64,000 nt of DNA from Erwinia mallotivora. GTDB taxonomy: Bacteria > Pseudomonadota > Gammaproteobacteria > Enterobacterales > Enterobacteriaceae. The notes under the pieces were generated by a model that searched no databases, was not told the DNA's origin, and saw nothing but the letters and a program-made list of their open reading frames with translations. Positions 1-64,000 of the stretch are shown here, one piece after another. The stretch lies in NCBI RefSeq assembly GCF_000590885.1, contig NZ_JFHN01000063.1:62001-126000 (forward strand), read 5' to 3'. Both the position numbers and the translations under genes were made by a program. How positions within the stretch are numbered: the first letter of the stretch is position 1; the number at the start of each line of letters is the position of its first letter.

Positions 1-402
1 AGACGGAAGCCCGGCCGCGCATAATGCTGTAATCGCCGCGCAGGCACCCGGTAAAGGCACCACCCTGATGCCTGCTTCACGACACAGGCGCACCAGATGG
101 TAGCCCGGATCGTTAATTAACGGGGTTCCGGCATCAGAAACCAGTGCAATGCTCTGCCCGTCGCGCAGCTTCGCCAGCAAGCTTTCCGCTTTCTGCTGTT
201 CGTTATGATCGTGCAATGCGAACAGGCGCGCATTGATGGAGAAATGTTGTAGCAACAGCCCGGTATGACGTGTATCTTCCGCTGCGATCAGATCGACGTT
301 AGCCAGCACGTCCAGAGCACGCTGGGTGATATCGCCCAGGTTACCAATCGGTGTGGGAACGATGTAGAGCGTGCTGGCGGAAATCTCTTCGCGTTGTTTC
401 AT
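1..402 (-). CDS. rsmI: RsmI, 16S rRNA (cytidine-1402-2'-O)-methyltransferase, N-terminal part only
   Basis: This is the first 134 codons; the rest lies beyond the left edge. The product uses SAM to methylate the ribose of C1402 in the 16S rRNA decoding centre. The N-terminus has the family signature [13 protein letters not shown], followed by AAEDTRHTG and [15 protein letters not shown], which belong to the tetrapyrrole-methylase fold. The ATG at 402 is divergent from lpoA with a 62-base gap, the usual enterobacterial arrangement. Nothing is odd in the visible part. Confidence 0.95.
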
Positions 403-464
403 TGTTTGATCCGGTTTACCGATTTAATATTGAGCATCTTGAAAAAAACATCACTGGATACAGT

Positions 465-2531
465 ATGCTTCCTTCGAAAGTCATTCATAACAAAGCAGGA
501 CGCTGCATGCCTGTTCTGCTGGCCGCCCTGTTTTTTGCCGGGTGTACCAGCCAAAGCCCACAGACACCTGCGGTGAATGTACAGGGCGCGGCGTCCGGTA
601 CTTCCGACTATTATCTGCAACAGATGCAGCAAAGTTCAGATAATAACAAGGTTGACTGGCAATTACTTGCTATCAGGGCGCTGTTAAAAGAAGGGAAGTT
701 CCCGGATGCCAACAACCAGATGGCGCAACTACCTCAGCAACTGAGCGATACCCAACGCCAGGAAGCGCTGCTGCTACAGGCCGAGCTGAAAATTTCTCAG
801 CGTGATTTCCCCGGTGCGGCTCAGCTGCTCCAACAGACGGACAAGAGCCAGCTGTCGAAAGAACAACTGGCCCGCTACTATGCATTGCAGATAGCAGCAA
901 GTGAGGGACGCCCCTCGCTGGAAGTGCTTCGCGCCTGGATCGCCCAGGAACCGCTGTTACAAAATCCGGCTGACCGGCAAAAAAATATTGATGCCACCTG
1001 GCAGGTTCTGACGCAGATGACGGCGGAACAGACCAACAACCTGGTGATTAATGCCGATGAAAACACCCTTCAGGGCTGGCTGGATCTGCTGAATGTTTAT
1101 CGCGCTAACAGCAGCGATGCAGAAATGCTCAAAGCAGGGATCGGCGACTGGCAGACACGCTATCCCTATAATCCGGCGGCAAAAATGCTGCCGACGGCGC
1201 TAAGTCAGGCGCATAACTTCCAGCCTTCCTCAACCGGTAAAATTGCTCTGCTGCTGCCGCTGAGCGGCCAGGCGCAGGTGTTTGCGAACGCTATCCAGAA
1301 AGGCTTCAACGACGCCAAAAATGGCGCGCTGACCCAGGCAGCGGCTCAGCCTGTGGACGCGAACGCTACGTCAGCAAGCGCCGCCGCTAACACCGCCGCC
1401 GCCCCGGCAGCGGGCAGCGAAGCGAATCCGGTGACTGCGCCCTCATCTGCGCCTGCCACATCACCTGCCGCAGCCGCGCCAGATGCCACCGTATCGGGTC
1501 AACCGGCAACGCCAGCCAGCAATGCCGTTGCAACAGCCGCCCCCTCCAGCGCCACCCAGGTGCAGGTCTATGACACCAGCACTCAGCCCATTGATCAGGT
1601 GTTAGCCCAGGCGCAGAAAGATGGTGCCACGCTGGTGGTCGGTCCACTGCTTAAAAATCACGTTGAGCAACTTGCTTCGGTGCAGACACCGCTGAATATC
1701 CTTGCGCTGAATGAGCCAGGCACGGTACAGAACCATCCGAATCTTTGCTATTTTGCGCTTTCTCCTGAAGACGAAGCGCGTGATGCAGCCCATCATATGT
1801 GGGAGCAGAACAGACGCGCACCGCTGCTGATGGTGCCACGCAGTTCACTGGGCGATCGCGTCAGCAAAGCGTTCGCCAGCGAGTGGCAGAAACTGGGTGG
1901 CGGTACGGTGCTGCAACAGCAGTTTGGTTCTACCTCAGAATTGAAGCAGGGGATCAACAGCGGAGCCGGTCTGCGCCTGAGCGGTACGCCTATCACCGCG
2001 CAGGCTGAACAGCCTCAGGGCGTGACGGTTGCGGGACTGACCATTCCGGCACCGGTCAGCAGCCCGCAGCCTGCGGCCTCCGGCAGCGATGGCAATGTGG
2101 ATTCGGTCTATATCGTGGCAACCCAGGATGAGATGGCACTGATTAAACCGATGATTTCAATGCGCGTCAGCAGCCGCAGCATGGTACAACTCTATGCCAG
2201 TTCACGCAGTTTCCAGGCGGGGGCCGGTCCGGACTACCGCCTGGAGATGGAAGGCCTGCAATTCAGTGATATGCCACTACTGACCGGTAGCCAGCCAGCC
2301 CTGTTACAGCAGGCAGCGAAGAGTTTTAACAACGATTATTCGCTGGTCAGGCTGTATGCGATGGGGGTGGATGCCTGGACGCTGGCTAACCACTTTAACG
2401 ATATCCGCCAGATGTCAGGTTTTCAGATCAAAGGCGAAACCGGCAACCTGAGCGCCAACACGGATTGCGTCATCAACAGGAAGTTGACATGGAGCCAGTA
2501 TCGTCAGGGACAAATCGTTCCGGCCTCCTGA
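465..2531 (+). CDS. lpoA: LpoA, outer-membrane lipoprotein activator of PBP1A
   Basis: LpoA is anchored in the outer membrane and reaches through the periplasm to stimulate the class A penicillin-binding protein PBP1A. The 688-residue product (E. coli about 678) opens with a lipoprotein signal ending FFAGC, so Cys27 is lipidated. A TPR-like N-terminal domain follows ([16 protein letters not shown]), then an Ala/Pro/Thr-rich linker at about residues 289-367, and a C-terminal periplasmic-binding-protein-like domain. The ATG at 465 was chosen over an in-frame start at 351 because only the shorter form puts the lipobox at a normal distance. First gene of lpoA-yraN-diaA-dolP. Confidence 0.95.
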
Positions 2532-2881
2532 GCAGGCTGAAAACAGGGGCGGCCTGCGAACGGCAGGCCCGCCAGTTACTCGAACAGTCAGGTCTTAGCT
2601 TTGTCGCCGCCAATGTTCGTTTTCGCGGTGGAGAAATCGACCTGATTATGCGTGATAAAGCATGTTGGGTTTTTGTTGAGGTACGCTACCGTCGTAACGC
2701 CCTGTTTGGCGGTGCCGCGGCCAGCGTTACCCGCAACAAACAGCAAAAGCTGTTAACCGCCGCCGCCCTGTGGCTTAATCGCCGTGGCGAGAGTCTGGAA
2801 ACGGCAGACTGTCGTTTTGATGTGGTGGCCATAACCGGTGCGAACACCGACTGGCTGCCCAATGCTTTTTCGGCGGAGTAA
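2489..2881 (+). CDS. yraN: YraN, UPF0102 family nuclease-fold protein
   Basis: A 130-residue protein of the UPF0102 family, which has a restriction-endonuclease-like (PD-(D/E)XK) fold but no firmly established role. The conserved core GGEIDLIM and FVEVRYR supplies the acidic residues expected in that fold, followed by [15 protein letters not shown]. The ATG at 2489 is preceded by AGGA and matches the length of E. coli YraN; an in-frame start at 2465 has no Shine-Dalgarno. The gene starts 43 bases inside the end of lpoA, so the two are probably translationally coupled. Confidence 0.9.
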
Positions 2882-2913
2882 CCGCTCTGTCATTGACTGA
2901 CCAGGTGAAAGAA

Positions 2914-3504
2914 GTGCTGGAAAGAATTAAAGTCTGTTTTACCGAAAGTATTCAAACGCAGATCGCCGCAGCAGAAGCGTTACCGGATGCCATTTCCCGT
3001 GCGGCGATTACCATGGTGCAATCTCTGCTGAACGGTAACAAAATTCTGAGCTGTGGTAATGGTACTTCCAGCGCCAACGCCCAGCATTTTGCAGCAACGA
3101 TGATTAACCGCTTTGAGACTGAACGTCCGAGTCTGCCTGCCATTGCCCTGAGTGCGGATAATGTCCTGCTGACAGCAATTGGTAACGACCGCCTGCACGA
3201 AGAAGTCTATGCCAAGCAGGTACGTGCGTTAGGGAATGCAGGGGATATTCTGTTGGCTATCTCAACACGTGGCAACAGCCGCGATATTGTAAAAGCCCTG
3301 GAGGCAGCGGTAACGCGCGATATGACCATCATCGCGCTTACCGGCCACGACGGCGGCGAACTCGCCGGCCTGCTGGGCCCACAGGATGTGGAAATTCGCA
3401 TCCCCTCACACCGCAGCGCAAGAATTCAGGAAATGCATATGTTAACTGTGAACTGCCTGTGCGATTTGATCGATAACACCTTGTTTCCCCACCAGGACGT
3501 TTAA
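2914..3504 (+). CDS. diaA: DiaA, DnaA initiator-associating protein
   Basis: DiaA binds DnaA and promotes assembly of DnaA-ATP on oriC, keeping initiation synchronous. The 196 residues form a single SIS (sugar isomerase) domain with [15 protein letters not shown] near the N-terminus, [11 protein letters not shown] in the middle and the highly conserved tail [24 protein letters not shown] start at 2914 gives the same length as E. coli DiaA ([12 protein letters not shown]); a TTG at 2893 would add seven residues and is less likely. It follows yraN closely in the same operon. Confidence 0.93.
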
Positions 3505-3513
3505 GGAGCCGAA

Positions 3514-4086
3514 ATGAAGGCATTACCCGCTATTGCCGTGGTGTTTACCGCGTTGATGTTACAGGGCTGCGTGGCCGCAGTGATTGGCAGCGCAGCCGTT
3601 GCCACCAAAACCGCCTCCGATCCCCGGACGGTAGGCACTCAGGTGGATGATGGCACGCTGGAGCTGCGCGTCAGCAATGCGTTGTCCAAAGACCAGCAGA
3701 TCAAAACCGATGCCCACATTGTTGCTACCGCCTATCAGGGGAAAGTCCTGCTGACCGGTCAGGCCCCTGACGCCACCCTCGCCAGCCGCGCCAAACAAAT
3801 CACCATGGGCGTGGACGGCGCAACCGAGGTCTACAACGAGATCCGTACCAGCGATAAAGCCAGTTTTGGCACGGCGTCTTCCGACACCTGGATCACCACC
3901 AAGGTCCGCTCCCAGCTGTTAGCCAGCGACCAGGTGAAATCGTCCAATGTGAAGGTGACGACAGAAAATGGCGAAGTGTTCCTGTTAGGCCTGGTAACCG
4001 ACGCGGAAGGGAAAGCGGCGGCCGACATTGCCAGCCGTGTGAGCGGCGTGAAACATGTCACCACCGCCTTTACTATCCTGAAATAG
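3514..4086 (+). CDS. dolP: DolP, outer-membrane lipoprotein with two BON domains
   Basis: DolP (YraP) is a lipoprotein on the inner face of the outer membrane that binds anionic phospholipid, localises to the division site and supports outer-membrane integrity and BAM activity. The 190-residue product has a signal ending LMLQGC, making Cys19 the lipidated residue, then two BON domains at roughly residues 46-115 and 124-190. Each has the alternating pattern seen in KVLLTGQAPDA and EVFLLGLVTDAEG. ATG at 3514 is preceded by AAGGAG. Last gene of the lpoA operon; a terminator follows. Confidence 0.94.
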   Translation: MKALPAIAVVFTALMLQGCVAAVIGSAAVATKTASDPRTVGTQVDDGTLELRVSNALSKDQQIKTDAHIVATAYQGKVLLTGQAPDATLASRAKQITMGVDGATEVYNEIRTSDKASFGTASSDTWITTKVRSQLLASDQVKSSNVKVTTENGEVFLLGLVTDAEGKAAADIASRVSGVKHVTTAFTILK

Positions 4087-4098
4087 CCCCACCCCTGG

Positions 4099-4133
4099 AA
4101 TCCGTAACCGGCACTGCCCGGCTACGGATTTTT
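4099..4133 (+). terminator. Rho-independent terminator after dolP
   Basis: The arms AATCCGTA and TACGGATT, extended by CCGG/CCGG across one mismatch, close over a short loop and run into a T-tract on the plus strand. It separates the dolP operon from the convergent regulator gene. Confidence 0.8.
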
Positions 4134-4148
4134 CATTCGCGTCCTGCT

Positions 4149-6059
4149 TTATATCCGGCTAAGGCAATCCAGCGCCACCACCCTGAAGCTGTCAAAATCC
4201 ACACTGTCCCGCAGCCGCGTCATTGCCCTTTCACGCATGAAAGTGACAAAAAGATCGTAGATCGCCATCGCTTCTTCATATTCGCTTTTACTGATAGCCA
4301 GCAGGAAAATCACACTGGCAGTTTCATCTCCCCAGCGGATACCCTGTGGTGCCAGTACGGTATAGACCACGGTTTTCTTCGCCAGCAGCCCCAATGAGTG
4401 TGGCAACGCAATACCCTCTCCCAGCATGGTACTGACAATCGCCTCGCGCTCCTCAACGGAAGGATAAAAATCACTGTCCACCACCCCTTCCGCCTCCAGC
4501 TGGTCGCAGAGCATCCGGAAAAGCGTGCTGCGGGCCATTGGGCGATCGACGATACAAAAGTGTCTGGCGTCAAAGAACTTTTCCAGCATTCCGGCACGGG
4601 TTCGATCCACCAGCACCTGTTTACCGATCTGCTCCAGCTGATAGCCGGTCGGAAACGGTGACATCACCACCACAGGTTTATTTTTCTCAGTCAGCCTCAC
4701 GGTGGAGATGACAAAATCCTCCTCAATACTTTCCTGCCGCTCATACTCGCGCAGCGAAATAATATGACGGATGACAATCTGCGGATATTTGCGCATCAGC
4801 ATGGTCTGGATCATACGAACGGTTGAGGTGCCGGTGTCGCACACCAGCAGGATCTGTGGATGGTGCTGATAGCTGACGTTGTAATGACGCTCCAGTCCGA
4901 CACCGATATGCAGAACCAGGAAACCCATTTCATTCTCACTGATCGCATACGGAGTGTATTTACCCCAACTTGAAACGGCAGCCAGCGTCACATCCCAGGC
5001 CATCGGATAGTGCTGTTTAATATTCGCCAGCAGCGGATTGGGGATGTTTATCTGATAGCGCACGCGGGTAATCATCGTTTTAATATGCGTCAGCAAATCT
5101 GCCCGCAATTGCATGTCGCGCTGAAGATCGAAACGGTAATGGCTGTTGATGTAGCTGAGGATATAGTTCACCAGCGACTCGCCGTCATCCGGCCCTATTG
5201 CGCTGAGGGCGATCTCCTCAACCCTTCTTGCCGCGATATTGACCCGCAGCCAGGCTTCTTCCGCAGGTGAAATTACCTTGCCGGTTAGCGGTCGCATCAG
5301 ATGAATAATCTGTCGGGCAGCGTCGTGCACATCCTGATCGACGTCATCGGCACTGAAATCAGACAGCGGATAGCCCTCGCTGATACGCCGCACCGCCACC
5401 GCACAGTAAATCCGCAGGTAAAGTTCACTGTCATCATTCAGACGAATATTGCAGCGGCTGAAGCACTGATTAAGCAGCGGGTGCAACCTCTCCAGCATCC
5501 CACTGTTCAGCGCTTCCAGCCGGAGTAGCGGATCGTCAGCATCCTCCTGAGCAATCTGGTACAACAGTTCGGTCAGACAGGTTCGCACTGCCACTTCACG
5601 GCCAAACAGTTTCATGCCGTAGCGCGGCCGGGTTTCAATCACCAGTTGATAACGCGCCAGCCTCTCACGTACCTCCGCCATATCACCCTGCAATGTCGCG
5701 CGACTGACAAACCACTCTTCCGCCAGATCTTCCAGCTTCAGCGAAAAAGCGGCGGTCAGGAAACGGATCAACAAATAATGCACGCGAGCGCCGGAGGTGC
5801 GCGGTATCCGCAAATGTGAAGGTGACTGCTGCTGCAACTGACCGTAGCGGGCAGCATCGGTAATGTTCATTTGATAACCTGCGCCACGACTGAGCACAAA
5901 GCAGACCCCGTGGTCAGCCAGCAGGGCATTCAGCGAGGTGATATCCGTGCGCACAGTGCGGGTCGATACCGCCAGACGCCGCGCCAGCTCGTCAGGAGGC
6001 AGCGTTTCGTTTTGCAGCAGACTAAACAGCTGGGAGAGGCGTTGATTTGGGAATCTCAA
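4149..6059 (-). CDS. PRD/EIIB/EIIA-containing transcriptional regulator (BglG/MtlR type)
   Basis: A 636-residue PTS-controlled regulator. Domains in order: DeoR-like winged HTH (residues 1-60, VSTRTVRTDI), a second Mga-like HTH (about 85-165, VSRATLQGDM), two PRDs (about 185-400; LTHI and LHIG histidines in the second), an EIIB-like domain with CDTGTST at Cys407, and an EIIA domain with GEGIALPHS at His554. This is the MtlR/ManR layout of DNA-binding activators whose activity depends on phosphorylation by HPr and cognate EII proteins. There is no AAA+ domain, so it is not a sigma-54 LevR-type regulator. The start is TTG at 6059, with AGGAA upstream; no ATG lies nearby. It closes the 4-13 kb cassette and probably controls it. 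Confidence 0.85.
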   Translation of the reverse strand: MRFPNQRLSQLFSLLQNETLPPDELARRLAVSTRTVRTDITSLNALLADHGVCFVLSRGAGYQMNITDAARYGQLQQQSPSHLRIPRTSGARVHYLLIRFLTAAFSLKLEDLAEEWFVSRATLQGDMAEVRERLARYQLVIETRPRYGMKLFGREVAVRTCLTELLYQIAQEDADDPLLRLEALNSGMLERLHPLLNQCFSRCNIRLNDDSELYLRIYCAVAVRRISEGYPLSDFSADDVDQDVHDAARQIIHLMRPLTGKVISPAEEAWLRVNIAARRVEEIALSAIGPDDGESLVNYILSYINSHYRFDLQRDMQLRADLLTHIKTMITRVRYQINIPNPLLANIKQHYPMAWDVTLAAVSSWGKYTPYAISENEMGFLVLHIGVGLERHYNVSYQHHPQILLVCDTGTSTVRMIQTMLMRKYPQIVIRHIISLREYERQESIEEDFVISTVRLTEKNKPVVVMSPFPTGYQLEQIGKQVLVDRTRAGMLEKFFDARHFCIVDRPMARSTLFRMLCDQLEAEGVVDSDFYPSVEEREAIVSTMLGEGIALPHSLGLLAKKTVVYTVLAPQGIRWGDETASVIFLLAISKSEYEEAMAIYDLFVTFMRERAMTRLRDSVDFDSFRVVALDCLSRI

Positions 6060-6126
6060 GGCTGTTCCTGTGGTGAAAAGGCAAGAAAAGGTGGTGCGAC
6101 GTGGCGCTTATCCACCCGGAACAAGA

Positions 6127-7272
6127 TTACGGCGTGAATACCAGCTGGGAAGGTGCGCCGACCGCCGTGTAATCACCACTGAACGACAGCACACCGCTGG
6201 CCGGGTCCACGCGAAAACGCGTGATGTTATCGCTGCGCTGATTGACCGCGTAGAGCGTCCTGCCATCGGCTGACAGGCTCAGCGTGCGTGTGTAGTCGCC
6301 CCGCGTCCAGACATCGTCTTTATGGCTCAGCGACCCGTCAGGCGCAATGGCAAAGTGCGCAATGCTGTTGTGCAGGCGATTAGCCACCCACAGATTCCTG
6401 CCAGCCTTATCCATCACCAGGCCAGCAGCGAAACTGGTGCCCTTATACCCTGCCGGTAAGGCTGAAACGGTCGCCCTCTCGCTCAGGGTGCCGGTATCGC
6501 TGTTTAACAGATAATGCGTCAGGGTCGAGGCTTCTTCATTAATCAGGTAGAGCAATTTACCGTCGGGATGAAAGACAAAATGACGAGGTCCGGCTCCGGC
6601 AGAAGAAGCGGCGATCCACGCAGGCTGGCTGGCCTGCAATTTGCCATTGTGGCTCAGGCGATACTGCCAGATACGATCCAGCCCGAGATCGGTTGAGAAA
6701 ACAAATCTGCCGGAGGGATCGCTGGCGATCATGTGCGCATGAGGACCGTTATGATCGCTGATGGCAAAGCTGCCCTCAACCGCCGCCGCCGGTTTCGTCG
6801 CGCCAGCCGGTCCCTGATGCTGCCGGGCGTCACTGGCTTCAGAAAGTCGGCCATCCGCCTGCACCGGCAGAACCGCGATGCTGCCACTGTTGTAGTTGGC
6901 TACCAGCAAAAATTTACCGTCCGGCGTCAGCGACAGATACACCGGCCCCGCCCCCTGTGAGCTGACCTGATTGCGCATTTTCAGACTGCCGTCACGGGCT
7001 ATGGCATAGGCCACCACCACACCTTTTTCGCTTTCACTGGCGACGTACAGGGTTTTGCCCTGTGCATCGATGGTCATCTGCGCCGGGCTGAGCTGCCTGC
7101 TGACCAGCGTTTTGTCACTCAGCGCCCCATCAGCCGGATTGACCTGAAAACGGTAAATGCCTTCTCCGTTCGGCGGATAGGTGCCCACCCAGGCATACTG
7201 TGCGCTTACCGCGCAGGACGTGGTCGCCATCAGAGCCAGAGACGCCGCGCAGATTACCGATCCATAACGCAT
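6127..7272 (-). CDS. Exported lactonase-family beta-propeller protein
   Basis: A 381-residue protein of the 6-phosphogluconolactonase (Pgl/YbhE-type, PF10282) seven-bladed propeller family. Repeats such as LYVASESEKG, LVANYNSGS, NGPHAHMIASDPSGRF and PRHFVFHPDGKLLYL mark the blades. Unlike cytosolic Pgl it has a hydrophobic N-terminus ending near AVSAQ, so it should be exported to the periplasm. The Cys before it is a poor lipobox. ATG at 7272 has GAGAGGAA upstream. It lies between the aldolase and regulator genes on the same strand. A role in opening a sugar lactone outside the cytoplasm is inferred; the family also contains non-enzymatic proteins. Confidence 0.75.
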   Translation of the reverse strand: MRYGSVICAASLALMATTSCAVSAQYAWVGTYPPNGEGIYRFQVNPADGALSDKTLVSRQLSPAQMTIDAQGKTLYVASESEKGVVVAYAIARDGSLKMRNQVSSQGAGPVYLSLTPDGKFLLVANYNSGSIAVLPVQADGRLSEASDARQHQGPAGATKPAAAVEGSFAISDHNGPHAHMIASDPSGRFVFSTDLGLDRIWQYRLSHNGKLQASQPAWIAASSAGAGPRHFVFHPDGKLLYLINEEASTLTHYLLNSDTGTLSERATVSALPAGYKGTSFAAGLVMDKAGRNLWVANRLHNSIAHFAIAPDGSLSHKDDVWTRGDYTRTLSLSADGRTLYAVNQRSDNITRFRVDPASGVLSFSGDYTAVGAPSQLVFTP

Positions 7273-7423
7273 AGTGTTCCTCTCAGTATCAGTGAAAGCC
7301 GCTGAGGTGACGCTGCCGGAGCCCCTGGGGATTGTCGCGGCAGCATACCTGCCTCATCCGGGCGGGTTGCATTCAGAAACCGTTGGTCGCAGCCAACAAC
7401 ATATGGAGCTCACCGGCGGGGTT

Positions 7424-8164
7424 TCAATCCAGCAGGCTTCTGGTCATTGCCAGTAATCTGCTGACATCGCTGGGCCGGGTATTGCCTGTCTCTTTATCGA
7501 TTATCGAACTGTAGATATGCGGGATGATTTTACTGACCCCCGCGTCAAGGGCGATCTGCAAAATCTGCTGATAGTTAGCCAGATCAATACCGCCGGTTGG
7601 CTCCAGCCAGAAATCCTGCTCCGCGCAGGCTTTTGCCACAACGCTGAACTCATCAATCGCCCGCAGGCCGCCCATAGGGAAATATTTTACCGAGCTGCCG
7701 CCAAAGTCTTTCAGCATGGCGATGGCCGTTGCCACTGGCACAATGCCATCGGGCGCTTTGGCACTGCGTGGCCCGGTGGAGATTTTAACCATTCCCACCC
7801 TACCGGTGGGGGAGATCAGACCGTTAACCACCGTCTGGTCCTGTCCCAGCAGCGCCCGGCTGGTTGCCACACCGGTAAACACCTGGTTAACATGCTGCGG
7901 CTGTAGCTGCGCTGAAATGGCGCTGACCATCGCAGACTGGTTTGGATCGCCTGCTCCCAGCCCCACCGACAGTGCATTATCAATCAGCCGGGCATAATCA
8001 CGCATATCCGTCACCGCGCTCGCCACATCGGGGTAGTTTTTCGACAGCACGCCCACCAGCACGTAGCCCTCTGCGGCCTGCCACACCTCGCGCGCGTTCT
8101 CTTTCGAACCGGCCAGCACGTTCAGACAGACGCGATCCCGGTAAAATTTGGGGGTCAGCGTCAT
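7424..8164 (-). CDS. KDGP-aldolase-like protein (DgaF / EF_0839 family)
   Basis: A 246-residue TIM-barrel protein related to DgaF, the 2-keto-3-deoxy-6-phosphogluconate aldolase of the Salmonella D-glucosaminate pathway. The segment SSVKYFPMGG places Lys160 in the position of the Schiff-base lysine of KDPG aldolases (KFFPA motif). EPTGGIDLANYQQIL near the C-terminus suits a phosphate-binding loop. It would split a ketodeoxy sugar-acid phosphate into pyruvate and glyceraldehyde 3-phosphate. Its ATG overlaps the stop of the PLP-enzyme gene by four bases (ATGA), so the two are translationally coupled. The exact substrate is not proven. Confidence 0.82.
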   Translation of the reverse strand: MTLTPKFYRDRVCLNVLAGSKENAREVWQAAEGYVLVGVLSKNYPDVASAVTDMRDYARLIDNALSVGLGAGDPNQSAMVSAISAQLQPQHVNQVFTGVATSRALLGQDQTVVNGLISPTGRVGMVKISTGPRSAKAPDGIVPVATAIAMLKDFGGSSVKYFPMGGLRAIDEFSVVAKACAEQDFWLEPTGGIDLANYQQILQIALDAGVSKIIPHIYSSIIDKETGNTRPSDVSRLLAMTRSLLD

Positions 8165-9282
8165 GATGTTGTTGCTCCTGACTGCAGTGTACTGATGCAG
8201 CTGAACAGGGTATGCAGCTGTTCCGCCGATACGCTACGGACATCGACTTCCACCATCCCTTCGTTCGCCTTATAGCCACGAAAGTAAATGGCAATATCGC
8301 CGGTTTTCAGCGCCTGTACCACTTCAGAGGTGGCACGGCCAATGATCGCTTCATCAAAATGAATTTCCGTGCGGGCGATATCACGTCCGGCAGCATCCCA
8401 GACCACCCTGGCGCGGATACCGTGCAGGGTGTTCAGCTGGTTGATAAACGGCGTCATTTTTTCCACCATCTGCGCACCAGATACCCTCTCCTGCACCCTG
8501 TAATTTTCAATCGCCTGGGTCAGACCAAGAATGCTCTCCTTGCCGACCTTCATCGCCCGGCCAATGCCCATCGACTGACGTTTTACCCAGCTGACGTACT
8601 GCCGACGTCCGACGACCAGCCCGCTGGTTGGACCTTCAATTGCTTTAGCGCCGCTGTAAATCACCAGATCGGCTCCTGCCTGGTAATAGCACTGTAAATC
8701 CTCTTCCGCTGCCGCATCGACAATCAGCGGCACACCGTGTTGCCGCGCCACCCGCGCGGCGTCAGCCACGCTGAGATGGCTTTTTTGTACGCAGTGATGA
8801 GACTTGACGTAGAGGACAGCGGCGGTCTGCGGGCCCATCGCCGCACTGAGTTGCTCAGCCGAGCATTCGTTGGCATAACCGGCTTCCACCAGCCGTCCTC
8901 CCCCCATGGTCACCATAGTGCCAACCGGTGCGCCATAGTTAACGTTGTGACCTTTTGGCAACACGATGTCGTGTGGCACCGTCAGCGGTGCAGCGTGCAG
9001 ATTCTCCAGCAGCCAGTCGTTATCCTGCACAATCACCGCGGCCACCGACTGGGCGATACCCGCAGAGGCGCAGGAGACCACCACCGCGTCCTCACACCCA
9101 AGCAGCCCCGCAATATAAGCCCCGGTTTTATCCACCAAATCTTTCATTTCAAAATAGTGATTAAGACCGTACTGCACGGTTTCAACCACGTCCGCCGCCG
9201 GGGTGGAGACACCAAGAATAGTCATGCGGCCGGAGGCATTGATCACCTGTTTCAGGCCATATTTTTCATAAATCGAAGACAT
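8161..9282 (-). CDS. SelA-like PLP-dependent ammonia-lyase (DgaE family)
   Basis: A 373-residue fold-type I PLP enzyme related to selenocysteine synthase and to DgaE, the D-glucosaminate-6-phosphate ammonia-lyase. Visible motifs are VINASGRMT at the N-terminus, VDAAAEEDL with the PLP-binding Asp, and SGAKAIEGPTSG with Lys213 as the internal aldimine. The expected reaction removes ammonia from an amino-sugar acid phosphate to give the keto-deoxy acid for the adjacent aldolase. The ATG at 9282 was preferred to 9300 because AAGGGA lies just upstream and homologues begin MSSIYEKYGL. It overlaps the amidohydrolase end by 17 bases. Confidence 0.85.
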   Translation of the reverse strand: MSSIYEKYGLKQVINASGRMTILGVSTPAADVVETVQYGLNHYFEMKDLVDKTGAYIAGLLGCEDAVVVSCASAGIAQSVAAVIVQDNDWLLENLHAAPLTVPHDIVLPKGHNVNYGAPVGTMVTMGGGRLVEAGYANECSAEQLSAAMGPQTAAVLYVKSHHCVQKSHLSVADAARVARQHGVPLIVDAAAEEDLQCYYQAGADLVIYSGAKAIEGPTSGLVVGRRQYVSWVKRQSMGIGRAMKVGKESILGLTQAIENYRVQERVSGAQMVEKMTPFINQLNTLHGIRARVVWDAAGRDIARTEIHFDEAIIGRATSEVVQALKTGDIAIYFRGYKANEGMVEVDVRSVSAEQLHTLFSCISTLQSGATTS

Positions 9283-10399
9283 GCTGTTTTTTCCCTTCAT
9301 CGGTAATAAACCACCTGCCGCCCACCATCGCGGCCAGCGGTATCAGCTGTTGTTCACCCGCAACAGATTCGCCCTCAGAATCAATGAACAGGCAATTTTC
9401 CGCCTGCAAATCAAACAGGGTCAGATCGGCGTCACCACCCACCCTTAACCGCCCTTTTTGATGCAGCCGCAGCCCTTCTGCCGCATTGATCGTCACGCAA
9501 TCAATGATTTGCGGCAGCGTCATCCCGACACTGAAAAATTTGGACATCACATGGGCAAGGCTGTGCACCGGGCCACTGAGGCGGTTACGGCAGTAAATGT
9601 CAGAACTGATGGTGTGCGGCAGAATACCCTGCGCGATAGCGGCCCGTGCCACCGCAAAGCTGAAGCTGGCGCTACCGTGACCAACGTCCAGACGCACACC
9701 GCGCTGTAAGGCCTGCGTAATCGAGGCACGCAAGGTGCCGGTTGGGGTGAGGATGCGGTTGGGCTTGCCGTGATAGCAGTGGGTGATGATATCGCCCTGA
9801 CTAAGCAGATCAGCTATCTCATCCAGGTCCGGCGGGGTGTTGCCAATGTGTACCATCAGCGGCAGACCGCCGTTCTCCCGCTGGATCGCTTTGGCGCGAA
9901 TCAGTGGCTTAATACCGTTATCACCTGTCACGCTGCTGCTCATGCGGGCTTTGAAACCCACAATAAACTCCGGCAGGCGTACCAGCGCATCGCGCACGGC
10001 AGCAGCGTCAATCTGGCGCATATCCGCCAGCTCGTTCTGGGTGACAATCCCGCTGCGGGCAATATTCAGCAGCGCATAAACCTGAGTACGGGCGCTGCGG
10101 GTGAGCTGATAAAATTGTTCCACCTCGTCAGCCCCGGTGCTGCCTGCATCCACCACCGTGGTCACGCCGCTTTCCACCCCAACACGGTCGGGCGAGTCAT
10201 GGTAAAGCGGCGACTGCGGATAGCAGTGGACGTGAGAGTCAATCCAGCCCGCACTTAACCAGAACCGCCCCTGAAGATCGCACTGCTGCAATGCGCTGCC
10301 GTTCACCTCGCCCAGCGCGGCAATTTTACCCCTGAGGATGGCAATATCCGTCAGGCTGCCATCCGTCAGTCGCGCCCGCCGGATGATAAGATCAAACAT
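9266..10399 (-). CDS. Amidohydrolase/deacetylase family metallohydrolase (COG3964, EF_0837 family)
   Basis: A 377-residue amidohydrolase-superfamily protein. The metal site is visible: DSHVHC (His56, His58), a probable carboxylated lysine in FKARMSS (Lys150), then LMVHIGN, THCYHG and SSDIYC with the catalytic Asp. Some COG3964 members remove acetyl groups from alpha-acetyl carboxylates; deacetylation of an N-acyl sugar acid is an inference from context here. ATG at 10399 follows AGGAG. It lies 59 bases after the DUF4310 membrane gene and overlaps the PLP-enzyme gene, so it is in the same operon. Confidence 0.83.
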   Translation of the reverse strand: MFDLIIRRARLTDGSLTDIAILRGKIAALGEVNGSALQQCDLQGRFWLSAGWIDSHVHCYPQSPLYHDSPDRVGVESGVTTVVDAGSTGADEVEQFYQLTRSARTQVYALLNIARSGIVTQNELADMRQIDAAAVRDALVRLPEFIVGFKARMSSSVTGDNGIKPLIRAKAIQRENGGLPLMVHIGNTPPDLDEIADLLSQGDIITHCYHGKPNRILTPTGTLRASITQALQRGVRLDVGHGSASFSFAVARAAIAQGILPHTISSDIYCRNRLSGPVHSLAHVMSKFFSVGMTLPQIIDCVTINAAEGLRLHQKGRLRVGGDADLTLFDLQAENCLFIDSEGESVAGEQQLIPLAAMVGGRWFITDEGKKQHVFDL

Positions 10400-10458
10400 G
10401 GCAAACTCCTGTATTCATCCATTGAGAATGGTTTATTCCGCGCCACACCGTCTTTAGC

Positions 10459-11103
10459 TCAAAGCGTGATCGGAAAAACGGCACCCAGCAGCATTGCGCC
10501 AAGAATGGCACCGCCGGTGATCGGTTTATCCCACAGATAGAACAGCAGCGCGCCGAGCAGCGCACCCAGACCAATCGGGATGGAGGCCGCCATGGCAGAG
10601 AGGATAATCAGCGGTCCCAGAAAGCGACCAGAGGCGTTGCCCGCGCCCATCATTACGTCTGCGCCGTAGGTCGAGTCACTGTTGTTAATGGTAAATTTCC
10701 GGGCCAGCACAATCAGATAGCCCGTTGCCATCCCCAGCAGCAGGCCGGTAAGCAGTGAGGCGGCAAAGTTGGCAACCGGATAGACAATTCCCGCGCCCAG
10801 CAGCATTGCCGGTACCCCCAGACCAATGCCGGTCTGAACCGCGCCACCAATATCCAGAATGCCCACCAGCGACCCTTCAATGATGCGGGCAAACAGGAAG
10901 CTGGCCCCAAAGGCCGCCACCGCCCCATAGACACCGGTTTCCATGCCGGAACGCAGCATCGAAACAAAAGCCACCTCGTTGAAAGCCCCCAGCCCATAGA
11001 CGTAGTACATGTGCGTCCCGGCAAACACCCCGGCAGAGAGCAGTCCGACAAAAATCGGGAAAGACCAGTCGGCATACCAGAAACCGCGCGTTGACTCTTC
11101 CAT
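10459..11103 (-). CDS. DUF4310 family membrane protein (EF_0833 family)
   Basis: A 214-residue, very hydrophobic Gly/Ala-rich protein with about five or six membrane segments (for example FPIFVGLLSAGVFAGT, GLGVPAMLLGAGIVYPVA and PIGLGALLGALLFYLW). A polar loop NNSDSTYGADVMMGAGNASG near residue 145 may be functional. Always paired with the DUF4311 protein in the families I know. It resembles no classical EIIC or ABC permease by eye. It most likely forms one half of an inner-membrane transporter. ATG at 11103 has GAGGG upstream, 14 bases after the DUF4311 stop. Confidence 0.8.
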   Translation of the reverse strand: MEESTRGFWYADWSFPIFVGLLSAGVFAGTHMYYVYGLGAFNEVAFVSMLRSGMETGVYGAVAAFGASFLFARIIEGSLVGILDIGGAVQTGIGLGVPAMLLGAGIVYPVANFAASLLTGLLLGMATGYLIVLARKFTINNSDSTYGADVMMGAGNASGRFLGPLIILSAMAASIPIGLGALLGALLFYLWDKPITGGAILGAMLLGAVFPITL

Positions 11104-11116
11104 TTACATCGCCCTC

Positions 11117-11893
11117 TTATTTCCCGCTCAGGGTGTTATGAATCATCTCCAGCCAGCCCGGGATCCCCAGCTGGAAGGACTGCAATACTTTCATATCAAA
11201 GCCGCGGAAAAATCCGCTGAGCACAAACAGCAGCACGATGGCCGACATCATTACCCCGGTAACTTTGTTCCAGCCGCTCTCTTCCACGCCTTTGCCAATC
11301 AGAATGCCCAGCACCAGGCCCGGCACCGCGTTGCCCATAATCAACTGCGCCAGCCCGCCAAACAGCGTGGCCCAGGCACCGGACTTTTTCCCGGCATCAA
11401 TGGCCGCCAGCCAGAAGATCACCGGCATCACGGTGTTAACCAACAGGTTGGCGGCAGGCACCAGCACTTTAACCGCCGTCACCTGAAGCGCAGCTGGCAC
11501 TGCGGAAGCGGTGGAGTTAAGGAAGGCAACCACGATCATGCCGATCAGCCCACAGGCCAGGGCCATCTTTTGGGGATTGTGCAGGGTTTCAGCGACGCGG
11601 CGATTTTTCACCATCAGCGCGGCGGCTCCCCAGTGGGGAATAATGCGGTGATCGACGTCCTGGGTGAAGGAACCGGCCGCCACCGAAGACGCCCAGGCAT
11701 TGAAGAAGAACCCCAGACCAAACGAGAAGTGAGAAGCCGGATCGCCCTCGCAGGAGTTGAGCTCGCCCAGGGTACGAAATGCCCCCATCCCCTGGGTGGC
11801 GGGCGCATGAAACATACGGGCTGCACCTGCGCCCACGCCAACCCCCACCAGGCCACCGATGATCAGCGACTTTAAAAGAATAATTAAAAACAT
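11117..11893 (-). CDS. DUF4311 family membrane protein (EF_0832 family)
   Basis: A 258-residue polytopic membrane protein, about six hydrophobic segments, rich in Gly and Ala. The first loop carries the distinctive GELNSCEGDPASHFSFG, followed by GFFFNAWASSVAAG. The conserved Cys, Glu, Asp and His there are candidates for substrate binding. The C-terminus is amphipathic (PGWLEMIHNTLSG). It is adjacent to DUF4310 and presumably forms the membrane channel with it. The ATG at 11893 follows AAGGAAAG. No function has been assigned to this family to my knowledge. Confidence 0.8.
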   Translation of the reverse strand: MFLIILLKSLIIGGLVGVGVGAGAARMFHAPATQGMGAFRTLGELNSCEGDPASHFSFGLGFFFNAWASSVAAGSFTQDVDHRIIPHWGAAALMVKNRRVAETLHNPQKMALACGLIGMIVVAFLNSTASAVPAALQVTAVKVLVPAANLLVNTVMPVIFWLAAIDAGKKSGAWATLFGGLAQLIMGNAVPGLVLGILIGKGVEESGWNKVTGVMMSAIVLLFVLSGFFRGFDMKVLQSFQLGIPGWLEMIHNTLSGK

Positions 11894-11962
11894 CAGTCTT
11901 TCCTTTCAGGCTTACGCCAACGTTTTTAAATCATGATTATTGCTGCCCTGGCGGGCAGATTT

Positions 11963-12259
11963 TTATTCCGTAATGAAGTCCACTTTATCCACCTCGATGA
12001 CGCTGACGTTAACGGTAATCTCCAGCTCAATGCGGTAACGCCGTCGCTCCCGTGCCAGAAAAAAGAACAGAAACTTCTCCTGCCTGATGCTTTCCCGCGC
12101 CTGAACCACCTTTACATCCTGCGGTTCAATACGCAGCAGCACCTGGTCTGAGGATTTCAGCAGCGTCTGTTGTACCCGGCTCAGCGCATCAGCGAAGGCT
12201 TTGCGCCTGCTGTCGCCCGAACCGCTGACGTTCACCGTGGTGGTGAATTGCCTTTTCAT
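11963..12259 (-). CDS. DUF4312 family small soluble protein (EF_0831 family)
   Basis: A 98-residue protein, mixed charge, no signal or membrane segment. It has a ferredoxin-like alternation of strands and helices (KRQFTTTVNVSGSG, RKAFADALSRVQQTLL, VLLRIEPQDVKVVQA, RYRIELEITVNVSVIEV). It sits four bases after the SFCGS gene and 69 bases before DUF4311, so it is embedded in the putative transport module. I infer a cytoplasmic accessory or energy-coupling subunit; no catalytic residue is obvious. Confidence 0.78.
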   Translation of the reverse strand: MKRQFTTTVNVSGSGDSRRKAFADALSRVQQTLLKSSDQVLLRIEPQDVKVVQARESIRQEKFLFFFLARERRRYRIELEITVNVSVIEVDKVDFITE

Positions 12260-12262
12260 TAC

Positions 12263-12625
12263 TCAGCTACCGTGTTTCTTGTGCCACGCCTGAACCAGAC
12301 GTTCACCCAGTTCCTCTTTGTCCATAAAACCAAAACCCAGCACCGTGGCACCTTCATTAATGGCCGTCACCCCTTCTTCAATGGCCCGCATCCCGTGCTT
12401 TGCTTTATAGCCATACTTGTTCTGCGCGGTGATCGCCCCTGCGCCGCCGCTGCCGCAAAACGAAATGCCAAAAGAAGCGTTTTCTGCTTTCATCACGTCG
12501 CCCAGCTTCATATCTGCCGCCACCCCCGGCACAACGACGGCTCTGCCCCCCGCACGCTCCACGCCTGCGGCAACTTTCTGACCTTTACCCAGGCGATCGC
12601 CAATCACGACAATGATTTGTGACAT
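12263..12625 (-). CDS. SFCGS family glycine-rich protein (EF_0830 family)
   Basis: A 120-residue soluble protein starting with a beta-strand and a Gly-rich turn (IIVVIGDRLGKGQ), an EIIB-like or Rossmann-like opening. It carries the family hallmark SFCGSGGAGA with Cys57. A single conserved cysteine in such a small protein within a PTS-linked cassette invites comparison with the phosphocysteine of EIIB, but this is inference. ATG at 12625 has AAGGAAGGAA upstream; a longer in-frame extension upstream has no homologue-like sequence and overlaps the PRD gene. Spacing to DUF4312 is three bases. Confidence 0.8.
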   Translation of the reverse strand: MSQIIVVIGDRLGKGQKVAAGVERAGGRAVVVPGVAADMKLGDVMKAENASFGISFCGSGGAGAITAQNKYGYKAKHGMRAIEEGVTAINEGATVLGFGFMDKEELGERLVQAWHKKHGS

Positions 12626-12647
12626 CTTTTGTTCCTTCCTTTTTCGT

Positions 12648-12995
12648 TCAACAGGATTTTTCGTTGGTTTTTGCCACTTCAAAATGGACTGACAGTAGCC
12701 AGGATTCCTCCACCGGCAGATTAGTGAACAGATCGACAACCTGCTGTGCCAGCGCCATTGATTCGGCAGAGATATCCTCAAACAGCTCAGCCTCCACTTC
12801 CGGCAGCGGCTCGCCGGTCAGCGAGCGCATGGCCATTGCCCGCACATGCGAAGCCAGCATCTGCTGCTGAATGTCGTTGGGATAAATCTCTCTGCTGGCG
12901 AATAATCCGGCAATCTGGCTCATTACCCGATCGGCGAGTGCCTGAATGGCCTGGTCAGCCGCTGCTGTCCCCTCCGACACCGTCCCTTCTTTCAC
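12648..12995 (-). CDS. Stand-alone PRD-domain protein (EF_0829 family)
   Basis: A 115-residue protein consisting of one PTS regulation domain. His50 in MLASHVRAM and His104 in SVHFEVA are in the positions of the two phosphorylatable PRD histidines. It has no DNA- or RNA-binding domain, so it would act as a phosphorylation sensor or as a partner of the PRD regulator or transport proteins. The start is GTG at 12995, preceded by GGGG. It is the first gene of the cassette, 22 bases before the SFCGS gene. Confidence 0.72.
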   Translation of the reverse strand: MKEGTVSEGTAAADQAIQALADRVMSQIAGLFASREIYPNDIQQQMLASHVRAMAMRSLTGEPLPEVEAELFEDISAESMALAQQVVDLFTNLPVEESWLLSVHFEVAKTNEKSC

Positions 12996-13206
12996 TGGCT
13001 GCCCCTTATTTATCGTTCAGGCTCAGGCACGAAACCGAGTTTATTGCTGATAAAAATAAGTTAACGCCAGGCCGTGGCCGTGTGGAGCGCCACTTTTTCC
13101 ACTTCAAAGCGGAAATAGCGCCGTAGCGGACGATCTCCGCCACAAAAACGGCGTCTCGTGCATGAAAAGGGCATAAGTCACAGGAAAATCATATCAACCC
13201 GGCTGA

Positions 13207-13227
13207 TGATGCAAATTCAATGCATCA
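13207..13227. promoter_or_regulatory. Inverted repeat TGATGCA-N7-TGCATCA, candidate operator
   Basis: Perfect 7-base arms separated by seven bases, about 210 bases upstream of the first cassette gene. The size and symmetry suit a dimeric regulator, for example the PRD activator at the end of the cassette. Assignment is inferred from position only. Confidence 0.4.
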
Positions 13228-13354
13228 GCGGCACCGATCACCTGCGGAAACAGGCTCGATGTCGGTCAGAGATAGGAAAAACTTATTGAGTGTGGCAGGA
13301 CGCGCGAAAAACTCTTTCGTCTCTGACAGCGGGAAATATCGGCGGGCCGCGCGG

Positions 13355-13383
13355 TCAGAAAATACGGGCTCAGCTGAGCCCGT
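13355..13383 (-). terminator. Terminator after cybC
   Basis: The perfect palindrome ACGGGCTCAGCTGAGCCCGT lies six bases after the cybC stop and is followed on the minus strand by ATTTT. It isolates cybC from the cassette downstream. Confidence 0.7.
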
Positions 13384-13388
13384 GACCA

Positions 13389-13772
13389 TTAACGAAACTT
13401 TTTATGTCCTTCTTTACGGGTATCGTCGAATTTCTTCGCTTCTTCCTTCGCACCCGTCAGATTACCGGCCTCCGCCAGCTTCATACTGACATCAATCTGC
13501 GCAATCAGTTTGTCCATCTGCGCGCGGTATGCTTTCATTTCCGCACCGTCCGCTGGCTGGCCTTGCAGTTTGTCCGGCGTCTGGGTTTTGGCATCTTCCG
13601 CCGCTTTGCGCATATCGCCCAGCGCCTTTTTAAACTCCGTCGCATCGTCCGTTTTCATTACGGTGCGATAGGCCCCTTTCAGCATCCCCATATCATCTTC
13701 CAGACCGGCCAGCGCGGAGACACTCGAGCACAGCAGGCACGCCGCTAATACGGCTGATAACGTTTTACGCAT
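13389..13772 (-). CDS. cybC: Cytochrome b562
   Basis: A 127-residue precursor of soluble periplasmic cytochrome b562, a four-helix-bundle haem b protein of unclear physiological partner. A Sec signal ends near SALAG. Met28 in LEDDMGML and His123 in EGHKKFR are the two axial haem ligands, with the same separation (95 residues) as Met7 and His102 of mature E. coli cytochrome b562. There is no CXXCH site, so the haem is non-covalent. Next to pmbA as in E. coli. Confidence 0.93.
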   Translation of the reverse strand: MRKTLSAVLAACLLCSSVSALAGLEDDMGMLKGAYRTVMKTDDATEFKKALGDMRKAAEDAKTQTPDKLQGQPADGAEMKAYRAQMDKLIAQIDVSMKLAEAGNLTGAKEEAKKFDDTRKEGHKKFR

Positions 13773-13861
13773 TGCTCACTTCCTTTATTTTTATTAAGAA
13801 AAATACAACAAAAAAGGGTGACCTGAAGTCCCCCTGATAATACTACGCGAGTATGAAGAAA

Positions 13862-15202
13862 TTACTGTCCGGCGATTCTCATTTCCGGCAGAAGAACAGA
13901 GCCGCACTGAATATTGCTGCGGGTTTCAATATCATCACCGACGGTGACAATGTCGCGCCACATCTGTTGCAGATTGCCTGCAATGGTGATTTCACTGACC
14001 GGATACTGGATCTCGCCGTTTTCCACCCAAAAACCGGCTGCGCCACGGGAGTAGTCGCCGGTAATCCCGCTGACGCCCTGACCCATCAGTTCGGTGACCA
14101 CCAGGCCGGTGCCCATTTTCTTCAGCAGTTGCGTAAAACTGTCGCCCTGTCCGGCAATCCGCCAGTTATGGATGCCGCCCGCATGACCGGTACTTTGTAA
14201 GCCCAGCTTGCGGGCTGAATAGCAGCTTAACAACCAGCTTTGCAGCACGCCGTTTTTAATGATGTCTCGCTGTTGGGTGCGAATCCCTTCACTGTCGAAG
14301 GGAGTAGAAGCCAGCCCTTTCAGCAGATGCGGCTGTTCCTGAATGGTCAGCCACGCCGGTAAAATCTGTTTACCCAGTGAATCCAGCAGGAAGGTGGACT
14401 TACGATACACACTCCCGCCGCTGATCGCCCCAACCAGGTGGCCGAACAGGCCTGTGGCGACTTCGGCTGCAAAGATAACCGGCGCTTTCATGGTGGCAAG
14501 TTTACGCGGCGACAGGCGGGACAAGACCCGGCGGGCAGATTCTTCACCAACCCATTCTGGTGACGCCAGATCATTCAGGGCGCGGCCAATGGTGTAAGCG
14601 TAATCGCGCTCCATATCACCACTCGCTTCTGCAATCACACTGCTGGAAAGGGAATGACGGCTGGAGCAGTAGCCCTGGAGCATACCGTGGCTGTTGCCAA
14701 AGACTTTAATGCCGACATGGCTGTTAAAACTGCCGCCCTCGGTGTTGGTGATGCGCGGATCCGCTTTCAGCGCGGCCTGTTCGGCGCGGGCCGCCAGTTC
14801 GATCGCCTGCTCCGGCTCAAGATCGGCAGGATGAAAAAGATCCAGATCCGGCGCATCAAATGCCAGCAGTTCCCGATCGGCAACCCCGGCATAAGGATCG
14901 GGCGAGGTGTAACGAGCAATATCCACGGCTGCCTGGACGGTTCGTTTGATCGCCTCCGGGCTGAGATCGGTAGACGAGGCGCTCCCTTTACGATTCTGGT
15001 GATAAACGGTGATACCCAGTGCGCCATCGCTGTTGAATTCGACGTTTTCCACTTCACCATATCGGGTACTGACGCTGATACCGGTCGTTCTGGTTACGGC
15101 GACTTCCGCCCCGTCGGTACTGACTTTGGCCAGTTCGAGTGCCTGAGCTACCGCCTGTTCCAGGGTTTTACGCTGTTCTGCAACTTGGGAGAGTAATTTC
15201 AT
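13862..15202 (-). CDS. pmbA: PmbA/TldE, metalloprotease subunit
   Basis: A 446-residue TldE protein. It pairs with TldD to form the heterodimeric zinc protease that matures microcin B17 and degrades CcdA; TldE is the non-catalytic partner. The family sequence is very well conserved: [51 protein letters not shown] and the C-terminal [14 protein letters not shown]. It is divergent from darP across 166 bases. tldD is not in the window, as is usual. Confidence 0.96.
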
Positions 15203-15368
15203 CGACCTACCATATAATTAACAGAGGGTTTCTCTGGCCTGCATAAATATGCCAGATTCCCCGGCTCTTTAGTGATTGAGGTTTATTTGAGTCTAACAGA
15301 GTCAGAGAACAATTTCGCAGTAGCCGCCGTTTCCTGATAGCATTAGCCTCTTTTTTAGGGAGCCTTCC

Positions 15369-15911
15369 ATGACTAAACAGCCCGATGACTGGCTCGATGA
15401 TGTACCAGATAACGAAGAAGAAGAAGACGATGAGATTATCTGGGTCAGTAAAAGTGAAATTAAACGCGACGCCGAGGAACTGAAACGCCTCGGCGCTGAA
15501 CTGGTGGATCTCAGTAAAAACGCCCTGGATAAGATTCCCCTGGACGATGAACTGCGCGATGCCATTGAGCTGGCGCAAAAGATCAAAAAAGAGGCACGTC
15601 GTCGTCAGTTACAGCTGATCGGCAAATTGCTCCGCTCACGCGAAGAAGATCCGATTCGTCAGGCGCTGGACAAGCTGAAAAATCGCCACAACCAGCAGGT
15701 TGCGCTGTTCCATAAGCTGGAGATGCTGCGCGATCGCCTGGTAGCCGAAGGCGACGACGCGATGAGCGAGGTGCTGAACCTCTATCCGGATGCCGACCGC
15801 CAGCAGTTGCGCCAGATGATCCGCAACGCCCAGAAAGAAAAAGCGGCCAGCAAACCGTCAAAAGCTTACCGGCAGATCTTCCAGTATCTGCGCGAACTGG
15901 CAGAAGCCTGA
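15369..15911 (+). CDS. darP: DarP (YjgA), 50S ribosome biogenesis factor
   Basis: A 180-residue protein that associates with late pre-50S particles and assists assembly around the 23S rRNA peptidyl-transferase region. It is mostly helical and highly charged, with an acidic N-terminus ([20 protein letters not shown]) and the conserved [20 protein letters not shown] at 15369 follows AGGGAG. Divergent from pmbA and followed by a terminator. Confidence 0.93.
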
Positions 15912-15918
15912 TCAACAA

Positions 15919-15948
15919 GGGACGCTTTGTTGCGTCCCACCGTTTTAT
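15919..15948 (+). terminator. Terminator after darP
   Basis: GGGACGC and GCGTCCC close over a TTTGTT loop, followed by ACCGTTTTATT on the plus strand. Confidence 0.75.
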
Positions 15949-15973
15949 TGCGGTAATGCCACACCGCGCCTCT

Positions 15974-17329
15974 TTATTTCGCCAGCCTGTCCAGCAGTTT
16001 CTGATGAATGCCGCCAAAGCCACCGTTGCTCATCACCAGAATGGTGTCGCCAGGCTGAACCGCTTTGGCGACCATTTCAACCAGTGCATCCACATCGGCG
16101 CTCCAGTGGGCAGGCTGCACACAGGCATCGGCCACTTCTGAAACCTGCCAGGGAATATGGTGCGGCTGAAACAGAAACACCTGGTCAGCACGGGCCAGCG
16201 CAGGCGCAAGATCGTCCTTACTGATCCCCATTTTCATGGTATTGGAGCGGGGTTCCAGTACCGCCAGAATACGTGCAGTGCCGCCGACTTTGCTGCGCAG
16301 CGCGGTCAGGGTCGCCAGGATGGCCGTGGGATGATGGGCAAAATCATCGTAAACCTTGATGCTGTTGACTTCGCCACGCAGTTCCAGACGACGACGGGCG
16401 TTAATAAAGTCGTTAAGCGCCTTTCCGGCATCCTCTGGTTTGACACCAACGTGACGGGCAGCCGCAATCGCCATCAGACCATTGTGCATATTATGTTCGC
16501 CCACCAGCGCCCAGTTAACCTCTGCCACTTTTTCGCCATCCAGCCAGACCTGCCAGTGCGAGGCATCCTGGGTCAGCTTCTTCGCCTGCCAGCGCCCTTC
16601 TTCACCCACACTCTCCTGTTCGCTCCAGCAGCCCATCGCCAGCACCTGTTTCAGGTTGGCGTCATGCTCCGGCACCAGCAATCGGCCGCTGCCCGGCACG
16701 ATACGCACCAGGTGATGAAACTGCCGTTGGATAGCCCGCAGATCGTCAAAAATATCGGCGTGGTCAAATTCCAGATTGTTAAGAATTAATGTGCGCGGGC
16801 AGTAATGGACAAATTTAGAACGCTTGTCAAAAAAAGCGCTGTCGTACTCATCGGCTTCAATAACGAAGAAGGGGCTGTTGCCTGGCGTGGCCGAAACCGA
16901 GAAATTCCCGGGTACACCACCGATGATAAAGCCGGGTTCCAGACCACAGGCCTGAAGGATCCACGCCACCATTCCCGCCGTGGTGGTTTTACCGTGGGTG
17001 CCCGCTACCGCCACAACCCAACGATCTTTCAGCACAAAATCATGCAGCCACTGTGGCCCGGAAAGGTAAGGAATATTGCGCTCAAGCACCGCCTCAACAC
17101 AGGGATTACCCCGGCTCATCGCATTGCCGATGATCACCAGGTCAGGGGCCGGATCCAGCTGCGATGCATCATAACCCTGGATTAAATCAATGCCCTGTTG
17201 CTCTAAAAGCGTGCTCATTGGCGGATAGACGTTAGCATCAGCACCGGTTACCTCATGCCCTAACGCACGGGCCAGCATTGCCAGCCCGCCCATGAAAGTA
17301 CCGCAGATACCGAGGATATGAATACGCAT
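15974..17329 (-). CDS. mpl: Mpl, UDP-MurNAc:tripeptide ligase
   Basis: Mpl is a cytosolic Mur-family ligase that joins recycled L-Ala-D-Glu-meso-DAP to UDP-MurNAc with ATP, returning murein peptide to synthesis. The 451-residue product has the Rossmann start RIHILGICGTFMGGLA, the P-loop GTHGKTTTAG, EADEYDSAFFDKRSKFVHY and DDFAHHPTAI. ATG at 17329 was chosen because the family begins MRIHILG; an in-frame extension upstream has no homology. Divergent from fbp. Confidence 0.95.
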   Translation of the reverse strand: MRIHILGICGTFMGGLAMLARALGHEVTGADANVYPPMSTLLEQQGIDLIQGYDASQLDPAPDLVIIGNAMSRGNPCVEAVLERNIPYLSGPQWLHDFVLKDRWVVAVAGTHGKTTTAGMVAWILQACGLEPGFIIGGVPGNFSVSATPGNSPFFVIEADEYDSAFFDKRSKFVHYCPRTLILNNLEFDHADIFDDLRAIQRQFHHLVRIVPGSGRLLVPEHDANLKQVLAMGCWSEQESVGEEGRWQAKKLTQDASHWQVWLDGEKVAEVNWALVGEHNMHNGLMAIAAARHVGVKPEDAGKALNDFINARRRLELRGEVNSIKVYDDFAHHPTAILATLTALRSKVGGTARILAVLEPRSNTMKMGISKDDLAPALARADQVFLFQPHHIPWQVSEVADACVQPAHWSADVDALVEMVAKAVQPGDTILVMSNGGFGGIHQKLLDRLAK

Positions 17330-17497
17330 AAAAAGTCCGTTAACTGGAAAGTTCGGGGCACAGTGTACCGTCACCATCGAGAGGAAGAAACGGATTTGCC
17401 CTATGTTCTTCAGCATCCATTCGGCTAAACTGCTTGAGCATACACGGGCAGTTTATTAATCGAACTGCTGTTCAACCGCAGATTCAGGGATTGTGTT

Positions 17498-18496
17498 ATG
17501 AAAACGTTAGGCGAATTCATCGTCGAGAAGCAACACGACTTTCCTCACGCCACAGGTGAACTGACGGCACTGATTTCCGCCATCAAGCTGGGCGCGAAGA
17601 TTATCCATCGCGACATTAACAAGGCAGGACTGGTGGATATTCTGGGGGCCAGCGGCGCTGAGAATATTCAGGGCGAACAGCAGATGAAACTCGATCTGTT
17701 TGCTAATGAAAAACTGAAGGCCGCGCTGAAAGCCCGTGGCATTGTGGCCGGTATTGCCTCGGAAGAAGAAGATGAAATTGTCATCTTTGAAGGCGTTGAA
17801 AACGGTAAATACGTGGTGCTGATGGACCCGCTGGATGGTTCTTCCAACATTGACGTTAACGTGTCGGTTGGCACTATTTTCTCTATTTATCGCCGTATCA
17901 CCCCACCAGGTACGCCGGTAACTGAAGAAGATTTCCTGCAACCCGGCAGTCAGCAGGTCGCGGCGGGCTATGTGGTTTACGGTTCATCGACCATGCTGGT
18001 TTATACCACCGGCTGCGGCGTCCACGCCTTCACCTACGATCCCTCTCTTGGCGTATTCTGCCTCAGCGCCGAGAAGATGGCGTTTCCTGAAAAGGGTTAC
18101 ACCTATTCCATTAACGAAGGAAACTACATCCGCTTCCCACAGGGCGTGAAAAAGTATCTGAAATTCTGCCAGGAAGAAGATACCTCTTCCCACCGGCCTT
18201 ACACGTCCCGTTATATCGGTTCGCTGGTTGCTGATTTCCATCGTAATCTGCTGAAAGGCGGCATTTATCTCTACCCCAGCACCGCCAGCCACCCTAAAGG
18301 TAAGCTGCGTCTGCTGTATGAGTGCAACCCGATGGCATTTCTGGCGGAACAGGCAGGCGGCAAAGCCAGCGATGGCGCAAGACGTATTCTGGACCTCGTG
18401 CCGGAAACGCTGCATCAGCGTTCACCGTTCTTTGTTGGCAATACGGAAATGGTGGACGACCAGGAGCGCTTCCTGCGCGAATTCCCGGACGCCTGA
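17498..18496 (+). CDS. fbp: Class I fructose-1,6-bisphosphatase
   Basis: The 332-residue gluconeogenic enzyme hydrolyses fructose 1,6-bisphosphate to fructose 6-phosphate and is inhibited by AMP. The metal site [16 protein letters not shown] is intact, as are [14 protein letters not shown] and [15 protein letters not shown]. Length matches E. coli Fbp (332). It stands alone, with a strong terminator after it; the ytfQRT-yjfF genes found near fbp in E. coli are replaced here by a chemoreceptor gene. Confidence 0.96.
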
Positions 18497-18570
18497 CAGG
18501 ACTGCCGACACCATCAAAGACGTCGGCAGGCATCATCCGGGGCCGGGTTTACGCTGTCAGTCAGTACACG

Positions 18571-18595
18571 GGCGATCGCTGGATCGCCTTTTTTT
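18571..18595 (+). terminator. Terminator after fbp
   Basis: GGCGATC-GCTG-GATCGCC runs straight into seven T residues on the plus strand. Its T-tract overlaps the stop codon of the convergent chemoreceptor gene. Confidence 0.85.
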
Positions 18596-20156
18596 ATGCC
18601 AGACTGATTTTGAACACTGCCATTGACTGAACCAGCTGCTGCGACTGTTCCTCCAGTGACTGGGTCGCCGCTGCCGCCTGTTCAACCAGCGCAGCATTCT
18701 GCTGCGCCACTTCGTCCATCTGGGTAACAGCAAGATTTACCTGCTCAATGCCCTTGCTTTGCTCCTGCGAAGCACTGGAAATCTCTTTCATCAGCGTTGT
18801 CACCCGCGTCACTTCACTGGCGATTTCATCCATGGTTTCTCCGGCTTTGGTCGCCATCTGCGATCCTTCCGTCACACGCACCTCTGATTCACCGATCAAT
18901 TCGCGAATCTCTTTTGCCGCCGTTGCACTTCGCTGTGCCAGATTACGGACTTCGCTTGCCACCACCGCAAAGCCCCGGCCCTGCTCGCCAGCGCGGGCGG
19001 CTTCAACGGAAGCATTCAGCGCCAGAATGTTGGTCTGGAAGGCAATGCCGTCTATCACTCCGAGAATGTCGCCGATACGTCGCGAGCTGCGGGTGATTTC
19101 CTGCATTTTTTCCATTACGTAACTGACCACTTCGCTGCCCCGATCGGCACTCTCCGAGACGGATTGCGCCAGCTGATGCGCCTGGCTGGCGTTATCCGCA
19201 TTAAGTTTAACGGTAGCGGTGAGCTGTTCCATACTGGCTGCGGTCTGCTCCAGCGAAGCGGCCGACTCTTCCGTGCGCTGCGAGAGGTTAAGGTTACCGG
19301 AAGAGAGTTCGCGACTGCCGGTATCAATTTGCAAACTGGCATCACGAACCCGGCTGACTGACTGTTGCAGGGATGTCTGCATTTCAGCCAGTGCATGATT
19401 GAGGCGGCCCAGCTCATTGTTGCCACTTTCGGGCAGCGTCTGGGTTAAATCACCCGCAGCCACAAACTCCAGATGTTCAATCGCTGAATCCAGCGGCTTG
19501 AGCAGGATAACTTTCAGCAGAACCCAGGAAACACACAGCAGGATTATCGTCAGAATACCGCAGCAGACAATCAGCCAGGTCAGGATTTGCTGATTTCTGT
19601 CAGCTTCTTCCAGCCGGGCGGTGGTGACCTGATCGGCAAACAGCTTGAATTCATTGACCGCTTTGGATAACGCAATTTTCAGCGGTGCGAGATTTCCCTC
19701 CAGTAAGGCGTAATAGCCGTCCGGATTCTGTTTTTGCACCGCGACCATCATCGGGTTGATGCCCTCCGCCATATATTTGTTGTAGGCAGCAACAATGGCA
19801 TCGGCCAGCATTTTACCGTGCGCGGTGACAGTGCCCGCATCAACAAATTTTTTCAGCTCCGCCTGAGAAGCCGCAATGTAAGTGCCAGCCTGTCCGGCGA
19901 CAGCAGTAGCTTCATCGGGCAGGCCGATTTCCATTTTACGTACCGACAGGGCCGATGCCGCACGGGCGTAAAGCAAATTGTTATTCGCCAGAAACAGGCT
20001 GTTCAGTTCAACGCCCTGAATGCGGTTAACCACATCCAGTGAACGGTTGCCTTTGTTGATGGCAATAATGCCCATCACACTGACCACCAACAGCATCAGC
20101 GTCATCGACGCTAATAAAACTAACAGACCGGTTCGTACTGAGACTTTTTTAAGCAT
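18594..20156 (-). CDS. Methyl-accepting chemotaxis protein, Tsr/Tar-type
   Basis: A 520-residue inner-membrane chemoreceptor. TM1 is at about residues 10-32 and TM2 at about 192-215, enclosing a periplasmic four-helix-bundle-type sensor of about 160 residues. HAMP follows, then a signalling hairpin with the invariant tip GRGFAVVASEVRNLAQRS near residue 390. The C-terminus ends FKISLA without the NWETF-type pentapeptide that tethers CheR/CheB, so it likely depends on other receptors for efficient methylation. The ATG at 20156 begins MLKKVSVRTG, a typical MCP start; an in-frame extension upstream overlaps the promoter. A FliA promoter lies 53 bases upstream. The ligand cannot be told. Confidence 0.9.
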   Translation of the reverse strand: MLKKVSVRTGLLVLLASMTLMLLVVSVMGIIAINKGNRSLDVVNRIQGVELNSLFLANNNLLYARAASALSVRKMEIGLPDEATAVAGQAGTYIAASQAELKKFVDAGTVTAHGKMLADAIVAAYNKYMAEGINPMMVAVQKQNPDGYYALLEGNLAPLKIALSKAVNEFKLFADQVTTARLEEADRNQQILTWLIVCCGILTIILLCVSWVLLKVILLKPLDSAIEHLEFVAAGDLTQTLPESGNNELGRLNHALAEMQTSLQQSVSRVRDASLQIDTGSRELSSGNLNLSQRTEESAASLEQTAASMEQLTATVKLNADNASQAHQLAQSVSESADRGSEVVSYVMEKMQEITRSSRRIGDILGVIDGIAFQTNILALNASVEAARAGEQGRGFAVVASEVRNLAQRSATAAKEIRELIGESEVRVTEGSQMATKAGETMDEIASEVTRVTTLMKEISSASQEQSKGIEQVNLAVTQMDEVAQQNAALVEQAAAATQSLEEQSQQLVQSMAVFKISLA

Positions 20157-20208
20157 GATCTGACACCCCAAGGAATCCCGTAACCCATAATTTCCAAAAG
20201 AGAAAGAA

Positions 20209-20236
20209 TTATCGGCAGAAGCGACCGGAACATTTA
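20209..20236 (-). promoter_or_regulatory. FliA (sigma-28) promoter of the chemoreceptor gene
   Basis: On the minus strand TAAATGTT is followed after 12 bases by GCCGATAA, which matches the sigma-28 -10 consensus exactly. The -35 is close to TAAAGTTT and the spacing is one base over the usual 11. It lies just upstream of the gene. Confidence 0.75.
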
Positions 20237-20577
20237 GCGTCATTAATGAGAATTGTCTGCCGAAGGTCGGTCAGAAGCTGAAGGAAGCGGTGTTTTATAG
20301 CAGGAAATGACTACAAATGCAGAACATTCTCCATACTGAGATTCACAATGATAGTTAATATCACTTGCTTAGTCTGTCAGTACATTAATTCTTAACAGTG
20401 AGTAATAATACAAATTACTGGAATTTTTTGGTTACATACTACCCTAATGAGCAAATCGCGACCGTGAGCGGGGTCCGTTTTTTCACTTAAGGGCGGCAGT
20501 CAGGGATACAGAATACCCGGGGGATCTGGAGCATTCCGAAACGCCAAAAAGGGGGGATACTTTCATAATCAGTCAGC

Positions 20578-20583
20578 TATAAT
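20578..20583 (+). promoter_or_regulatory. -10 element of the ppa promoter
   Basis: Consensus TATAAT 42 bases before the ppa start codon. No good -35 hexamer is visible at 16-18 bases upstream. Confidence 0.45.
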
Positions 20584-20624
20584 AAGTGCCACTCGATCGA
20601 AGACTGATATGTAAGGAATTGACC

Positions 20625-21155
20625 ATGAGTTTGAACCAGGTTCCAGCGGGTAAAGATCTGCCAGAAGATATCTACGTTGTCATTGAAATCCCGGCTAATG
20701 CTTCGCCAATCAAATATGAAGTGGATAAAGAGTCTGGTGCTCTGTTCGTTGACCGCTTTATGGCTACCGCAATGTTCTATCCGTGCAACTACGGTTATAT
20801 CAACCACACTCTGTCACTGGATGGTGACCCGGTTGACGTGCTGGTCCCCACGCCGTATCCGTTACAGCCAGGTTCGGTGATCCGTTGCCGTCCGGTTGGC
20901 GTACTGAAAATGACCGACGAGTCCGGCGAAGATGCCAAGCTGGTGGCGGTTCCACACAGCAAGCTGTCTAAAGAGTACGATCACATTAAAGATGTGAACG
21001 ACCTGCCAGAACTGCTGCGCGGACAGATCACGCACTTTTTCGAGCAGTATAAAGCGCTGGAAAAAGGCAAATGGGTGAAAGTGGAAGGCTGGGATAACGC
21101 TGAAGCCGCGAAAGCCGAAATCGTCAGCTCTTTTGAGCGCGCTGCGAAGAAATAA
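20625..21155 (+). CDS. ppa: Inorganic pyrophosphatase
   Basis: The 176-residue family I enzyme hydrolyses pyrophosphate to two phosphates in the cytosol and pulls nucleotide- and nucleic-acid-forming reactions forward. The Mg-binding signature [14 protein letters not shown] is intact, with YGYINHTL before it and [20 protein letters not shown] after it. ATG at 20625 follows AAGGAA and gives the same length as E. coli Ppa. A terminator follows. Confidence 0.97.
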
Positions 21156-21176
21156 TTGCTTTACCCTGTATAACAG

Positions 21177-21208
21177 AAACACCGCTCACTGAGCGGTGTT
21201 TTTTTTGC
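21177..21208 (+). terminator. Terminator after ppa
   Basis: AAACACCGCTCA and TGAGCGGTGTTT form a long perfect stem with a run of eight T residues on the plus strand. Confidence 0.88.
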
Positions 21209-21221
21209 TTAACTCGTCAGG

Positions 21222-21566
21222 TTATTGCGCATCACGCATCAACCAGTCGCCACTTTCAATACGCTGCTTTCCTGTGACCGAACGCTGATACACATACAGC
21301 CACGCACTTCCGAATGGGGTTTGTAGCAGCTCACGCTTGTACTCCCCCCCTTTGGTGCGCAGCGCGTCCAGTTCGCCCAGCGTGGATGCATCAATCCGGT
21401 AAACTTCACAGTAAACCTGACCGTTTCCTGCCACCACGCCGGGATAATGCCCCAGACTGTACAGCTCATAGCCGTCGATCTGATGATCGCCGAGCCACTG
21501 ACCGTTGGTCATCCAGTGGCTGTTGCCTTGCTTACGCCTCAGGCTACCGTAGACAATTATTCGCAT
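21222..21566 (-). CDS. ytfP: YtfP, gamma-glutamylcyclotransferase-like family protein
   Basis: A 114-residue protein of the AIG2/GGCT-like fold. The N-terminal VYGSLRRKQGN matches the substrate-binding YGSL loop of gamma-glutamylcyclotransferases, but the enzymatic activity of YtfP has not been established. It follows tamB by two bases on the same strand, the conserved tamA-tamB-ytfP operon of enterobacteria. Confidence 0.9.
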   Translation of the reverse strand: MRIIVYGSLRRKQGNSHWMTNGQWLGDHQIDGYELYSLGHYPGVVAGNGQVYCEVYRIDASTLGELDALRTKGGEYKRELLQTPFGSAWLYVYQRSVTGKQRIESGDWLMRDAQ

Positions 21567-21568
21567 TG

Positions 21569-24500
21569 CTAAAACTCAAACTGATAGAGCACATCAAGGG
21601 CCTGGTCTACGCCAGACACCGCTTCCAAATAAAGTTTAGGCATCAGGCGATAACGCAGCGTTAAGGTCGCCAGTGAATCAAATATGCCAACACCGTATTT
21701 AACCTGCAGACCCGGCAGAACGTAACCACTAACCTGAACCTGCTGGCTGTCACCAACGCCAGTGGTATCCAGTGCGAGATTACTGACGCCGAAAGTCTCA
21801 CCGATTTTACCCACAACCTGACCACTTTGCGCAAGCCCCAATCCAACCAGCGCTGAAGTTAATGCAGCGCTGTCGCTCCCGGAAGCGTCCAGTCCCTGCC
21901 CACGAAGCAGATAAGACAGGGCTTCCTGCTGGGACATAGTCGGGTCGGAGAACACCTCCGCCTTTGGCTCATCGGCCAGCCCCGTCACCCGAACACCCGC
22001 CGTCACATTATCTTCCGTCGCTTCAGGGTTACGGATCGCCTCAATATTCAGCCAGGGCTGATCCGCCGGCCCGGCAAACTGCAACTCGCCTTTACGCACG
22101 ATCAGATCCTGCCCGTAAGCATGGAAACGACCTGAAGGGATGTTGATCTGTCCGTTCAGGCCCAATCCACGGCGGTCCTGCGCCAGCTTCAGATCGCCAT
22201 TCAGTTTTGCTTTCAGACCGAAGGCATCAAGCCGGACATCGTTACCCACATGGATGACCAGATTACTGTTGATCGGAATTGAAGCACTTTGCGGCGCAAC
22301 AGGTTGCAGGTTTTTATCCAGCAGGACTTCGTCAGCAGAGACGCCTACCGCGCTCTCCGGCACTTCCTGCACGGTAATTCGCGCCCACGGAATATCCACG
22401 CGGCCACTCAGATTAAACACTTGTGGCGTGGCTTCGAATACCAAATCGGGCGACACATCCATCCTGACCATCGGCGGGACCGTTACACGTATGCGACTGC
22501 CTTTAGCCGCGATGCGCGCACGCCAGGCATCCAGCTGACTCCAGTCAGCATCCCCGTTCAGCGCAATTTGTCCACGAGAGGTTTGCACCATCCCCTCCAG
22601 GGTCGAACTCATGCCGTTAAACAGCATATTCACACTGGCCGTGGTCAGATCAACCGGCATAAAACTGCCCTGTACATCGACACTTTTCAGCCCCAACTGC
22701 CCGAACACCTGCGGTTTTTGCAGGTTGCCTGCCAGTCGCAGATTGCTGTTGAGTATCCCGGCAATTTTCTCACCCTGCATCAGAGCCGGATTGAGCATCG
22801 CCAGATCGATACGGGTAATATTGACGTTACCAGAAAGCGTGCGTTTATTTTGCGGATCCGCTATCTGTACATTACCGTCCAGCTGACCGTTCTTCGCAAT
22901 GCGGATCAGCCAGTCGAGCTGCGCTTTACCATCACGCAATGCGGCGTTCAGATTCAGCGTATCAAAGGCGATGGGCAGCGTATTCCCCTGTACATTCTGC
23001 GCCACTTTCACTCCGTTCCCCTTCAGGGAGACGCGTCCCTGCGGCAAGGCACCGTCCGCCGTCCAGCTCACGTCGGCATCGCCGGTAAACAGCCCGCTGA
23101 GCCTGGTTTCGTCGCTGAGGAACGGCTTCGCCATTGCCAGATCGAAGCGATTAAGCACCACTTTTGCATGACCTGATGGCCCTGCCTCGATGGTTTGTGG
23201 CACGCAGAGCTGAGCATTGGGGTTTTGCCAGCAGTGTGCGCCGATGGAGACCGTCTGCCTGCTGTTCTGGTAATCAAGGGCAATATCCCGCGTCAGACGC
23301 CAGACACCAACCGGCGTGTCGAAACGGGTGTGATTCAGGCTGCCCTGCCAGCGCTGAGCCTGGCGATCAAAACCGCCGTTAAGCTGCAACTGCCCGGATA
23401 CCGGTTTGCCGTTAACCGACAACGTTAGCTGATGCTGCTTCTCGTTACCGCTGGCATCCAGGTTCAGTCGGGCTATCTCCAGCGCATCCTGCTTCACGCG
23501 CTCTACCCGCAGCGCCAGCTTGCCCGCAATCTGCTCACCCGAACTGACATCACCCTTGAGCGCAACGCGGCCCACGCTCAGTGCCTGCCAGCGCAGGCCG
23601 GTTGCGGTCAGATCGGCCAGCAGCTGTGGCGTTTTCAAATCGCCGCGCGCCTGAATGGTCCCCACCGCCACGCCACCCAGCCCCGGCAGCGCGTTGTCCA
23701 GATGACGGGCATCAATATGGGTATCCAGATTGAGCTTATCGCCCAGCGAACCTTTCAGATCAACGTTGTTACGTCCCAGTACCAGTTTAATGCCCGGTAT
23801 ATCCCACTGGTTGTAACTGTTGCCGTACAGAGAACCATCAGCCGTCACCGCATTCTGTTTGACGTTACCGCGCAGTTGCAGCTCCGGCACCCGCACCTGC
23901 CAACTGCCGCCATACAGGCTGCCGCGCGTGGTAATTTTTCCATTCAGCTTCGCAGGCCAGTCAGGGTATTGCCTGGCGGTGTTAATACCGGAAAGCGTCA
24001 GTTCACTGTGCCAGCTGATGGCTTTGCTCCAGTCCACCAGCGCGGTAAGGTCGGTATTGCCTTCTAACGCCGCCAGTCGCAGTTTATCCAGCGAGAACTG
24101 CTCTGCGTTACCTTTGCCGTCCAGCGTCAGCGTCGCCGGAGGGATGGCCTGCCCTTTCAGCGCCGCCTTCAGCGACATCGCATAGTCGGTCATTTTGCCG
24201 CTGAAACTGAAATGAAGATCATCCGCCTGATACGCAGTTTCGCCGCTCAACGGCCAGCGTAACTGAGGGCTTTGTAAGGTCACTGACAGCGGCAGGCCAG
24301 CCTCAGCCAGCCGGGTTTGCGCATCCATCTGCACCCGCACGGGACCGGACAGATTCAGCGCCATCGTCAGTTGATCACGCAGCCCTCCCGCCAGGGTTAA
24401 TTTTATTTTTTCACCCTTCAGCGGCTCAAGGTTTAGCGCGCTGTTAAGGGTAAAATTCACCGGCCAGTTGTCGGCCAGGGTCGCCTGCCCCTGAGCGTTC

Positions 24501-25342
24501 AACTGTCCCTGCGGCGAATCCACATCCAGCGTTTCCAGATGCAGCAGGCGATCTTCGGTTCGGGCTTTTACCAGCAGACGGTTAACCGCAATGTCGCTGT
24601 CACCGGTAATGCGCAGCTGCTCACCAAGGATTTGCTGGATATCAACATCCAGCGGCATTCTGAAATCAGGCAGCTCAGGCAGTAACGGTTTGGCGAACAT
24701 CGCTTTCAGCGTCTCGCCCAGCGGCTGTTCCTCTGGGCGGGGCTGCTGTACTTTTGCCTGCACCACCTGTTGATCGGCAACTTTTGCCGCTTTCGGCAGC
24801 GCAATTAACAATCCCTGAATGTGAGTCGGGTTCAGCGTCAACGCTCGCTGCTGCCAGTGAATACCGGAAGTGAAATCCGCCAGCGATATCGCCGTGTCAT
24901 CCACCGTGACATTGATATTGTGCAGAGCCAGATGACGCAGCGTAATGGGATAAGGCGTGCTCAGTTCCGCAGAGGCGCTGTTGTCTTGCTCTGGTACGGG
25001 GGCCGCAGGGGCCATTTTCTTACTGTCCACCGCAACCTGCACATCTTTCAACGCAAGGTCATTGACACAGAACGCACTGTGGCGGAGGCAACCCAACTGA
25101 ACCGCGAGGTGAAACTCCCCGACATTCACCGTGATGCCCGGCATGGCATACTGCACGCCGGTCAGCCGAAGATCGCGCCAGCCTCCCTTAACCTGTTTGA
25201 TAGCCAGCCCCGGCACCCAACGTGTTGCGCCATTCAGCAGCAGATGCAGACCCGGCGTCGTGGCAATCAAAAATGTTACGCCGCCCAACAGCAACAGCAG
25301 AAAAATCAGGATACCAATCAGAACCTTCTTCCAACGACTCAT
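21569..25342 (-). CDS. tamB: TamB, translocation and assembly module inner-membrane subunit
   Basis: A 1257-residue protein (E. coli 1259) anchored in the inner membrane by one N-terminal segment (about residues 7-27). Its long beta-taco spans the periplasm to TamA. It takes part in outer-membrane protein assembly and, with YhdP and YdbH, in anterograde phospholipid transport. The body is made of repeated amphipathic strands, and the C-terminal DUF490 domain ends LYQFEF. Its ATG overlaps the tamA stop by four bases. Intact. Confidence 0.96.
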
Positions 25343-27078
25343 AGTTCAGGCCCCAATCCGATGTAAAACTGTATATCCCGGTTTTCGTCATCACCAATCG
25401 GACGGGCGATGTCCAGTTTGATCGGGCCAACCGGTGACTGCCAGCGCACGCCAAAACCCGCACCGGTTTTGAAATTACTCTGTTTGATGTCGTTCACCGC
25501 TTCCCCGGAATCAACAAACACCGCTCCCCACCATTTGCCGGTGACGTTGTACTGATATTCCAGCGAACCGGTCGCCAGTTTGGAGGCCCCGGTCAGCTTG
25601 CCGTCATCGTCACGCGGCGAGATACCTTTATATTTGTACCCACGAATGCTGCGATCGCCGCCGGCAAAGAAACGCAGATCCGGCGGCACCCGATCAAAGT
25701 CATTGGTTTCGATCCAGCCGAGATTGCCGCGCATCACAAAACGGTGTTTCTCTGCCAGGGTGCGGATCCAGACGTTTTGCGCCTGCACCACGGCAAAATC
25801 AATATCCGATCCCCAGCTGGTGTCAGACACATCCAGCGAGTAGCGCTGTGAATCCCCCCAGTCTGGCATCAGCCCGCCGCGTGAGCGGGTGCGGTTGATA
25901 CTGACACCGGGATAAATAAGCATGGTGGTATTGGTGACGTTGGCCTGGGTAAAGTGATCCAGACTCCAGCGCAGGTTAACCGCGCGCTGCCAGCCAGAGG
26001 TGGACTCCCAGTAGCGGGAAGCCGCCAGCGTGGATGAGTCGGCTTTGGTGTCGTTAAGATCGGTTCTTTTCAGCCCGCCCTGCAACAGGTAATACTGTTC
26101 GATTGGTGCCTTAAGTAACGGAATTTTATAGCTGAAGTCGAGCTGTTGCTCAGGCGCTGATATGTTGGCGCTGGTGGTAAAGCTGTGACCATATGAGTTA
26201 ACCCAGGGCCTTTTCCATGTGGCTTTGACCCTTGGGCCGACATCGGTGGAGTAGCCTACCCCGGTTTCAATGGTGTTTTCCGTGCGTGGGCTGACCACCC
26301 CATGCAGCGGCAGGATTTTGCTTTTTCGTCCCTGATCAAACTGCGGGGCCACCACCACAGAGTTGAACCAGCCGCTCGCTGACAGCCGTCGGTTCAGTTC
26401 AGCCAGGTCCCGGGAGCTGTAGTAGTCGCCTTTTTTGAACGGCACCAGATTTTGCAGGTATTCCTCACGGATCTGAGAGCCTTCAAAGGTGACATCGCCA
26501 AAACGATAACGATCGCCACTGTTGTAGTCGATATCCCAGAATGCCTGCCGCCGCTCAACTGAAACGCCCAGCTGGCTTTTGCTGTAATCGGCATCGAAAT
26601 AACCTTTACGCAGCGCCATGTTGCTCAGCGAACTTTTGAAACTGTCGTAATCACCGTGGTTCAGTACTTTACCGATTTTCGACCGCCCGGTGCTGCGCAG
26701 CGCCAGGTAGTCCGGATCTTTACTGGCACCACCACGGAAAATAACCGTTTCATCGGCCAGAATAACGGGTTCTCCCGGCTTAACGCGGGCCAGCAGCACC
26801 GGACGCTTGCCGCCTGGCGGCGGTGGCTGAAGCTGGAATGCAATCTCAGGTTCGTAATAGCCGAGCGCTTTAAGTCCCTCTTTTATTGCTTCACTGACGC
26901 GGGCACGAAAGCGACCATCGGACGACACTTCATCGCTGGAAATGGTGGAAAGTCGCGCACGGACATTCTTTTGTAACTCTCCGGATAACCCTGTCACCTG
27001 CAAGCGCACATTCGCCGCCTGAGCGAGAGGTGCAGCGGCGATCAGGCAAAACAGGCAATACAAATGAATTCGTGACAC
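25339..27078 (-). CDS. tamA: TamA, outer-membrane Omp85-family assembly factor
   Basis: A 579-residue Omp85 protein (E. coli 577) with a Sec signal ending PLAQA, three POTRA domains (about residues 22-265) and a 16-strand C-terminal barrel. The Omp85 motif is seen in [20 protein letters not shown], and the barrel closes with [10 protein letters not shown]. The start is GTG at 27078: CAGGAG sits five to six bases upstream and the signal peptide begins there. An in-frame ATG at 27135 gives an abnormally long leader. First gene of tamA-tamB-ytfP. Confidence 0.94.
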
Positions 27079-27602
27079 GCTTACTCCTGATTTATGGCAG
27101 GCCCGAATCCTGATGGGCGCATACTCTGCTGTCATTCATTAATCTGAGTGGGATTCTGCGTCTGGCAACAACGGTCAGAAAAGACTCACATTTCACCCAT
27201 AGCGGATAATTTTTTGACTTATTGTGTGCAAAGAAACGACACGATACAACACAGGATCGTGATCGAATGTAACGCCATGTTCTCAGCCACTTCATTGTCG
27301 GATAAATCTTAGGCAGGATTTTGCCGCGGGCAGGGAAATCTGGCGGCTTTGCCAGCGGCAATTGTATGCCATCATTCGCGCAGCTATAATCACCAGCGCA
27401 GGTCATCTGTGGCCTGTGCTTCTTCTGCCTGGTGGTGATACCCGCCTGTCGCAGACATTTTTGGCACGGATAGCCCAAATAAACCTGACGGCACCATCCC
27501 ACCGGGATGCTGACGCGCTGCCCAGGCCAAAAATGACAAGTCATTAACTCAGGGCCTGTTTCTGTCTCAACCCGACTGAATCAGCCATCTTATGGATGCT
27601 TT
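27079..27602. other. Intergenic region between tamA and ytfL
   Basis: A 524-base gap where E. coli carries msrA. I see no MsrA remnant in either strand. It holds a strong plus-strand promoter at 27362-27390, which leaves a leader of about 200 bases before ytfL, and must also hold the tamA promoter. Minus-strand reading frames here lack homology or codon bias. Confidence 0.6.
27362..27390 (+). promoter_or_regulatory. Sigma-70 promoter upstream of ytfL
   Basis: TTGTAT and TATAAT are separated by exactly 17 bases. Transcription would start near 27397 and run about 200 bases before the ytfL start codon. Confidence 0.6.
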
Positions 27603-28934
27603 ATGTTAGACAGCCTGCTTGTCATCTTACTACTGATCGCCATCAGTTCATTTTTCTCCCTGTCGGAAATCTCGCTGGCAGCCGCGCGCAAAATTAAGCT
27701 TAAGCTGCTGGCCGATGAAGGAAACATTAATGCGCAACGGGTATTGAAAATGCAGGAATCCCCCGGCATGTTCTTTACCGTCGTGCAGATTGGCCTGAAT
27801 GCGGTGGCCATCCTGGGAGGGATTGTGGGAGATTCCGCTTTTTCTCCGGCGTTCAGCCAGCTGTTTAATCGTTTTGTTAATCCGCAACTGGCAGAGCAAC
27901 TCAGCTTTATCTGCTCCTTTACCCTGGTCACCAGCCTGTTTATCCTCTTCGCAGACCTTTTTCCAAAACGGCTGGGAATGATCGCTCCGGAAATCATCGC
28001 GCTGAAGATCATTAACCCGATGCGCTTCTGCCTGCTGATTTTTCGTCCGCTGGTGTGGTTTTTTAACGGCGGCGCGAACATCATTTTTCGCCTGTTCAAA
28101 ATCCCCCTGGTGCGCAAAGACGATATAACTTCCGATGATATTTATGCCGTTGTTGAAGCGGGCGCCCTGGCAGGCGTGCTGCGCAAACAGGAGCATGAGC
28201 TGATTGAAAACGTATTCGAGCTTGAATCGCGCACGGTCCCCTCTTCCATGACCTCACGAGAAAATGTGGTGTGGTTTGATATGCATGAAGATGAGGCCAG
28301 TCTGAAAGAGAAGATAGCCAATCATCCGCACTCCAAGTTTCTGGTTTGCAACGAAGATATTGACCATATTATTGGCTATGTCGATTCCAAAGAGCTGTTG
28401 CTGCGGGTACTGGGTAATCAAAGTATGGCGCTGAGTAGCGGTGTCCAAATCCGTTCTGCTCTGATTGTTCCCGATACGCTGACGCTGTCAGAAGCGCTGG
28501 AGAGTTTCAAAACCGCCGGAGAAGATTTTGCGGTGATCATGAATGAGTACGCGCTGGTGGTCGGAATTATTACCCTGAATGATGTGATGACCACCCTGAT
28601 GGGCGATCTGGTCGGTCAGGGTATGGAAGAGCAGATTGTCGCGCGTGATGAAAACTCCTGGCTGGTTGAGGGAGGAACCCCGATTGATGACGTAATGCGC
28701 GTATTGCATATTGATGAGTTTCCGCAGTCCGGCAACTATGAAACCATCGGCGGCTTTATGATGTATATGCTGCGCAAAATCCCCAAACGCACCGACTTTG
28801 TTAAATTCCACGGCTACAAGTTTGAGGTGGTCGATATCGACAGTTATCGTATCGATCAGCTGCTGGTGACGCGCATTGATGCCCGGCCGGCGTCGCTGCT
28901 GAGCAAGCAGGAAGAAGAAAAAGTCGAAAGCTGA
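27603..28934 (+). CDS. ytfL: YtfL, CNNM/HlyC-CorC family membrane protein
   Basis: A 443-residue inner-membrane protein. The N-terminal CNNM (DUF21) domain has about four membrane segments (residues 1-195) including FFSLSEISLAAARK and LFADLFPKRLGM. Two CBS domains follow (about 210-345) and a C-terminal CorC/HlyC transporter-associated domain (SWLVEGGTPIDDVMRVL). The family is linked to Mg/Co export, and E. coli YtfL has been connected with polyamine (cadaverine/putrescine) tolerance. Intact length. It converges on ytfK. Confidence 0.93.
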   Translation: MLDSLLVILLLIAISSFFSLSEISLAAARKIKLKLLADEGNINAQRVLKMQESPGMFFTVVQIGLNAVAILGGIVGDSAFSPAFSQLFNRFVNPQLAEQLSFICSFTLVTSLFILFADLFPKRLGMIAPEIIALKIINPMRFCLLIFRPLVWFFNGGANIIFRLFKIPLVRKDDITSDDIYAVVEAGALAGVLRKQEHELIENVFELESRTVPSSMTSRENVVWFDMHEDEASLKEKIANHPHSKFLVCNEDIDHIIGYVDSKELLLRVLGNQSMALSSGVQIRSALIVPDTLTLSEALESFKTAGEDFAVIMNEYALVVGIITLNDVMTTLMGDLVGQGMEEQIVARDENSWLVEGGTPIDDVMRVLHIDEFPQSGNYETIGGFMMYMLRKIPKRTDFVKFHGYKFEVVDIDSYRIDQLLVTRIDARPASLLSKQEEEKVES

Positions 28935-29010
28935 TGGCGACCAGCAGGAACAAAAATCGGGCTGCAAAAGAGAAATGCGGAGAGGAGATGTACTGCGGGC
29001 AAATCCTGAA

Positions 29011-29030
29011 GGCAGAAGATATATTCTGCC
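29011..29030. terminator. Hairpin between convergent ytfL and ytfK
   Basis: GGCAGAA-GATATA-TTCTGCC lies between the two stop codons. Neither strand has a strong T-tract, so it is at best a weak terminator. Confidence 0.35.
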
Positions 29031-29038
29031 CTCTGCGA

Positions 29039-29245
29039 TCAGTTTAATTCAGTTTGTAAACGCAATACCTGGCGGTTCACTTCTGACATCACACTGTAAT
29101 GCTGTTTATCTTTGATTCGTGGGATCAGTATTTTCCCTTTATCAAATTCAAACGCGCCAACGTTTTTTATATAAAATCTGCCACGAAACAGTGTCTTAAC
29201 GTATTTAGCGACCTGTAGCGGATTATATCGCTGAAAAATCTTCAT
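29039..29245 (-). CDS. ytfK: YtfK, stress-response activator of SpoT (DUF1107)
   Basis: A 68-residue protein almost identical to E. coli YtfK ([20 protein letters not shown] and [20 protein letters not shown]). In E. coli it binds SpoT and tilts it towards (p)ppGpp synthesis during phosphate and fatty-acid starvation. The ATG at 29245 was chosen from that conservation; in-frame starts farther upstream add 26 unrelated residues. Two CTGTCAT heptamers upstream suggest PhoB control. Confidence 0.92.
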
Positions 29246-29555
29246 TCTGATACGACTCCTGAGTAACCACGCGCGATTATCGGTGCAAACCTGGCACAAC
29301 TCCCTCAGCGCAAAGTGCATCAACTATAGCCTGGTTGTCGCGTTAAAAAGCGAAAAATTGAATTTTTTTACTGCATTTACACATCATGACAGTGTGCTCT
29401 TTTATCTAATGACCCGATGACAGTATAAACCTTCAAATGTCAATAATTTGTGCGTCATGTTGCATATGTGTTTCTCAGATACGACATCCTTATCATCTGT
29501 GTTTATTATTTCAGAAGCATGATCAACCAGTCCGTCAACGATATCAGGAGCTGTG
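29246..29555. other. Divergent promoter region between ytfK and ytfJ
   Basis: About 310 AT-rich bases with no credible gene. It includes the candidate Pho-box heptamers at 29386-29423 for ytfK and a CAGGAG ribosome-binding site for ytfJ at 29545-29550. Confidence 0.55.
29386..29423 (-). promoter_or_regulatory. Two CTGTCAT heptamers, candidate PhoB-binding sites
   Basis: On the ytfK strand CTGTCAT occurs at 29417-29423 and again at 29386-29392, 31 bases apart, 140-180 bases before the gene. CTGTCAT is the Pho-box half-site; the second half in each is degenerate. E. coli ytfK is a known PhoB target. Confidence 0.35.
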
Positions 29556-30125
29556 ATGACCTTCTTTCGCCCGGTTTTTTTACTATTGACGACACTGCTG
29601 CCACTGATGGCCAGTGCCCATAATTTTACGATTGGGCAGCGGGTGCCCCCCGTGGGTATCAGTGATAAGGGCGAACTCGTATGGCAACAGGACAAATTCA
29701 GTTATCAGAGCTGGAACAGTGCGAAGCTGCCGGGGAAAGTCAGAGTGATACAACATATCGCTGGCCGCGCTTCTGCTAAGGAAAAAAACGCCGCGTTAGT
29801 CGAAGCAATTAAGTCAGCGAAATTTCCCCATGATCGCTACCAGACCACCACGCTGGTAAATACCGATGATGCCATTCCCGGTACGGGGATGTTCGTGCGC
29901 AGCAGCATCGAAAATAACAAGAAGCAGTTCCCGTGGTCACAGTTTATCGTCGACAGTAATGGTCTGGCGAAGAAAAGCTGGCAGCTGGAAAATGAAGGTT
30001 CAGCGATAGTGGTGCTGGATAAGGCAGGACGGGTACGTTTCGCCAAAGACGGTGCGCTGACCGCCGTTGAGATTCAGCAGGTGATCCGGCTGGTACAGCA
30101 ACTGTTACAGCAGAATGACGCCTGA
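29556..30125 (+). CDS. ytfJ: YtfJ, periplasmic thioredoxin-fold family protein
   Basis: A 189-residue protein with a Sec signal ending MASAH and a thioredoxin-like fold lacking a CXXC redox pair (SQFIVDSNGLAKKSW, IVVLDKAGRVRFAKDG). Function is unknown; E. coli YtfJ is a periplasmic protein of similar size. A GTG at 29553 is in frame directly before the ATG at 29556; CAGGAG at 29545-29550 suits the ATG. It converges on cysQ. Confidence 0.88.
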   Translation: MTFFRPVFLLLTTLLPLMASAHNFTIGQRVPPVGISDKGELVWQQDKFSYQSWNSAKLPGKVRVIQHIAGRASAKEKNAALVEAIKSAKFPHDRYQTTTLVNTDDAIPGTGMFVRSSIENNKKQFPWSQFIVDSNGLAKKSWQLENEGSAIVVLDKAGRVRFAKDGALTAVEIQQVIRLVQQLLQQNDA

Positions 30126-30163
30126 CAAAAGCGCCGTAAGCAGCAATTAATCCCCTCAGTCTG

Positions 30164-30182
30164 GGGCAGGCATCACCTGCCC
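30164..30182. terminator. Weak hairpin between convergent ytfJ and cysQ
   Basis: GGGCAGG-CATCA-CCTGCCC followed by TTAT on the plus strand. The T-tract is poor. Confidence 0.4.
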
Positions 30183-30201
30183 TTATGCCACATCAGCAGG
30201 A

Positions 30202-30942
30202 CTAAAAGATAGAAACGCGAAAGCCGGGATTAAGAAATGATTCTCGTGGCGTGTAGTCCAGCGTTTTTCCCTGCCAGTCATGTACATGTGCCCCGGCGGC
30301 AATGGCGACGGCATGTCCTGCACCGGTATCCCAAATGTTGGTTGGTCCAAAGCGTGGATAGAGCTGTGCCTTACCCTCTGCCACCAGACAAAACTTCAGG
30401 GACGAACCAATTGCCGTGGTCTGATGCTCACCCAACTGACTGAGATAATCCTCCAGTTCACTGTCTGCATGCGAGCGGCTCACCACCACCAGCGGTGGTC
30501 GGGCTTCCCGCACCTGGATCTGCGTTTTGTGGCCCCCCTCTTCTTTCCACGCTTTACCATCGGCAGCGGAATACATGATGTCCAGCACCGGCGCGTAAAC
30601 CACACCCAGTACCGGGCGACCCTTCTCGATTAAAGCAATATTGACGGTAAACTCGCCATTACGCTTGATAAACTCTTTGGTGCCGTCCAGCGGATCAACC
30701 AGCCAGTAACGCTGCCAGTGCTGACGCACTTCCCAGGCTACCGGGTCCTCTTCTGAAAGCAGCGGAATATCGGGAGAGAGTGCCGTCAGCCCCTGCACAA
30801 TCACCTTGTGTGCAGCGATATCTGCGGCAGTTACCGGTGAGTGGTCCAACTTTTGCGAAACATCAAGCGGTGCCTCACCGTCATACACCTGCATAATCGC
30901 AACGCCTGCGTCTCGTGCCAGCTGGCAAATTTTATTGAGCAT
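30202..30942 (-). CDS. cysQ: CysQ, 3'(2'),5'-bisphosphate nucleotidase
   Basis: The 246-residue enzyme removes the 3'-phosphate from PAP and PAPS, controlling the sulfate-activation pool. It belongs to the lithium-sensitive phosphatase family: [25 protein letters not shown] and [15 protein letters not shown] form the metal site. The ATG at 30942 follows GAGGTG and gives exactly the E. coli length; an in-frame extension of 60 residues upstream is unrelated. Divergent from cpdB as in E. coli. Confidence 0.95.
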
Positions 30943-31190
30943 CTTTTCACCTCGTATTGCATACGCATACCGGCTGTGAACTTCTGGTGCAGCCTTCAGC
31001 ACAGCGTGCGCGAATCTGACATACCTTTGTCTATCGTAGCATGGCTTAACGACTGTCGTGAGTTGCCGCAAAATGTCCATCAGCAGTAAATACTGGTAAC
31101 AGATCACATATATGTGAGACACGACGTAATAATTTCATCTTTTTTTGAGATGGTGAGGCTGACCGGACAACAAATTTTATGGAGAAAATG

Positions 31191-33131
31191 ATGCTCAAGC
31201 CTTCTTTAGCTTTACTCACCGTGCTGATAAGCAGCACGTTACAGGCCGCAACCGTAGACTTCCGTCTGCTGGAAACCACCGACCTGCACAGCAATATGAT
31301 GGACTTTGACTACTACAAAGATACGCCCAGTGAAAAATTTGGCCTGGTGCGTACCGCCACCCTGATTACTCAGGCGCGGAATGAGGTCAAAAACAGCGTG
31401 CTGGTGGACAATGGCGATATTATTCAGGGCAGCCCACTGGGCGATTATATGGCCGCCAAAGGACTGCAATCCGGTGAAGTACATCCGGTATACAAGGCGA
31501 TGAACACGCTGGATTACACCGTTGGCAACCTGGGTAATCACGAATTTAACTACGGGCTGGAGTATCTGCATAAAGCTCTCAGCGGTGCACGTTTCCCCTA
31601 TATCAACGCCAATATTATCGACCGTAAAACCGGCCAGCCCATGTTCACGCCTTATCTGATTAAATCGGTGCAGGTAACCGATCGCGCCGGGAAACCTCAT
31701 CAGCTCAGGGTAGGATTCATCGGCTTTGTGCCACCACAGATTATGGTGTGGGACAAAAAAAATCTTAGCGGCAAAATAACCGTTAACGATATCACGCAAA
31801 CCGCCCGCAAATGGGTGCCTGAGATGCGTAAGCAGGGAGCGGATCTGGTGGTCGCTATTCCCCATTCGGGCCTGTCAGGTGAGCCTTACCGCGCCATGGC
31901 AGAAAACTCCGTTTATTACCTCAGCCAGGTTCCAGGTATTGATGCCATTCTCTTCGGTCATGCCCATGCGGTATTCCCCGGCAAGGATTTTGCCAGTATT
32001 AAAGGAGCTGATATCACCAGGGGGACATTAAATGGTGTTGCTGCGGTGATGCCCGGCATGTGGGGCGATCATCTCGGTGTGGTTGATCTGGTGCTCAATA
32101 ATGATAATGGGCACTGGCAGGTTAACAGTGCAAAGACAGAAGCACGTCCGATTTATGATACCGCAAACAAAAAGTCACTTGCGCCGGAGGATGCAGCCCT
32201 GGTGGATCTGCTGAAATCAGACCATCAGGCCACCCGCAAATTTGTCAGCCAGCCCATCGGCAAATCCGCCGATGTGATGTACAGCTATCTCTCCCTGATT
32301 CAGGACGATCCTACAGTGCAAATCGTGAACAATGCTCAGCGAGACTACGTAGAGCATTTTATCCAGGGCGACCCGGACCTGGCCGGTTTGCCGGTGCTCT
32401 CAGCAGCGGCACCGTTTAAAGCTGGGGGGCGTAAGAATGATCCCGCCAGCTATGTTGAAGTAGAAAAAGGCCAACTCACTTTCCGTAACGCTGCGGATTT
32501 ATATCTTTACCCTAATACTCTGGCGGTAGTGAAAGTTTCAGGTCGGGAAGTAAAAGAGTGGCTGGAGTGCTCTGCTGGCCAGTTTAATCAAATCGACGTT
32601 GCCAGTGAGAAACCTCAGTCGCTGATTAACTGGAACTTCCGCACCTATAATTTTGATGTAATCGATGGCGTTAATTATCGTATTGATATCACTCAGCCCG
32701 CACGCTACAACGAAGAGTGCCAGTTAATTAATGATAAGGCGTCACGGATACGCAATCTGACATTTAACGGTAAACCGATTGACCCTACTGCCACCTTTCT
32801 GATTGCAACCAATAATTATCGGGCGTATGGCGGAAAATTTGCCGGGACCGGAGATAATCATATTGCTTTCGTCTCGCCGGATGAAAACAGGTCAGTGGTC
32901 GCAGCATATATCAGGGCACAGACTCAGGCCCATGGCGAAGTAAAACCACAGGCCGATAATAACTGGCAGCTGGCTCTCTTCAACAGCGACGCTCCGGTGG
33001 ATATCAGATTTGAAACATCACCGTCTGAAAAAGCGGCAGCTTTTATCCAACACTACGCACGCTATCCACTGAAAAAAGTGGGTGATGATGAAACCGGTTT
33101 TGCTGTCTATCGGATCACATTAAATAACTAA
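31191..33131 (+). CDS. cpdB: CpdB, periplasmic 2',3'-cyclic-nucleotide 2'-phosphodiesterase/3'-nucleotidase
   Basis: A 646-residue bifunctional periplasmic phosphatase that lets cells use external 2',3'-cyclic and 3' nucleotides. A Sec signal ends near LQAAT. The metallophosphatase domain has [33 protein letters not shown] and GHAHAVFPG; the C-terminal 5'-nucleotidase domain has [12 protein letters not shown] and [15 protein letters not shown]. Of three in-frame ATGs (31179, 31188, 31191) the last was chosen because GGAG at 31181-31184 is six bases upstream. Compared with E. coli CpdB as I recall it, one residue is missing at [12 protein letters not shown]. Confidence 0.95.
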
Positions 33132-33184
33132 CTTTATCCATAACCCGCTACACAATAAAATTTTTCAAGCCAGGTTTACAGCAA

Positions 33185-33221
33185 AAATCCGGACCTGGAA
33201 TCAGGTCCGGATTTATTTTTT
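33185..33221. terminator. Bidirectional terminator between cpdB and the microcin-like gene
   Basis: AAATCCGGACCT and AGGTCCGGATTT pair perfectly around GGAATC. The plus strand continues ATTTTTT and the minus strand TTGC after a T-run, so it can end both convergent genes. Confidence 0.85.
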
Positions 33222-33295
33222 CATGATCGATGCATATCAGAAATTAATGCACAGTTCATGTCATGGGTACATCTTTGTATCAGTCAGCCAGAATC

Positions 33296-33586
33296 TCAGC
33301 TGCTGCTGCTGTCGGTAGTTGTGCTGAAAATACTGGTGACAGCCGCAATCAGTCCGGATATCCCGCTGGAGATATTGGATTTACCTTCCGTGAAGTTAAG
33401 TTCAATCACCTGACCAATGCCATTTCCCAGAGTTTTAGCCGCTGAGGAAAATGTTGTGGTCAGACCGAATATCGATGCAACAGAGTCAGCCAGGCCACCG
33501 AGTGTGCTGCCAATACCAGAAGTGAGAGTGGCAATAACTCCCGCACCAGAAACCTCAGCTATTTCCATAGAGTTTAATTCACGCAT
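33296..33586 (-). CDS. Microcin/class II bacteriocin-like precursor peptide, orphan
   Basis: A 96-residue small peptide. Its N-terminus MRELNSMEIAEVSGAG looks like the leaders of class II microcins (MccV, MccE492 and MccH47 leaders also begin MRE/MRT and end in GG or GA), so cleavage after the GA pair by a peptidase-containing ABC exporter would release about 80 residues. The remainder is hydrophobic and Gly/Ser/Thr/Ala-rich and ends STTTDSSSS, like the serine-rich tails of siderophore-type microcins. AGGA lies nine bases before the ATG. No immunity, export or siderophore-modification gene lies nearby. It could instead be an unrelated secreted peptide. Confidence 0.6.
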   Translation of the reverse strand: MRELNSMEIAEVSGAGVIATLTSGIGSTLGGLADSVASIFGLTTTFSSAAKTLGNGIGQVIELNFTEGKSNISSGISGLIAAVTSIFSTTTDSSSS

Positions 33587-34011
33587 ATTTCATTTTCCTG
33601 TATAAATTAATATTGACTGTGTGTTCATGACAGCGAGTGCCACGGCTCACAAACTTATAATAGAAATAAAACAAATCAATTAATAAAACAGCCACAGAAA
33701 ATAAATAAAATAATATACTAACTCATCAGGAAATTATTAATTAAATTAAAAAATTAAATCATGAAAGAAAAGTTTAAAATAAAACAAAAAACAGGAAAGT
33801 ATAACGACGGATGTATTAAATATAATTGATAACATGTGCTGTCAAAAAAAACAATCAATTTAATCCTGAAATTTTATCTGCAATGCAGAGTTAATTAAGA
33901 AAATATCAGAAAACACCCAGGCATTTTACCGCACAGGTATAGAAAATATTCAGGGGGGGAACGTTTATCATCTGACAACGTAATATCGATTTATCTGCAA
34001 CGCTATTATCA
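33587..34011. other. AT-rich non-coding region upstream of the microcin-like gene
   Basis: About 425 bases that are visibly much richer in A and T than the core genes, especially 33640-33860. It presumably contains the promoter of the microcin-like gene. A 22-codon plus-strand frame at 33761 lacks a ribosome-binding site and is not called. The composition suggests acquired DNA. Confidence 0.6.
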
Positions 34012-34041
34012 GCCGGTAAATGGTTTTCAGCATTTACCGGC
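34012..34041. terminator. Hairpin downstream of fklB
   Basis: GCCGGTAAATG and CATTTACCGGC are perfect 11-base arms just past the fklB stop. No T-tract follows on the fklB strand, so termination is uncertain. Confidence 0.45.
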
Positions 34042-34049
34042 AGTCTGTA

Positions 34050-34670
34050 TTAAAGAATTTCCAGCAGCTCAACTTCAAAAATCAGCGCACTAAACGGAGG
34101 GATGGAAGCGCCCGCGCCACGTTCACCGTAAGCCAGATTATGAGGAATAGCCAGTTCCCATTTGGAACCAACCGGCATCAGTGTCAGGGCCTCAATCCAG
34201 CCTGGAATCACACCGCTGACCGGGAATTCGGCCGGTTCACCACGCTGTACGGAACTGTCAAAAACGGAACCATCGATTAACTTACCGGTGTAATGCACCC
34301 GAACGCGATCCTGGCGGGAGGGGATTGCACCATCACCTTGAGAAATCACGCTGAATTGCAGACCAGATTCAGTAGTGCTGACGCCGTCACGTTTGCTGTT
34401 CTCTTCCAGATATTTCTGTCCCTCAACGGCCATTGCCTGTTGCTGCTCGCGACGCACCGCATCGGCACGCTCATGAACTTCACGTAGTGCACGATGCACC
34501 ACATCGACAGGTACTGCCGGGGAATTCCCTTCCAGTGCATCACGCAGGCCCGCTAACAGCGCTTCCGGTTGTAGCCCCTGAAGTCCCGACTCCAGCAACT
34601 GCTGACCAACCTGTAAACCAATACCGTAACTTGCTTGCGCTTCCACACTGTCAAAAGAAGGGGTAGACAT
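34050..34670 (-). CDS. fklB: FklB, FKBP-type peptidyl-prolyl cis-trans isomerase (FKBP22)
   Basis: A 206-residue dimeric prolyl isomerase. The N-terminal helical dimerisation arm ([20 protein letters not shown]) is followed by a C-terminal FKBP domain with [38 protein letters not shown] and [17 protein letters not shown]. No signal peptide, so cytosolic. ATG at 34670 gives the same length as E. coli; upstream in-frame sequence is unrelated. Confidence 0.94.
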
Positions 34671-34969
34671 GGATTTTCCTTTCATCATTGATAAAACCGA
34701 GAACGAAGCATAACAGCGCTGGCACCAGGCGTAAAATGCCATCTTCTTCAGGTGACTTTTGGCTGACAAAAAGAAACAATACCCGCATCCCCGTGGCGAG
34801 ATAAACACCGCACGGACAATGCGTTATCAGCTATATTTTAATCGAGGTCAACATGGGCCATCTTGCCCGCAGGCGACGGAAAAGCCAGCCGCTTTCGCTA
34901 AAGGTTATTTTGCACCGCTTAGCCAAAAGCTCACTATTTGCGCGAGACCCGCGCCAGGAGGATGACGCC

Positions 34970-35530
34970 ATGCCAGGTGCGTCTGTAGCAGAACGAATAG
35001 CGCAGTGGTTCCGCAGAATCTGGTTACTGCCAGATTCAGTACGCTGGATGGACCCGCTCCCTTCCTTTCATCGTCGTGGCATCATCCTCGCCGTTGTGGT
35101 GGTTTTACTGGCCTTTCTCTGGCCCTCTCCAGCCCCGGAACCACGACAGACTTCCCTGACCGGCGATAATCATGCAGCGACCGCCCCCACAATGCAGGCG
35201 GAACTCAGTAATCAGCAGGACACTTCCGCTCAACAGACAGCACAGCCATCAGGTAGCGCCGATGCGCAGGGCCAGTGGCACAGCTATCAGATAGCCTCCG
35301 GACAGACTCTGGCCCAGCTGTTTCGCGATCATAACTTACCGGTCAATGATGTGTTCGCCATGGCGCAGGTGGAAGGAAATGATAAACCCCTCAGTAATCT
35401 GCAAACCGGCCAGACAGTAAAAATCCGCCAGAATGCTCAGGGCATCGTTACCGGGCTGACCGTGGACAGCACGAACGGGCAGATTCTCTTTACTCGTCAG
35501 CAGGACGGAACCTTTCTCCGCGCTCAGTAG
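34970..35530 (+). CDS. ytfB: YtfB (OapA-like), cell-division-associated LysM-like protein
   Basis: A 186-residue bitopic inner-membrane protein. A short cytoplasmic part has WMDPLPSFHRRG, then one membrane segment (about residues 36-53), a disordered Gln/Ser/Ala-rich linker and a C-terminal OapA/LysM-like domain (YQIASGQTLAQLFRDHNLP, GQTVKIRQNAQGIVTGLTV). E. coli YtfB localises to the septum and binds glycan. The ATG at 34970 has AGGAGG eight bases upstream and matches the E. coli start MPG; an in-frame ATG at 34853 is possible but weaker. It converges on rplI. Confidence 0.85.
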   Translation: MPGASVAERIAQWFRRIWLLPDSVRWMDPLPSFHRRGIILAVVVVLLAFLWPSPAPEPRQTSLTGDNHAATAPTMQAELSNQQDTSAQQTAQPSGSADAQGQWHSYQIASGQTLAQLFRDHNLPVNDVFAMAQVEGNDKPLSNLQTGQTVKIRQNAQGIVTGLTVDSTNGQILFTRQQDGTFLRAQ

Positions 35531-35662
35531 TTGGGGCTGACAGTAACAATAAGAATGTGGAGTGTGCTGGCAGGGGGCCTTAAAAACGCATCACCTGATC
35601 TGTGATTCATGCTGCCATAGCCTCAGCAAAGATGGCTCCCGGGGCTAAGGATTTTGCAAACA

Positions 35663-35689
35663 AAAACGCCGGCACAAGGCCGGCGTTTT
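35663..35689. terminator. Bidirectional terminator between ytfB and rplI
   Basis: AAAACGCCGGC-ACAAG-GCCGGCGTTTT: perfect stem with A- and T-runs on both sides, between convergent genes. Confidence 0.85.
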
Positions 35690-35708
35690 GCTACGTAACT
35701 AAAGCCGA

Positions 35709-36173
<465 letters not shown>

Positions 36174-36200
36174 TTAAAGTCGTTAATGGACAGTTGCCGG

Positions 36201-36750
<550 letters not shown>

Positions 36751-36756
36751 GAGAAA

Positions 36757-37200
<444 letters not shown>

Positions 37201-37251
37201 CCATGGAAGCAAGGAACGTGTATATTTGTACGGCTGAAAAATTGACGCGTA

Positions 37252-37280
37252 ATCTTACTGATGGTGTCGGGATAACTCAA
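37252..37280 (-). promoter_or_regulatory. Sigma-70 promoter of the rpsF operon
   Basis: On the minus strand TTGAGT and TAAGAT are 17 bases apart, about 100 bases before the rpsF start. Confidence 0.55.
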
Positions 37281-37372
37281 GGTAAAGTTAATGCTGAGGG
37301 AAAATTATTCGGCCATGCGACTTTTACCGCACCTGACAGGTTTTAAATCTGTCCCCTGCCGCCATGACACCG

Positions 37373-38113
37373 CTACAGATGCTGCTGAAAGAATGCCACC
37401 AGCGCTTCAAGTGCGCCAGGGGTGATGCGGTGTCCCACTCCCGTTTCGATGAGGCAGGTAAGATTGTCGTCAAGCTGCGCCTCGCCTAAGGCATTTTGCA
37501 GCCGGAGACTCTCAGCAACCGGCACCAGTTCATCCGCCTCACCGTGCCAAATCAGTAAGGGGCGCCTGGCGATGTTTTCCAGACGGTCAGTAATATCATA
37601 ATCTGCCAGCAGTGCGGTTTGTCTGGCTAACGCCCCGGCCAGTTCCGCCTCCCGTGGCGGGAACAGCGTATGACAAAGTGAGGAAAAGTATCCCGATCCC
37701 ATCAGGCAGGCACCACTGACAAAATGCGGATAACGTGCCATCGCGCCCAGCGCCGTCATACCGCCCATGGAGCCGCCCGCCAGGGCAATCCGCTGTTGCG
37801 CAACCAGCCCTCGTTGCCGCAGCGCAGCCTCCAGAAGCGGCACCTCATCAATATTACTCCGCAGAATGTCCCAAAAATGACCGAGCCGATGCTCGCTATC
37901 GCCGTTGTAACGTGCGCCATGCTGCTGAGCATCCGGTAATACCACCCGAAAGCCCGCCAGTGCCAGCGCAACAGCAGCCCAGGACCAGACCTCTTTTGAT
38001 GAGGTGAAACCATGAAAAAAAAGAACGGTCGGCAGAGGATGGTGACGTTGCCCGACCGGTGATGCGTGCAGGCACTCAATACCGGCAAAAGTTTCCGTTG
38101 CGATTTCGATCAT
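37373..38113 (-). CDS. yjfP: YjfP, alpha/beta-hydrolase esterase
   Basis: A 246-residue cytosolic hydrolase (E. coli YjfP 249) active on short acyl esters in vitro; the natural substrate is unknown. The nucleophile elbow GGSMGGM carries the catalytic Ser, LIWHGEADELVP the Asp region and GVGHRITP the His. FFHGFTSS forms the oxyanion-hole loop. It is divergent from the chemoreceptor gene. Confidence 0.9.
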   Translation of the reverse strand: MIEIATETFAGIECLHASPVGQRHHPLPTVLFFHGFTSSKEVWSWAAVALALAGFRVVLPDAQQHGARYNGDSEHRLGHFWDILRSNIDEVPLLEAALRQRGLVAQQRIALAGGSMGGMTALGAMARYPHFVSGACLMGSGYFSSLCHTLFPPREAELAGALARQTALLADYDITDRLENIARRPLLIWHGEADELVPVAESLRLQNALGEAQLDDNLTCLIETGVGHRITPGALEALVAFFQQHL

Positions 38114-38205
38114 ATGCTCCCCTCAAAAAAGTACGTGACGTCAGACAGAACCGCCACCGGCTGACCAAAGGCCATATTTATAACCGCGCTCACAAAATTG
38201 AGTTC

Positions 38206-38232
38206 TAAATATTTTGACAGAATTGCCGTTAA
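38206..38232 (+). promoter_or_regulatory. FliA (sigma-28) promoter of the second chemoreceptor gene
   Basis: TAAATATT, 11 bases, then GCCGTTAA, 38 bases before the start codon. Spacing is exactly that of class 3 flagellar promoters. Confidence 0.78.
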
Positions 38233-38270
38233 CCGTTACGTCCCCCTTTTCAGGTTGAGCAGGCCAGAAT

Positions 38271-40205
38271 ATGAAACTTTTCGCTTTTCGTCGCTGGAGT
38301 CTCGGCGTCAAACTGTCGGTCATTACCTCAGTTACCGTTGCGCTTTTGTTCCTGATATTAACCCTGGCCCTGACACAGAATTCAGCCAGACAGTTGCAGA
38401 TACTGACACTGCAAAATATGGAAAACCAGGTGGATGGTATCAGTGATATGGCCTCGATGTTTAACAGCACACTGATTGAAGAAGTGACCAACTATACGGC
38501 ACTTTTTCAGAGTTTTTTGCCAAAGCGTTTTTCTGTCGACGAAACACAAATCATTCCCGTGGGCAATGAACAGACCCCGCCCCTGCGGGCAGGTTTAAAA
38601 ACCCTCAACCTGGACCAGGTGCTGGTGGATGATTTCCAGCAAAGAACCGGGGCAATCTCGACGATATTTGTGCGCATGGGTGATGATTTTATTCGCGTTT
38701 CCACCGCATTACGCAAAGAGGATGGTGAGCGCGCTGTAGGTACTCGCATGGACCACAGCAGTCCGGCCTGGGATAAAATGCGTAACGGCGAGGTCTGGCG
38801 GGGTGTGACCATGCTGTTTGGCAAACGCTATATCAGTCAGTATCAGCCTGTTAAAGACGGTGAAGGTAAGGTGATTGCGGTGCTGTTTGTCGGGCTGGAA
38901 ATTACCAAACAATTTGCCCTGCTGCGTGACAAAGTGATTGCCAAGAAACTGGGTGACAGCGGGCAATTCACCGTGATCAGTAATGCAGAAGGAAAAAACC
39001 GCGGACAGTTCGTGTTTCATCCAACCCAGGAAGGCAAACTGCCTGCCTGGTCTGACGCTCTGCAACAACAGCTGTTAAATCAGGCGCAGGGCACCATCGA
39101 AACCGCCGATGAAAAAGGCAAAACGCAGATTATTGCCTGGCAGCATCAGCCGGATATGCGCTGGGTGATCCTGGCTGAGATAGACAAGGCCAGCCTGCTG
39201 GCACCCATTCAGCATATTCGTAATCTGTTTTTATTAATCGGTGCCGGGCTGGTTGCGCTGTTTGCGCTCTGTTTTGTGGTTGCCACCCGCCGCTGGCTGA
39301 GTAAACCCCTGCAACAGGTGATTGAACTGGCTCGCCAGTACTCAGCGGGAAATTTGCAGGCCACCCTGGAAACCCGTCGTCACGATGAGGTGGGACAGTT
39401 GATTGTGGCAATCAACGGCATTGGCGACGGGCTGGAACGCATCGTCTCTCAGGTCCGGGAAGCGGCGCAGGAGATCAGCGGGGGCACCGATAACATCGCG
39501 CAAAGCAGTGAAAACATCAGTGAACAAATTTCCCGTCAGGCCAGCAGCGTTGAACAGACTTCGGCGGCGATGGAACAGCTGAGTGCAACGGTGGCGCAGA
39601 ATGCCGCCAATGTTGCTCAAGCCATGTCTCTGGTCGCAGAAGCAGCCACGGCGGTGGAAAAAGGCGGCGAAACCGTCTCCCGTTCGGTGGTGACGATGAC
39701 CGATATCAAAAACGCTTCGCAGAGCATTGCGGATATTACTCAGGTTATTGAATCCATTGCCTTTCAGACCAATATTCTGGCACTCAACGCTGCGGTGGAA
39801 GCCGCACGGGCGGGCGAGCACGGTAAAGGATTTGCGGTGGTGGCAGCAGAAGTCCGCTCGCTGGCACAGCGTAGTGCCCAGGCTGCAAAAGAGATTGATG
39901 GCCTGATTGAAAACTCACTGAGTAAAGTGGTGCTGGGGCATGATCTTTCCGGGCAGACCCGCCAGGAGATGGACAATATTGTTGGCCGCATCGAACAGGT
40001 GAAAGTGTTGATGAGTGAGATCAACATTGCGTCGAAAGAGCAGTCTGCGGGCATCGGCCAGGTCAATCAGGCCATGACTCAGATTGGTCAGGCCACCCAT
40101 CAGAGCAGTGAACTGATTACGCAATCCGAACATACCGCGCAGGAGCTGAGTCGTAAGGGACAACATCTGGGCCAGCTGGTACGGATTTTTAGCGTAAAAG
40201 CGTAA
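38271..40205 (+). CDS. Methyl-accepting chemotaxis protein with Cache-type sensor
   Basis: A 644-residue chemoreceptor. TM1 is at about residues 14-36, TM2 at about 318-340. The periplasmic domain of about 280 residues looks like a Cache 3/Cache 2 sensor (QRTGAISTIFVRMGDDFIRV, GVTMLFGKRYISQYQPVKDGEG, KKLGDSGQFTVISN). HAMP follows and the signalling tip GKGFAVVAAEVRSLAQRS lies near residue 525. The C-terminus ends VRIFSVKA with no CheR-tethering pentapeptide. Cache receptors usually bind small organic acids, amino acids or other metabolites; the ligand here is unknown. Confidence 0.9.
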   Translation: MKLFAFRRWSLGVKLSVITSVTVALLFLILTLALTQNSARQLQILTLQNMENQVDGISDMASMFNSTLIEEVTNYTALFQSFLPKRFSVDETQIIPVGNEQTPPLRAGLKTLNLDQVLVDDFQQRTGAISTIFVRMGDDFIRVSTALRKEDGERAVGTRMDHSSPAWDKMRNGEVWRGVTMLFGKRYISQYQPVKDGEGKVIAVLFVGLEITKQFALLRDKVIAKKLGDSGQFTVISNAEGKNRGQFVFHPTQEGKLPAWSDALQQQLLNQAQGTIETADEKGKTQIIAWQHQPDMRWVILAEIDKASLLAPIQHIRNLFLLIGAGLVALFALCFVVATRRWLSKPLQQVIELARQYSAGNLQATLETRRHDEVGQLIVAINGIGDGLERIVSQVREAAQEISGGTDNIAQSSENISEQISRQASSVEQTSAAMEQLSATVAQNAANVAQAMSLVAEAATAVEKGGETVSRSVVTMTDIKNASQSIADITQVIESIAFQTNILALNAAVEAARAGEHGKGFAVVAAEVRSLAQRSAQAAKEIDGLIENSLSKVVLGHDLSGQTRQEMDNIVGRIEQVKVLMSEINIASKEQSAGIGQVNQAMTQIGQATHQSSELITQSEHTAQELSRKGQHLGQLVRIFSVKA

Positions 40206-40259
40206 CAATCTGCCGGGATAGCGTAGACTTCAGCTATCCCATCACATTGAGACATCAGA

Positions 40260-40637
40260 ATGCAGCGGTTACTCCTTTTACTGGCAATGCTGCTGATGAG
40301 CGGCTGTAGCCTGTTCACCGTCACACCTCAGTCACCGCCTGCCGCGACGGCAAAAGCGCAGGAGATAAATCGTGCACAAAGCCTCAATTTACGGCGGACA
40401 GGCACCATCAGCGTCAGCGTTCGGGGTTCTCCGGATGATGCGCTGCGGGCCATTGCCGATAAAGCGACGGCGGCGGGTGCGAGCTGGTATCAGGTGCAAC
40501 TGGTCAGCGAAACCATCATGCCGGGCTACTGGTATGCAACGGCCATTCTTTACGCCCCTGCCGTGGTCACCAGAAGCACACACCACCAGAGCCTGACAGA
40601 GGACCGTCCATACCGAACTGATACCGGCGAAAGATAA
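40260..40637 (+). CDS. bsmA: BsmA (YjfO), biofilm peroxide-resistance lipoprotein
   Basis: A 125-residue lipoprotein with a lipobox LLMSGC (Cys16) and the DUF1471/YhcN-like fold: ISVSVRGSPDDALRAIADKA and YWYATAILYAP. E. coli BsmA affects biofilm maturation and peroxide stress. The C-terminal 20 residues after the strand are longer than in E. coli. It converges on the ABC permease gene, stop codons 10 bases apart. Confidence 0.87.
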   Translation: MQRLLLLLAMLLMSGCSLFTVTPQSPPAATAKAQEINRAQSLNLRRTGTISVSVRGSPDDALRAIADKATAAGASWYQVQLVSETIMPGYWYATAILYAPAVVTRSTHHQSLTEDRPYRTDTGER

Positions 40638-40647
40638 GGTGAGGAGG

Positions 40648-41484
40648 TTATTTAACCTGCCTGTACTTAAATGCATGGCGTTCAATAACATTGATGCCGG
40701 AGTCTAATAACAGAGCAAACAGGGTGAGTAACACTGTCCCGGCCAGAATCGTGTTGATATCAAAACTGCCTTCAGCCTGGAGAATTAAATATCCGATACC
40801 GCGGTAAGAGCCTAAATACTCCCCGACAACGGCACCGACAAAAGCCAGCCCGATAGCCATATGCAAACTTGAAAATACCCATGATGTCGCCGAGGGGAGG
40901 TAAATGGTCATCAACTGTTGACGTCTGTTCGCGCCCAGCATGCGGGCATTATCCAGTAGCACAGGGTTAACGTCACGGACACCGCGCCATACATTAAAAA
41001 AGACCACAAAAAACACCAGGGTGAGAGAGAACGCCACTTTTGACCAGATACCCAGGCCAAACCACATGGCGAAGATGGGGGCGAGAATGACGCGCGGCAA
41101 CGAGTTTAATGCTTTGATATAAGGAGAGAAAATGCCTGATAACAGCGGATTAACTCCCAGAAAAAGTCCCGCCGCCATTCCCATCAGTGTGCCAATAATA
41201 AATGACAGCAGGGTTTCGCTGAGGGTGATAATCAGATGCGGATAAATTTGCGCCGGAAAATGTAATGAATAAAGAACCTGGTCTCCCCAGGCAATCTCCA
41301 GAACCCCATCACCTTCTGTAAACCATTGCCAGAGCGTCATCATCACCCGCTGAGGATCGCCAAAGAAAAACGCCAGTTGTGGATCCCGGGAGGCGATCTC
41401 CCAGATGGCAAGCACACAGAAAAATACTGATAACCTGCCCAGCACAAGTGAGGTCGGTTTTATTACGGAATTTTTATTGCTCAT
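40648..41484 (-). CDS. ABC transporter permease, TauC/SsuC type
   Basis: A 278-residue inner-membrane permease with about six segments. The EAA loop (LLDNARMLGANRRQQLMTIYLPSA, here split as ARMLGANRRQQLMTIYLPSA) docks the ATPase. Related to permeases for sulfonates, nitrate and thiamine precursors. Its start overlaps the ATPase gene by 11 bases. The substrate cannot be read from the sequence. Confidence 0.88.
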   Translation of the reverse strand: MSNKNSVIKPTSLVLGRLSVFFCVLAIWEIASRDPQLAFFFGDPQRVMMTLWQWFTEGDGVLEIAWGDQVLYSLHFPAQIYPHLIITLSETLLSFIIGTLMGMAAGLFLGVNPLLSGIFSPYIKALNSLPRVILAPIFAMWFGLGIWSKVAFSLTLVFFVVFFNVWRGVRDVNPVLLDNARMLGANRRQQLMTIYLPSATSWVFSSLHMAIGLAFVGAVVGEYLGSYRGIGYLILQAEGSFDINTILAGTVLLTLFALLLDSGINVIERHAFKYRQVK

Positions 41485-42307
41485 GTTGGGATAGATTATG
41501 TTGGTAACTTTTCAGCACTTCATCACGAAGCACGCTCCAGATATTTTTATGCAATGCGACAAACTCCGGATGAGTACGAATTTCCGTTACATCACGAGGG
41601 CGAGGCAAAGGAACTGAAAATTCACTTATTGCGCGAGTGCCCGGTCCGGCCGAAAGGACAATAACCCGATCGGCCAGAGCAATGGCTTCATCAAGATCGT
41701 GCGTGATAAAAAGTACCGCACTGCGTTTTTTTTCCCAGAGGGCCAGCAGTTCATTTTCCATTAACTGGCGAGTCTGAATATCCAGTGCAGAAAAGGGCTC
41801 ATCCATCAGGATAATCTCAGGATTGAGGATCAGAGTTTGCGCCAGCGCCACACGTTTACGCATCCCTCCGGATAGTTGCGCAGGAAAGTAATCAGCAACC
41901 GCACTCAATCCCACACGCGTTAACCAGCATCTGCCCAGCGAATCAGATTCATTCGCCGGCATGCCACGGTAACCTAATCCCAGCACCACATTCTGCAAAA
42001 CCGTCAGCCAGGGCAGTAACACTTCATCCTGAAACATATACCCTGCGTGCGAATTGATACCCTTCAGCGGTTTATCAAATACCGTTATCTGACCAGAAGA
42101 AGGGGCGAGCAAACCGGCACAAAGCTTTAACAACGTGGATTTGCCACACCCTGTTGGCCCAACCACAGAGACAAACTCACCTGCTGCAATCTTCAGGTGA
42201 GTTTCTGCCAGTATCATTCTTTCTGCCGGTGAGCGAGGCTGACCATAACTGTATGAAACGGCATGTAATTGAAGTGCCGTCCCACTGCGATGATCATTTT
42301 CGTTCAT
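41474..42307 (-). CDS. ABC transporter ATP-binding protein, TauB/SsuB type
   Basis: A 277-residue ATPase with Walker A GPTGCGKSTLL, Q-loop MFQDEVLLPW, signature LSGGMRKRVALAQ, Walker B ILMDEPFSALD and switch His in FITHDLDEAI. The ATG at 42307 has GTGGAG upstream and overlaps the binding-protein gene end by 14 bases; a GTG at 42322 is also in frame. Confidence 0.9.
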   Translation of the reverse strand: MNENDHRSGTALQLHAVSYSYGQPRSPAERMILAETHLKIAAGEFVSVVGPTGCGKSTLLKLCAGLLAPSSGQITVFDKPLKGINSHAGYMFQDEVLLPWLTVLQNVVLGLGYRGMPANESDSLGRCWLTRVGLSAVADYFPAQLSGGMRKRVALAQTLILNPEIILMDEPFSALDIQTRQLMENELLALWEKKRSAVLFITHDLDEAIALADRVIVLSAGPGTRAISEFSVPLPRPRDVTEIRTHPEFVALHKNIWSVLRDEVLKSYQHNLSQHEQ

Positions 42308-43319
42308 TGCACTGTGCTCCACTCACGTAACGATTAGTCCATGTCCGTGACAGATCGATATGCTCAGCCTGAACAGACGGATCGAAGCCAGAAAGTGCAT
42401 GTAATGCTGTTTTGGTTGCTACCGGAGAGAACAGACCATCCCGCGAAATAGCAGGACGTATATGGGTAAACGCCATTTTATACAGCTCCGCATCCCCGAG
42501 AAGATAACTTTCAGGCACCGTTGCCGCCACCTCGTCAGGCGAAGCGGTGTTCAGCCAGCATAAGGCTTTCAACATCGCGGATGTTAATGCCTGAATCGTT
42601 GCCGGATTGTTCTTCAGAAATGACTCTCTGGCGTAGAGCGAACCGGCGGGCACTGGCCCACCAAAAATGGCCTCTGTGCCTGCTATTGTCCGGGTATCAG
42701 CGATAAGAGTAATGTCGTGACTTTTCTCCAGCAGAGAGATAACGGGTTCGGTATTGGCGATGGCATCGATACGTCCGGAACGTAAAGCATCTACAGCACC
42801 CGCACTGGTGCCAACACCAATAAAGGAAACATCAGCTGGTTTCAGCCCCGCCTGGGCAAGAACCAGATTTGCCACCATATTAGTGGAGGATCCCGGGGCG
42901 CTAATCCCGATTTTCTTTCCTTTCAGATCGCTAATCTGTCGGTAATTCGGCATGGTTTTCCGCGATACCGCCACCACAATTTGCGGTGCCTGGCCGGTCA
43001 TGATAAACGCGGTGATGTATTGATTTTTACTTTGTAAGGTAATGGTGTGTTCATAAGCACCACTGACCACGTCAGCACTTCCGCCAATCAGTGCCTGTAG
43101 CGCTTTCCCACCGCCAGCAAAGTCTGAAATATCAACCTGTAAACCCGCCTCTTTGAAATAACCTTTCCGCTCAGCAATCGTCAGCGGCAGGTTGTATAAA
43201 ACGCTTTTTCCACCGACGGCAATAGTGAGCCGTGGCTTTTCCAGCGGCACAGGAGAAGATACGGCCTGAAGACTGAGCAGCAATAAACCCGCCAGAATCC
43301 CCTTTAGCATAAATTTCAT
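42294..43319 (-). CDS. ABC transporter substrate-binding protein, NMT1/THI5-like (TauA/SsuA type)
   Basis: A 341-residue periplasmic binding protein with a Sec signal ending near AVSSP. The fold is seen in PLTIAERKGYFKEAGLQVDI, GGKALQALIGGSADVVSGAY, DLKGKKIGISAPGSSTNM and DALRSGRIDAIANTEPV. First gene of the three-gene importer. Relatives bind sulfonates, sulfate esters or hydroxymethylpyrimidine-type compounds. No monooxygenase (TauD/SsuD) or ThiC-type gene accompanies it, so the substrate is open. Confidence 0.87.
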   Translation of the reverse strand: MKFMLKGILAGLLLLSLQAVSSPVPLEKPRLTIAVGGKSVLYNLPLTIAERKGYFKEAGLQVDISDFAGGGKALQALIGGSADVVSGAYEHTITLQSKNQYITAFIMTGQAPQIVVAVSRKTMPNYRQISDLKGKKIGISAPGSSTNMVANLVLAQAGLKPADVSFIGVGTSAGAVDALRSGRIDAIANTEPVISLLEKSHDITLIADTRTIAGTEAIFGGPVPAGSLYARESFLKNNPATIQALTSAMLKALCWLNTASPDEVAATVPESYLLGDAELYKMAFTHIRPAISRDGLFSPVATKTALHALSGFDPSVQAEHIDLSRTWTNRYVSGAQCNERK

Positions 43320-43643
43320 AGCTGTTTCCCTTATCTGCTAATGACACGACACAATTCAGCTAAGGTAATTTATTTATTAACTATCTGGCAATCAATAAGA
43401 ATTGCTTCTGATAATTTACTGTTGGCGCGCTCAGTGATGGCGAGGCTACCGATTTTCACTTACGGATTATTTCGACTTTAGAGCCAGCTATTTTATTGAA
43501 TATCAGATACTTAATTGTGATCCACACTCTGAATATCGGCAATATTTATCGGCAGGCGGCACGGAGGGAATAGTGTCTGTTTCTGTTAATAATTTCCGAT
43601 ATCAATTAAAGACCGGCCAGCTGACAGCCGCCGGTCCGTCGTC
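43320..43643. other. Intergenic region upstream of the ABC importer
   Basis: About 320 AT-rich bases, both neighbours on the minus strand. The right end has the rlmB terminator (43605-43636); the rest should contain the importer promoter, which I could not define. Confidence 0.55.
43605..43636 (-). terminator. Terminator after rlmB
   Basis: GACCGGC and GCCGGTC form the stem and the minus strand continues TTTAATT. Confidence 0.65.
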
Positions 43644-44378
43644 TCAGGCTTTGCGCTGGCGTACTGCCTCGAACAGGCAGATACCGGTAGCAACGGAGAC
43701 ATTCAGCGAGGAGACACTCCCCGCCATCGGAATGCTGATCAGCTCATCGCAGTGTTCACGCGTCAGACGCCGCATCCCCTCACCTTCCGCCCCCATCACC
43801 AGTGCCATCGGGCCGGTCATTTTGCTCTGATAAACATCGTGATCGGCCTCGCCCGCTGTACCGACTATCCAGATATTCGCTTCCTGCAACAGCCGCATAG
43901 TGCGGGCCAGATTAGTGACGCGGATCAACGGTACATGCTCGGCTGCGCCGCTGGCCACTTTCTTCGCCGTGGCATTTAGCTGGGCTGAGCGGTCGCGCGG
44001 CACAATAACCGCATGAACGCCTGCCGCATCGGCGCTGCGCAGGCAGGCACCGAGGTTATGTGGGTCGGTGATGCCATCCAGAATCAGCAGGAACGGGGTA
44101 TCCAGACTCGCCAGCAGGTCAGGAAGATCGTTCTCCTGATACTGGCGTCCGGCCTTCACCTTCGCAACGATACCCTGATGCACACCGCCTTCCACCTGAT
44201 TATCCAGCCACTGGCGGCTGGCCAGTTGGATAACAATGCCCTGGGCTTCCAGCGCCTTTATCAACGGCTGCAAACGTCGGTCGTCACGGCCTTTAAGAAT
44301 AAACACTTCCTGGAAACGCTGTGGATCGCTGTCAAGCAGCGCCTGCACGGCATGAAGTCCAAAAACAATTTCACTCAT
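43644..44378 (-). CDS. rlmB: RlmB, 23S rRNA (guanosine-2251-2'-O)-methyltransferase
   Basis: A 244-residue SPOUT (TrmH-type) methyltransferase of the ribosomal peptidyl-transferase P-loop. [55 protein letters not shown] and [18 protein letters not shown] are the family motifs including the SAM knot. 113 bases after rnr, the same order as in E. coli. Confidence 0.96.
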
Positions 44379-44491
44379 TAATCACTACTCACCCAATAAT
44401 TTTGATGCATCAGGCGGAATAAGTTCCGCCCCAGACACGTTCTCCAGCCCCGGCGGGCGCGTAATCACTGCTCTTCAGAACGCACCTGAGA

Positions 44492-46936
44492 TCAGGCCGT
44501 TGTGTCAGACTTTTTAGCTGCGCGCTTTGAGCGCGTCGCGGCGGCGATTTTACGGCTTTTATCCGACGGTTTTTTGGCTTTTTTCTCTTTTTTCGCGCCG
44601 TTACTCTGCTGTTCTTTAGCGGAACGGAAGGCACTGTCCGGTTCAAAGTTGGCTTTTTTACTCTGGTTGCGGCGACGTTTACCCTGATACTGCCCGCTTT
44701 CCTTTTTGGCCCGTTCGCGCTCGGTCTTACCTTCTCCACGAGGTTTCCGGGAGCTTGATATCAATGCGAAATCGATTTTGCGTTCATCCATGTGCACCGC
44801 ATCGACCCGCACTTCTACCGTGTCGCCAAGTCGGTATGTTCTGCCACCCGACTCGCCAATCAGCCGCTGCCCCACCGCATCAAAGCGATAGTAGTCATTA
44901 TCAAGGGTGGAGACATGCACCAGACCATCAATAAACAGGTCGGTCAGACGAACAAAGAAGCCAAACCCGGTTACGCTGGAGATGACCCCGGTGAAGGTTT
45001 CTCCTACCTGGTCCTGCATAAAATCACACTTCAGCCAGTCAGCCACATCGCGGGTGGCCTCATCAGCCCGGCGTTCGGTCATTGAGCAGTGCTGACCAAA
45101 TTGCAACATCTGCTGTAAATCATAATGAACGCCGCCGGTTGGCGTGGTATTCCCTTCAAAAGCGCCTTTCTCTTTGGCCAGCAGATACTTGATTGCCCGA
45201 TGCAACAGCAGGTCAGGATAGCGGCGGATAGGCGAGGTAAAGTGCGCGTAGGAAGCCAGCGCCAGACCAAAGTGCCCACGGTTTTCCGGATCGTACACCG
45301 CCTGTTTCATTGACCGCAGCAGCATGGTTTGCAGCATTTCAGCGTCGGGACGGCTGGCGATCTGCGTCAGCAGTTCAGCATAATCCAGCGGATGGGGTTT
45401 GTTTCCCCCTCCCAACGTCAGCCCCAGCTCATTCAGCACCGAACGGAAACTGCGGATGTTTTCTTCACTGGGGCGGTCATGATCGCGGAACAATGCAGGT
45501 TCATTATTCTTCTCAACGTAGCGGGCTGAGGCGATGTTAGCCAGGATCATGCACTCTTCGATCAGCTTGTGCGCATCGTTGCGGGAAACCTGCTCGACAC
45601 GTTCGATTCGGCGGTCAGCGTTAAAGATAAATTTGGCTTCGTCGGTTTCGAACGAAATGCCGCCGCGTTGCTCACGGGCTTTTTCCAGCACCAGATACAT
45701 GCGGTGCAGCTCTTCCAGGTCTTTCACCAGTGGCTGATACTGCTTACGCAGCGGTTGATCGCCCTGAAGAATGCTCCAGACTTTGTTATAGGTCAGACGC
45801 GCCCAGGAGTTCATCACCGCTTCGTAATGCTTGTACCCCGTCAACTTACCAGTGGCGGAGATGGTCATCTCACAGACCATGCACAAACGATCAACCTGTG
45901 GGTTCAGTGAACACAAGCCGTTGGACAGTACTTCAGGCAGCATCGGCACTACCTGTGACGGGAAATAAACCGAGGTTCCCCGGTTCACCGCCTCATCGTC
46001 CAGTGGCGTGCCGGGACGAACATAGTAGCTGACATCCGCGATAGCCACCCAAAGACGCCAGCCGCCCCCACGTTTTCTTTCACAGAATACGGCATCATCG
46101 AAATCACGGGCATCTTCGCCATCAATGGTCACCAGCGGCAGATCGCGCAGATCGACCCGCCCGGCTTTGGCTTTTTCCGGTACTTCTTCTTTCAGGCCGG
46201 CAATCTGATTTTGCAACTCTTCCGGCCAGGCGTGAGGAATATCATGGGTGCGCAACGCCATTTCGACGGCCATCCCGGTGCCCATATTGTCACCCAGCAC
46301 TTCCACCACTTTACCGACCGCTTTGCTGCGGCGGGTTGGGCGCTGCATCAGCTCCACCACCACCACAAACCCCATCCGGGCACCTTTCAGCTCCTCCTGG
46401 GGGATCAAAATATCAAAGCTCAGGCGGCTGTCATCGGGCACCACAAAACCGACGCCCGCTTCGGTAAAGTAACGTCCGACAATCTGGTTGTTACGCGGTT
46501 CAAGCACACGCACCACGCGCGCTTCGCGGCGACCTTTACGATCGGCACCCATTGCCTGCGCAAGGATCACGTCACCGTGCATACACATTTTCATCTGCTC
46601 GGCGGAGAGGTACAGATCGTCTTTGCTGCCCTCAATACGCAAAAAGCCGAAACCATCGCGATGGCCAATAACTTTGCCACGTAACAGGTCCAGACGTTCA
46701 GGCAGGGCATAGCACTGGCGGCGGGTAAATACCAGCTGTCCGTCACGTTCCATAGCCCGCAGGCGTCGACGCAGCGCTTCAGTCTGCTCTTCACCGGAAA
46801 TGGACAGCTCACTGGCCAGATCTTCACGGCTGGCCGGTTTTTCGCGTTTATCTAAATGAGCGAGGATAAATTCGCGACTGGGAATGGGATTTTCATATTT
46901 TTCTGCTTCCCGTTCCTGAAAAGGATCTTTTGACAT
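44492..46936 (-). CDS. rnr: Ribonuclease R
   Basis: An 814-residue RNB-family 3'-5' exoribonuclease that degrades structured RNA and works in trans-translation and cold shock. It has an N-terminal HTH ([20 protein letters not shown]), two cold-shock domains, the RNB domain with [15 protein letters not shown] holding the catalytic Asp residues, an S1 domain and a Lys/Arg-rich C-terminal tail ([19 protein letters not shown]). ATG at 46936 (MSKDPFQER) matches E. coli; it is 17 bases after nsrR. Confidence 0.96.
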
Positions 46937-46952
46937 AGCGGTTCCTCCGTTG

Positions 46953-47399
46953 TCATCGATAGCGGATTGAAGGCGCTTCAATCTGCAATAATTGGTAAAG
47001 CGGATAATTTTCAGCCACCAAATCGGCCAGCGTGTAATTATCCAGAACGGCGAGAAAACTCTGCACCGCTTCCTGCAACGCCTTCTTCAGACGACAGGCG
47101 GACGTTATATGGCAAAAATCACTGTGGCAGTGGATCAGTTGCAGAGGTTCCAGATTACGTACCACCTGACCGATGACAATTTCACTGGCAGGTTTGCCCA
47201 ACCGGATCCCCCCCTTTTTTCCCCGCACCGTCGCCACATAACCTGTCCGACTAAGCTGATTAACAATTTTGACCATATGATGACGTGACACGCCATAAGC
47301 AGCCGTCACCTCGGTAATGCTGGTCATTTTACCATCGGGGAGAGCAGCGAGAAAAATCAGCGCACGCAGACCATAATCAGTGAAACTTGTTAGCTGCAC
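46953..47399 (-). CDS. nsrR: NsrR, nitric-oxide-sensing repressor
   Basis: A 148-residue Rrf2-family repressor. The winged HTH ([19 protein letters not shown]) is followed by the three [Fe-S] cysteines Cys91, Cys96 and Cys102 in [12 protein letters not shown]; nitrosylation of the cluster releases DNA and derepresses NO-detoxification genes. The start is GTG at 47399 with GAGGT upstream. First gene of nsrR-rnr-rlmB. Confidence 0.95.
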
Positions 47400-47555
47400 A
47401 GTTACCTCAAAAGGCCGATCGTCAACAGGTCGGACATGGTCATAATCCGCTCAAAAATGAGTATGTTATAAATGATGATAAACCAGCCTGCTGATTCGAG
47501 GTCATTTTATTTAAGCAAGGGGCAAGAAAGTGAGTCTGGGCAGGAACATCTTCAG

Positions 47556-47581
47556 AAGATAAGGCCGGAAAATATCCGGCC
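47556..47581 (-). terminator. Terminator after purA
   Basis: GGCCGGATATTTTCCGGCC on the minus strand, followed by TTATCTT, 13 bases after the purA stop. Confidence 0.7.
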
Positions 47582-47593
47582 TCAGAGAACGCA

Positions 47594-48895
<1,302 letters not shown>

Positions 48896-49009
48896 TCAAA
48901 ATCACCGATTGCTTAAAAATGGATTCTACCATCGTAAAAAACGTCTTTCAGCTGTTTTAGCATACGATTGCGTACTTTTTTGCCGGTCGTCGGCCACGCA
49001 ATTATCTGC

Positions 49010-49213
49010 TCAGCTACCACCGTGACGCACGCTAACCATGTAGTAGATGACAGCACCCGCTACCACCAGTCCACCCCCAAAGCGACGCAGAAGCGCATCC
49101 GGTAACTGCGCCATTGAGAGAATCATCCGCCGCCAGATCCGTGGAGATAACAGCGGCCCAAGGCCTTCCAAAACCAGCACCAGGGCCAGCGCCATCAGAA
49201 TAGTTGTGTTCAT
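49010..49213 (-). CDS. yjeT: YjeT, DUF2065 small membrane protein
   Basis: A 67-residue inner-membrane protein with two hydrophobic segments around a short basic loop; VLVLEGLGPLLSPRIWRRMI and RRFGGGLVVAGAVIYYM are conserved. Function unknown. In E. coli it follows hflC directly; here the glycosyltransferase island intervenes. Confidence 0.9.
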   Translation of the reverse strand: MNTTILMALALVLVLEGLGPLLSPRIWRRMILSMAQLPDALLRRFGGGLVVAGAVIYYMVSVRHGGS

Positions 49214-49232
49214 TGTGCATTCAGGGTCTGGT

Positions 49233-49262
49233 AAAAAGAGCCGTAGTATGCCACGGCTTTTC
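49233..49262 (-). terminator. Terminator between the glycosyltransferase operon and yjeT
   Basis: AAAAGCCGT and ACGGCTCTTTTT on the minus strand, 20 bases before yjeT. It would keep island transcripts out of yjeT-purA. Confidence 0.6.
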
Positions 49263-49428
49263 AGCGTTCTGCCGGAAAAATGAAAGAATTATTTACCCGC
49301 TGACTGCTTTAATATCGCACCGTTGTCCTGTACTGGCAGATCGCCGGGGCATCGCTTACCAGCCGGATGTCAGACCCTCCGCAAGCGACAACAGTCAGTA
49401 CCGCGGCTAAAAAGTATTGCCGGATGGC

Positions 49429-50748
49429 TTAAAAGCGCACTTCTGCCTTCATCCACCAGGAGCTGGCGCTACTGGCTGTCGGACTGTTGCGGCCCGAAGC
49501 GGAATAAAAACGTGATGACGGTGCAAACCAGCCAGCGATGGCCTCCAGCCTGACCTGCGGATGTGGCCGCCAGCCCAACACCAGATCCAGTGCCGATCCC
49601 AGTTTTTTGGTCGTCATGCGGTCATATTTTGCGTCCAGGTCGGTGGTATTGCTGACCAACGCCGCAAGGCTGTGCTGTCGATAGTAGTGGTAGATCAGAT
49701 CGGCAGAGAGATCTTTTGCCAGATTGACGCCTGCGCCGGCCGTCAGAATGTGGATATTGGTGAGTTCCGGATCGAGCGTTTCGCCGTAGATTTTATATTT
49801 AACCAGGCCGCCCTGTGTCGCCTCGTTTCCCTGTAAGCCGGTCTGACGATAACGTCTGCTGCTGCTGTCATCACCGCCACCACTTCCCCATGCATAGCCC
49901 AGCGTCAGCCGGGGTTGCAGAGGCAGGGTTTCCAGCCTGAAGGTCGCGCCCGCATCCACTGCATAACCGCCTAAATCCTGCTGCTCCTGTTGTCCCCTGA
50001 CTGTGCCGACCTCCAGCCAGTGATTGAAAGGGCCACGCGGCGGTGACCAGGATCGCAGACCCGCATTGAGCTGGCGCTGATTTTTGGCCGAAGACCTGTC
50101 GTGCTGCCAGACCAGATAGCCCCCCACTCGCCAGCCATCGCTGATTTCATAACGGGAAAGCAGAGTCATAAGATTGGTGCTGTCGCCCCGCGTACTGCTG
50201 TCGAGAAGATTACGCTGCCAGTAATTGACACGACCGAGGCCCACTTCAGTTTCCAGCGCATCGCCGATGCGGGCATACAGACCATCTATATTTTCATCAA
50301 ACAGCCACTCCCGCTCATCGCGCAGTAGCCAGCGTCCCAGCCGTACCCGGCCCCCCGGCACCAGCGACTTATCCAGTTGCAGCCATGCCTGATTGAAGTT
50401 GAGGGTGTCCGTCGTGGTGGTACTGCTGCCAGTCTGGCGTTTTTTCTTTTGGATAAACTCTATCTCACTAAAAAAAGAGAGCGGCCGATCCCGAAAACCA
50501 ATCACATTCAGACGCAGGGTTGGCTCAACTTCAATTTTGTTGGTTTTCTTGTCGCCATAGCGAAGTTTGCTGTTGCGCAGTTGTCTTGCCTCAAAAATGG
50601 CGCGCAGATGAGCGCTGACAGATGCCGCCTCATCCTTTGCCGCACGTTCATGCCGTCGGACATAGCCAGAGGACGTCTCGCTGACTGCGCCAGCCTCCGG
50701 CAGCAGCAGTAAAAGGGAGAGTGGAAAAAGCGCACCGTACTTTTTCAT
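49429..50748 (-). CDS. Alginate-export-like outer-membrane beta-barrel protein
   Basis: A 439-residue protein with a Sec signal (residues 1 to about 21) and long stretches of alternating amphipathic strands ending in the outer-membrane-type WWMKAEVRF. FNQAWLQLDKSLVPGGRVRL, GRWLLRDEREWLFDENIDGL and RPHPQVRLEAIAGWFAPS resemble the alginate_exp (PF13372) family. It would form the outer-membrane pore for the product of this operon. ATG at 50748 has GGAGCAGGT upstream and overlaps the kinase gene stop by four bases. No alginate polymerase genes are present, so the substrate is not alginate by default. Confidence 0.62.
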   Translation of the reverse strand: MKKYGALFPLSLLLLLPEAGAVSETSSGYVRRHERAAKDEAASVSAHLRAIFEARQLRNSKLRYGDKKTNKIEVEPTLRLNVIGFRDRPLSFFSEIEFIQKKKRQTGSSTTTTDTLNFNQAWLQLDKSLVPGGRVRLGRWLLRDEREWLFDENIDGLYARIGDALETEVGLGRVNYWQRNLLDSSTRGDSTNLMTLLSRYEISDGWRVGGYLVWQHDRSSAKNQRQLNAGLRSWSPPRGPFNHWLEVGTVRGQQEQQDLGGYAVDAGATFRLETLPLQPRLTLGYAWGSGGGDDSSSRRYRQTGLQGNEATQGGLVKYKIYGETLDPELTNIHILTAGAGVNLAKDLSADLIYHYYRQHSLAALVSNTTDLDAKYDRMTTKKLGSALDLVLGWRPHPQVRLEAIAGWFAPSSRFYSASGRNSPTASSASSWWMKAEVRF

Positions 50749-53021
50749 TTTACCTGCTCCCTGTCGCGCAATAACCGACGAAGCTTCTTCTCGCACAGTG
50801 TCAGCAATCGTCCTGTGCTGTTCAGCCTTTCAGGAAACAGCAGGCTGATGGCAATCAGGCGGGCCAGCGCCAGAGTGGTATGGATAGCAATATTTTGCCC
50901 CTCAGGTCGGCCGGAAACCTCCTGCCAGCCAGAAATAAATGCCTGCTGGTGCTGTAGCAGCGCATTTTCATCGCCGGTTTCACGCAGCGCCTGCTCCTGC
51001 ACGTGGGCAAGATAATTGCCGACATCCAGAGCCAACGGCCCGTATGTTGAAAGGTCAAAATCGATAACGACAATCTGGTCTGTGGGGCGATCGGCCAGCA
51101 GCAGTTGAGCCGGATAAAAATCACGATGAATAAAACCCTCTGCTGACGGAATCATTAACTGTGCCAGCTGTTCACATCCCCTTGCGACGGCAAGGATCCT
51201 CTCTGCCCACTCCGGCCGCTGTTCAGCCGTTGTCCTGAGCCGCTGGCGCAGCACCCGAAGCTCATCGTTCATCGTCCAGCGCGTTGCCGATACAGCCTGA
51301 AGGGCAACGCGGCTTTGCTGTATCGTCGCCAGCGCTTTACCACTGAGGTAACCCAGATGTTCCATATCCGGACCACCAGATGAGAGCAGCTCCGTCATCC
51401 GCTTACCGGCAATTTTCTGCTGTAACCAAAGCGAGAAATCAGCCATCACCGCCCGAGGTTGCGGTACGGCAACGGTCGCCGTGTGATCAAAGCCGTCGAG
51501 CCATAATGCCTGCTGCACCCGGAATCCATGAGGCTGATAGCCCTTGTGGCGATATTTAGCCACCACCGAAAAGGCGTGTTCAGCCGCGGGATCGTACCAG
51601 TGATACTCCAGCACGGCCCGGCGGCCAGGCTTATAAGATAAGGCTTCAACAGCCAGCAGCTTTGCCCCGGCGGATAAGCCAAGTGCATTCTGTAGCACAC
51701 CGGCCATCTTCGCCCTGTCCAGCAGCGGCTGCACAGGTTGATCAACCGACAGCATCAGCTGCTGTGCCCGACGTATCAGGGCAACGATTTGACCATGCCA
51801 GCCCGTCGAACGTTTACGAAACGGCTCAACCGCAAGTTGCAACAAAGCCAGGGCAACGTGGTCATTCAGATGCGGGGATATCACGCCCTGCTGCTGACGG
51901 TATCCCTGATGAAAAGCCGCCAGGATCTGGCGAACTACCTCCGGGCTGAGCGTCTGTTCAATGACCTGAAGTTCCAGCCGGGCCTGAAAAGAGGCCAGAT
52001 CGGCCGCCGGATTGCCCGGACGGGAGCGATCCCAGTCGATCAACTGTAACCGCCCATCCGTTTTGCGCCGGACAATCTGGTCCACAGAAAAATCGCCATG
52101 GATGATCACCGGATGAAAAGTATCATCCCTCATCCGCTCGCTGAGCGTACTCAACAGCGATGAGAACAGCGCTTCCTGGTGCGGGGCAACCATGCGCAAC
52201 GTATTGAGTACCCGCCAGACGTCGCCGATATCATCATGCACCCTCGTTTCACTGCTGTGCGATTGCTCACGCAGATGCAGATCAGCCAGCTGTTGCCCAA
52301 TCGCAAAAGCTGCCCCTTCGGGTAAGTGCCCTCCCTGCTCAGGACACAATGTTTCACCTTCAATCCATTCGGTGATTAACAGGCGATAGTCACAGGGTGC
52401 CGACAGCAGCCTGATTTCACCCGTGGCATTGCCCAGCTTATTTCCTTCCAGCATCGCTTCATATCGGCTGGCGCTGGCAAAACGTAGCACGGCGCGAGGC
52501 TGCCCATCGCTGCTCAGCAGGGCCAACAGCCGTCTTTCAGGTTTGTAGCGTAATATTTTTAGCGTAATGTCTGCGCTGGCGGAAAGCCCTGGCAACCAGC
52601 GATGAAACAGCGCATCACGTCGGGATGAGTCACTCAGTAGCCAGAGATTCGGCAGGCCGCGGTCGTGCTGAGGGTAAGTCAGAATAATCGCAGATTCGGC
52701 CAGTGCCACCGGTGCCTGCGGGTGCTGGCCAGTAACCAGCGCCTGCCGTTTTGGATGCTGCCAGGAAACGCGAAAGCGCTCAGCCGTCAGCGCCTTGGCA
52801 AACAGGTAGTTGCCGCTCCCGTCAGCAAATTGCAGACGCAGACAGGCAACGCAACTGTTGGCTGGCTTATAACGCAGATATTCTGTTGTCAGCACCTCAA
52901 GCGAGGCGAACTGCGGCAGCTCACGCAGTTTCTCCAGCAGCAGATGCCTGTCGAGTAACGCGGCCAGCCCCGGTAATGTCTTATCGCGGCTGACAATCTC
53001 AGCGTCCCTGTCCTGTAACAT
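50745..53021 (-). CDS. Tandem aminoglycoside-phosphotransferase-fold (APH) protein
   Basis: A 758-residue soluble protein with two APH/choline-kinase-like domains. The first has IIHGDFSVDQIV (His308) and LIDWDRS; the second has FIHRDFYPAQLLL (His632) and VIDFDLS. In both catalytic loops the Asn of the usual HxDxxxxN motif is replaced by Gln. Each half also has its own N-lobe (YKPERRLLALLSSDGQPRAV; YKPGRRAVLEYHWYD). It may phosphorylate a sugar or lipid-linked intermediate or the exported product; a resistance role is less likely in this context. Between the exporter and barrel genes, spacing 15 bases and a four-base overlap. Confidence 0.78.
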   Translation of the reverse strand: MLQDRDAEIVSRDKTLPGLAALLDRHLLLEKLRELPQFASLEVLTTEYLRYKPANSCVACLRLQFADGSGNYLFAKALTAERFRVSWQHPKRQALVTGQHPQAPVALAESAIILTYPQHDRGLPNLWLLSDSSRRDALFHRWLPGLSASADITLKILRYKPERRLLALLSSDGQPRAVLRFASASRYEAMLEGNKLGNATGEIRLLSAPCDYRLLITEWIEGETLCPEQGGHLPEGAAFAIGQQLADLHLREQSHSSETRVHDDIGDVWRVLNTLRMVAPHQEALFSSLLSTLSERMRDDTFHPVIIHGDFSVDQIVRRKTDGRLQLIDWDRSRPGNPAADLASFQARLELQVIEQTLSPEVVRQILAAFHQGYRQQQGVISPHLNDHVALALLQLAVEPFRKRSTGWHGQIVALIRRAQQLMLSVDQPVQPLLDRAKMAGVLQNALGLSAGAKLLAVEALSYKPGRRAVLEYHWYDPAAEHAFSVVAKYRHKGYQPHGFRVQQALWLDGFDHTATVAVPQPRAVMADFSLWLQQKIAGKRMTELLSSGGPDMEHLGYLSGKALATIQQSRVALQAVSATRWTMNDELRVLRQRLRTTAEQRPEWAERILAVARGCEQLAQLMIPSAEGFIHRDFYPAQLLLADRPTDQIVVIDFDLSTYGPLALDVGNYLAHVQEQALRETGDENALLQHQQAFISGWQEVSGRPEGQNIAIHTTLALARLIAISLLFPERLNSTGRLLTLCEKKLRRLLRDREQVK

Positions 53022-53036
53022 TGATTCTTTCCTTAA

Positions 53037-54862
53037 TTAAATGGCTATCTGCCGAAGTGCATCGGACTGTTGCAAAGCCCACAGCTCGGCATAGCGTCCG
53101 CCACTTGCCAGCAGCTGCGCATGTGCTCCCAGTTCCATGACCTGACCTTCATCAATCACCATAATGCGCTGAGCACGGGCAGCAAATGCGAGATTATGGG
53201 TAACGATCAGCGTTGTCCGGTCAACCATCAGTTGGCTGAGCGCGGCGATAAGATGATGCTCGCTTTCACTGTCCAGCCCGGTGGCGGGCTCATCAAGCAG
53301 CAGAACAGGCGCAGATCGAATGGCTGCGCGGGCCAGAGAAATACGTTGACGTTGCCCCCCGGACAGCGAGTTTCCCCGCTCACTCAGAATCGTATCGTAG
53401 CCGTCTGGCAGCCTGAGGATAAATTCGTGCGCCCTCGCCAGCCTGGCGGCGGCGTAAATCTGTTCGTCCGTAACGGCTTCAGTGGCCGCCAGCGCGATGT
53501 TTTCACGGATGCTTAGCCCAAACAGCAAATTGTCCTGCGGAACATAGCTGATGCTTTGCCGGACGCTTTTTATCGTGCAGTAACGTAGATCCTTACCATC
53601 GATGGTTATGCGTCCTTCCTGGGGATCATACAGCCGCAGCAGCAGACTGAGCAGCGTGACTTTCCCGTGCCGGAAGGCCCAACGATGGCAAGTGACTCGC
53701 CTGAACGCAGATAAAAACTGATCTGGTGCAGGGTATTCTGTCCGGAACGGCTGGCGGACGGGTAGCCAAAACTGACCCTCTCAAAGCAGATGTTGCCCTC
53801 CACGCGCTGAAGCGCGGTGGCATCCTCTCTGTCGACTATTTCAGGCTTCTCTTCCAGCAGCGCCACCACACGTTCACCGGCAGCCAGCGCTTTTGACAGC
53901 CGCCCGGCGTACCGGGCGTATTCACGTACCGGCCGGAAGGAGTTTTTCAGATAGGAGACAAAGATCAGCAGATCGCCAGCCGACATCACCCCTTTGAGAA
54001 CGTTGGTTGCGCCGTAAAACAGCACAATGGCGGTGGCAACAGCAATAATCAGATCGACCTTACGCTCAAGACCGGCCAGCAGGCGGCGGGACCTTACGTT
54101 CTGCTGCATGCTTTTACCATCATCACTGGCAAAGCTTCTGGCGGCAACGGCTTCCAGCGAAAGCGCCTGCACCACGCCAATGGCACCGAGAAACTCTGCC
54201 GTACTGGCAGCCAGCGCGCCCTCACGTTTGCGCTGATCGCGACTGACCTTGTGAACTTTACCGCTGGTTTGTCGGGTGCTCCAGATAATCAGTGGCATCA
54301 GCAACAGCGACAACAGCGTCATTTGCAGGTTGATGTACAGCATCATGGCGAACATCCCAATCAGGATCAGCATGTTCGCCAACAGTGGCACCAGCGCCGT
54401 AATGATTGCCTCGCGAAGCATACCGATGTCATTCACCAGCCGGGTGGTAAGGTCGCCGGTCTTTGCCTGTTGATGAAAGGTCAGTGAGAGTCGTTGCAAA
54501 TGGTTGAACAGTTCCTGCCGCACGCCACTAATCACCCGACTTCCGGCGACCGCCAGACCGATGGTGCTGAGATAGCTCAATCCTGCCTTGACTGCGGCAA
54601 TGACCACCACACTGGCGGCACAAAGCAGCAGAAGGTTCTCAAGGCTCATCTCGGGCAGCAACGCATCCAGCTTACTTTCAATTCGGCTGCCATGCTGATT
54701 GAGAAGATCGTCAATAATAAATGCTAGTGGCCACGGCTCCAGCAGACGCATCCCTGTCGACAGCAACAGCGCAATGAGTGCCTGAATAATTAAGCCGCGT
54801 TGCTGACGAAGCCACGGCGAAAAACGGCGGGCTACCCGCAACCAGGGATGGGATTTCATCAT
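53037..54862 (-). pseudogene. MsbA-type ABC exporter, frameshifted in Walker A
   Basis: The first part (54862 to about 53657) encodes the six-helix ABC_membrane domain and the start of the ATPase up to GPSGTGKS. There one base is missing (AAGTCACGCTG where AAGTCAACGCTG would restore GKSTLL) and the frame ends at 53606. The other frame continues cleanly to 53037 with LLSLLLRLYDPQEGR, YVPQDNLLFG, SLSGGQRQRISLARA, LLLDEPATGLD and VTHNLAFAA. Repaired, it would be about 608 residues, a half-transporter that dimerises. Either a recent inactivation or a sequencing error. It overlaps the upstream glycosyltransferase stop by four bases. Confidence 0.85.
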
Positions 54863-56031
54863 GCCTTCCTGCCCGTGTTCAGCCCGGCCAGTCGTAAAAT
54901 CTCATCCACCACCGCCAGCCAACTGTGGCGATGAAGCACATGTTGACAGGCCGCCTCGCCCAGCCGTTTACGCCAGGCGGGATCGTCCACCAGCTGCTGC
55001 AATGCTTTGGCCAGTTCAGCCGGTTTATCCGGTGCAACCAGTAACCCGGTTTCGTCGTGGCTTATCACTTCGGCAAGATGCCCCACGCGCGAGGCCACAA
55101 CCGGTAGCCCGGATGCCATATACTCGTATATTTTCAACGGTGAGAAGTAGAACCCCGCCAGCTCGGGATAAGGTGCAACGGCAATATCCATCAGGGCAAG
55201 CCATTGCGGCACACCGGCAGGTTCCACACGGCCCGTGAAGATAACGTCGGCCAGCAGGCGAGTGTCTGCAACCTGTTCACTCAGCCGCGCTTTTTCTGGT
55301 CCGTCCCCCACAATCAGCAGCCGGGTATGGGGACGCTGCGAGTGGAGCTGTGCAAACGCCGCTATCAGCGTATCCACCCCATGCCAGGGTTTCAGCGTGC
55401 CCAGAAAGCCAATCACCACCGCGTCCTGCGGGACGCTGCTCAGCGACTGGCGAACCGCAGGGGTAAAGCGCTGAGAATCAACACCATTCGCGATCACATG
55501 AATATTTTCTGCTGAAGGAAAAAAGTCATTCAGGTACGCTTTTACCCCGGGTGATACCGCGATAATCACTGCTGCGCTTACCATTAACCGGCGTAGTACC
55601 TGACTGGCTTTCTCTTCGGCGACCATCTGACGGTAGTTGCGCTGCTCTTCAATTAATGGGGCATTCACTTCCAGAACCGTCTTCCAGCCCTGACGGCTGG
55701 CATACTCCAGCGCGGCATAACTCCACAGGGAATAACGCTCATAAACCAGATCGAATGGCCCCTGCTGATGCAGTGCCTCAGCCAGCTGCTGGTTGCTTTC
55801 CAACGCGACTCTGGCGCGAAGCTGCGCATCTTTTCCGGGAATGGCTGGCAGTGAACAGAGCTGAACAGAGCGCAGGTCAGGTGGCGGATTGCCGCCAAAC
55901 CGGCTGGCAAACAGAACCACGCTGGCCCCTTTTTTTATCAGCGCACGCAGTACTTCCTGAACGTGGACCGAGGCCCCTTTACAACCAAACACCGGAATAC
56001 CGGCATCGGCACAGACGTATGCTATGCGCAT
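54859..56031 (-). CDS. Glycosyltransferase family 4 protein
   Basis: A 390-residue GT-B fold retaining glycosyltransferase. The acceptor half opens RIAYVCADAGIPVFGCKGAS, close to GT4 enzymes that begin with a PxxGxxGGA-type loop; the donor half has FLGTLKPWHGVDTLI, LLIVGDGPEKARL and SPLKIYEYMASGLPVVAS with the E-x7-E-like acidic pair around the nucleotide sugar. No membrane segment. ATG at 56031 follows AAGGAA; in-frame upstream sequence is not family-like. Donor and acceptor unknown. Confidence 0.85.
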   Translation of the reverse strand: MRIAYVCADAGIPVFGCKGASVHVQEVLRALIKKGASVVLFASRFGGNPPPDLRSVQLCSLPAIPGKDAQLRARVALESNQQLAEALHQQGPFDLVYERYSLWSYAALEYASRQGWKTVLEVNAPLIEEQRNYRQMVAEEKASQVLRRLMVSAAVIIAVSPGVKAYLNDFFPSAENIHVIANGVDSQRFTPAVRQSLSSVPQDAVVIGFLGTLKPWHGVDTLIAAFAQLHSQRPHTRLLIVGDGPEKARLSEQVADTRLLADVIFTGRVEPAGVPQWLALMDIAVAPYPELAGFYFSPLKIYEYMASGLPVVASRVGHLAEVISHDETGLLVAPDKPAELAKALQQLVDDPAWRKRLGEAACQHVLHRHSWLAVVDEILRLAGLNTGRKA

Positions 56032-56044
56032 AGTAAATTCCTTT

Positions 56045-57268
56045 TCAACCGTGACTGGCGGACGCTTGTGGCTCCTGAGCAAACAGGGCCCTTAATTCGG
56101 CGGTATTACGGTCCACGTCATACTCCCTGACAATTTTTTCCCTGGCCTGACGTGAAAGTTTTTCCCTGATATCTGCGTCCAGCAACAGGCAGGCTATCGC
56201 CTGCGCCAGCTCATCAATATTATCCGGCGCTACGCACAACCCCGTTTGCCGATCGCAGACCAGTTCAGGGATACCGGCCACGCGAGTGGAGATAACCGGC
56301 GTGCCCAGCGCCATCGCCTCGACCAGAATGGTCGGCAAACCATCGCGGTCGCCATCCTCACTCACGATACAGGGAGCAACGACCACGGCGGCACCTTGTA
56401 TCGCCTCCGCCACCCGATCGCGCGAAATCGCGCCGGTCAGGGTAACCTGCGACTCCAGCCCGGCACGCGCAATGCTATCAGCCAGCGGTTCGCGCAATGG
56501 CCCGTCACCGATTAGCGTGCAGTGAAACGCGATACCCCTTGCTTTCATCAGTCGCAGCGCATCGACCAGTAATAAAAAACCTTTTTTAGCCACCAGGCGG
56601 CCAGCTGCAACGATTTCTGGCGGACGCTGGTAAGGCGATCGCCACGGAAATTGCGCCAGTGCCAGACCATTATAAATACGTCGGATTTTTTGCCGGGCAG
56701 CGCCGTGCTGCTCACACAGCCAGCACAGATTGTAGTCTGAGACGGTAACCACGTGGCGGGCATCACGCAGCTTAAGCGCCAGTTGGATATCCTGCGGATA
56801 GTGGAAGTAAATGTCTTTTGCATGCGCGGTCAGAGTCCAGCTTATGCCGCTGAATTTTGCCGCCAGACGGGCAACCGTCGCAGCCTGAGTGGCAAAATGC
56901 GCATGCAGATGGGTGATTTTTCTTTGCTGTATCAACAGTGCTAACTCAATGCCCTGCGCCAGTTCGTGCACGTCGTGGTTTTTTTCCTCTCTCAGCTTTT
57001 CAGTAAAACCCGTCAGGCTGGTCAGCGCATCGCTGACCAACAGCCAGAAAGCGTCCACATTGCGCTGTTTATCCCGCAGGCGAATCAGCGGGGAGCATAC
57101 TTTGCCAATATCCGCCTGAAACCAGGTTTCCATTACCGGTCCAAGAGCAAAAATATCCACCTGCATCCCTGCCCGTTCATGAGCCAGAATTTCGTTAACC
57201 ACAAAAGTCTCCGAAAAACGGGGATAGCGCTTTAAAACATATCCCACCCGCAACGGCGTTACCTTCAT
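56045..57268 (-). CDS. Glycosyltransferase family 4 protein (colanic-acid/EpsF-like)
   Basis: A 407-residue GT4 enzyme. It begins GYVLKRYPRFSETFVVNEI, the signature of a subgroup that includes WcaL-like and other exopolysaccharide transferases, and has HLHAHFATQAATVARL, LTAHAKDIYFH, VAAGRLVAKKGFLLLVDAL and DGLPTILVEAMALGTPVIST with the catalytic E-x7-E. Cytosolic or peripheral. Its start overlaps the upstream gene stop by four bases. Confidence 0.87.
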   Translation of the reverse strand: MKVTPLRVGYVLKRYPRFSETFVVNEILAHERAGMQVDIFALGPVMETWFQADIGKVCSPLIRLRDKQRNVDAFWLLVSDALTSLTGFTEKLREEKNHDVHELAQGIELALLIQQRKITHLHAHFATQAATVARLAAKFSGISWTLTAHAKDIYFHYPQDIQLALKLRDARHVVTVSDYNLCWLCEQHGAARQKIRRIYNGLALAQFPWRSPYQRPPEIVAAGRLVAKKGFLLLVDALRLMKARGIAFHCTLIGDGPLREPLADSIARAGLESQVTLTGAISRDRVAEAIQGAAVVVAPCIVSEDGDRDGLPTILVEAMALGTPVISTRVAGIPELVCDRQTGLCVAPDNIDELAQAIACLLLDADIREKLSRQAREKIVREYDVDRNTAELRALFAQEPQASASHG

Positions 57269-58461
57269 GACACACGCTCCCTGGTTGTTACTCTGTCCGC
57301 AAGAATGCTACGCACGCTTTCGCCGATATAATCCAGCCCGCCAAAATCGAGGAGTTCACGCGGATCGGCAAAGTGATGCTGCCGTGCCAGCCAGCGGCTC
57401 AATGAACCGACCGTCAGTTGATGGGGATGAATGCAGTCAATCAGGCCCCGTTGAGCCAGCCGCTCAGCTCTGATCCACTGCTCCTGTCGGGGATCGACCC
57501 GGGGTACAATCAGCGCATTCTTGTTGAGGGTAAGAATCTCTATCACCGTGTTGTATCCTCCCATCGCCACCACGGCACGGGCATCACGCAGTAAACCCAG
57601 TGGTTCTGCAACGAACTCCAGCATTTTCATATGGGGACGTTGCACAACGAGCTGGCTCAGCGCCTTTCTCTGCGCCGGAGGCATCATTGACCCCGTGACC
57701 AGGATGCCCCGGACGCCGACGGGAAATTCTGCCCTGGCGAAAGTTTCAGCAAGGTGGAAACCATCCTGACCACCGCCCACCAGACAAAGTAAATAAGGAG
57801 AAGAGTGAGAAGAGGCGCTGTATGCGGTCAGTCGATGACGATTTGAAGCATCAAGGTAACCCGTGAAGGCTATTTTTTGCCTGAAGGATAAAGCCGAAAA
57901 ATATTCCTTACGCAAATCATACAGTGTCTTATCGCCGTAAACCCAAATTGTGGAATAAAACAAATTAATGGCTGAAGTATTATCCTGTTTACTCCACTGT
58001 TTTTTTACTGCTTCAGGACTGTCAATAATATCCCTTAGTCCTAAAACCATATGCGTTTTCTTTTTAGTCAGCAGCGGAAGACTAAGATCTAATTCACGCA
58101 TCGCCCCACGAGGAACATTATCCACCACCATTATATCCGGGGAGAATGCATTCAACGCTGCATATATTAATTGCGAACGCAATCGAACCAGCGACTTAAC
58201 ATCTTTTCCTAACGAACGGGGGAAATATTTTCCTTCTGACGTCTTAATATAAGAGGGGAGAATGAGAGAGTCTGCTCCAGCCGGGAGCGCAAAGCTTCCC
58301 GCTTCCCGTACCCCTGAGATCAGCAAGACCTCAGCATCGGGGCAAGCTTTGAGAACAGTCTGACTGAGCAACATATTTCGACGAATATGCCCAAAGCCCA
58401 TAGTATCGTGCGAATAAAATACGCAGCGAGGTGGCCGTTTTCTCTTGTCGGAAACATCCAT
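57265..58461 (-). CDS. MurG-like glycosyltransferase (COG4671 type)
   Basis: A 398-residue protein of a predicted GT-B family. FYSHDTMGFGHIRRNMLLSQ is the N-terminal Gly-rich His motif (GHxxR), and the C-terminal half has LCLVGGGQDGFHLAE, VAMGGYNTVIEILTLNKNAL and PRVDPRQEQWIRAERLAQRG, as in MurG-like UDP-sugar transferases. First gene of the six-gene operon; an AT-rich region lies upstream. The middle of the gene (57800-58300) is more AT-rich than its neighbours. The product is unknown. Confidence 0.78.
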   Translation of the reverse strand: MDVSDKRKRPPRCVFYSHDTMGFGHIRRNMLLSQTVLKACPDAEVLLISGVREAGSFALPAGADSLILPSYIKTSEGKYFPRSLGKDVKSLVRLRSQLIYAALNAFSPDIMVVDNVPRGAMRELDLSLPLLTKKKTHMVLGLRDIIDSPEAVKKQWSKQDNTSAINLFYSTIWVYGDKTLYDLRKEYFSALSFRQKIAFTGYLDASNRHRLTAYSASSHSSPYLLCLVGGGQDGFHLAETFARAEFPVGVRGILVTGSMMPPAQRKALSQLVVQRPHMKMLEFVAEPLGLLRDARAVVAMGGYNTVIEILTLNKNALIVPRVDPRQEQWIRAERLAQRGLIDCIHPHQLTVGSLSRWLARQHHFADPRELLDFGGLDYIGESVRSILADRVTTRERVS

Positions 58462-58588
58462 TTCCCATCATCCTTTTTTTGATGAAACAATCCTTGTATT
58501 ACCGCGGGCACCGCAATATTTTCAATCTGATAATAATGCTCTTAATTATTACCAACGGCATTCAGCTTGCTGAAATAATCCCACAACA

Positions 58589-58608
58589 ATTAATTACCCG
58601 TAATTAAT
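58589..58608. repeat. Palindrome ATTAATTAC-CC-GTAATTAAT
   Basis: Perfect 9-base arms with a two-base centre, about 130 bases upstream of the first glycosyltransferase gene. It may be an operator; AT-rich composition also suits H-NS binding. Confidence 0.5.
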
Positions 58609-58689
58609 CCAGAAAGAACATTAGAGAAGAAGAGGCTACACAAACCATCCGTCAGCGTCAATGGCAAAAATACCCAAATATACGCAGGG

Positions 58690-58725
58690 AATTATTAAAT
58701 ATGTCTGACACGATATTTAATAATT
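58690..58725. repeat. 13-base perfect inverted repeat with a 10-base loop
   Basis: AATTATTAAATAT and ATATTTAATAATT flank GTCTGACACG. No T-tract follows on the minus strand, so it is not an obvious terminator for hflC or a start site for the operon. Confidence 0.55.
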
Positions 58726-58767
58726 TTCAGTAAAGCACATGGAATAAAAAAGTTAGCCAGAAATAAG

Positions 58768-58802
58768 CAAAAAAAAACCGGGAATATAACTATTCCCGGT
58801 TT
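58768..58802 (-). terminator. Terminator after hflC
   Basis: AACCGGGAATA-GTTA-TATTCCCGGTT on the minus strand followed by a run of about eight T residues. Confidence 0.88.
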
Positions 58803-58820
58803 ATGTTAATGCCAACTTAA

Positions 58821-59831
58821 TCAGTGACCGTTAGCACTGCTGGCAGGCGATTTCATAAAGCGGAAGAAATCACTGTCCGGGCTCAGCACCATGACATCCT
58901 GATTATTTCTGAAGCTGTTTTCATAAGCTCGTAAGCTACGAATAAAGGCATAAAAGTCCGGATCCTGGCTGAAAGCATCAGCAAACAGTTTAGCGGCTTC
59001 CGCATCCCCCTCACCACGGGTGATCAGGGCCGTACGCTGCGCTTCCGCCAGCGTGCGCGTCACTTCGTAATCAGCGGTAGCCCGCAGTTTTTCGGCCTCT
59101 TCCTGTCCCTGAGAACGCTGGCTACGGGCAACAGCCTCACGTTCGGCGCGCATACGGTTGTAGATCGCATCAGACACTTCGGTAGGCAGGTTGATCTGCT
59201 TGATGCGCACATCCATCACCTGAATCCCCAGCGCCGCCATACTGTTTGGATTGATTGCTGGCTCTTTGCTGGTGGTCTCACGTTCCACACGAGCCGCCAC
59301 TGAAGCGATAGCATCATCCGCTGCCGGGGTGGCAATTTCGTCATCCTGACCGGCACTTCCGGTATTCAGCGCATCCCGAACGTCCGTCGTCAGCCGTCCG
59401 CGGGAATCCGTAACGATATCTTTGACATCCAGACGCCCAATTTCAGAGCGCAGACGGTCACTGAATTTGCGTTTTAACAGCACTTCAGCCTGAGAAACAT
59501 CGCCACCGCCAGTCGCCAGGTAGTAACGGCTGAAGTCGCTGATGCGCCACTTGATGTAGGAATCAACGATCAGGTCTTTTTTCTCTTTGGTGACAAAACG
59601 GTCCGCCTGGTTGTCCATGGTCTGAATACGTGCATCCAGCGACTTCACCGACTCGAGGAATGGAATCTTGAAATGCAGACCCGGTTCATAGACCAGTGGC
59701 TTGTTCTCGCTGTCACGCAGGACCTTGCCAAAACGCATCACGATGCCACGCTGGCCTTCCTGCACAACAAACAGTGACGCGTAGAGCACCACCAGTACAA
59801 CAATCAGCACTCTGATTAATGGCTTACGCAT
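58821..59831 (-). CDS. hflC: HflC, FtsH-modulating SPFH protein
   Basis: A 336-residue inner-membrane SPFH/prohibitin-family protein with one N-terminal membrane segment and a periplasmic body. With HflK it forms a large cage around the FtsH protease. It shows EGQRGIVMRFGKVLRD, VDSYIKWRISDFSRYYLATG and the C-terminal helical region AEKLRATADYEVTRTLAEAQ. Downstream of hflK by three bases. Confidence 0.96.
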   Translation of the reverse strand: MRKPLIRVLIVVLVVLYASLFVVQEGQRGIVMRFGKVLRDSENKPLVYEPGLHFKIPFLESVKSLDARIQTMDNQADRFVTKEKKDLIVDSYIKWRISDFSRYYLATGGGDVSQAEVLLKRKFSDRLRSEIGRLDVKDIVTDSRGRLTTDVRDALNTGSAGQDDEIATPAADDAIASVAARVERETTSKEPAINPNSMAALGIQVMDVRIKQINLPTEVSDAIYNRMRAEREAVARSQRSQGQEEAEKLRATADYEVTRTLAEAQRTALITRGEGDAEAAKLFADAFSQDPDFYAFIRSLRAYENSFRNNQDVMVLSPDSDFFRFMKSPASSANGH

Positions 59832-59834
59832 CGC

Positions 59835-61076
59835 TTACTCTCCCCCTGCGCGCTGGGTATCGTTGCGCTGAGCATTTGCCCTGCGCTGCTCCATGAAACT
59901 GGCCGAACCGTTTGATGAGCTGTTGTTACTACTGACATCACCGTTACTGGTAGCCGGAGGCAGGCGAAGCAGACTGTTACTGCCGCTATCCTGTGCCGTG
60001 CTGGTTTTTACACCACCCTGACCGCGCATCAGTTGATCCAGCGGTAATACCATCAGGTTACTACCCTTGTCATTGACCAGCACTTTACGGGTATGGCTGA
60101 GCACGCTCTCCATAGTTTCAATGTACAGACGCTCGCGAGTGATTTGCGGCGCAGATTTATACTCCGGCAGAATCCGTGCAAAGCGATCCACTTCCCCCTG
60201 CGCTTCCAGCACCGTGCGGGTTTTGTACGCCCGCGCCTCTTCCAGAATACGTTGCGCCTGACCATTCGCACGTGGTTGTACTTCATTAGCGTAAGCTTCG
60301 GCCTCACGCACGTACTGTTCCCGATTTTCACGTGCGGCGATAGCATCGTCGAACGCAGCCTTCACCTCTTCAGGTGGACGGGCTGCCTGGAAGTTAACGT
60401 CTAACAGGGTGATCCCCATATCGTAAGGACGAATCGTTTCCTCCAGCTCACGCTGAGTATCACTGCGCACCACCGTACGCCCCTCAGTCAGGATACGATC
60501 CATGGTTGAGCGACCAATTACCCCGCGCAGGGCACTGTCGGTAGCCTGGCGCAGACTGTCATCAGCACTGGTCACCGCGAACAGATATCGCTCAGGATTC
60601 GTTACGCGGTACTGCACGTTCATTTCAACCCGCACGACGTTTTCATCTGAAGTCAACATGGTGCCTGAGGCAGCCAGTTCACGAACGGCTTCGACATTGA
60701 CCGCACGGACCTCATCGATAAAGGTCGGTTTCCAGTTAAGCCCTGGCTCGACCAGGTGGCTGAACTTACCAAAGCGCGTTACCACTCCGCGCTCTGCCTC
60801 TTTAATGGTATAAAAGCCGCTCCCTGCCCAAATCACCACGGCAGCGACCACCACAATACCAATGGCCCGACTACCAAATCCCGGAGTTTTCTGCCCGCCG
60901 CTTTTACCGCCGCCAAAACCACCCAGCTTTTTGCTCAGCTTGCGAAAGATATCATCCAAATCAGGTGGCCCTTTGTCACGACCTCCTTTGTTTCCCCCAG
61001 AGTTGCCGCCTTGATTATTGCTGCTTCCCCACGGGTCGCGGTCCTGTCCGTTATTACCGGGCTGATTCCACGCCAT
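59835..61076 (-). CDS. hflK: HflK, FtsH-modulating SPFH protein
   Basis: A 413-residue partner of HflC. The cytoplasmic N-terminus is Gly/Asn-rich (NNQGGNSGGNKGGRDKGPPD), followed by a membrane segment (IGIVVVAAVVIWAGSGFYTI), the SPFH domain (EAERGVVTRFGKFSHLVEPG) and a long coiled region. The C-terminal tail is Ser/Asn-rich. Follows hflX in the hfq-hflX-hflK-hflC series. Confidence 0.96.
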   Translation of the reverse strand: MAWNQPGNNGQDRDPWGSSNNQGGNSGGNKGGRDKGPPDLDDIFRKLSKKLGGFGGGKSGGQKTPGFGSRAIGIVVVAAVVIWAGSGFYTIKEAERGVVTRFGKFSHLVEPGLNWKPTFIDEVRAVNVEAVRELAASGTMLTSDENVVRVEMNVQYRVTNPERYLFAVTSADDSLRQATDSALRGVIGRSTMDRILTEGRTVVRSDTQRELEETIRPYDMGITLLDVNFQAARPPEEVKAAFDDAIAARENREQYVREAEAYANEVQPRANGQAQRILEEARAYKTRTVLEAQGEVDRFARILPEYKSAPQITRERLYIETMESVLSHTRKVLVNDKGSNLMVLPLDQLMRGQGGVKTSTAQDSGSNSLLRLPPATSNGDVSSNNSSSNGSASFMEQRRANAQRNDTQRAGGE

Positions 61077-61142
61077 GTTTGTGCTCCATTATTAGTGTGT
61101 GCGGTGTTGTCCCAAAGCCGGGACAGGCATCAGGCCAAATCG

Positions 61143-62423
61143 CTAAACAATGTAATTCACCAGCCCTGGCTCCTGTTTACACAGTCGCCGCCAGTCGACA
61201 ACAGGCATACGCACAGCCAACCCCACGCTGCCATCATCCTCATTCCACTCTTTTTCGATCGCCTGCAACTGATAAAAACGGCTGCGCAGCCGCCCTGCCT
61301 CTGGCGGCAAACGTAATGCATATTCGGCAATTTCCCCCGCCAGTCGCTCGGTCAGCGCCTGGAACAACAGCGGAACGCCCTCGCCCGTTTGCGCGGACAG
61401 CCAAACGCGAACGGGCAGATTCTCTTCGTTACGATCGATTCTGGGAACAAAGTTCTCCAGCATGTCGATTTTGTTCATTATTTGCAGCGTGGGGATCTCA
61501 TCAGATTCAATCTCTGTCAGAACGTCCTCCACCGCCGCGATATTCTCATCAATGCGCAGGTCTGCCGCATCAATCACATGCAACAACAGCGTTGCCTGAC
61601 GGGTTTCCTGCAAGGTGGCTTTGAATGCTGCAACCAGGTCATGGGGCAGATGGCGAATAAAGCCTACCGTATCAGCCAGCACCACTTCCCCGACATCAGC
61701 GACGTCGATTCTGCGAAGGGTCGGGTCCAGGGTGGCAAACAGCTGATCGGCAGCATAAACCTCTGCCGAGGTCAGGCAGTTAAACAGGGTGGATTTACCG
61801 GCGTTGGTATAACCAACCAGCGAGATTGTTGGCACGTCCGCTTTGTTACGGGCCTGTCTGCCCTGATCACGCTGTTTTTCTACCCGCTCAAGGCGGGAAA
61901 GGATTAGGGTAATACGATTGCGCAACAGGCGACGGTCGGTTTCAAGCTGGGTTTCACCCGGCCCACGCAGACCAATACCCCCTTTCTGGCGCTCAAGGTG
62001 AGTCCATCCGCGAACCAGTCGCGTGGCCAGATGGCGAAGCTGAGCCAGCTCTACCTGCAATTTACCTTCATGAGTTCGCGCCCGTTGGGCAAAGATATCG
62101 AGAATAAGCCCCGTGCGATCGATAACACGGCATTCGCACAGTGCTTCCAGATTACGTTCCTGGGCCGGGCTGAGGGCATGATCAAACAGCACCACTGACG
62201 CGCCGCTGCTTTTTACTGCTTCAGCAATCTCAACAGCCTTTCCTTCACCGACAAAATATTTAGGATGGGGGGCTTTACGGCTGCCTGTCACCACCCTCAG
62301 CGCATCAACGCCCGCAGAAGACACCAGGGTTTCGAATTCCTGAAGATCTTCCATATCTTTGTCCTGGGAAAAGTAGATGTGAACCAGTACGGCCTGCTCA
62401 CCAGCATCATAACGGTCAAACAA
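61143..62423 (-). CDS. hflX: HflX, ribosome-splitting GTPase
   Basis: A 426-residue heat-shock-linked GTPase that binds 50S subunits and rescues stalled ribosomes. N-terminal nucleotide-binding domain with [15 protein letters not shown] and [17 protein letters not shown], Gly-rich linker [18 protein letters not shown], and the G domain with [22 protein letters not shown] and IMNKIDML. Downstream of hfq. Confidence 0.96.
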
Positions 62424-62619
62424 ACTTATAACCTCTCAGAACCTTGTTATATCTGCTACGCGATGGCCACACTACGTTGAATCAGAGTCAAAATGCGCGT
62501 TAAACGACGTCTTAAGAGCATCATCTTAGCCACGTCAGAATGATGGGCCAGATCGAGCGAAAAGAAGATTGCCAGGACGGAGCCAGGAAAACCTGCGGGA
62601 CCCGTCCTGAAAACAGTGT

Positions 62620-62931
62620 TTACTCTGCGTCTTCACCGTCTTGCTGAGGCTGAGAAGAAGCCCCCTGATTGCTGCCACCGTGATGATAGTTATTGCTTCC
62701 GCCACCCGCGTTGTTACTGTGATGGGAAACCGGACGGGACGGAACAACGGTAGAGATAGCATGTTTGTACACCATCTGGCTCACCGTGTTCTTCAATAAA
62801 ATAACAAATTGGTCAAACGACTCGATCTGGCCCTGTAGTTTGATACCGTTTACCAAATAAATCGAAACCGGAACACGTTCACGACGCAGTGCGTTCAAGA
62901 ACGGATCTTGCAATGATTGCCCCTTAGCCAT
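62620..62931 (-). CDS. hfq: Hfq, RNA chaperone
   Basis: A 103-residue hexameric Sm-like RNA chaperone for small-RNA regulation. The Sm core is intact ([55 protein letters not shown]). The C-terminal tail is Gly/Asn/His-rich and ends in acidic residues (QDGEDAE), as in other enterobacteria. 100 bases after miaA. Confidence 0.97.
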
Positions 62932-63031
62932 TCTATCTTTTCCTTATATGCTTGTTGTTTACTACTTAAGGGCCTTCGCCCTGAAAAACTGCGTAAAAAT
63001 TTGCGCACGATAACGTACCAATTGTACACAA

Positions 63032-63982
63032 TCACCCAGGCTTCGCACTAAGAACCTGTAACACATCAGCCAGCGCGGCATCAGGATGTTCGCTGTCCAA
63101 CCAGTGGACACCCTCCCAACCACGAAGCCAGGTCATCTGACGCTTAGCCAGTTGCCGGGTCGCACAAATTCCCCGATAAACCATTTCATCGTAATCGATT
63201 TCGCCTGACAGATATGACCACATCTGACGATAACCAACACAACGAACGGAAGGCATATCCGTATGCAAATCACCCCGTGCGAACAGCTCACGAGCTTCTG
63301 TTTCAAACCCTGACGCTAACATCTGCTGAAAACGCAACTCAATACGCTGATGAATGAGCTCACGTTGCCGGGGAGCAATCGCAAACTGGACAACATCGTA
63401 TGGCAAAGCCTCACCGGACGTTTTAGTCAGCTCCGTTAAAGTTTTACCCGAAATAAAAAAAACTTCCAGTGCTCGCGAGAGTCTCTGGGGATCATTCGGA
63501 TGAATACGATTTCCAGCCGTGGGATCTATGCCACATAACTGACGGTGAAGGGCATCCCACCCCTTCTCACTTGCCATTTGCTCTATATGCTGGCGCACTT
63601 GCGGATCTGCCGGGGGCAACGGCGACAATCCTTCCAGCAGCGCTTTGTAATAGAGCATCGTGCCACCAACAAGCAACGGAATACGCCCACTTTGGGTAAT
63701 GTCCGCCATTTCTGCCAGCGCATCCCGACGAAACTCTGCTGCCGAATACGCTTCAGCAGGGTCACGGATGTCCAGCAAACGATGAGGTGCCAACCGCAGC
63801 TCCTGCGCAGAAGGTTTGGCTGTACCAATATCCATTCCCCGATAAATCAGCGCTGAATCAACACTAATCAACTCAACCGGCAACTGCTGACGCAAAGCTA
63901 TTGCCAGCGCTGTTTTACCGGAGGCCGTTGGCCCCATCAAAAAAATGGCCTTTGGGCGGCCAGCCTTACCAGTTTCACTCAT
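63032..63982 (-). CDS. miaA: MiaA, tRNA dimethylallyltransferase
   Basis: A 316-residue enzyme that transfers a dimethylallyl group to A37 of tRNAs reading UNN codons. P-loop [55 protein letters not shown] and [13 protein letters not shown] are the family motifs. The ATG overlaps the mutL stop (ATGA), as in E. coli. Confidence 0.97.
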
Positions 63983-64000
63983 GCTTCAGGGCGTTCATCG
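63979..64000 (-). CDS. mutL: MutL, C-terminal end only
   Basis: The last six codons (DERPEA) and stop of the upstream gene overlap the miaA start. Identity as the mismatch-repair protein MutL rests on the conserved mutL-miaA order, since too little sequence is visible to recognise the protein. Confidence 0.6.

What the first reader, a model, noticed from the sequence alone, without database searches (positions are those of the whole stretch)
4149..12995. Complete PRD-SFCGS-DUF431x-amidohydrolase-lyase-aldolase cassette: candidate uncharacterised catabolic system
Seen: ten minus-strand genes, mostly overlapping or a few bases apart. In transcription order: PRD protein, SFCGS, DUF4312, DUF4311, DUF4310, COG3964 amidohydrolase, SelA/DgaE-like PLP enzyme, KDGP-aldolase-like enzyme, exported propeller, PRD/EIIB/EIIA regulator. 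Known (from memory): eight of these families recur together in E. faecalis (EF_0829-EF_0839) and Aeromonas without an assigned pathway; DgaE and DgaF act on D-glucosaminate 6-phosphate and KDGP. Inferred: an N-acyl amino-sugar acid or its lactone is imported, phosphorylated, deacylated, deaminated and cleaved to pyruvate and glyceraldehyde 3-phosphate. No sugar kinase is present, which points to phosphorylation during transport.
Basis: partly seen in the sequence, partly recalled or inferred. Interest (0 to 1): 0.82.

Follow-up and report, generated by a model that had tools for sequence, protein, structure and literature searches.

The report
Amino-sugar-acid operon with unexplained phosphorylating importer
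A recurring but uncharacterised bacterial gene cassette probably breaks down N-acylated amino-sugar acids, and its five mystery genes look like an importer that phosphorylates its cargo yet matches no known transporter family by sequence.

Summary
The ten genes are real; all eight cassette families pass their NCBIfam cut-offs. Of 90 distinct loci with the marker genes, 88 hold all nine core genes, 87 in one order; the lactonase is optional (33 of 88). The enzyme half fits breakdown of an N-acyl 2-amino-2-deoxy-aldonate (for example N-acetyl-D-glucosaminate) through a 6-phosphate to pyruvate and glyceraldehyde 3-phosphate. The new point is the other half: PRD-SFCGS-DUF4312-DUF4311-DUF4310 stands where relatives have a mannose-class PTS, a disaccharide PTS or a gluconate symporter. 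The symporter and disaccharide-PTS clusters carry a kinase; only 1 of 90 DUF431x loci does. Two near-identical Bartonella plasmids place the cassette beside an EI-HPr fusion. Both PRD histidines (93 of 93 rows) and the SFCGS cysteine (86 of 86) are invariant. SFCGS has a predicted RpiB-like fold. E. coli yhfY-yhfU-yhfT may be a parallel module. Best reading: a PEP-driven phosphorylating importer without sequence relation to known EII families. Substrate and phosphotransfer are inferred. A chitin/LPMO link was not supported (p 0.19).

The parts
12648..12995 (-). small PRD protein (TIGR03582); proposed phosphoryl acceptor (EIIA-like) or phospho-sensor
   Evidence: His50 and His104 in 93 of 93 unique rows although only 12 of 115 columns are at least 99% identical
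12263..12625 (-). SFCGS protein (PF14272/TIGR03577); predicted RpiB-like fold with invariant Cys57; proposed phosphocarrier or substrate-handling subunit
11963..12259 (-). DUF4312 (TIGR03578), small partner without transmembrane-like segment, role unknown
11117..11893 (-). DUF4311 (TIGR03580), membrane protein; proposed permease half
   Evidence: 6 hydrophobic segments by a simple hydropathy scan
10459..11103 (-). DUF4310 (TIGR03579), membrane protein; proposed permease half
   Evidence: 7 hydrophobic segments; AF2 model unusable
9266..10399 (-). EF_0837-like amidohydrolase/deacetylase (TIGR03583); proposed N-deacylase
8161..9282 (-). DgaE-family PLP ammonia lyase (TIGR01437)
7424..8164 (-). 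KDPG aldolase DgaF (NF047796, TIGR03581)
6127..7272 (-). lactonase-family seven-bladed propeller with a signal-peptide-like N-terminus (seen directly, not predicted by a tool); optional member
   Evidence: 33 of 88 distinct complete loci
4149..6059 (-). HTH-Mga-PRD-EIIB-EIIA regulator
   Evidence: His325 and His384 86/86, EIIB Cys407 82/86, EIIA His554 85/86
13188..13215 (-). promoter-like site upstream of the PRD gene (consensus match; 4 sites found in the region against 5.0 in shuffles)
13364..13383 (-). terminator-like hairpin between the upstream cytochrome b562-like gene and the cassette (consensus match; 13 found against 9.3 in shuffles)

Best explanation
The cassette is a catabolic operon for an N-acyl 2-amino-2-deoxy-aldonic acid, most likely N-acetyl-D-glucosaminate or a close relative. 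PRD, SFCGS, DUF4312, DUF4311 and DUF4310 form a dedicated importer that hands over the acid already phosphorylated, driven by PEP through EI and HPr. DUF4311 and DUF4310 are the membrane permease; the small PRD protein (His) and SFCGS (Cys on an RpiB-type fold) are the likely phosphoryl relay. The amidohydrolase removes the acyl group. The DgaE-family enzyme eliminates ammonia (with loss of water) to give KDPG, and DgaF cleaves this to pyruvate and glyceraldehyde 3-phosphate. The PRD-EIIB-EIIA regulator senses the phosphorylation state and switches the operon; the exported lactonase, where present, opens the lactone outside. Shown: gene content and order, families, residue conservation, the predicted SFCGS fold, and the kinase/transporter pattern. 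Inferred: every reaction, the substrate, and the phosphotransfer.
For: (1) Transporter swap around one enzyme core. L. paracasei plasmid: mannose-class PTS + DgaE + DgaF, no linked kinase. Priestia: gluconate:H+ symporter + amidohydrolase + DgaE + DgaF + sugar kinase. C. difficile: lactose/cellobiose-type EIIC + MupG + amidohydrolase + DgaE + DgaF + kinase; Niallia the same by HMM in an unannotated record. DUF431x loci: a kinase of this type in 1 of 90 distinct loci, namely E. faecalis, which also has EIIC and MupG. So the DUF431x set behaves like a phosphorylating transporter. (2) Bartonella sp. HY406 and HY761 plasmids: cassette followed by EI-HPr with intact active-site motifs (HY406); the listed genes of the HY406 plasmid include no classical EII and no sugar kinase (the gene table is incomplete by its own description). 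Of the nearest plasmid relatives outside Bartonella, the one examined is an EIIA-HPr-EI fusion beside ptsG in Caballeronia. (3) Both PRD histidines 93/93 and SFCGS Cys 86/86. (4) EI in 14 of 14 cassette-bearing genomes tested. (5) DgaE keeps one His, the PLP Lys and three Arg in 88 of 88 rows and the other His in 99%. The third Arg is Cys in the three homologues beside ABC or GntP transporters without a seen kinase, and is kept in the kinase- or PTS-linked ones, Priestia included. (6) Two cassette-bearing genomes listed as 100% complete have no KdgK over its cut-off, so a general KDG kinase is not the phosphate source everywhere. (7) GntP-family symporters in the DgaE context suit an aldonic acid.
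Against: None of the five proteins matches a known EII domain in Pfam or NCBIfam. The top structural matches of SFCGS are RpiB, not EIIB, and its Cys follows the third strand. DUF4310 gave only a poor model (pLDDT 51.6) and DUF4311 was not modelled. EI presence does not discriminate in this order. 11 of 14 tested genomes have a KdgK that could act in trans. The two Bartonella plasmids are near-identical (one event), their chromosomes were not seen, and the EI-HPr could serve only the PRD/EIIA regulator. Two of the three phosphate-region arginines persist in the ABC/GntP-linked homologues, and a Streptomyces homologue of unknown context keeps all three. The linked kinases resemble KDG kinases, so in those clusters phosphorylation may follow DgaE. 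GntP relatives also include the D-serine transporter DsdX. The swap rests on four plasmid records without DUF431x. The kinase search covered only relatives of three PfkB kinases. No growth or enzyme data exist for this cassette.
Confidence: 0.5

Rival explanations
1. Same catabolic route, but the DUF431x set is a non-phosphorylating (secondary) importer; the acid or KDG is phosphorylated by a kinase encoded elsewhere, such as KdgK, as in the ong pathway. The PRD protein only regulates.
For: KdgK over its cut-off in 11 of 14 cassette-bearing genomes; the ong pathway of Pseudoalteromonas deacetylates and deaminates N-acetylglucosaminate before KdgK (PMC9537276, passages); linked kinases in Firmicutes resemble KDG kinases; no EII homology.
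Against: Two cassette-bearing genomes listed as complete lack KdgK over the cut-off; no linked kinase in 89 of 90 distinct loci, whereas the three DgaF-bearing clusters with a symporter or disaccharide PTS and no DUF431x each carry one; plasmid-borne EI-HPr in Bartonella; DgaE keeps the phosphate-region arginines.
Confidence: 0.3
2. The five-gene set is not a transporter alone: SFCGS (with DUF4312) is an RpiB/LacAB-type enzyme acting on the sugar acid or its phosphate, and DUF4311/4310 is a simple permease.
For: Predicted RpiB fold; 31 of 31 scanned members match the TIGR02133 RpiB model at E<=0.05, best 3.9e-5; Cys aligned with Cys66 of 2vvr.
Against: Scores are far below family cut-offs; the column aligned with residue 99 of RpiB is Asn in 79 of 86 rows; the proteins end before the C-terminal arginines of RpiB (recalled); an aldose-ketose isomerase has no obvious step on an aldonic acid.
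Confidence: 0.12
3. The EI-HPr, PRD protein and EIIA/EIIB domains form only a regulatory circuit; transport and chemistry use a different, still unknown substrate class.
For: PRD domains are classically regulatory (established knowledge); the regulator carries PRD, EIIB-like and EIIA domains; DgaE fails the equivalog cut-off; no substrate has been tested.
Against: DgaF passes its equivalog model; gluconate-type symporter in Priestia; the stand-alone PRD gene precedes SFCGS in the ordered loci, and a PRD plus small protein plus membrane protein set recurs in E. coli and Cetobacterium yhf clusters.
Confidence: 0.08

Closest known systems
Salmonella dga operon (DgaABCD PTS, DgaE, DgaF; described in PMC9529869; Miller 2013 itself not held)
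   Same: DgaE-family lyase with the same His and Arg residues; DgaF aldolase; phosphorylation during transport in the known system
   Different: PTS replaced by PRD-SFCGS-DUF4312-4311-4310; extra amidohydrolase and optional lactonase; PRD-EIIB-EIIA regulator; window DgaE below the equivalog cut-off
ong cluster for N-acetylglucosaminate in Pseudoalteromonas prydzensis (PMC9537276, outline and passages)
   Same: Deacetylation, deamination and KDPG formation from an acyl-aminoaldonate
   Different: SSS symporter, D-aminoacylase-like OngB, fold-type III PLP enzyme OngC, KdgK after deamination, RidA protein, MurR/RpiR-type regulator; none of these families is among the ten proteins
EF_0829-EF_0839 of Enterococcus faecalis and AHA_39xx of Aeromonas (namesakes of the NCBIfam hypothetical models)
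   Same: Same families, near-same order
   Different: The E. faecalis locus adds EIIC, MupG and a PfkB kinase, and its regulator comes first
E. coli yhfY-yhfU-yhfT (PRD, DUF2620, YhfT)
   Same: Small PRD protein, a small protein with a weak RpiB signal and a Cys-x-Ser/Thr-Gly motif, and a membrane protein, next to PLP enzymes
   Different: YhfT shows no detectable sequence relation to DUF4311 or DUF4310; only the first PRD His is kept; different enzymes (Php, YhfW, YhfX, YhfS)
RpiB/LacAB isomerases
   Same: Predicted fold and aligned Cys of SFCGS
   Different: His99 position not kept; shorter; below family cut-offs

Membership tests
PTS enzyme II complex | Recognisable EIIA, EIIB, EIIC or EIID domain in the importer genes | tested here: not met
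   No EII model hit at E<=1 for PRD, SFCGS, DUF4312, DUF4311 or DUF4310; only the regulator has a Pfam EIIA domain
PTS enzyme II complex | Works with EI and HPr | tested here: inconclusive
   EI in 14 of 14 cassette-bearing genomes, not discriminating in this order; EI-HPr beside the cassette on 2 near-identical Bartonella plasmids
PTS enzyme II complex | PEP-dependent phosphorylation of substrate during uptake | not testable with these tools
   Needs biochemistry; the kinase/transporter pattern is indirect support
PTS enzyme II complex | EIIB fold of the Cys-bearing subunit | tested here: inconclusive
   SFCGS model matches RpiB best; lactose EIIB 3nbm is Foldseek rank 6, E 5.8e-3
RpiB/LacAB isomerase | Fold | tested here: met
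   Predicted model pLDDT 80.2, pTM 0.79; best VIA Z 9.7, rmsd 3.0, 105 aligned; top 15 rows are RpiB or LacAB-type proteins
RpiB/LacAB isomerase | Family score cut-off | tested here: not met
   PF02502 14.1 against 24.7 bits; TIGR02133 18.1 against 168.2
RpiB/LacAB isomerase | Catalytic Cys66 and His99 (roles recalled) | tested here: not met
   Cys kept 86/86; the column aligned with residue 99 is Asn in 79/86
[quoted passage not shown]
   380.6 bits
[quoted passage not shown]
   Aligned residues present in the window; one His and the three Arg in 88/88 rows, the other His in 99%; residue roles from PMC9529869
DgaF KDPG aldolase | NF047796 cut-off 300 bits | tested here: met
   382 bits; 3m0z is the closest solved chain
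COG3964/EF_0837 amidohydrolase | TIGR03583 cut-off 432.15 bits | tested here: met
   539.4 bits
ong-type N-acetylglucosaminate pathway | SSS symporter, fold-III deaminase, KdgK in the cluster | tested here: not met
   No such family among the ten proteins; no linked PfkB kinase of the tested type in 89 of 90 distinct loci

The most novel reading that the evidence does not exclude
PRD-SFCGS-DUF4312-DUF4311-DUF4310 is a new class of PEP-dependent group-translocating permease in which a small PRD protein is the histidine phosphocarrier and an RpiB-fold protein with an invariant Cys is the phosphocysteine carrier. The E. coli yhfY-yhfU-yhfT genes are a second branch of the same class with an unrelated-looking permease, so both orphan clusters would be PTS-like systems that current annotation misses.
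Probability: 0.3. Interest if true: 0.9.

Novelty: new variant of a known kind. Interest (0 to 1): 0.66.

Why it matters
Five orphan families (498 pattern-matched stretches encoding DUF4311 relatives in one capped scan, up to two per gene) gain a testable joint function. If the importer is PTS-driven it would be the first with this make-up that I know of, would suggest a function for the orphan yhf module of E. coli, and would show that an RpiB fold can be used in phosphotransfer. It would also add a phosphate-first route for N-acyl aminoaldonates beside the ong route.

Tried and rejected
Chitin/LPMO link: LPMO_10 in 6 of 14 cassette-bearing and 32 of 134 other genomes of the order draw, Fisher p 0.19; not supported. 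DUF4311 weak hits in two relatives lie in a J-domain protein that I recognise as DjlA-like, read as chance; the E. coli control hit was not fetched. Profile-profile comparison of DUF4311 and DUF4310 with YhfT, with each other, and of DUF4312 with YhfU gave nothing (shallow alignments). SFCGS-YhfU was weak (E 0.026, probability 1.9%); PRD-YhfY was suggestive (E 1.9e-4, probability 48%). The second PRD His is not kept in YhfY or the Cetobacterium PRD protein; the first is. DUF4310 model and its two fold searches: unusable. DUF4312 against solved structures: short weak matches to unrelated proteins only. Viral contigs: no relative with two queries. E. coli: no near match in the collection of 5,426 genomes (near mode only). 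Class sample with DUF4310: 1 of 274, the own genome; phylum sample with DUF4311: 12 of 398, all of the window's own family. The genome-contig scan kept only the 80 closest loci, so most loci are close relatives; DgaE falls into 46 clusters at 90% by an ungapped tail comparison.

Rows and records dropped: L043 and L069 (cut by contig ends, no enzyme genes), L006 (decayed), and the short loci L001, L002, L087-L094 and L101-L107 do not enter the 91; L050 and L113 are the same contig, hence 90 distinct. Two of the 91 miss one core gene in the count (L077 regulator, L018 DUF4312). Of the 14 plasmid records with a DgaF relative I looked at 11; three of the 14 are distant (about 30%), and the two of those that I read list no DgaE. 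Of the Caballeronia/Paraburkholderia EI relatives I looked at one. Firmicutes genomes could not be sampled; Firmicutes evidence rests on plasmid records. The kinase test searched only for relatives of three PfkB kinases within 1.5 kb of the core genes. The COG3964 deacetylase paper and Miller 2013 were not held.


Full report
Observation. The ten genes lie on the minus strand at 4149-12995 in the order given. All eight cassette families pass their NCBIfam cut-offs. The lactonase-like propeller (PF10282) and the HTH-Mga-PRD-EIIA regulator are clear in Pfam. I recognise the flanking window genes as a BON-domain lipoprotein and cytochrome b562 (no family search run); in Klebsiella the cassette also lies next to cybC. 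A terminator-like hairpin and a promoter-like site upstream are consensus matches only, near the shuffled expectation.

Conservation. One capped scan of genome contigs gave 498 pattern-matched stretches that encode a DUF4311 relative (up to two per gene); the best 80 loci, all close, were kept. The lactonase is present in 33 of 88. In the order sample 14 of 148 genomes carry DUF4311 over the cut-off. The set spans Erwiniaceae, Serratia, Yersinia, Klebsiella, three 2.2-2.7 Mb genomes of one family of the order, a 'Xenophilus' record, Bartonella plasmids and E. faecalis.

Enzymes. DgaF passes the KDPG aldolase equivalog. The PLP enzyme belongs to the DgaE subfamily but not to the strict equivalog. 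[quoted passage not shown] The two histidines, and the three arginines beside which the substrate phosphate was manually docked (PMC9529869, first of three parts of the text read), align with window residues. One His, the PLP Lys and the three Arg are kept in 88 of 88 rows and the other His in 99%. In three homologues beside ABC or GntP-type transporters and RidA proteins the third arginine is cysteine while the first two remain; a Streptomyces homologue of unknown context keeps all three. All kinase- or PTS-linked DgaEs aligned, including the symporter-linked Priestia enzyme, keep all three. The amidohydrolase is an EF_0837 family member; that relatives deacetylate (R)-2-acyl acids is recalled, and would fit a D-configured 2-acylamino acid such as N-acetyl-D-glucosaminate.

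Transporter swap. Around the same DgaE-DgaF core, relatives carry a mannose-class PTS without a linked kinase (L. paracasei), a gluconate:H+ symporter with a kinase (Priestia), or an EIIC of lactose/cellobiose type with MupG and a kinase (C. difficile; Niallia by HMM). The DUF431x loci have no such kinase in 89 of 90; the one exception, E. faecalis, also has EIIC and MupG. The simplest reading is that a kinase is needed when the monomer enters unphosphorylated, and not when it enters by a mannose PTS or by the DUF431x set. The number of independent non-DUF431x arrangements is small, and the kinases resemble KDG kinases, so in those clusters phosphorylation could follow deamination, although their DgaEs keep the arginines. 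KdgK in trans remains possible in 11 of 14 tested genomes but not, by this model's cut-off, in two listed as complete; the third without it is 75% complete.

PTS link. On two near-identical Bartonella plasmids the cassette is followed by an EI-HPr fusion with recognisable HPr and EI active-site motifs. The listed genes of the HY406 plasmid include no classical EII and no sugar kinase; that gene table is incomplete by its own description, and the chromosomes were not seen. The closest plasmid-borne relatives outside Bartonella, in Caballeronia and Paraburkholderia, are about 55% identical; the one examined is an EIIA-HPr-EI fusion next to ptsG. In the small PRD protein only 12 of 115 columns are at least 99% identical over 93 unique rows, and both PRD histidines are among them. 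The SFCGS cysteine is invariant in 86 rows. EI was found in 14 of 14 cassette-bearing genomes tested, which is expected in this order.

SFCGS. The AlphaFold model is usable (pLDDT 80.2, pTM 0.79; low confidence at 59-65 and 71-73, right after the Cys). Foldseek ranks RpiB first (E 3.2e-3, none below 1e-3; EIIB-Lac is sixth), and the top 15 VIA rows are RpiB or LacAB-type proteins with Z 9.7 to 8.0. All 31 scanned members match an RpiB model at E<=0.05, best 3.9e-5, far below its cut-off. The Cys aligns with Cys66 of E. coli RpiB, while the column aligned with residue 99 is Asn in 79 of 86 rows. It is therefore RpiB-like in fold but probably not an isomerase.

A parallel module. In E. coli, yhfY (PRD, E 7e-4, just under the Pfam cut-off), yhfU (DUF2620, weak LacAB_rpiB E 0.065) and yhfT (membrane) form a similar trio. 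In a Cetobacterium plasmid the order is YhfZ, PRD, DUF2620, YhfT, amidase, phosphotriesterase-like and PLP enzymes. DUF2620 and SFCGS match each other's models weakly (E 0.034 to 0.14; the window and E. faecalis SFCGS and the Cetobacterium DUF2620; the Bartonella and L110 SFCGS did not) and share a Cys-centred glycine-rich motif. YhfT shows no relation to DUF4311 or DUF4310, so common origin of the whole module is not shown.

Literature. No paper in the held library names DUF4310, DUF4311 or DUF4312; the seven hits for 'SFCGS' look unrelated by title and abstract (listing only). Two papers mention EF0839: one lists it, or its identical copy EF2975, behind a urine-induced promoter in E. faecalis (PMC2912369, passages); the other suggests amino-sugar metabolism and cites Tn-seq fitness (PMC7701990, passages). 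dgaF is enriched in urinary E. faecalis (PMC10746210, passages). dgaEF are listed as duplicated in E. faecalis V583 (PMC7396535, passages). The ong pathway degrades N-acetylglucosaminate without prior phosphorylation (PMC9537276, outline and passages). An Aeromonas chitin proteome could not confirm an oxidised-chitin route (PMC11653859, passages). A glucosaminate route is predicted in chitinotrophic archaea (PMC12343721, passages). PMC8262876, PMC11325843, PMC10882544 and PMC7513527 were seen as passages only. Judged by their listings, searches showed no functional study of the transporter genes.

Verdict. The main open and interesting point is the importer: comparative evidence favours a phosphorylating, PEP-driven system without sequence relation to known EII families, at about even odds, with a clear biochemical test.

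Noticed in passing
L132:8194-10236 and L095:6033-11423: yhfY-yhfU-yhfT of E. coli and the PRD-DUF2620-YhfT trio of a Cetobacterium plasmid have the same make-up as the PRD-SFCGS-membrane genes here; a Lactobacillus rhamnosus paper lists a PRD protein, a DUF2620 protein and a membrane protein with consecutive accession numbers near rpoN (PMC7513527, passages).
   Followed up: partly
L006:10163-14569: The Aeromonas caviae record carries a decayed cassette: the start of DUF4310 runs into the aldolase region, and the amidohydrolase and PLP genes were not found there.
   Followed up: no
L003:17735-18477: The KDPG aldolase of this E. faecalis record appears as two overlapping open frames.
   Followed up: no
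L113:3168-5383: In one relative (same contig as L050) two unassigned frames of 587 and 151 aa lie between the aldolase and the regulator, where others have the lactonase or nothing.
   Followed up: no
L122, L123, L125: DgaE-like PLP enzymes of Rhizobium, Paraburkholderia and Paracoccus plasmids sit with RidA proteins and ABC or GntP transporters; perhaps a separate route for an unphosphorylated amino acid.
   Followed up: partly
L130:6282-8723 and L131:6260-9437: Distant KDGP aldolases sit with phosphotriesterase-like and creatininase-like genes, with an ABC transporter or an ascorbate-type PTS: another uncharacterised cluster.
   Followed up: no
window 4149-13000: The cassette has no near DNA match in the collection of 5,426 complete E. 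coli genomes.
   Followed up: no
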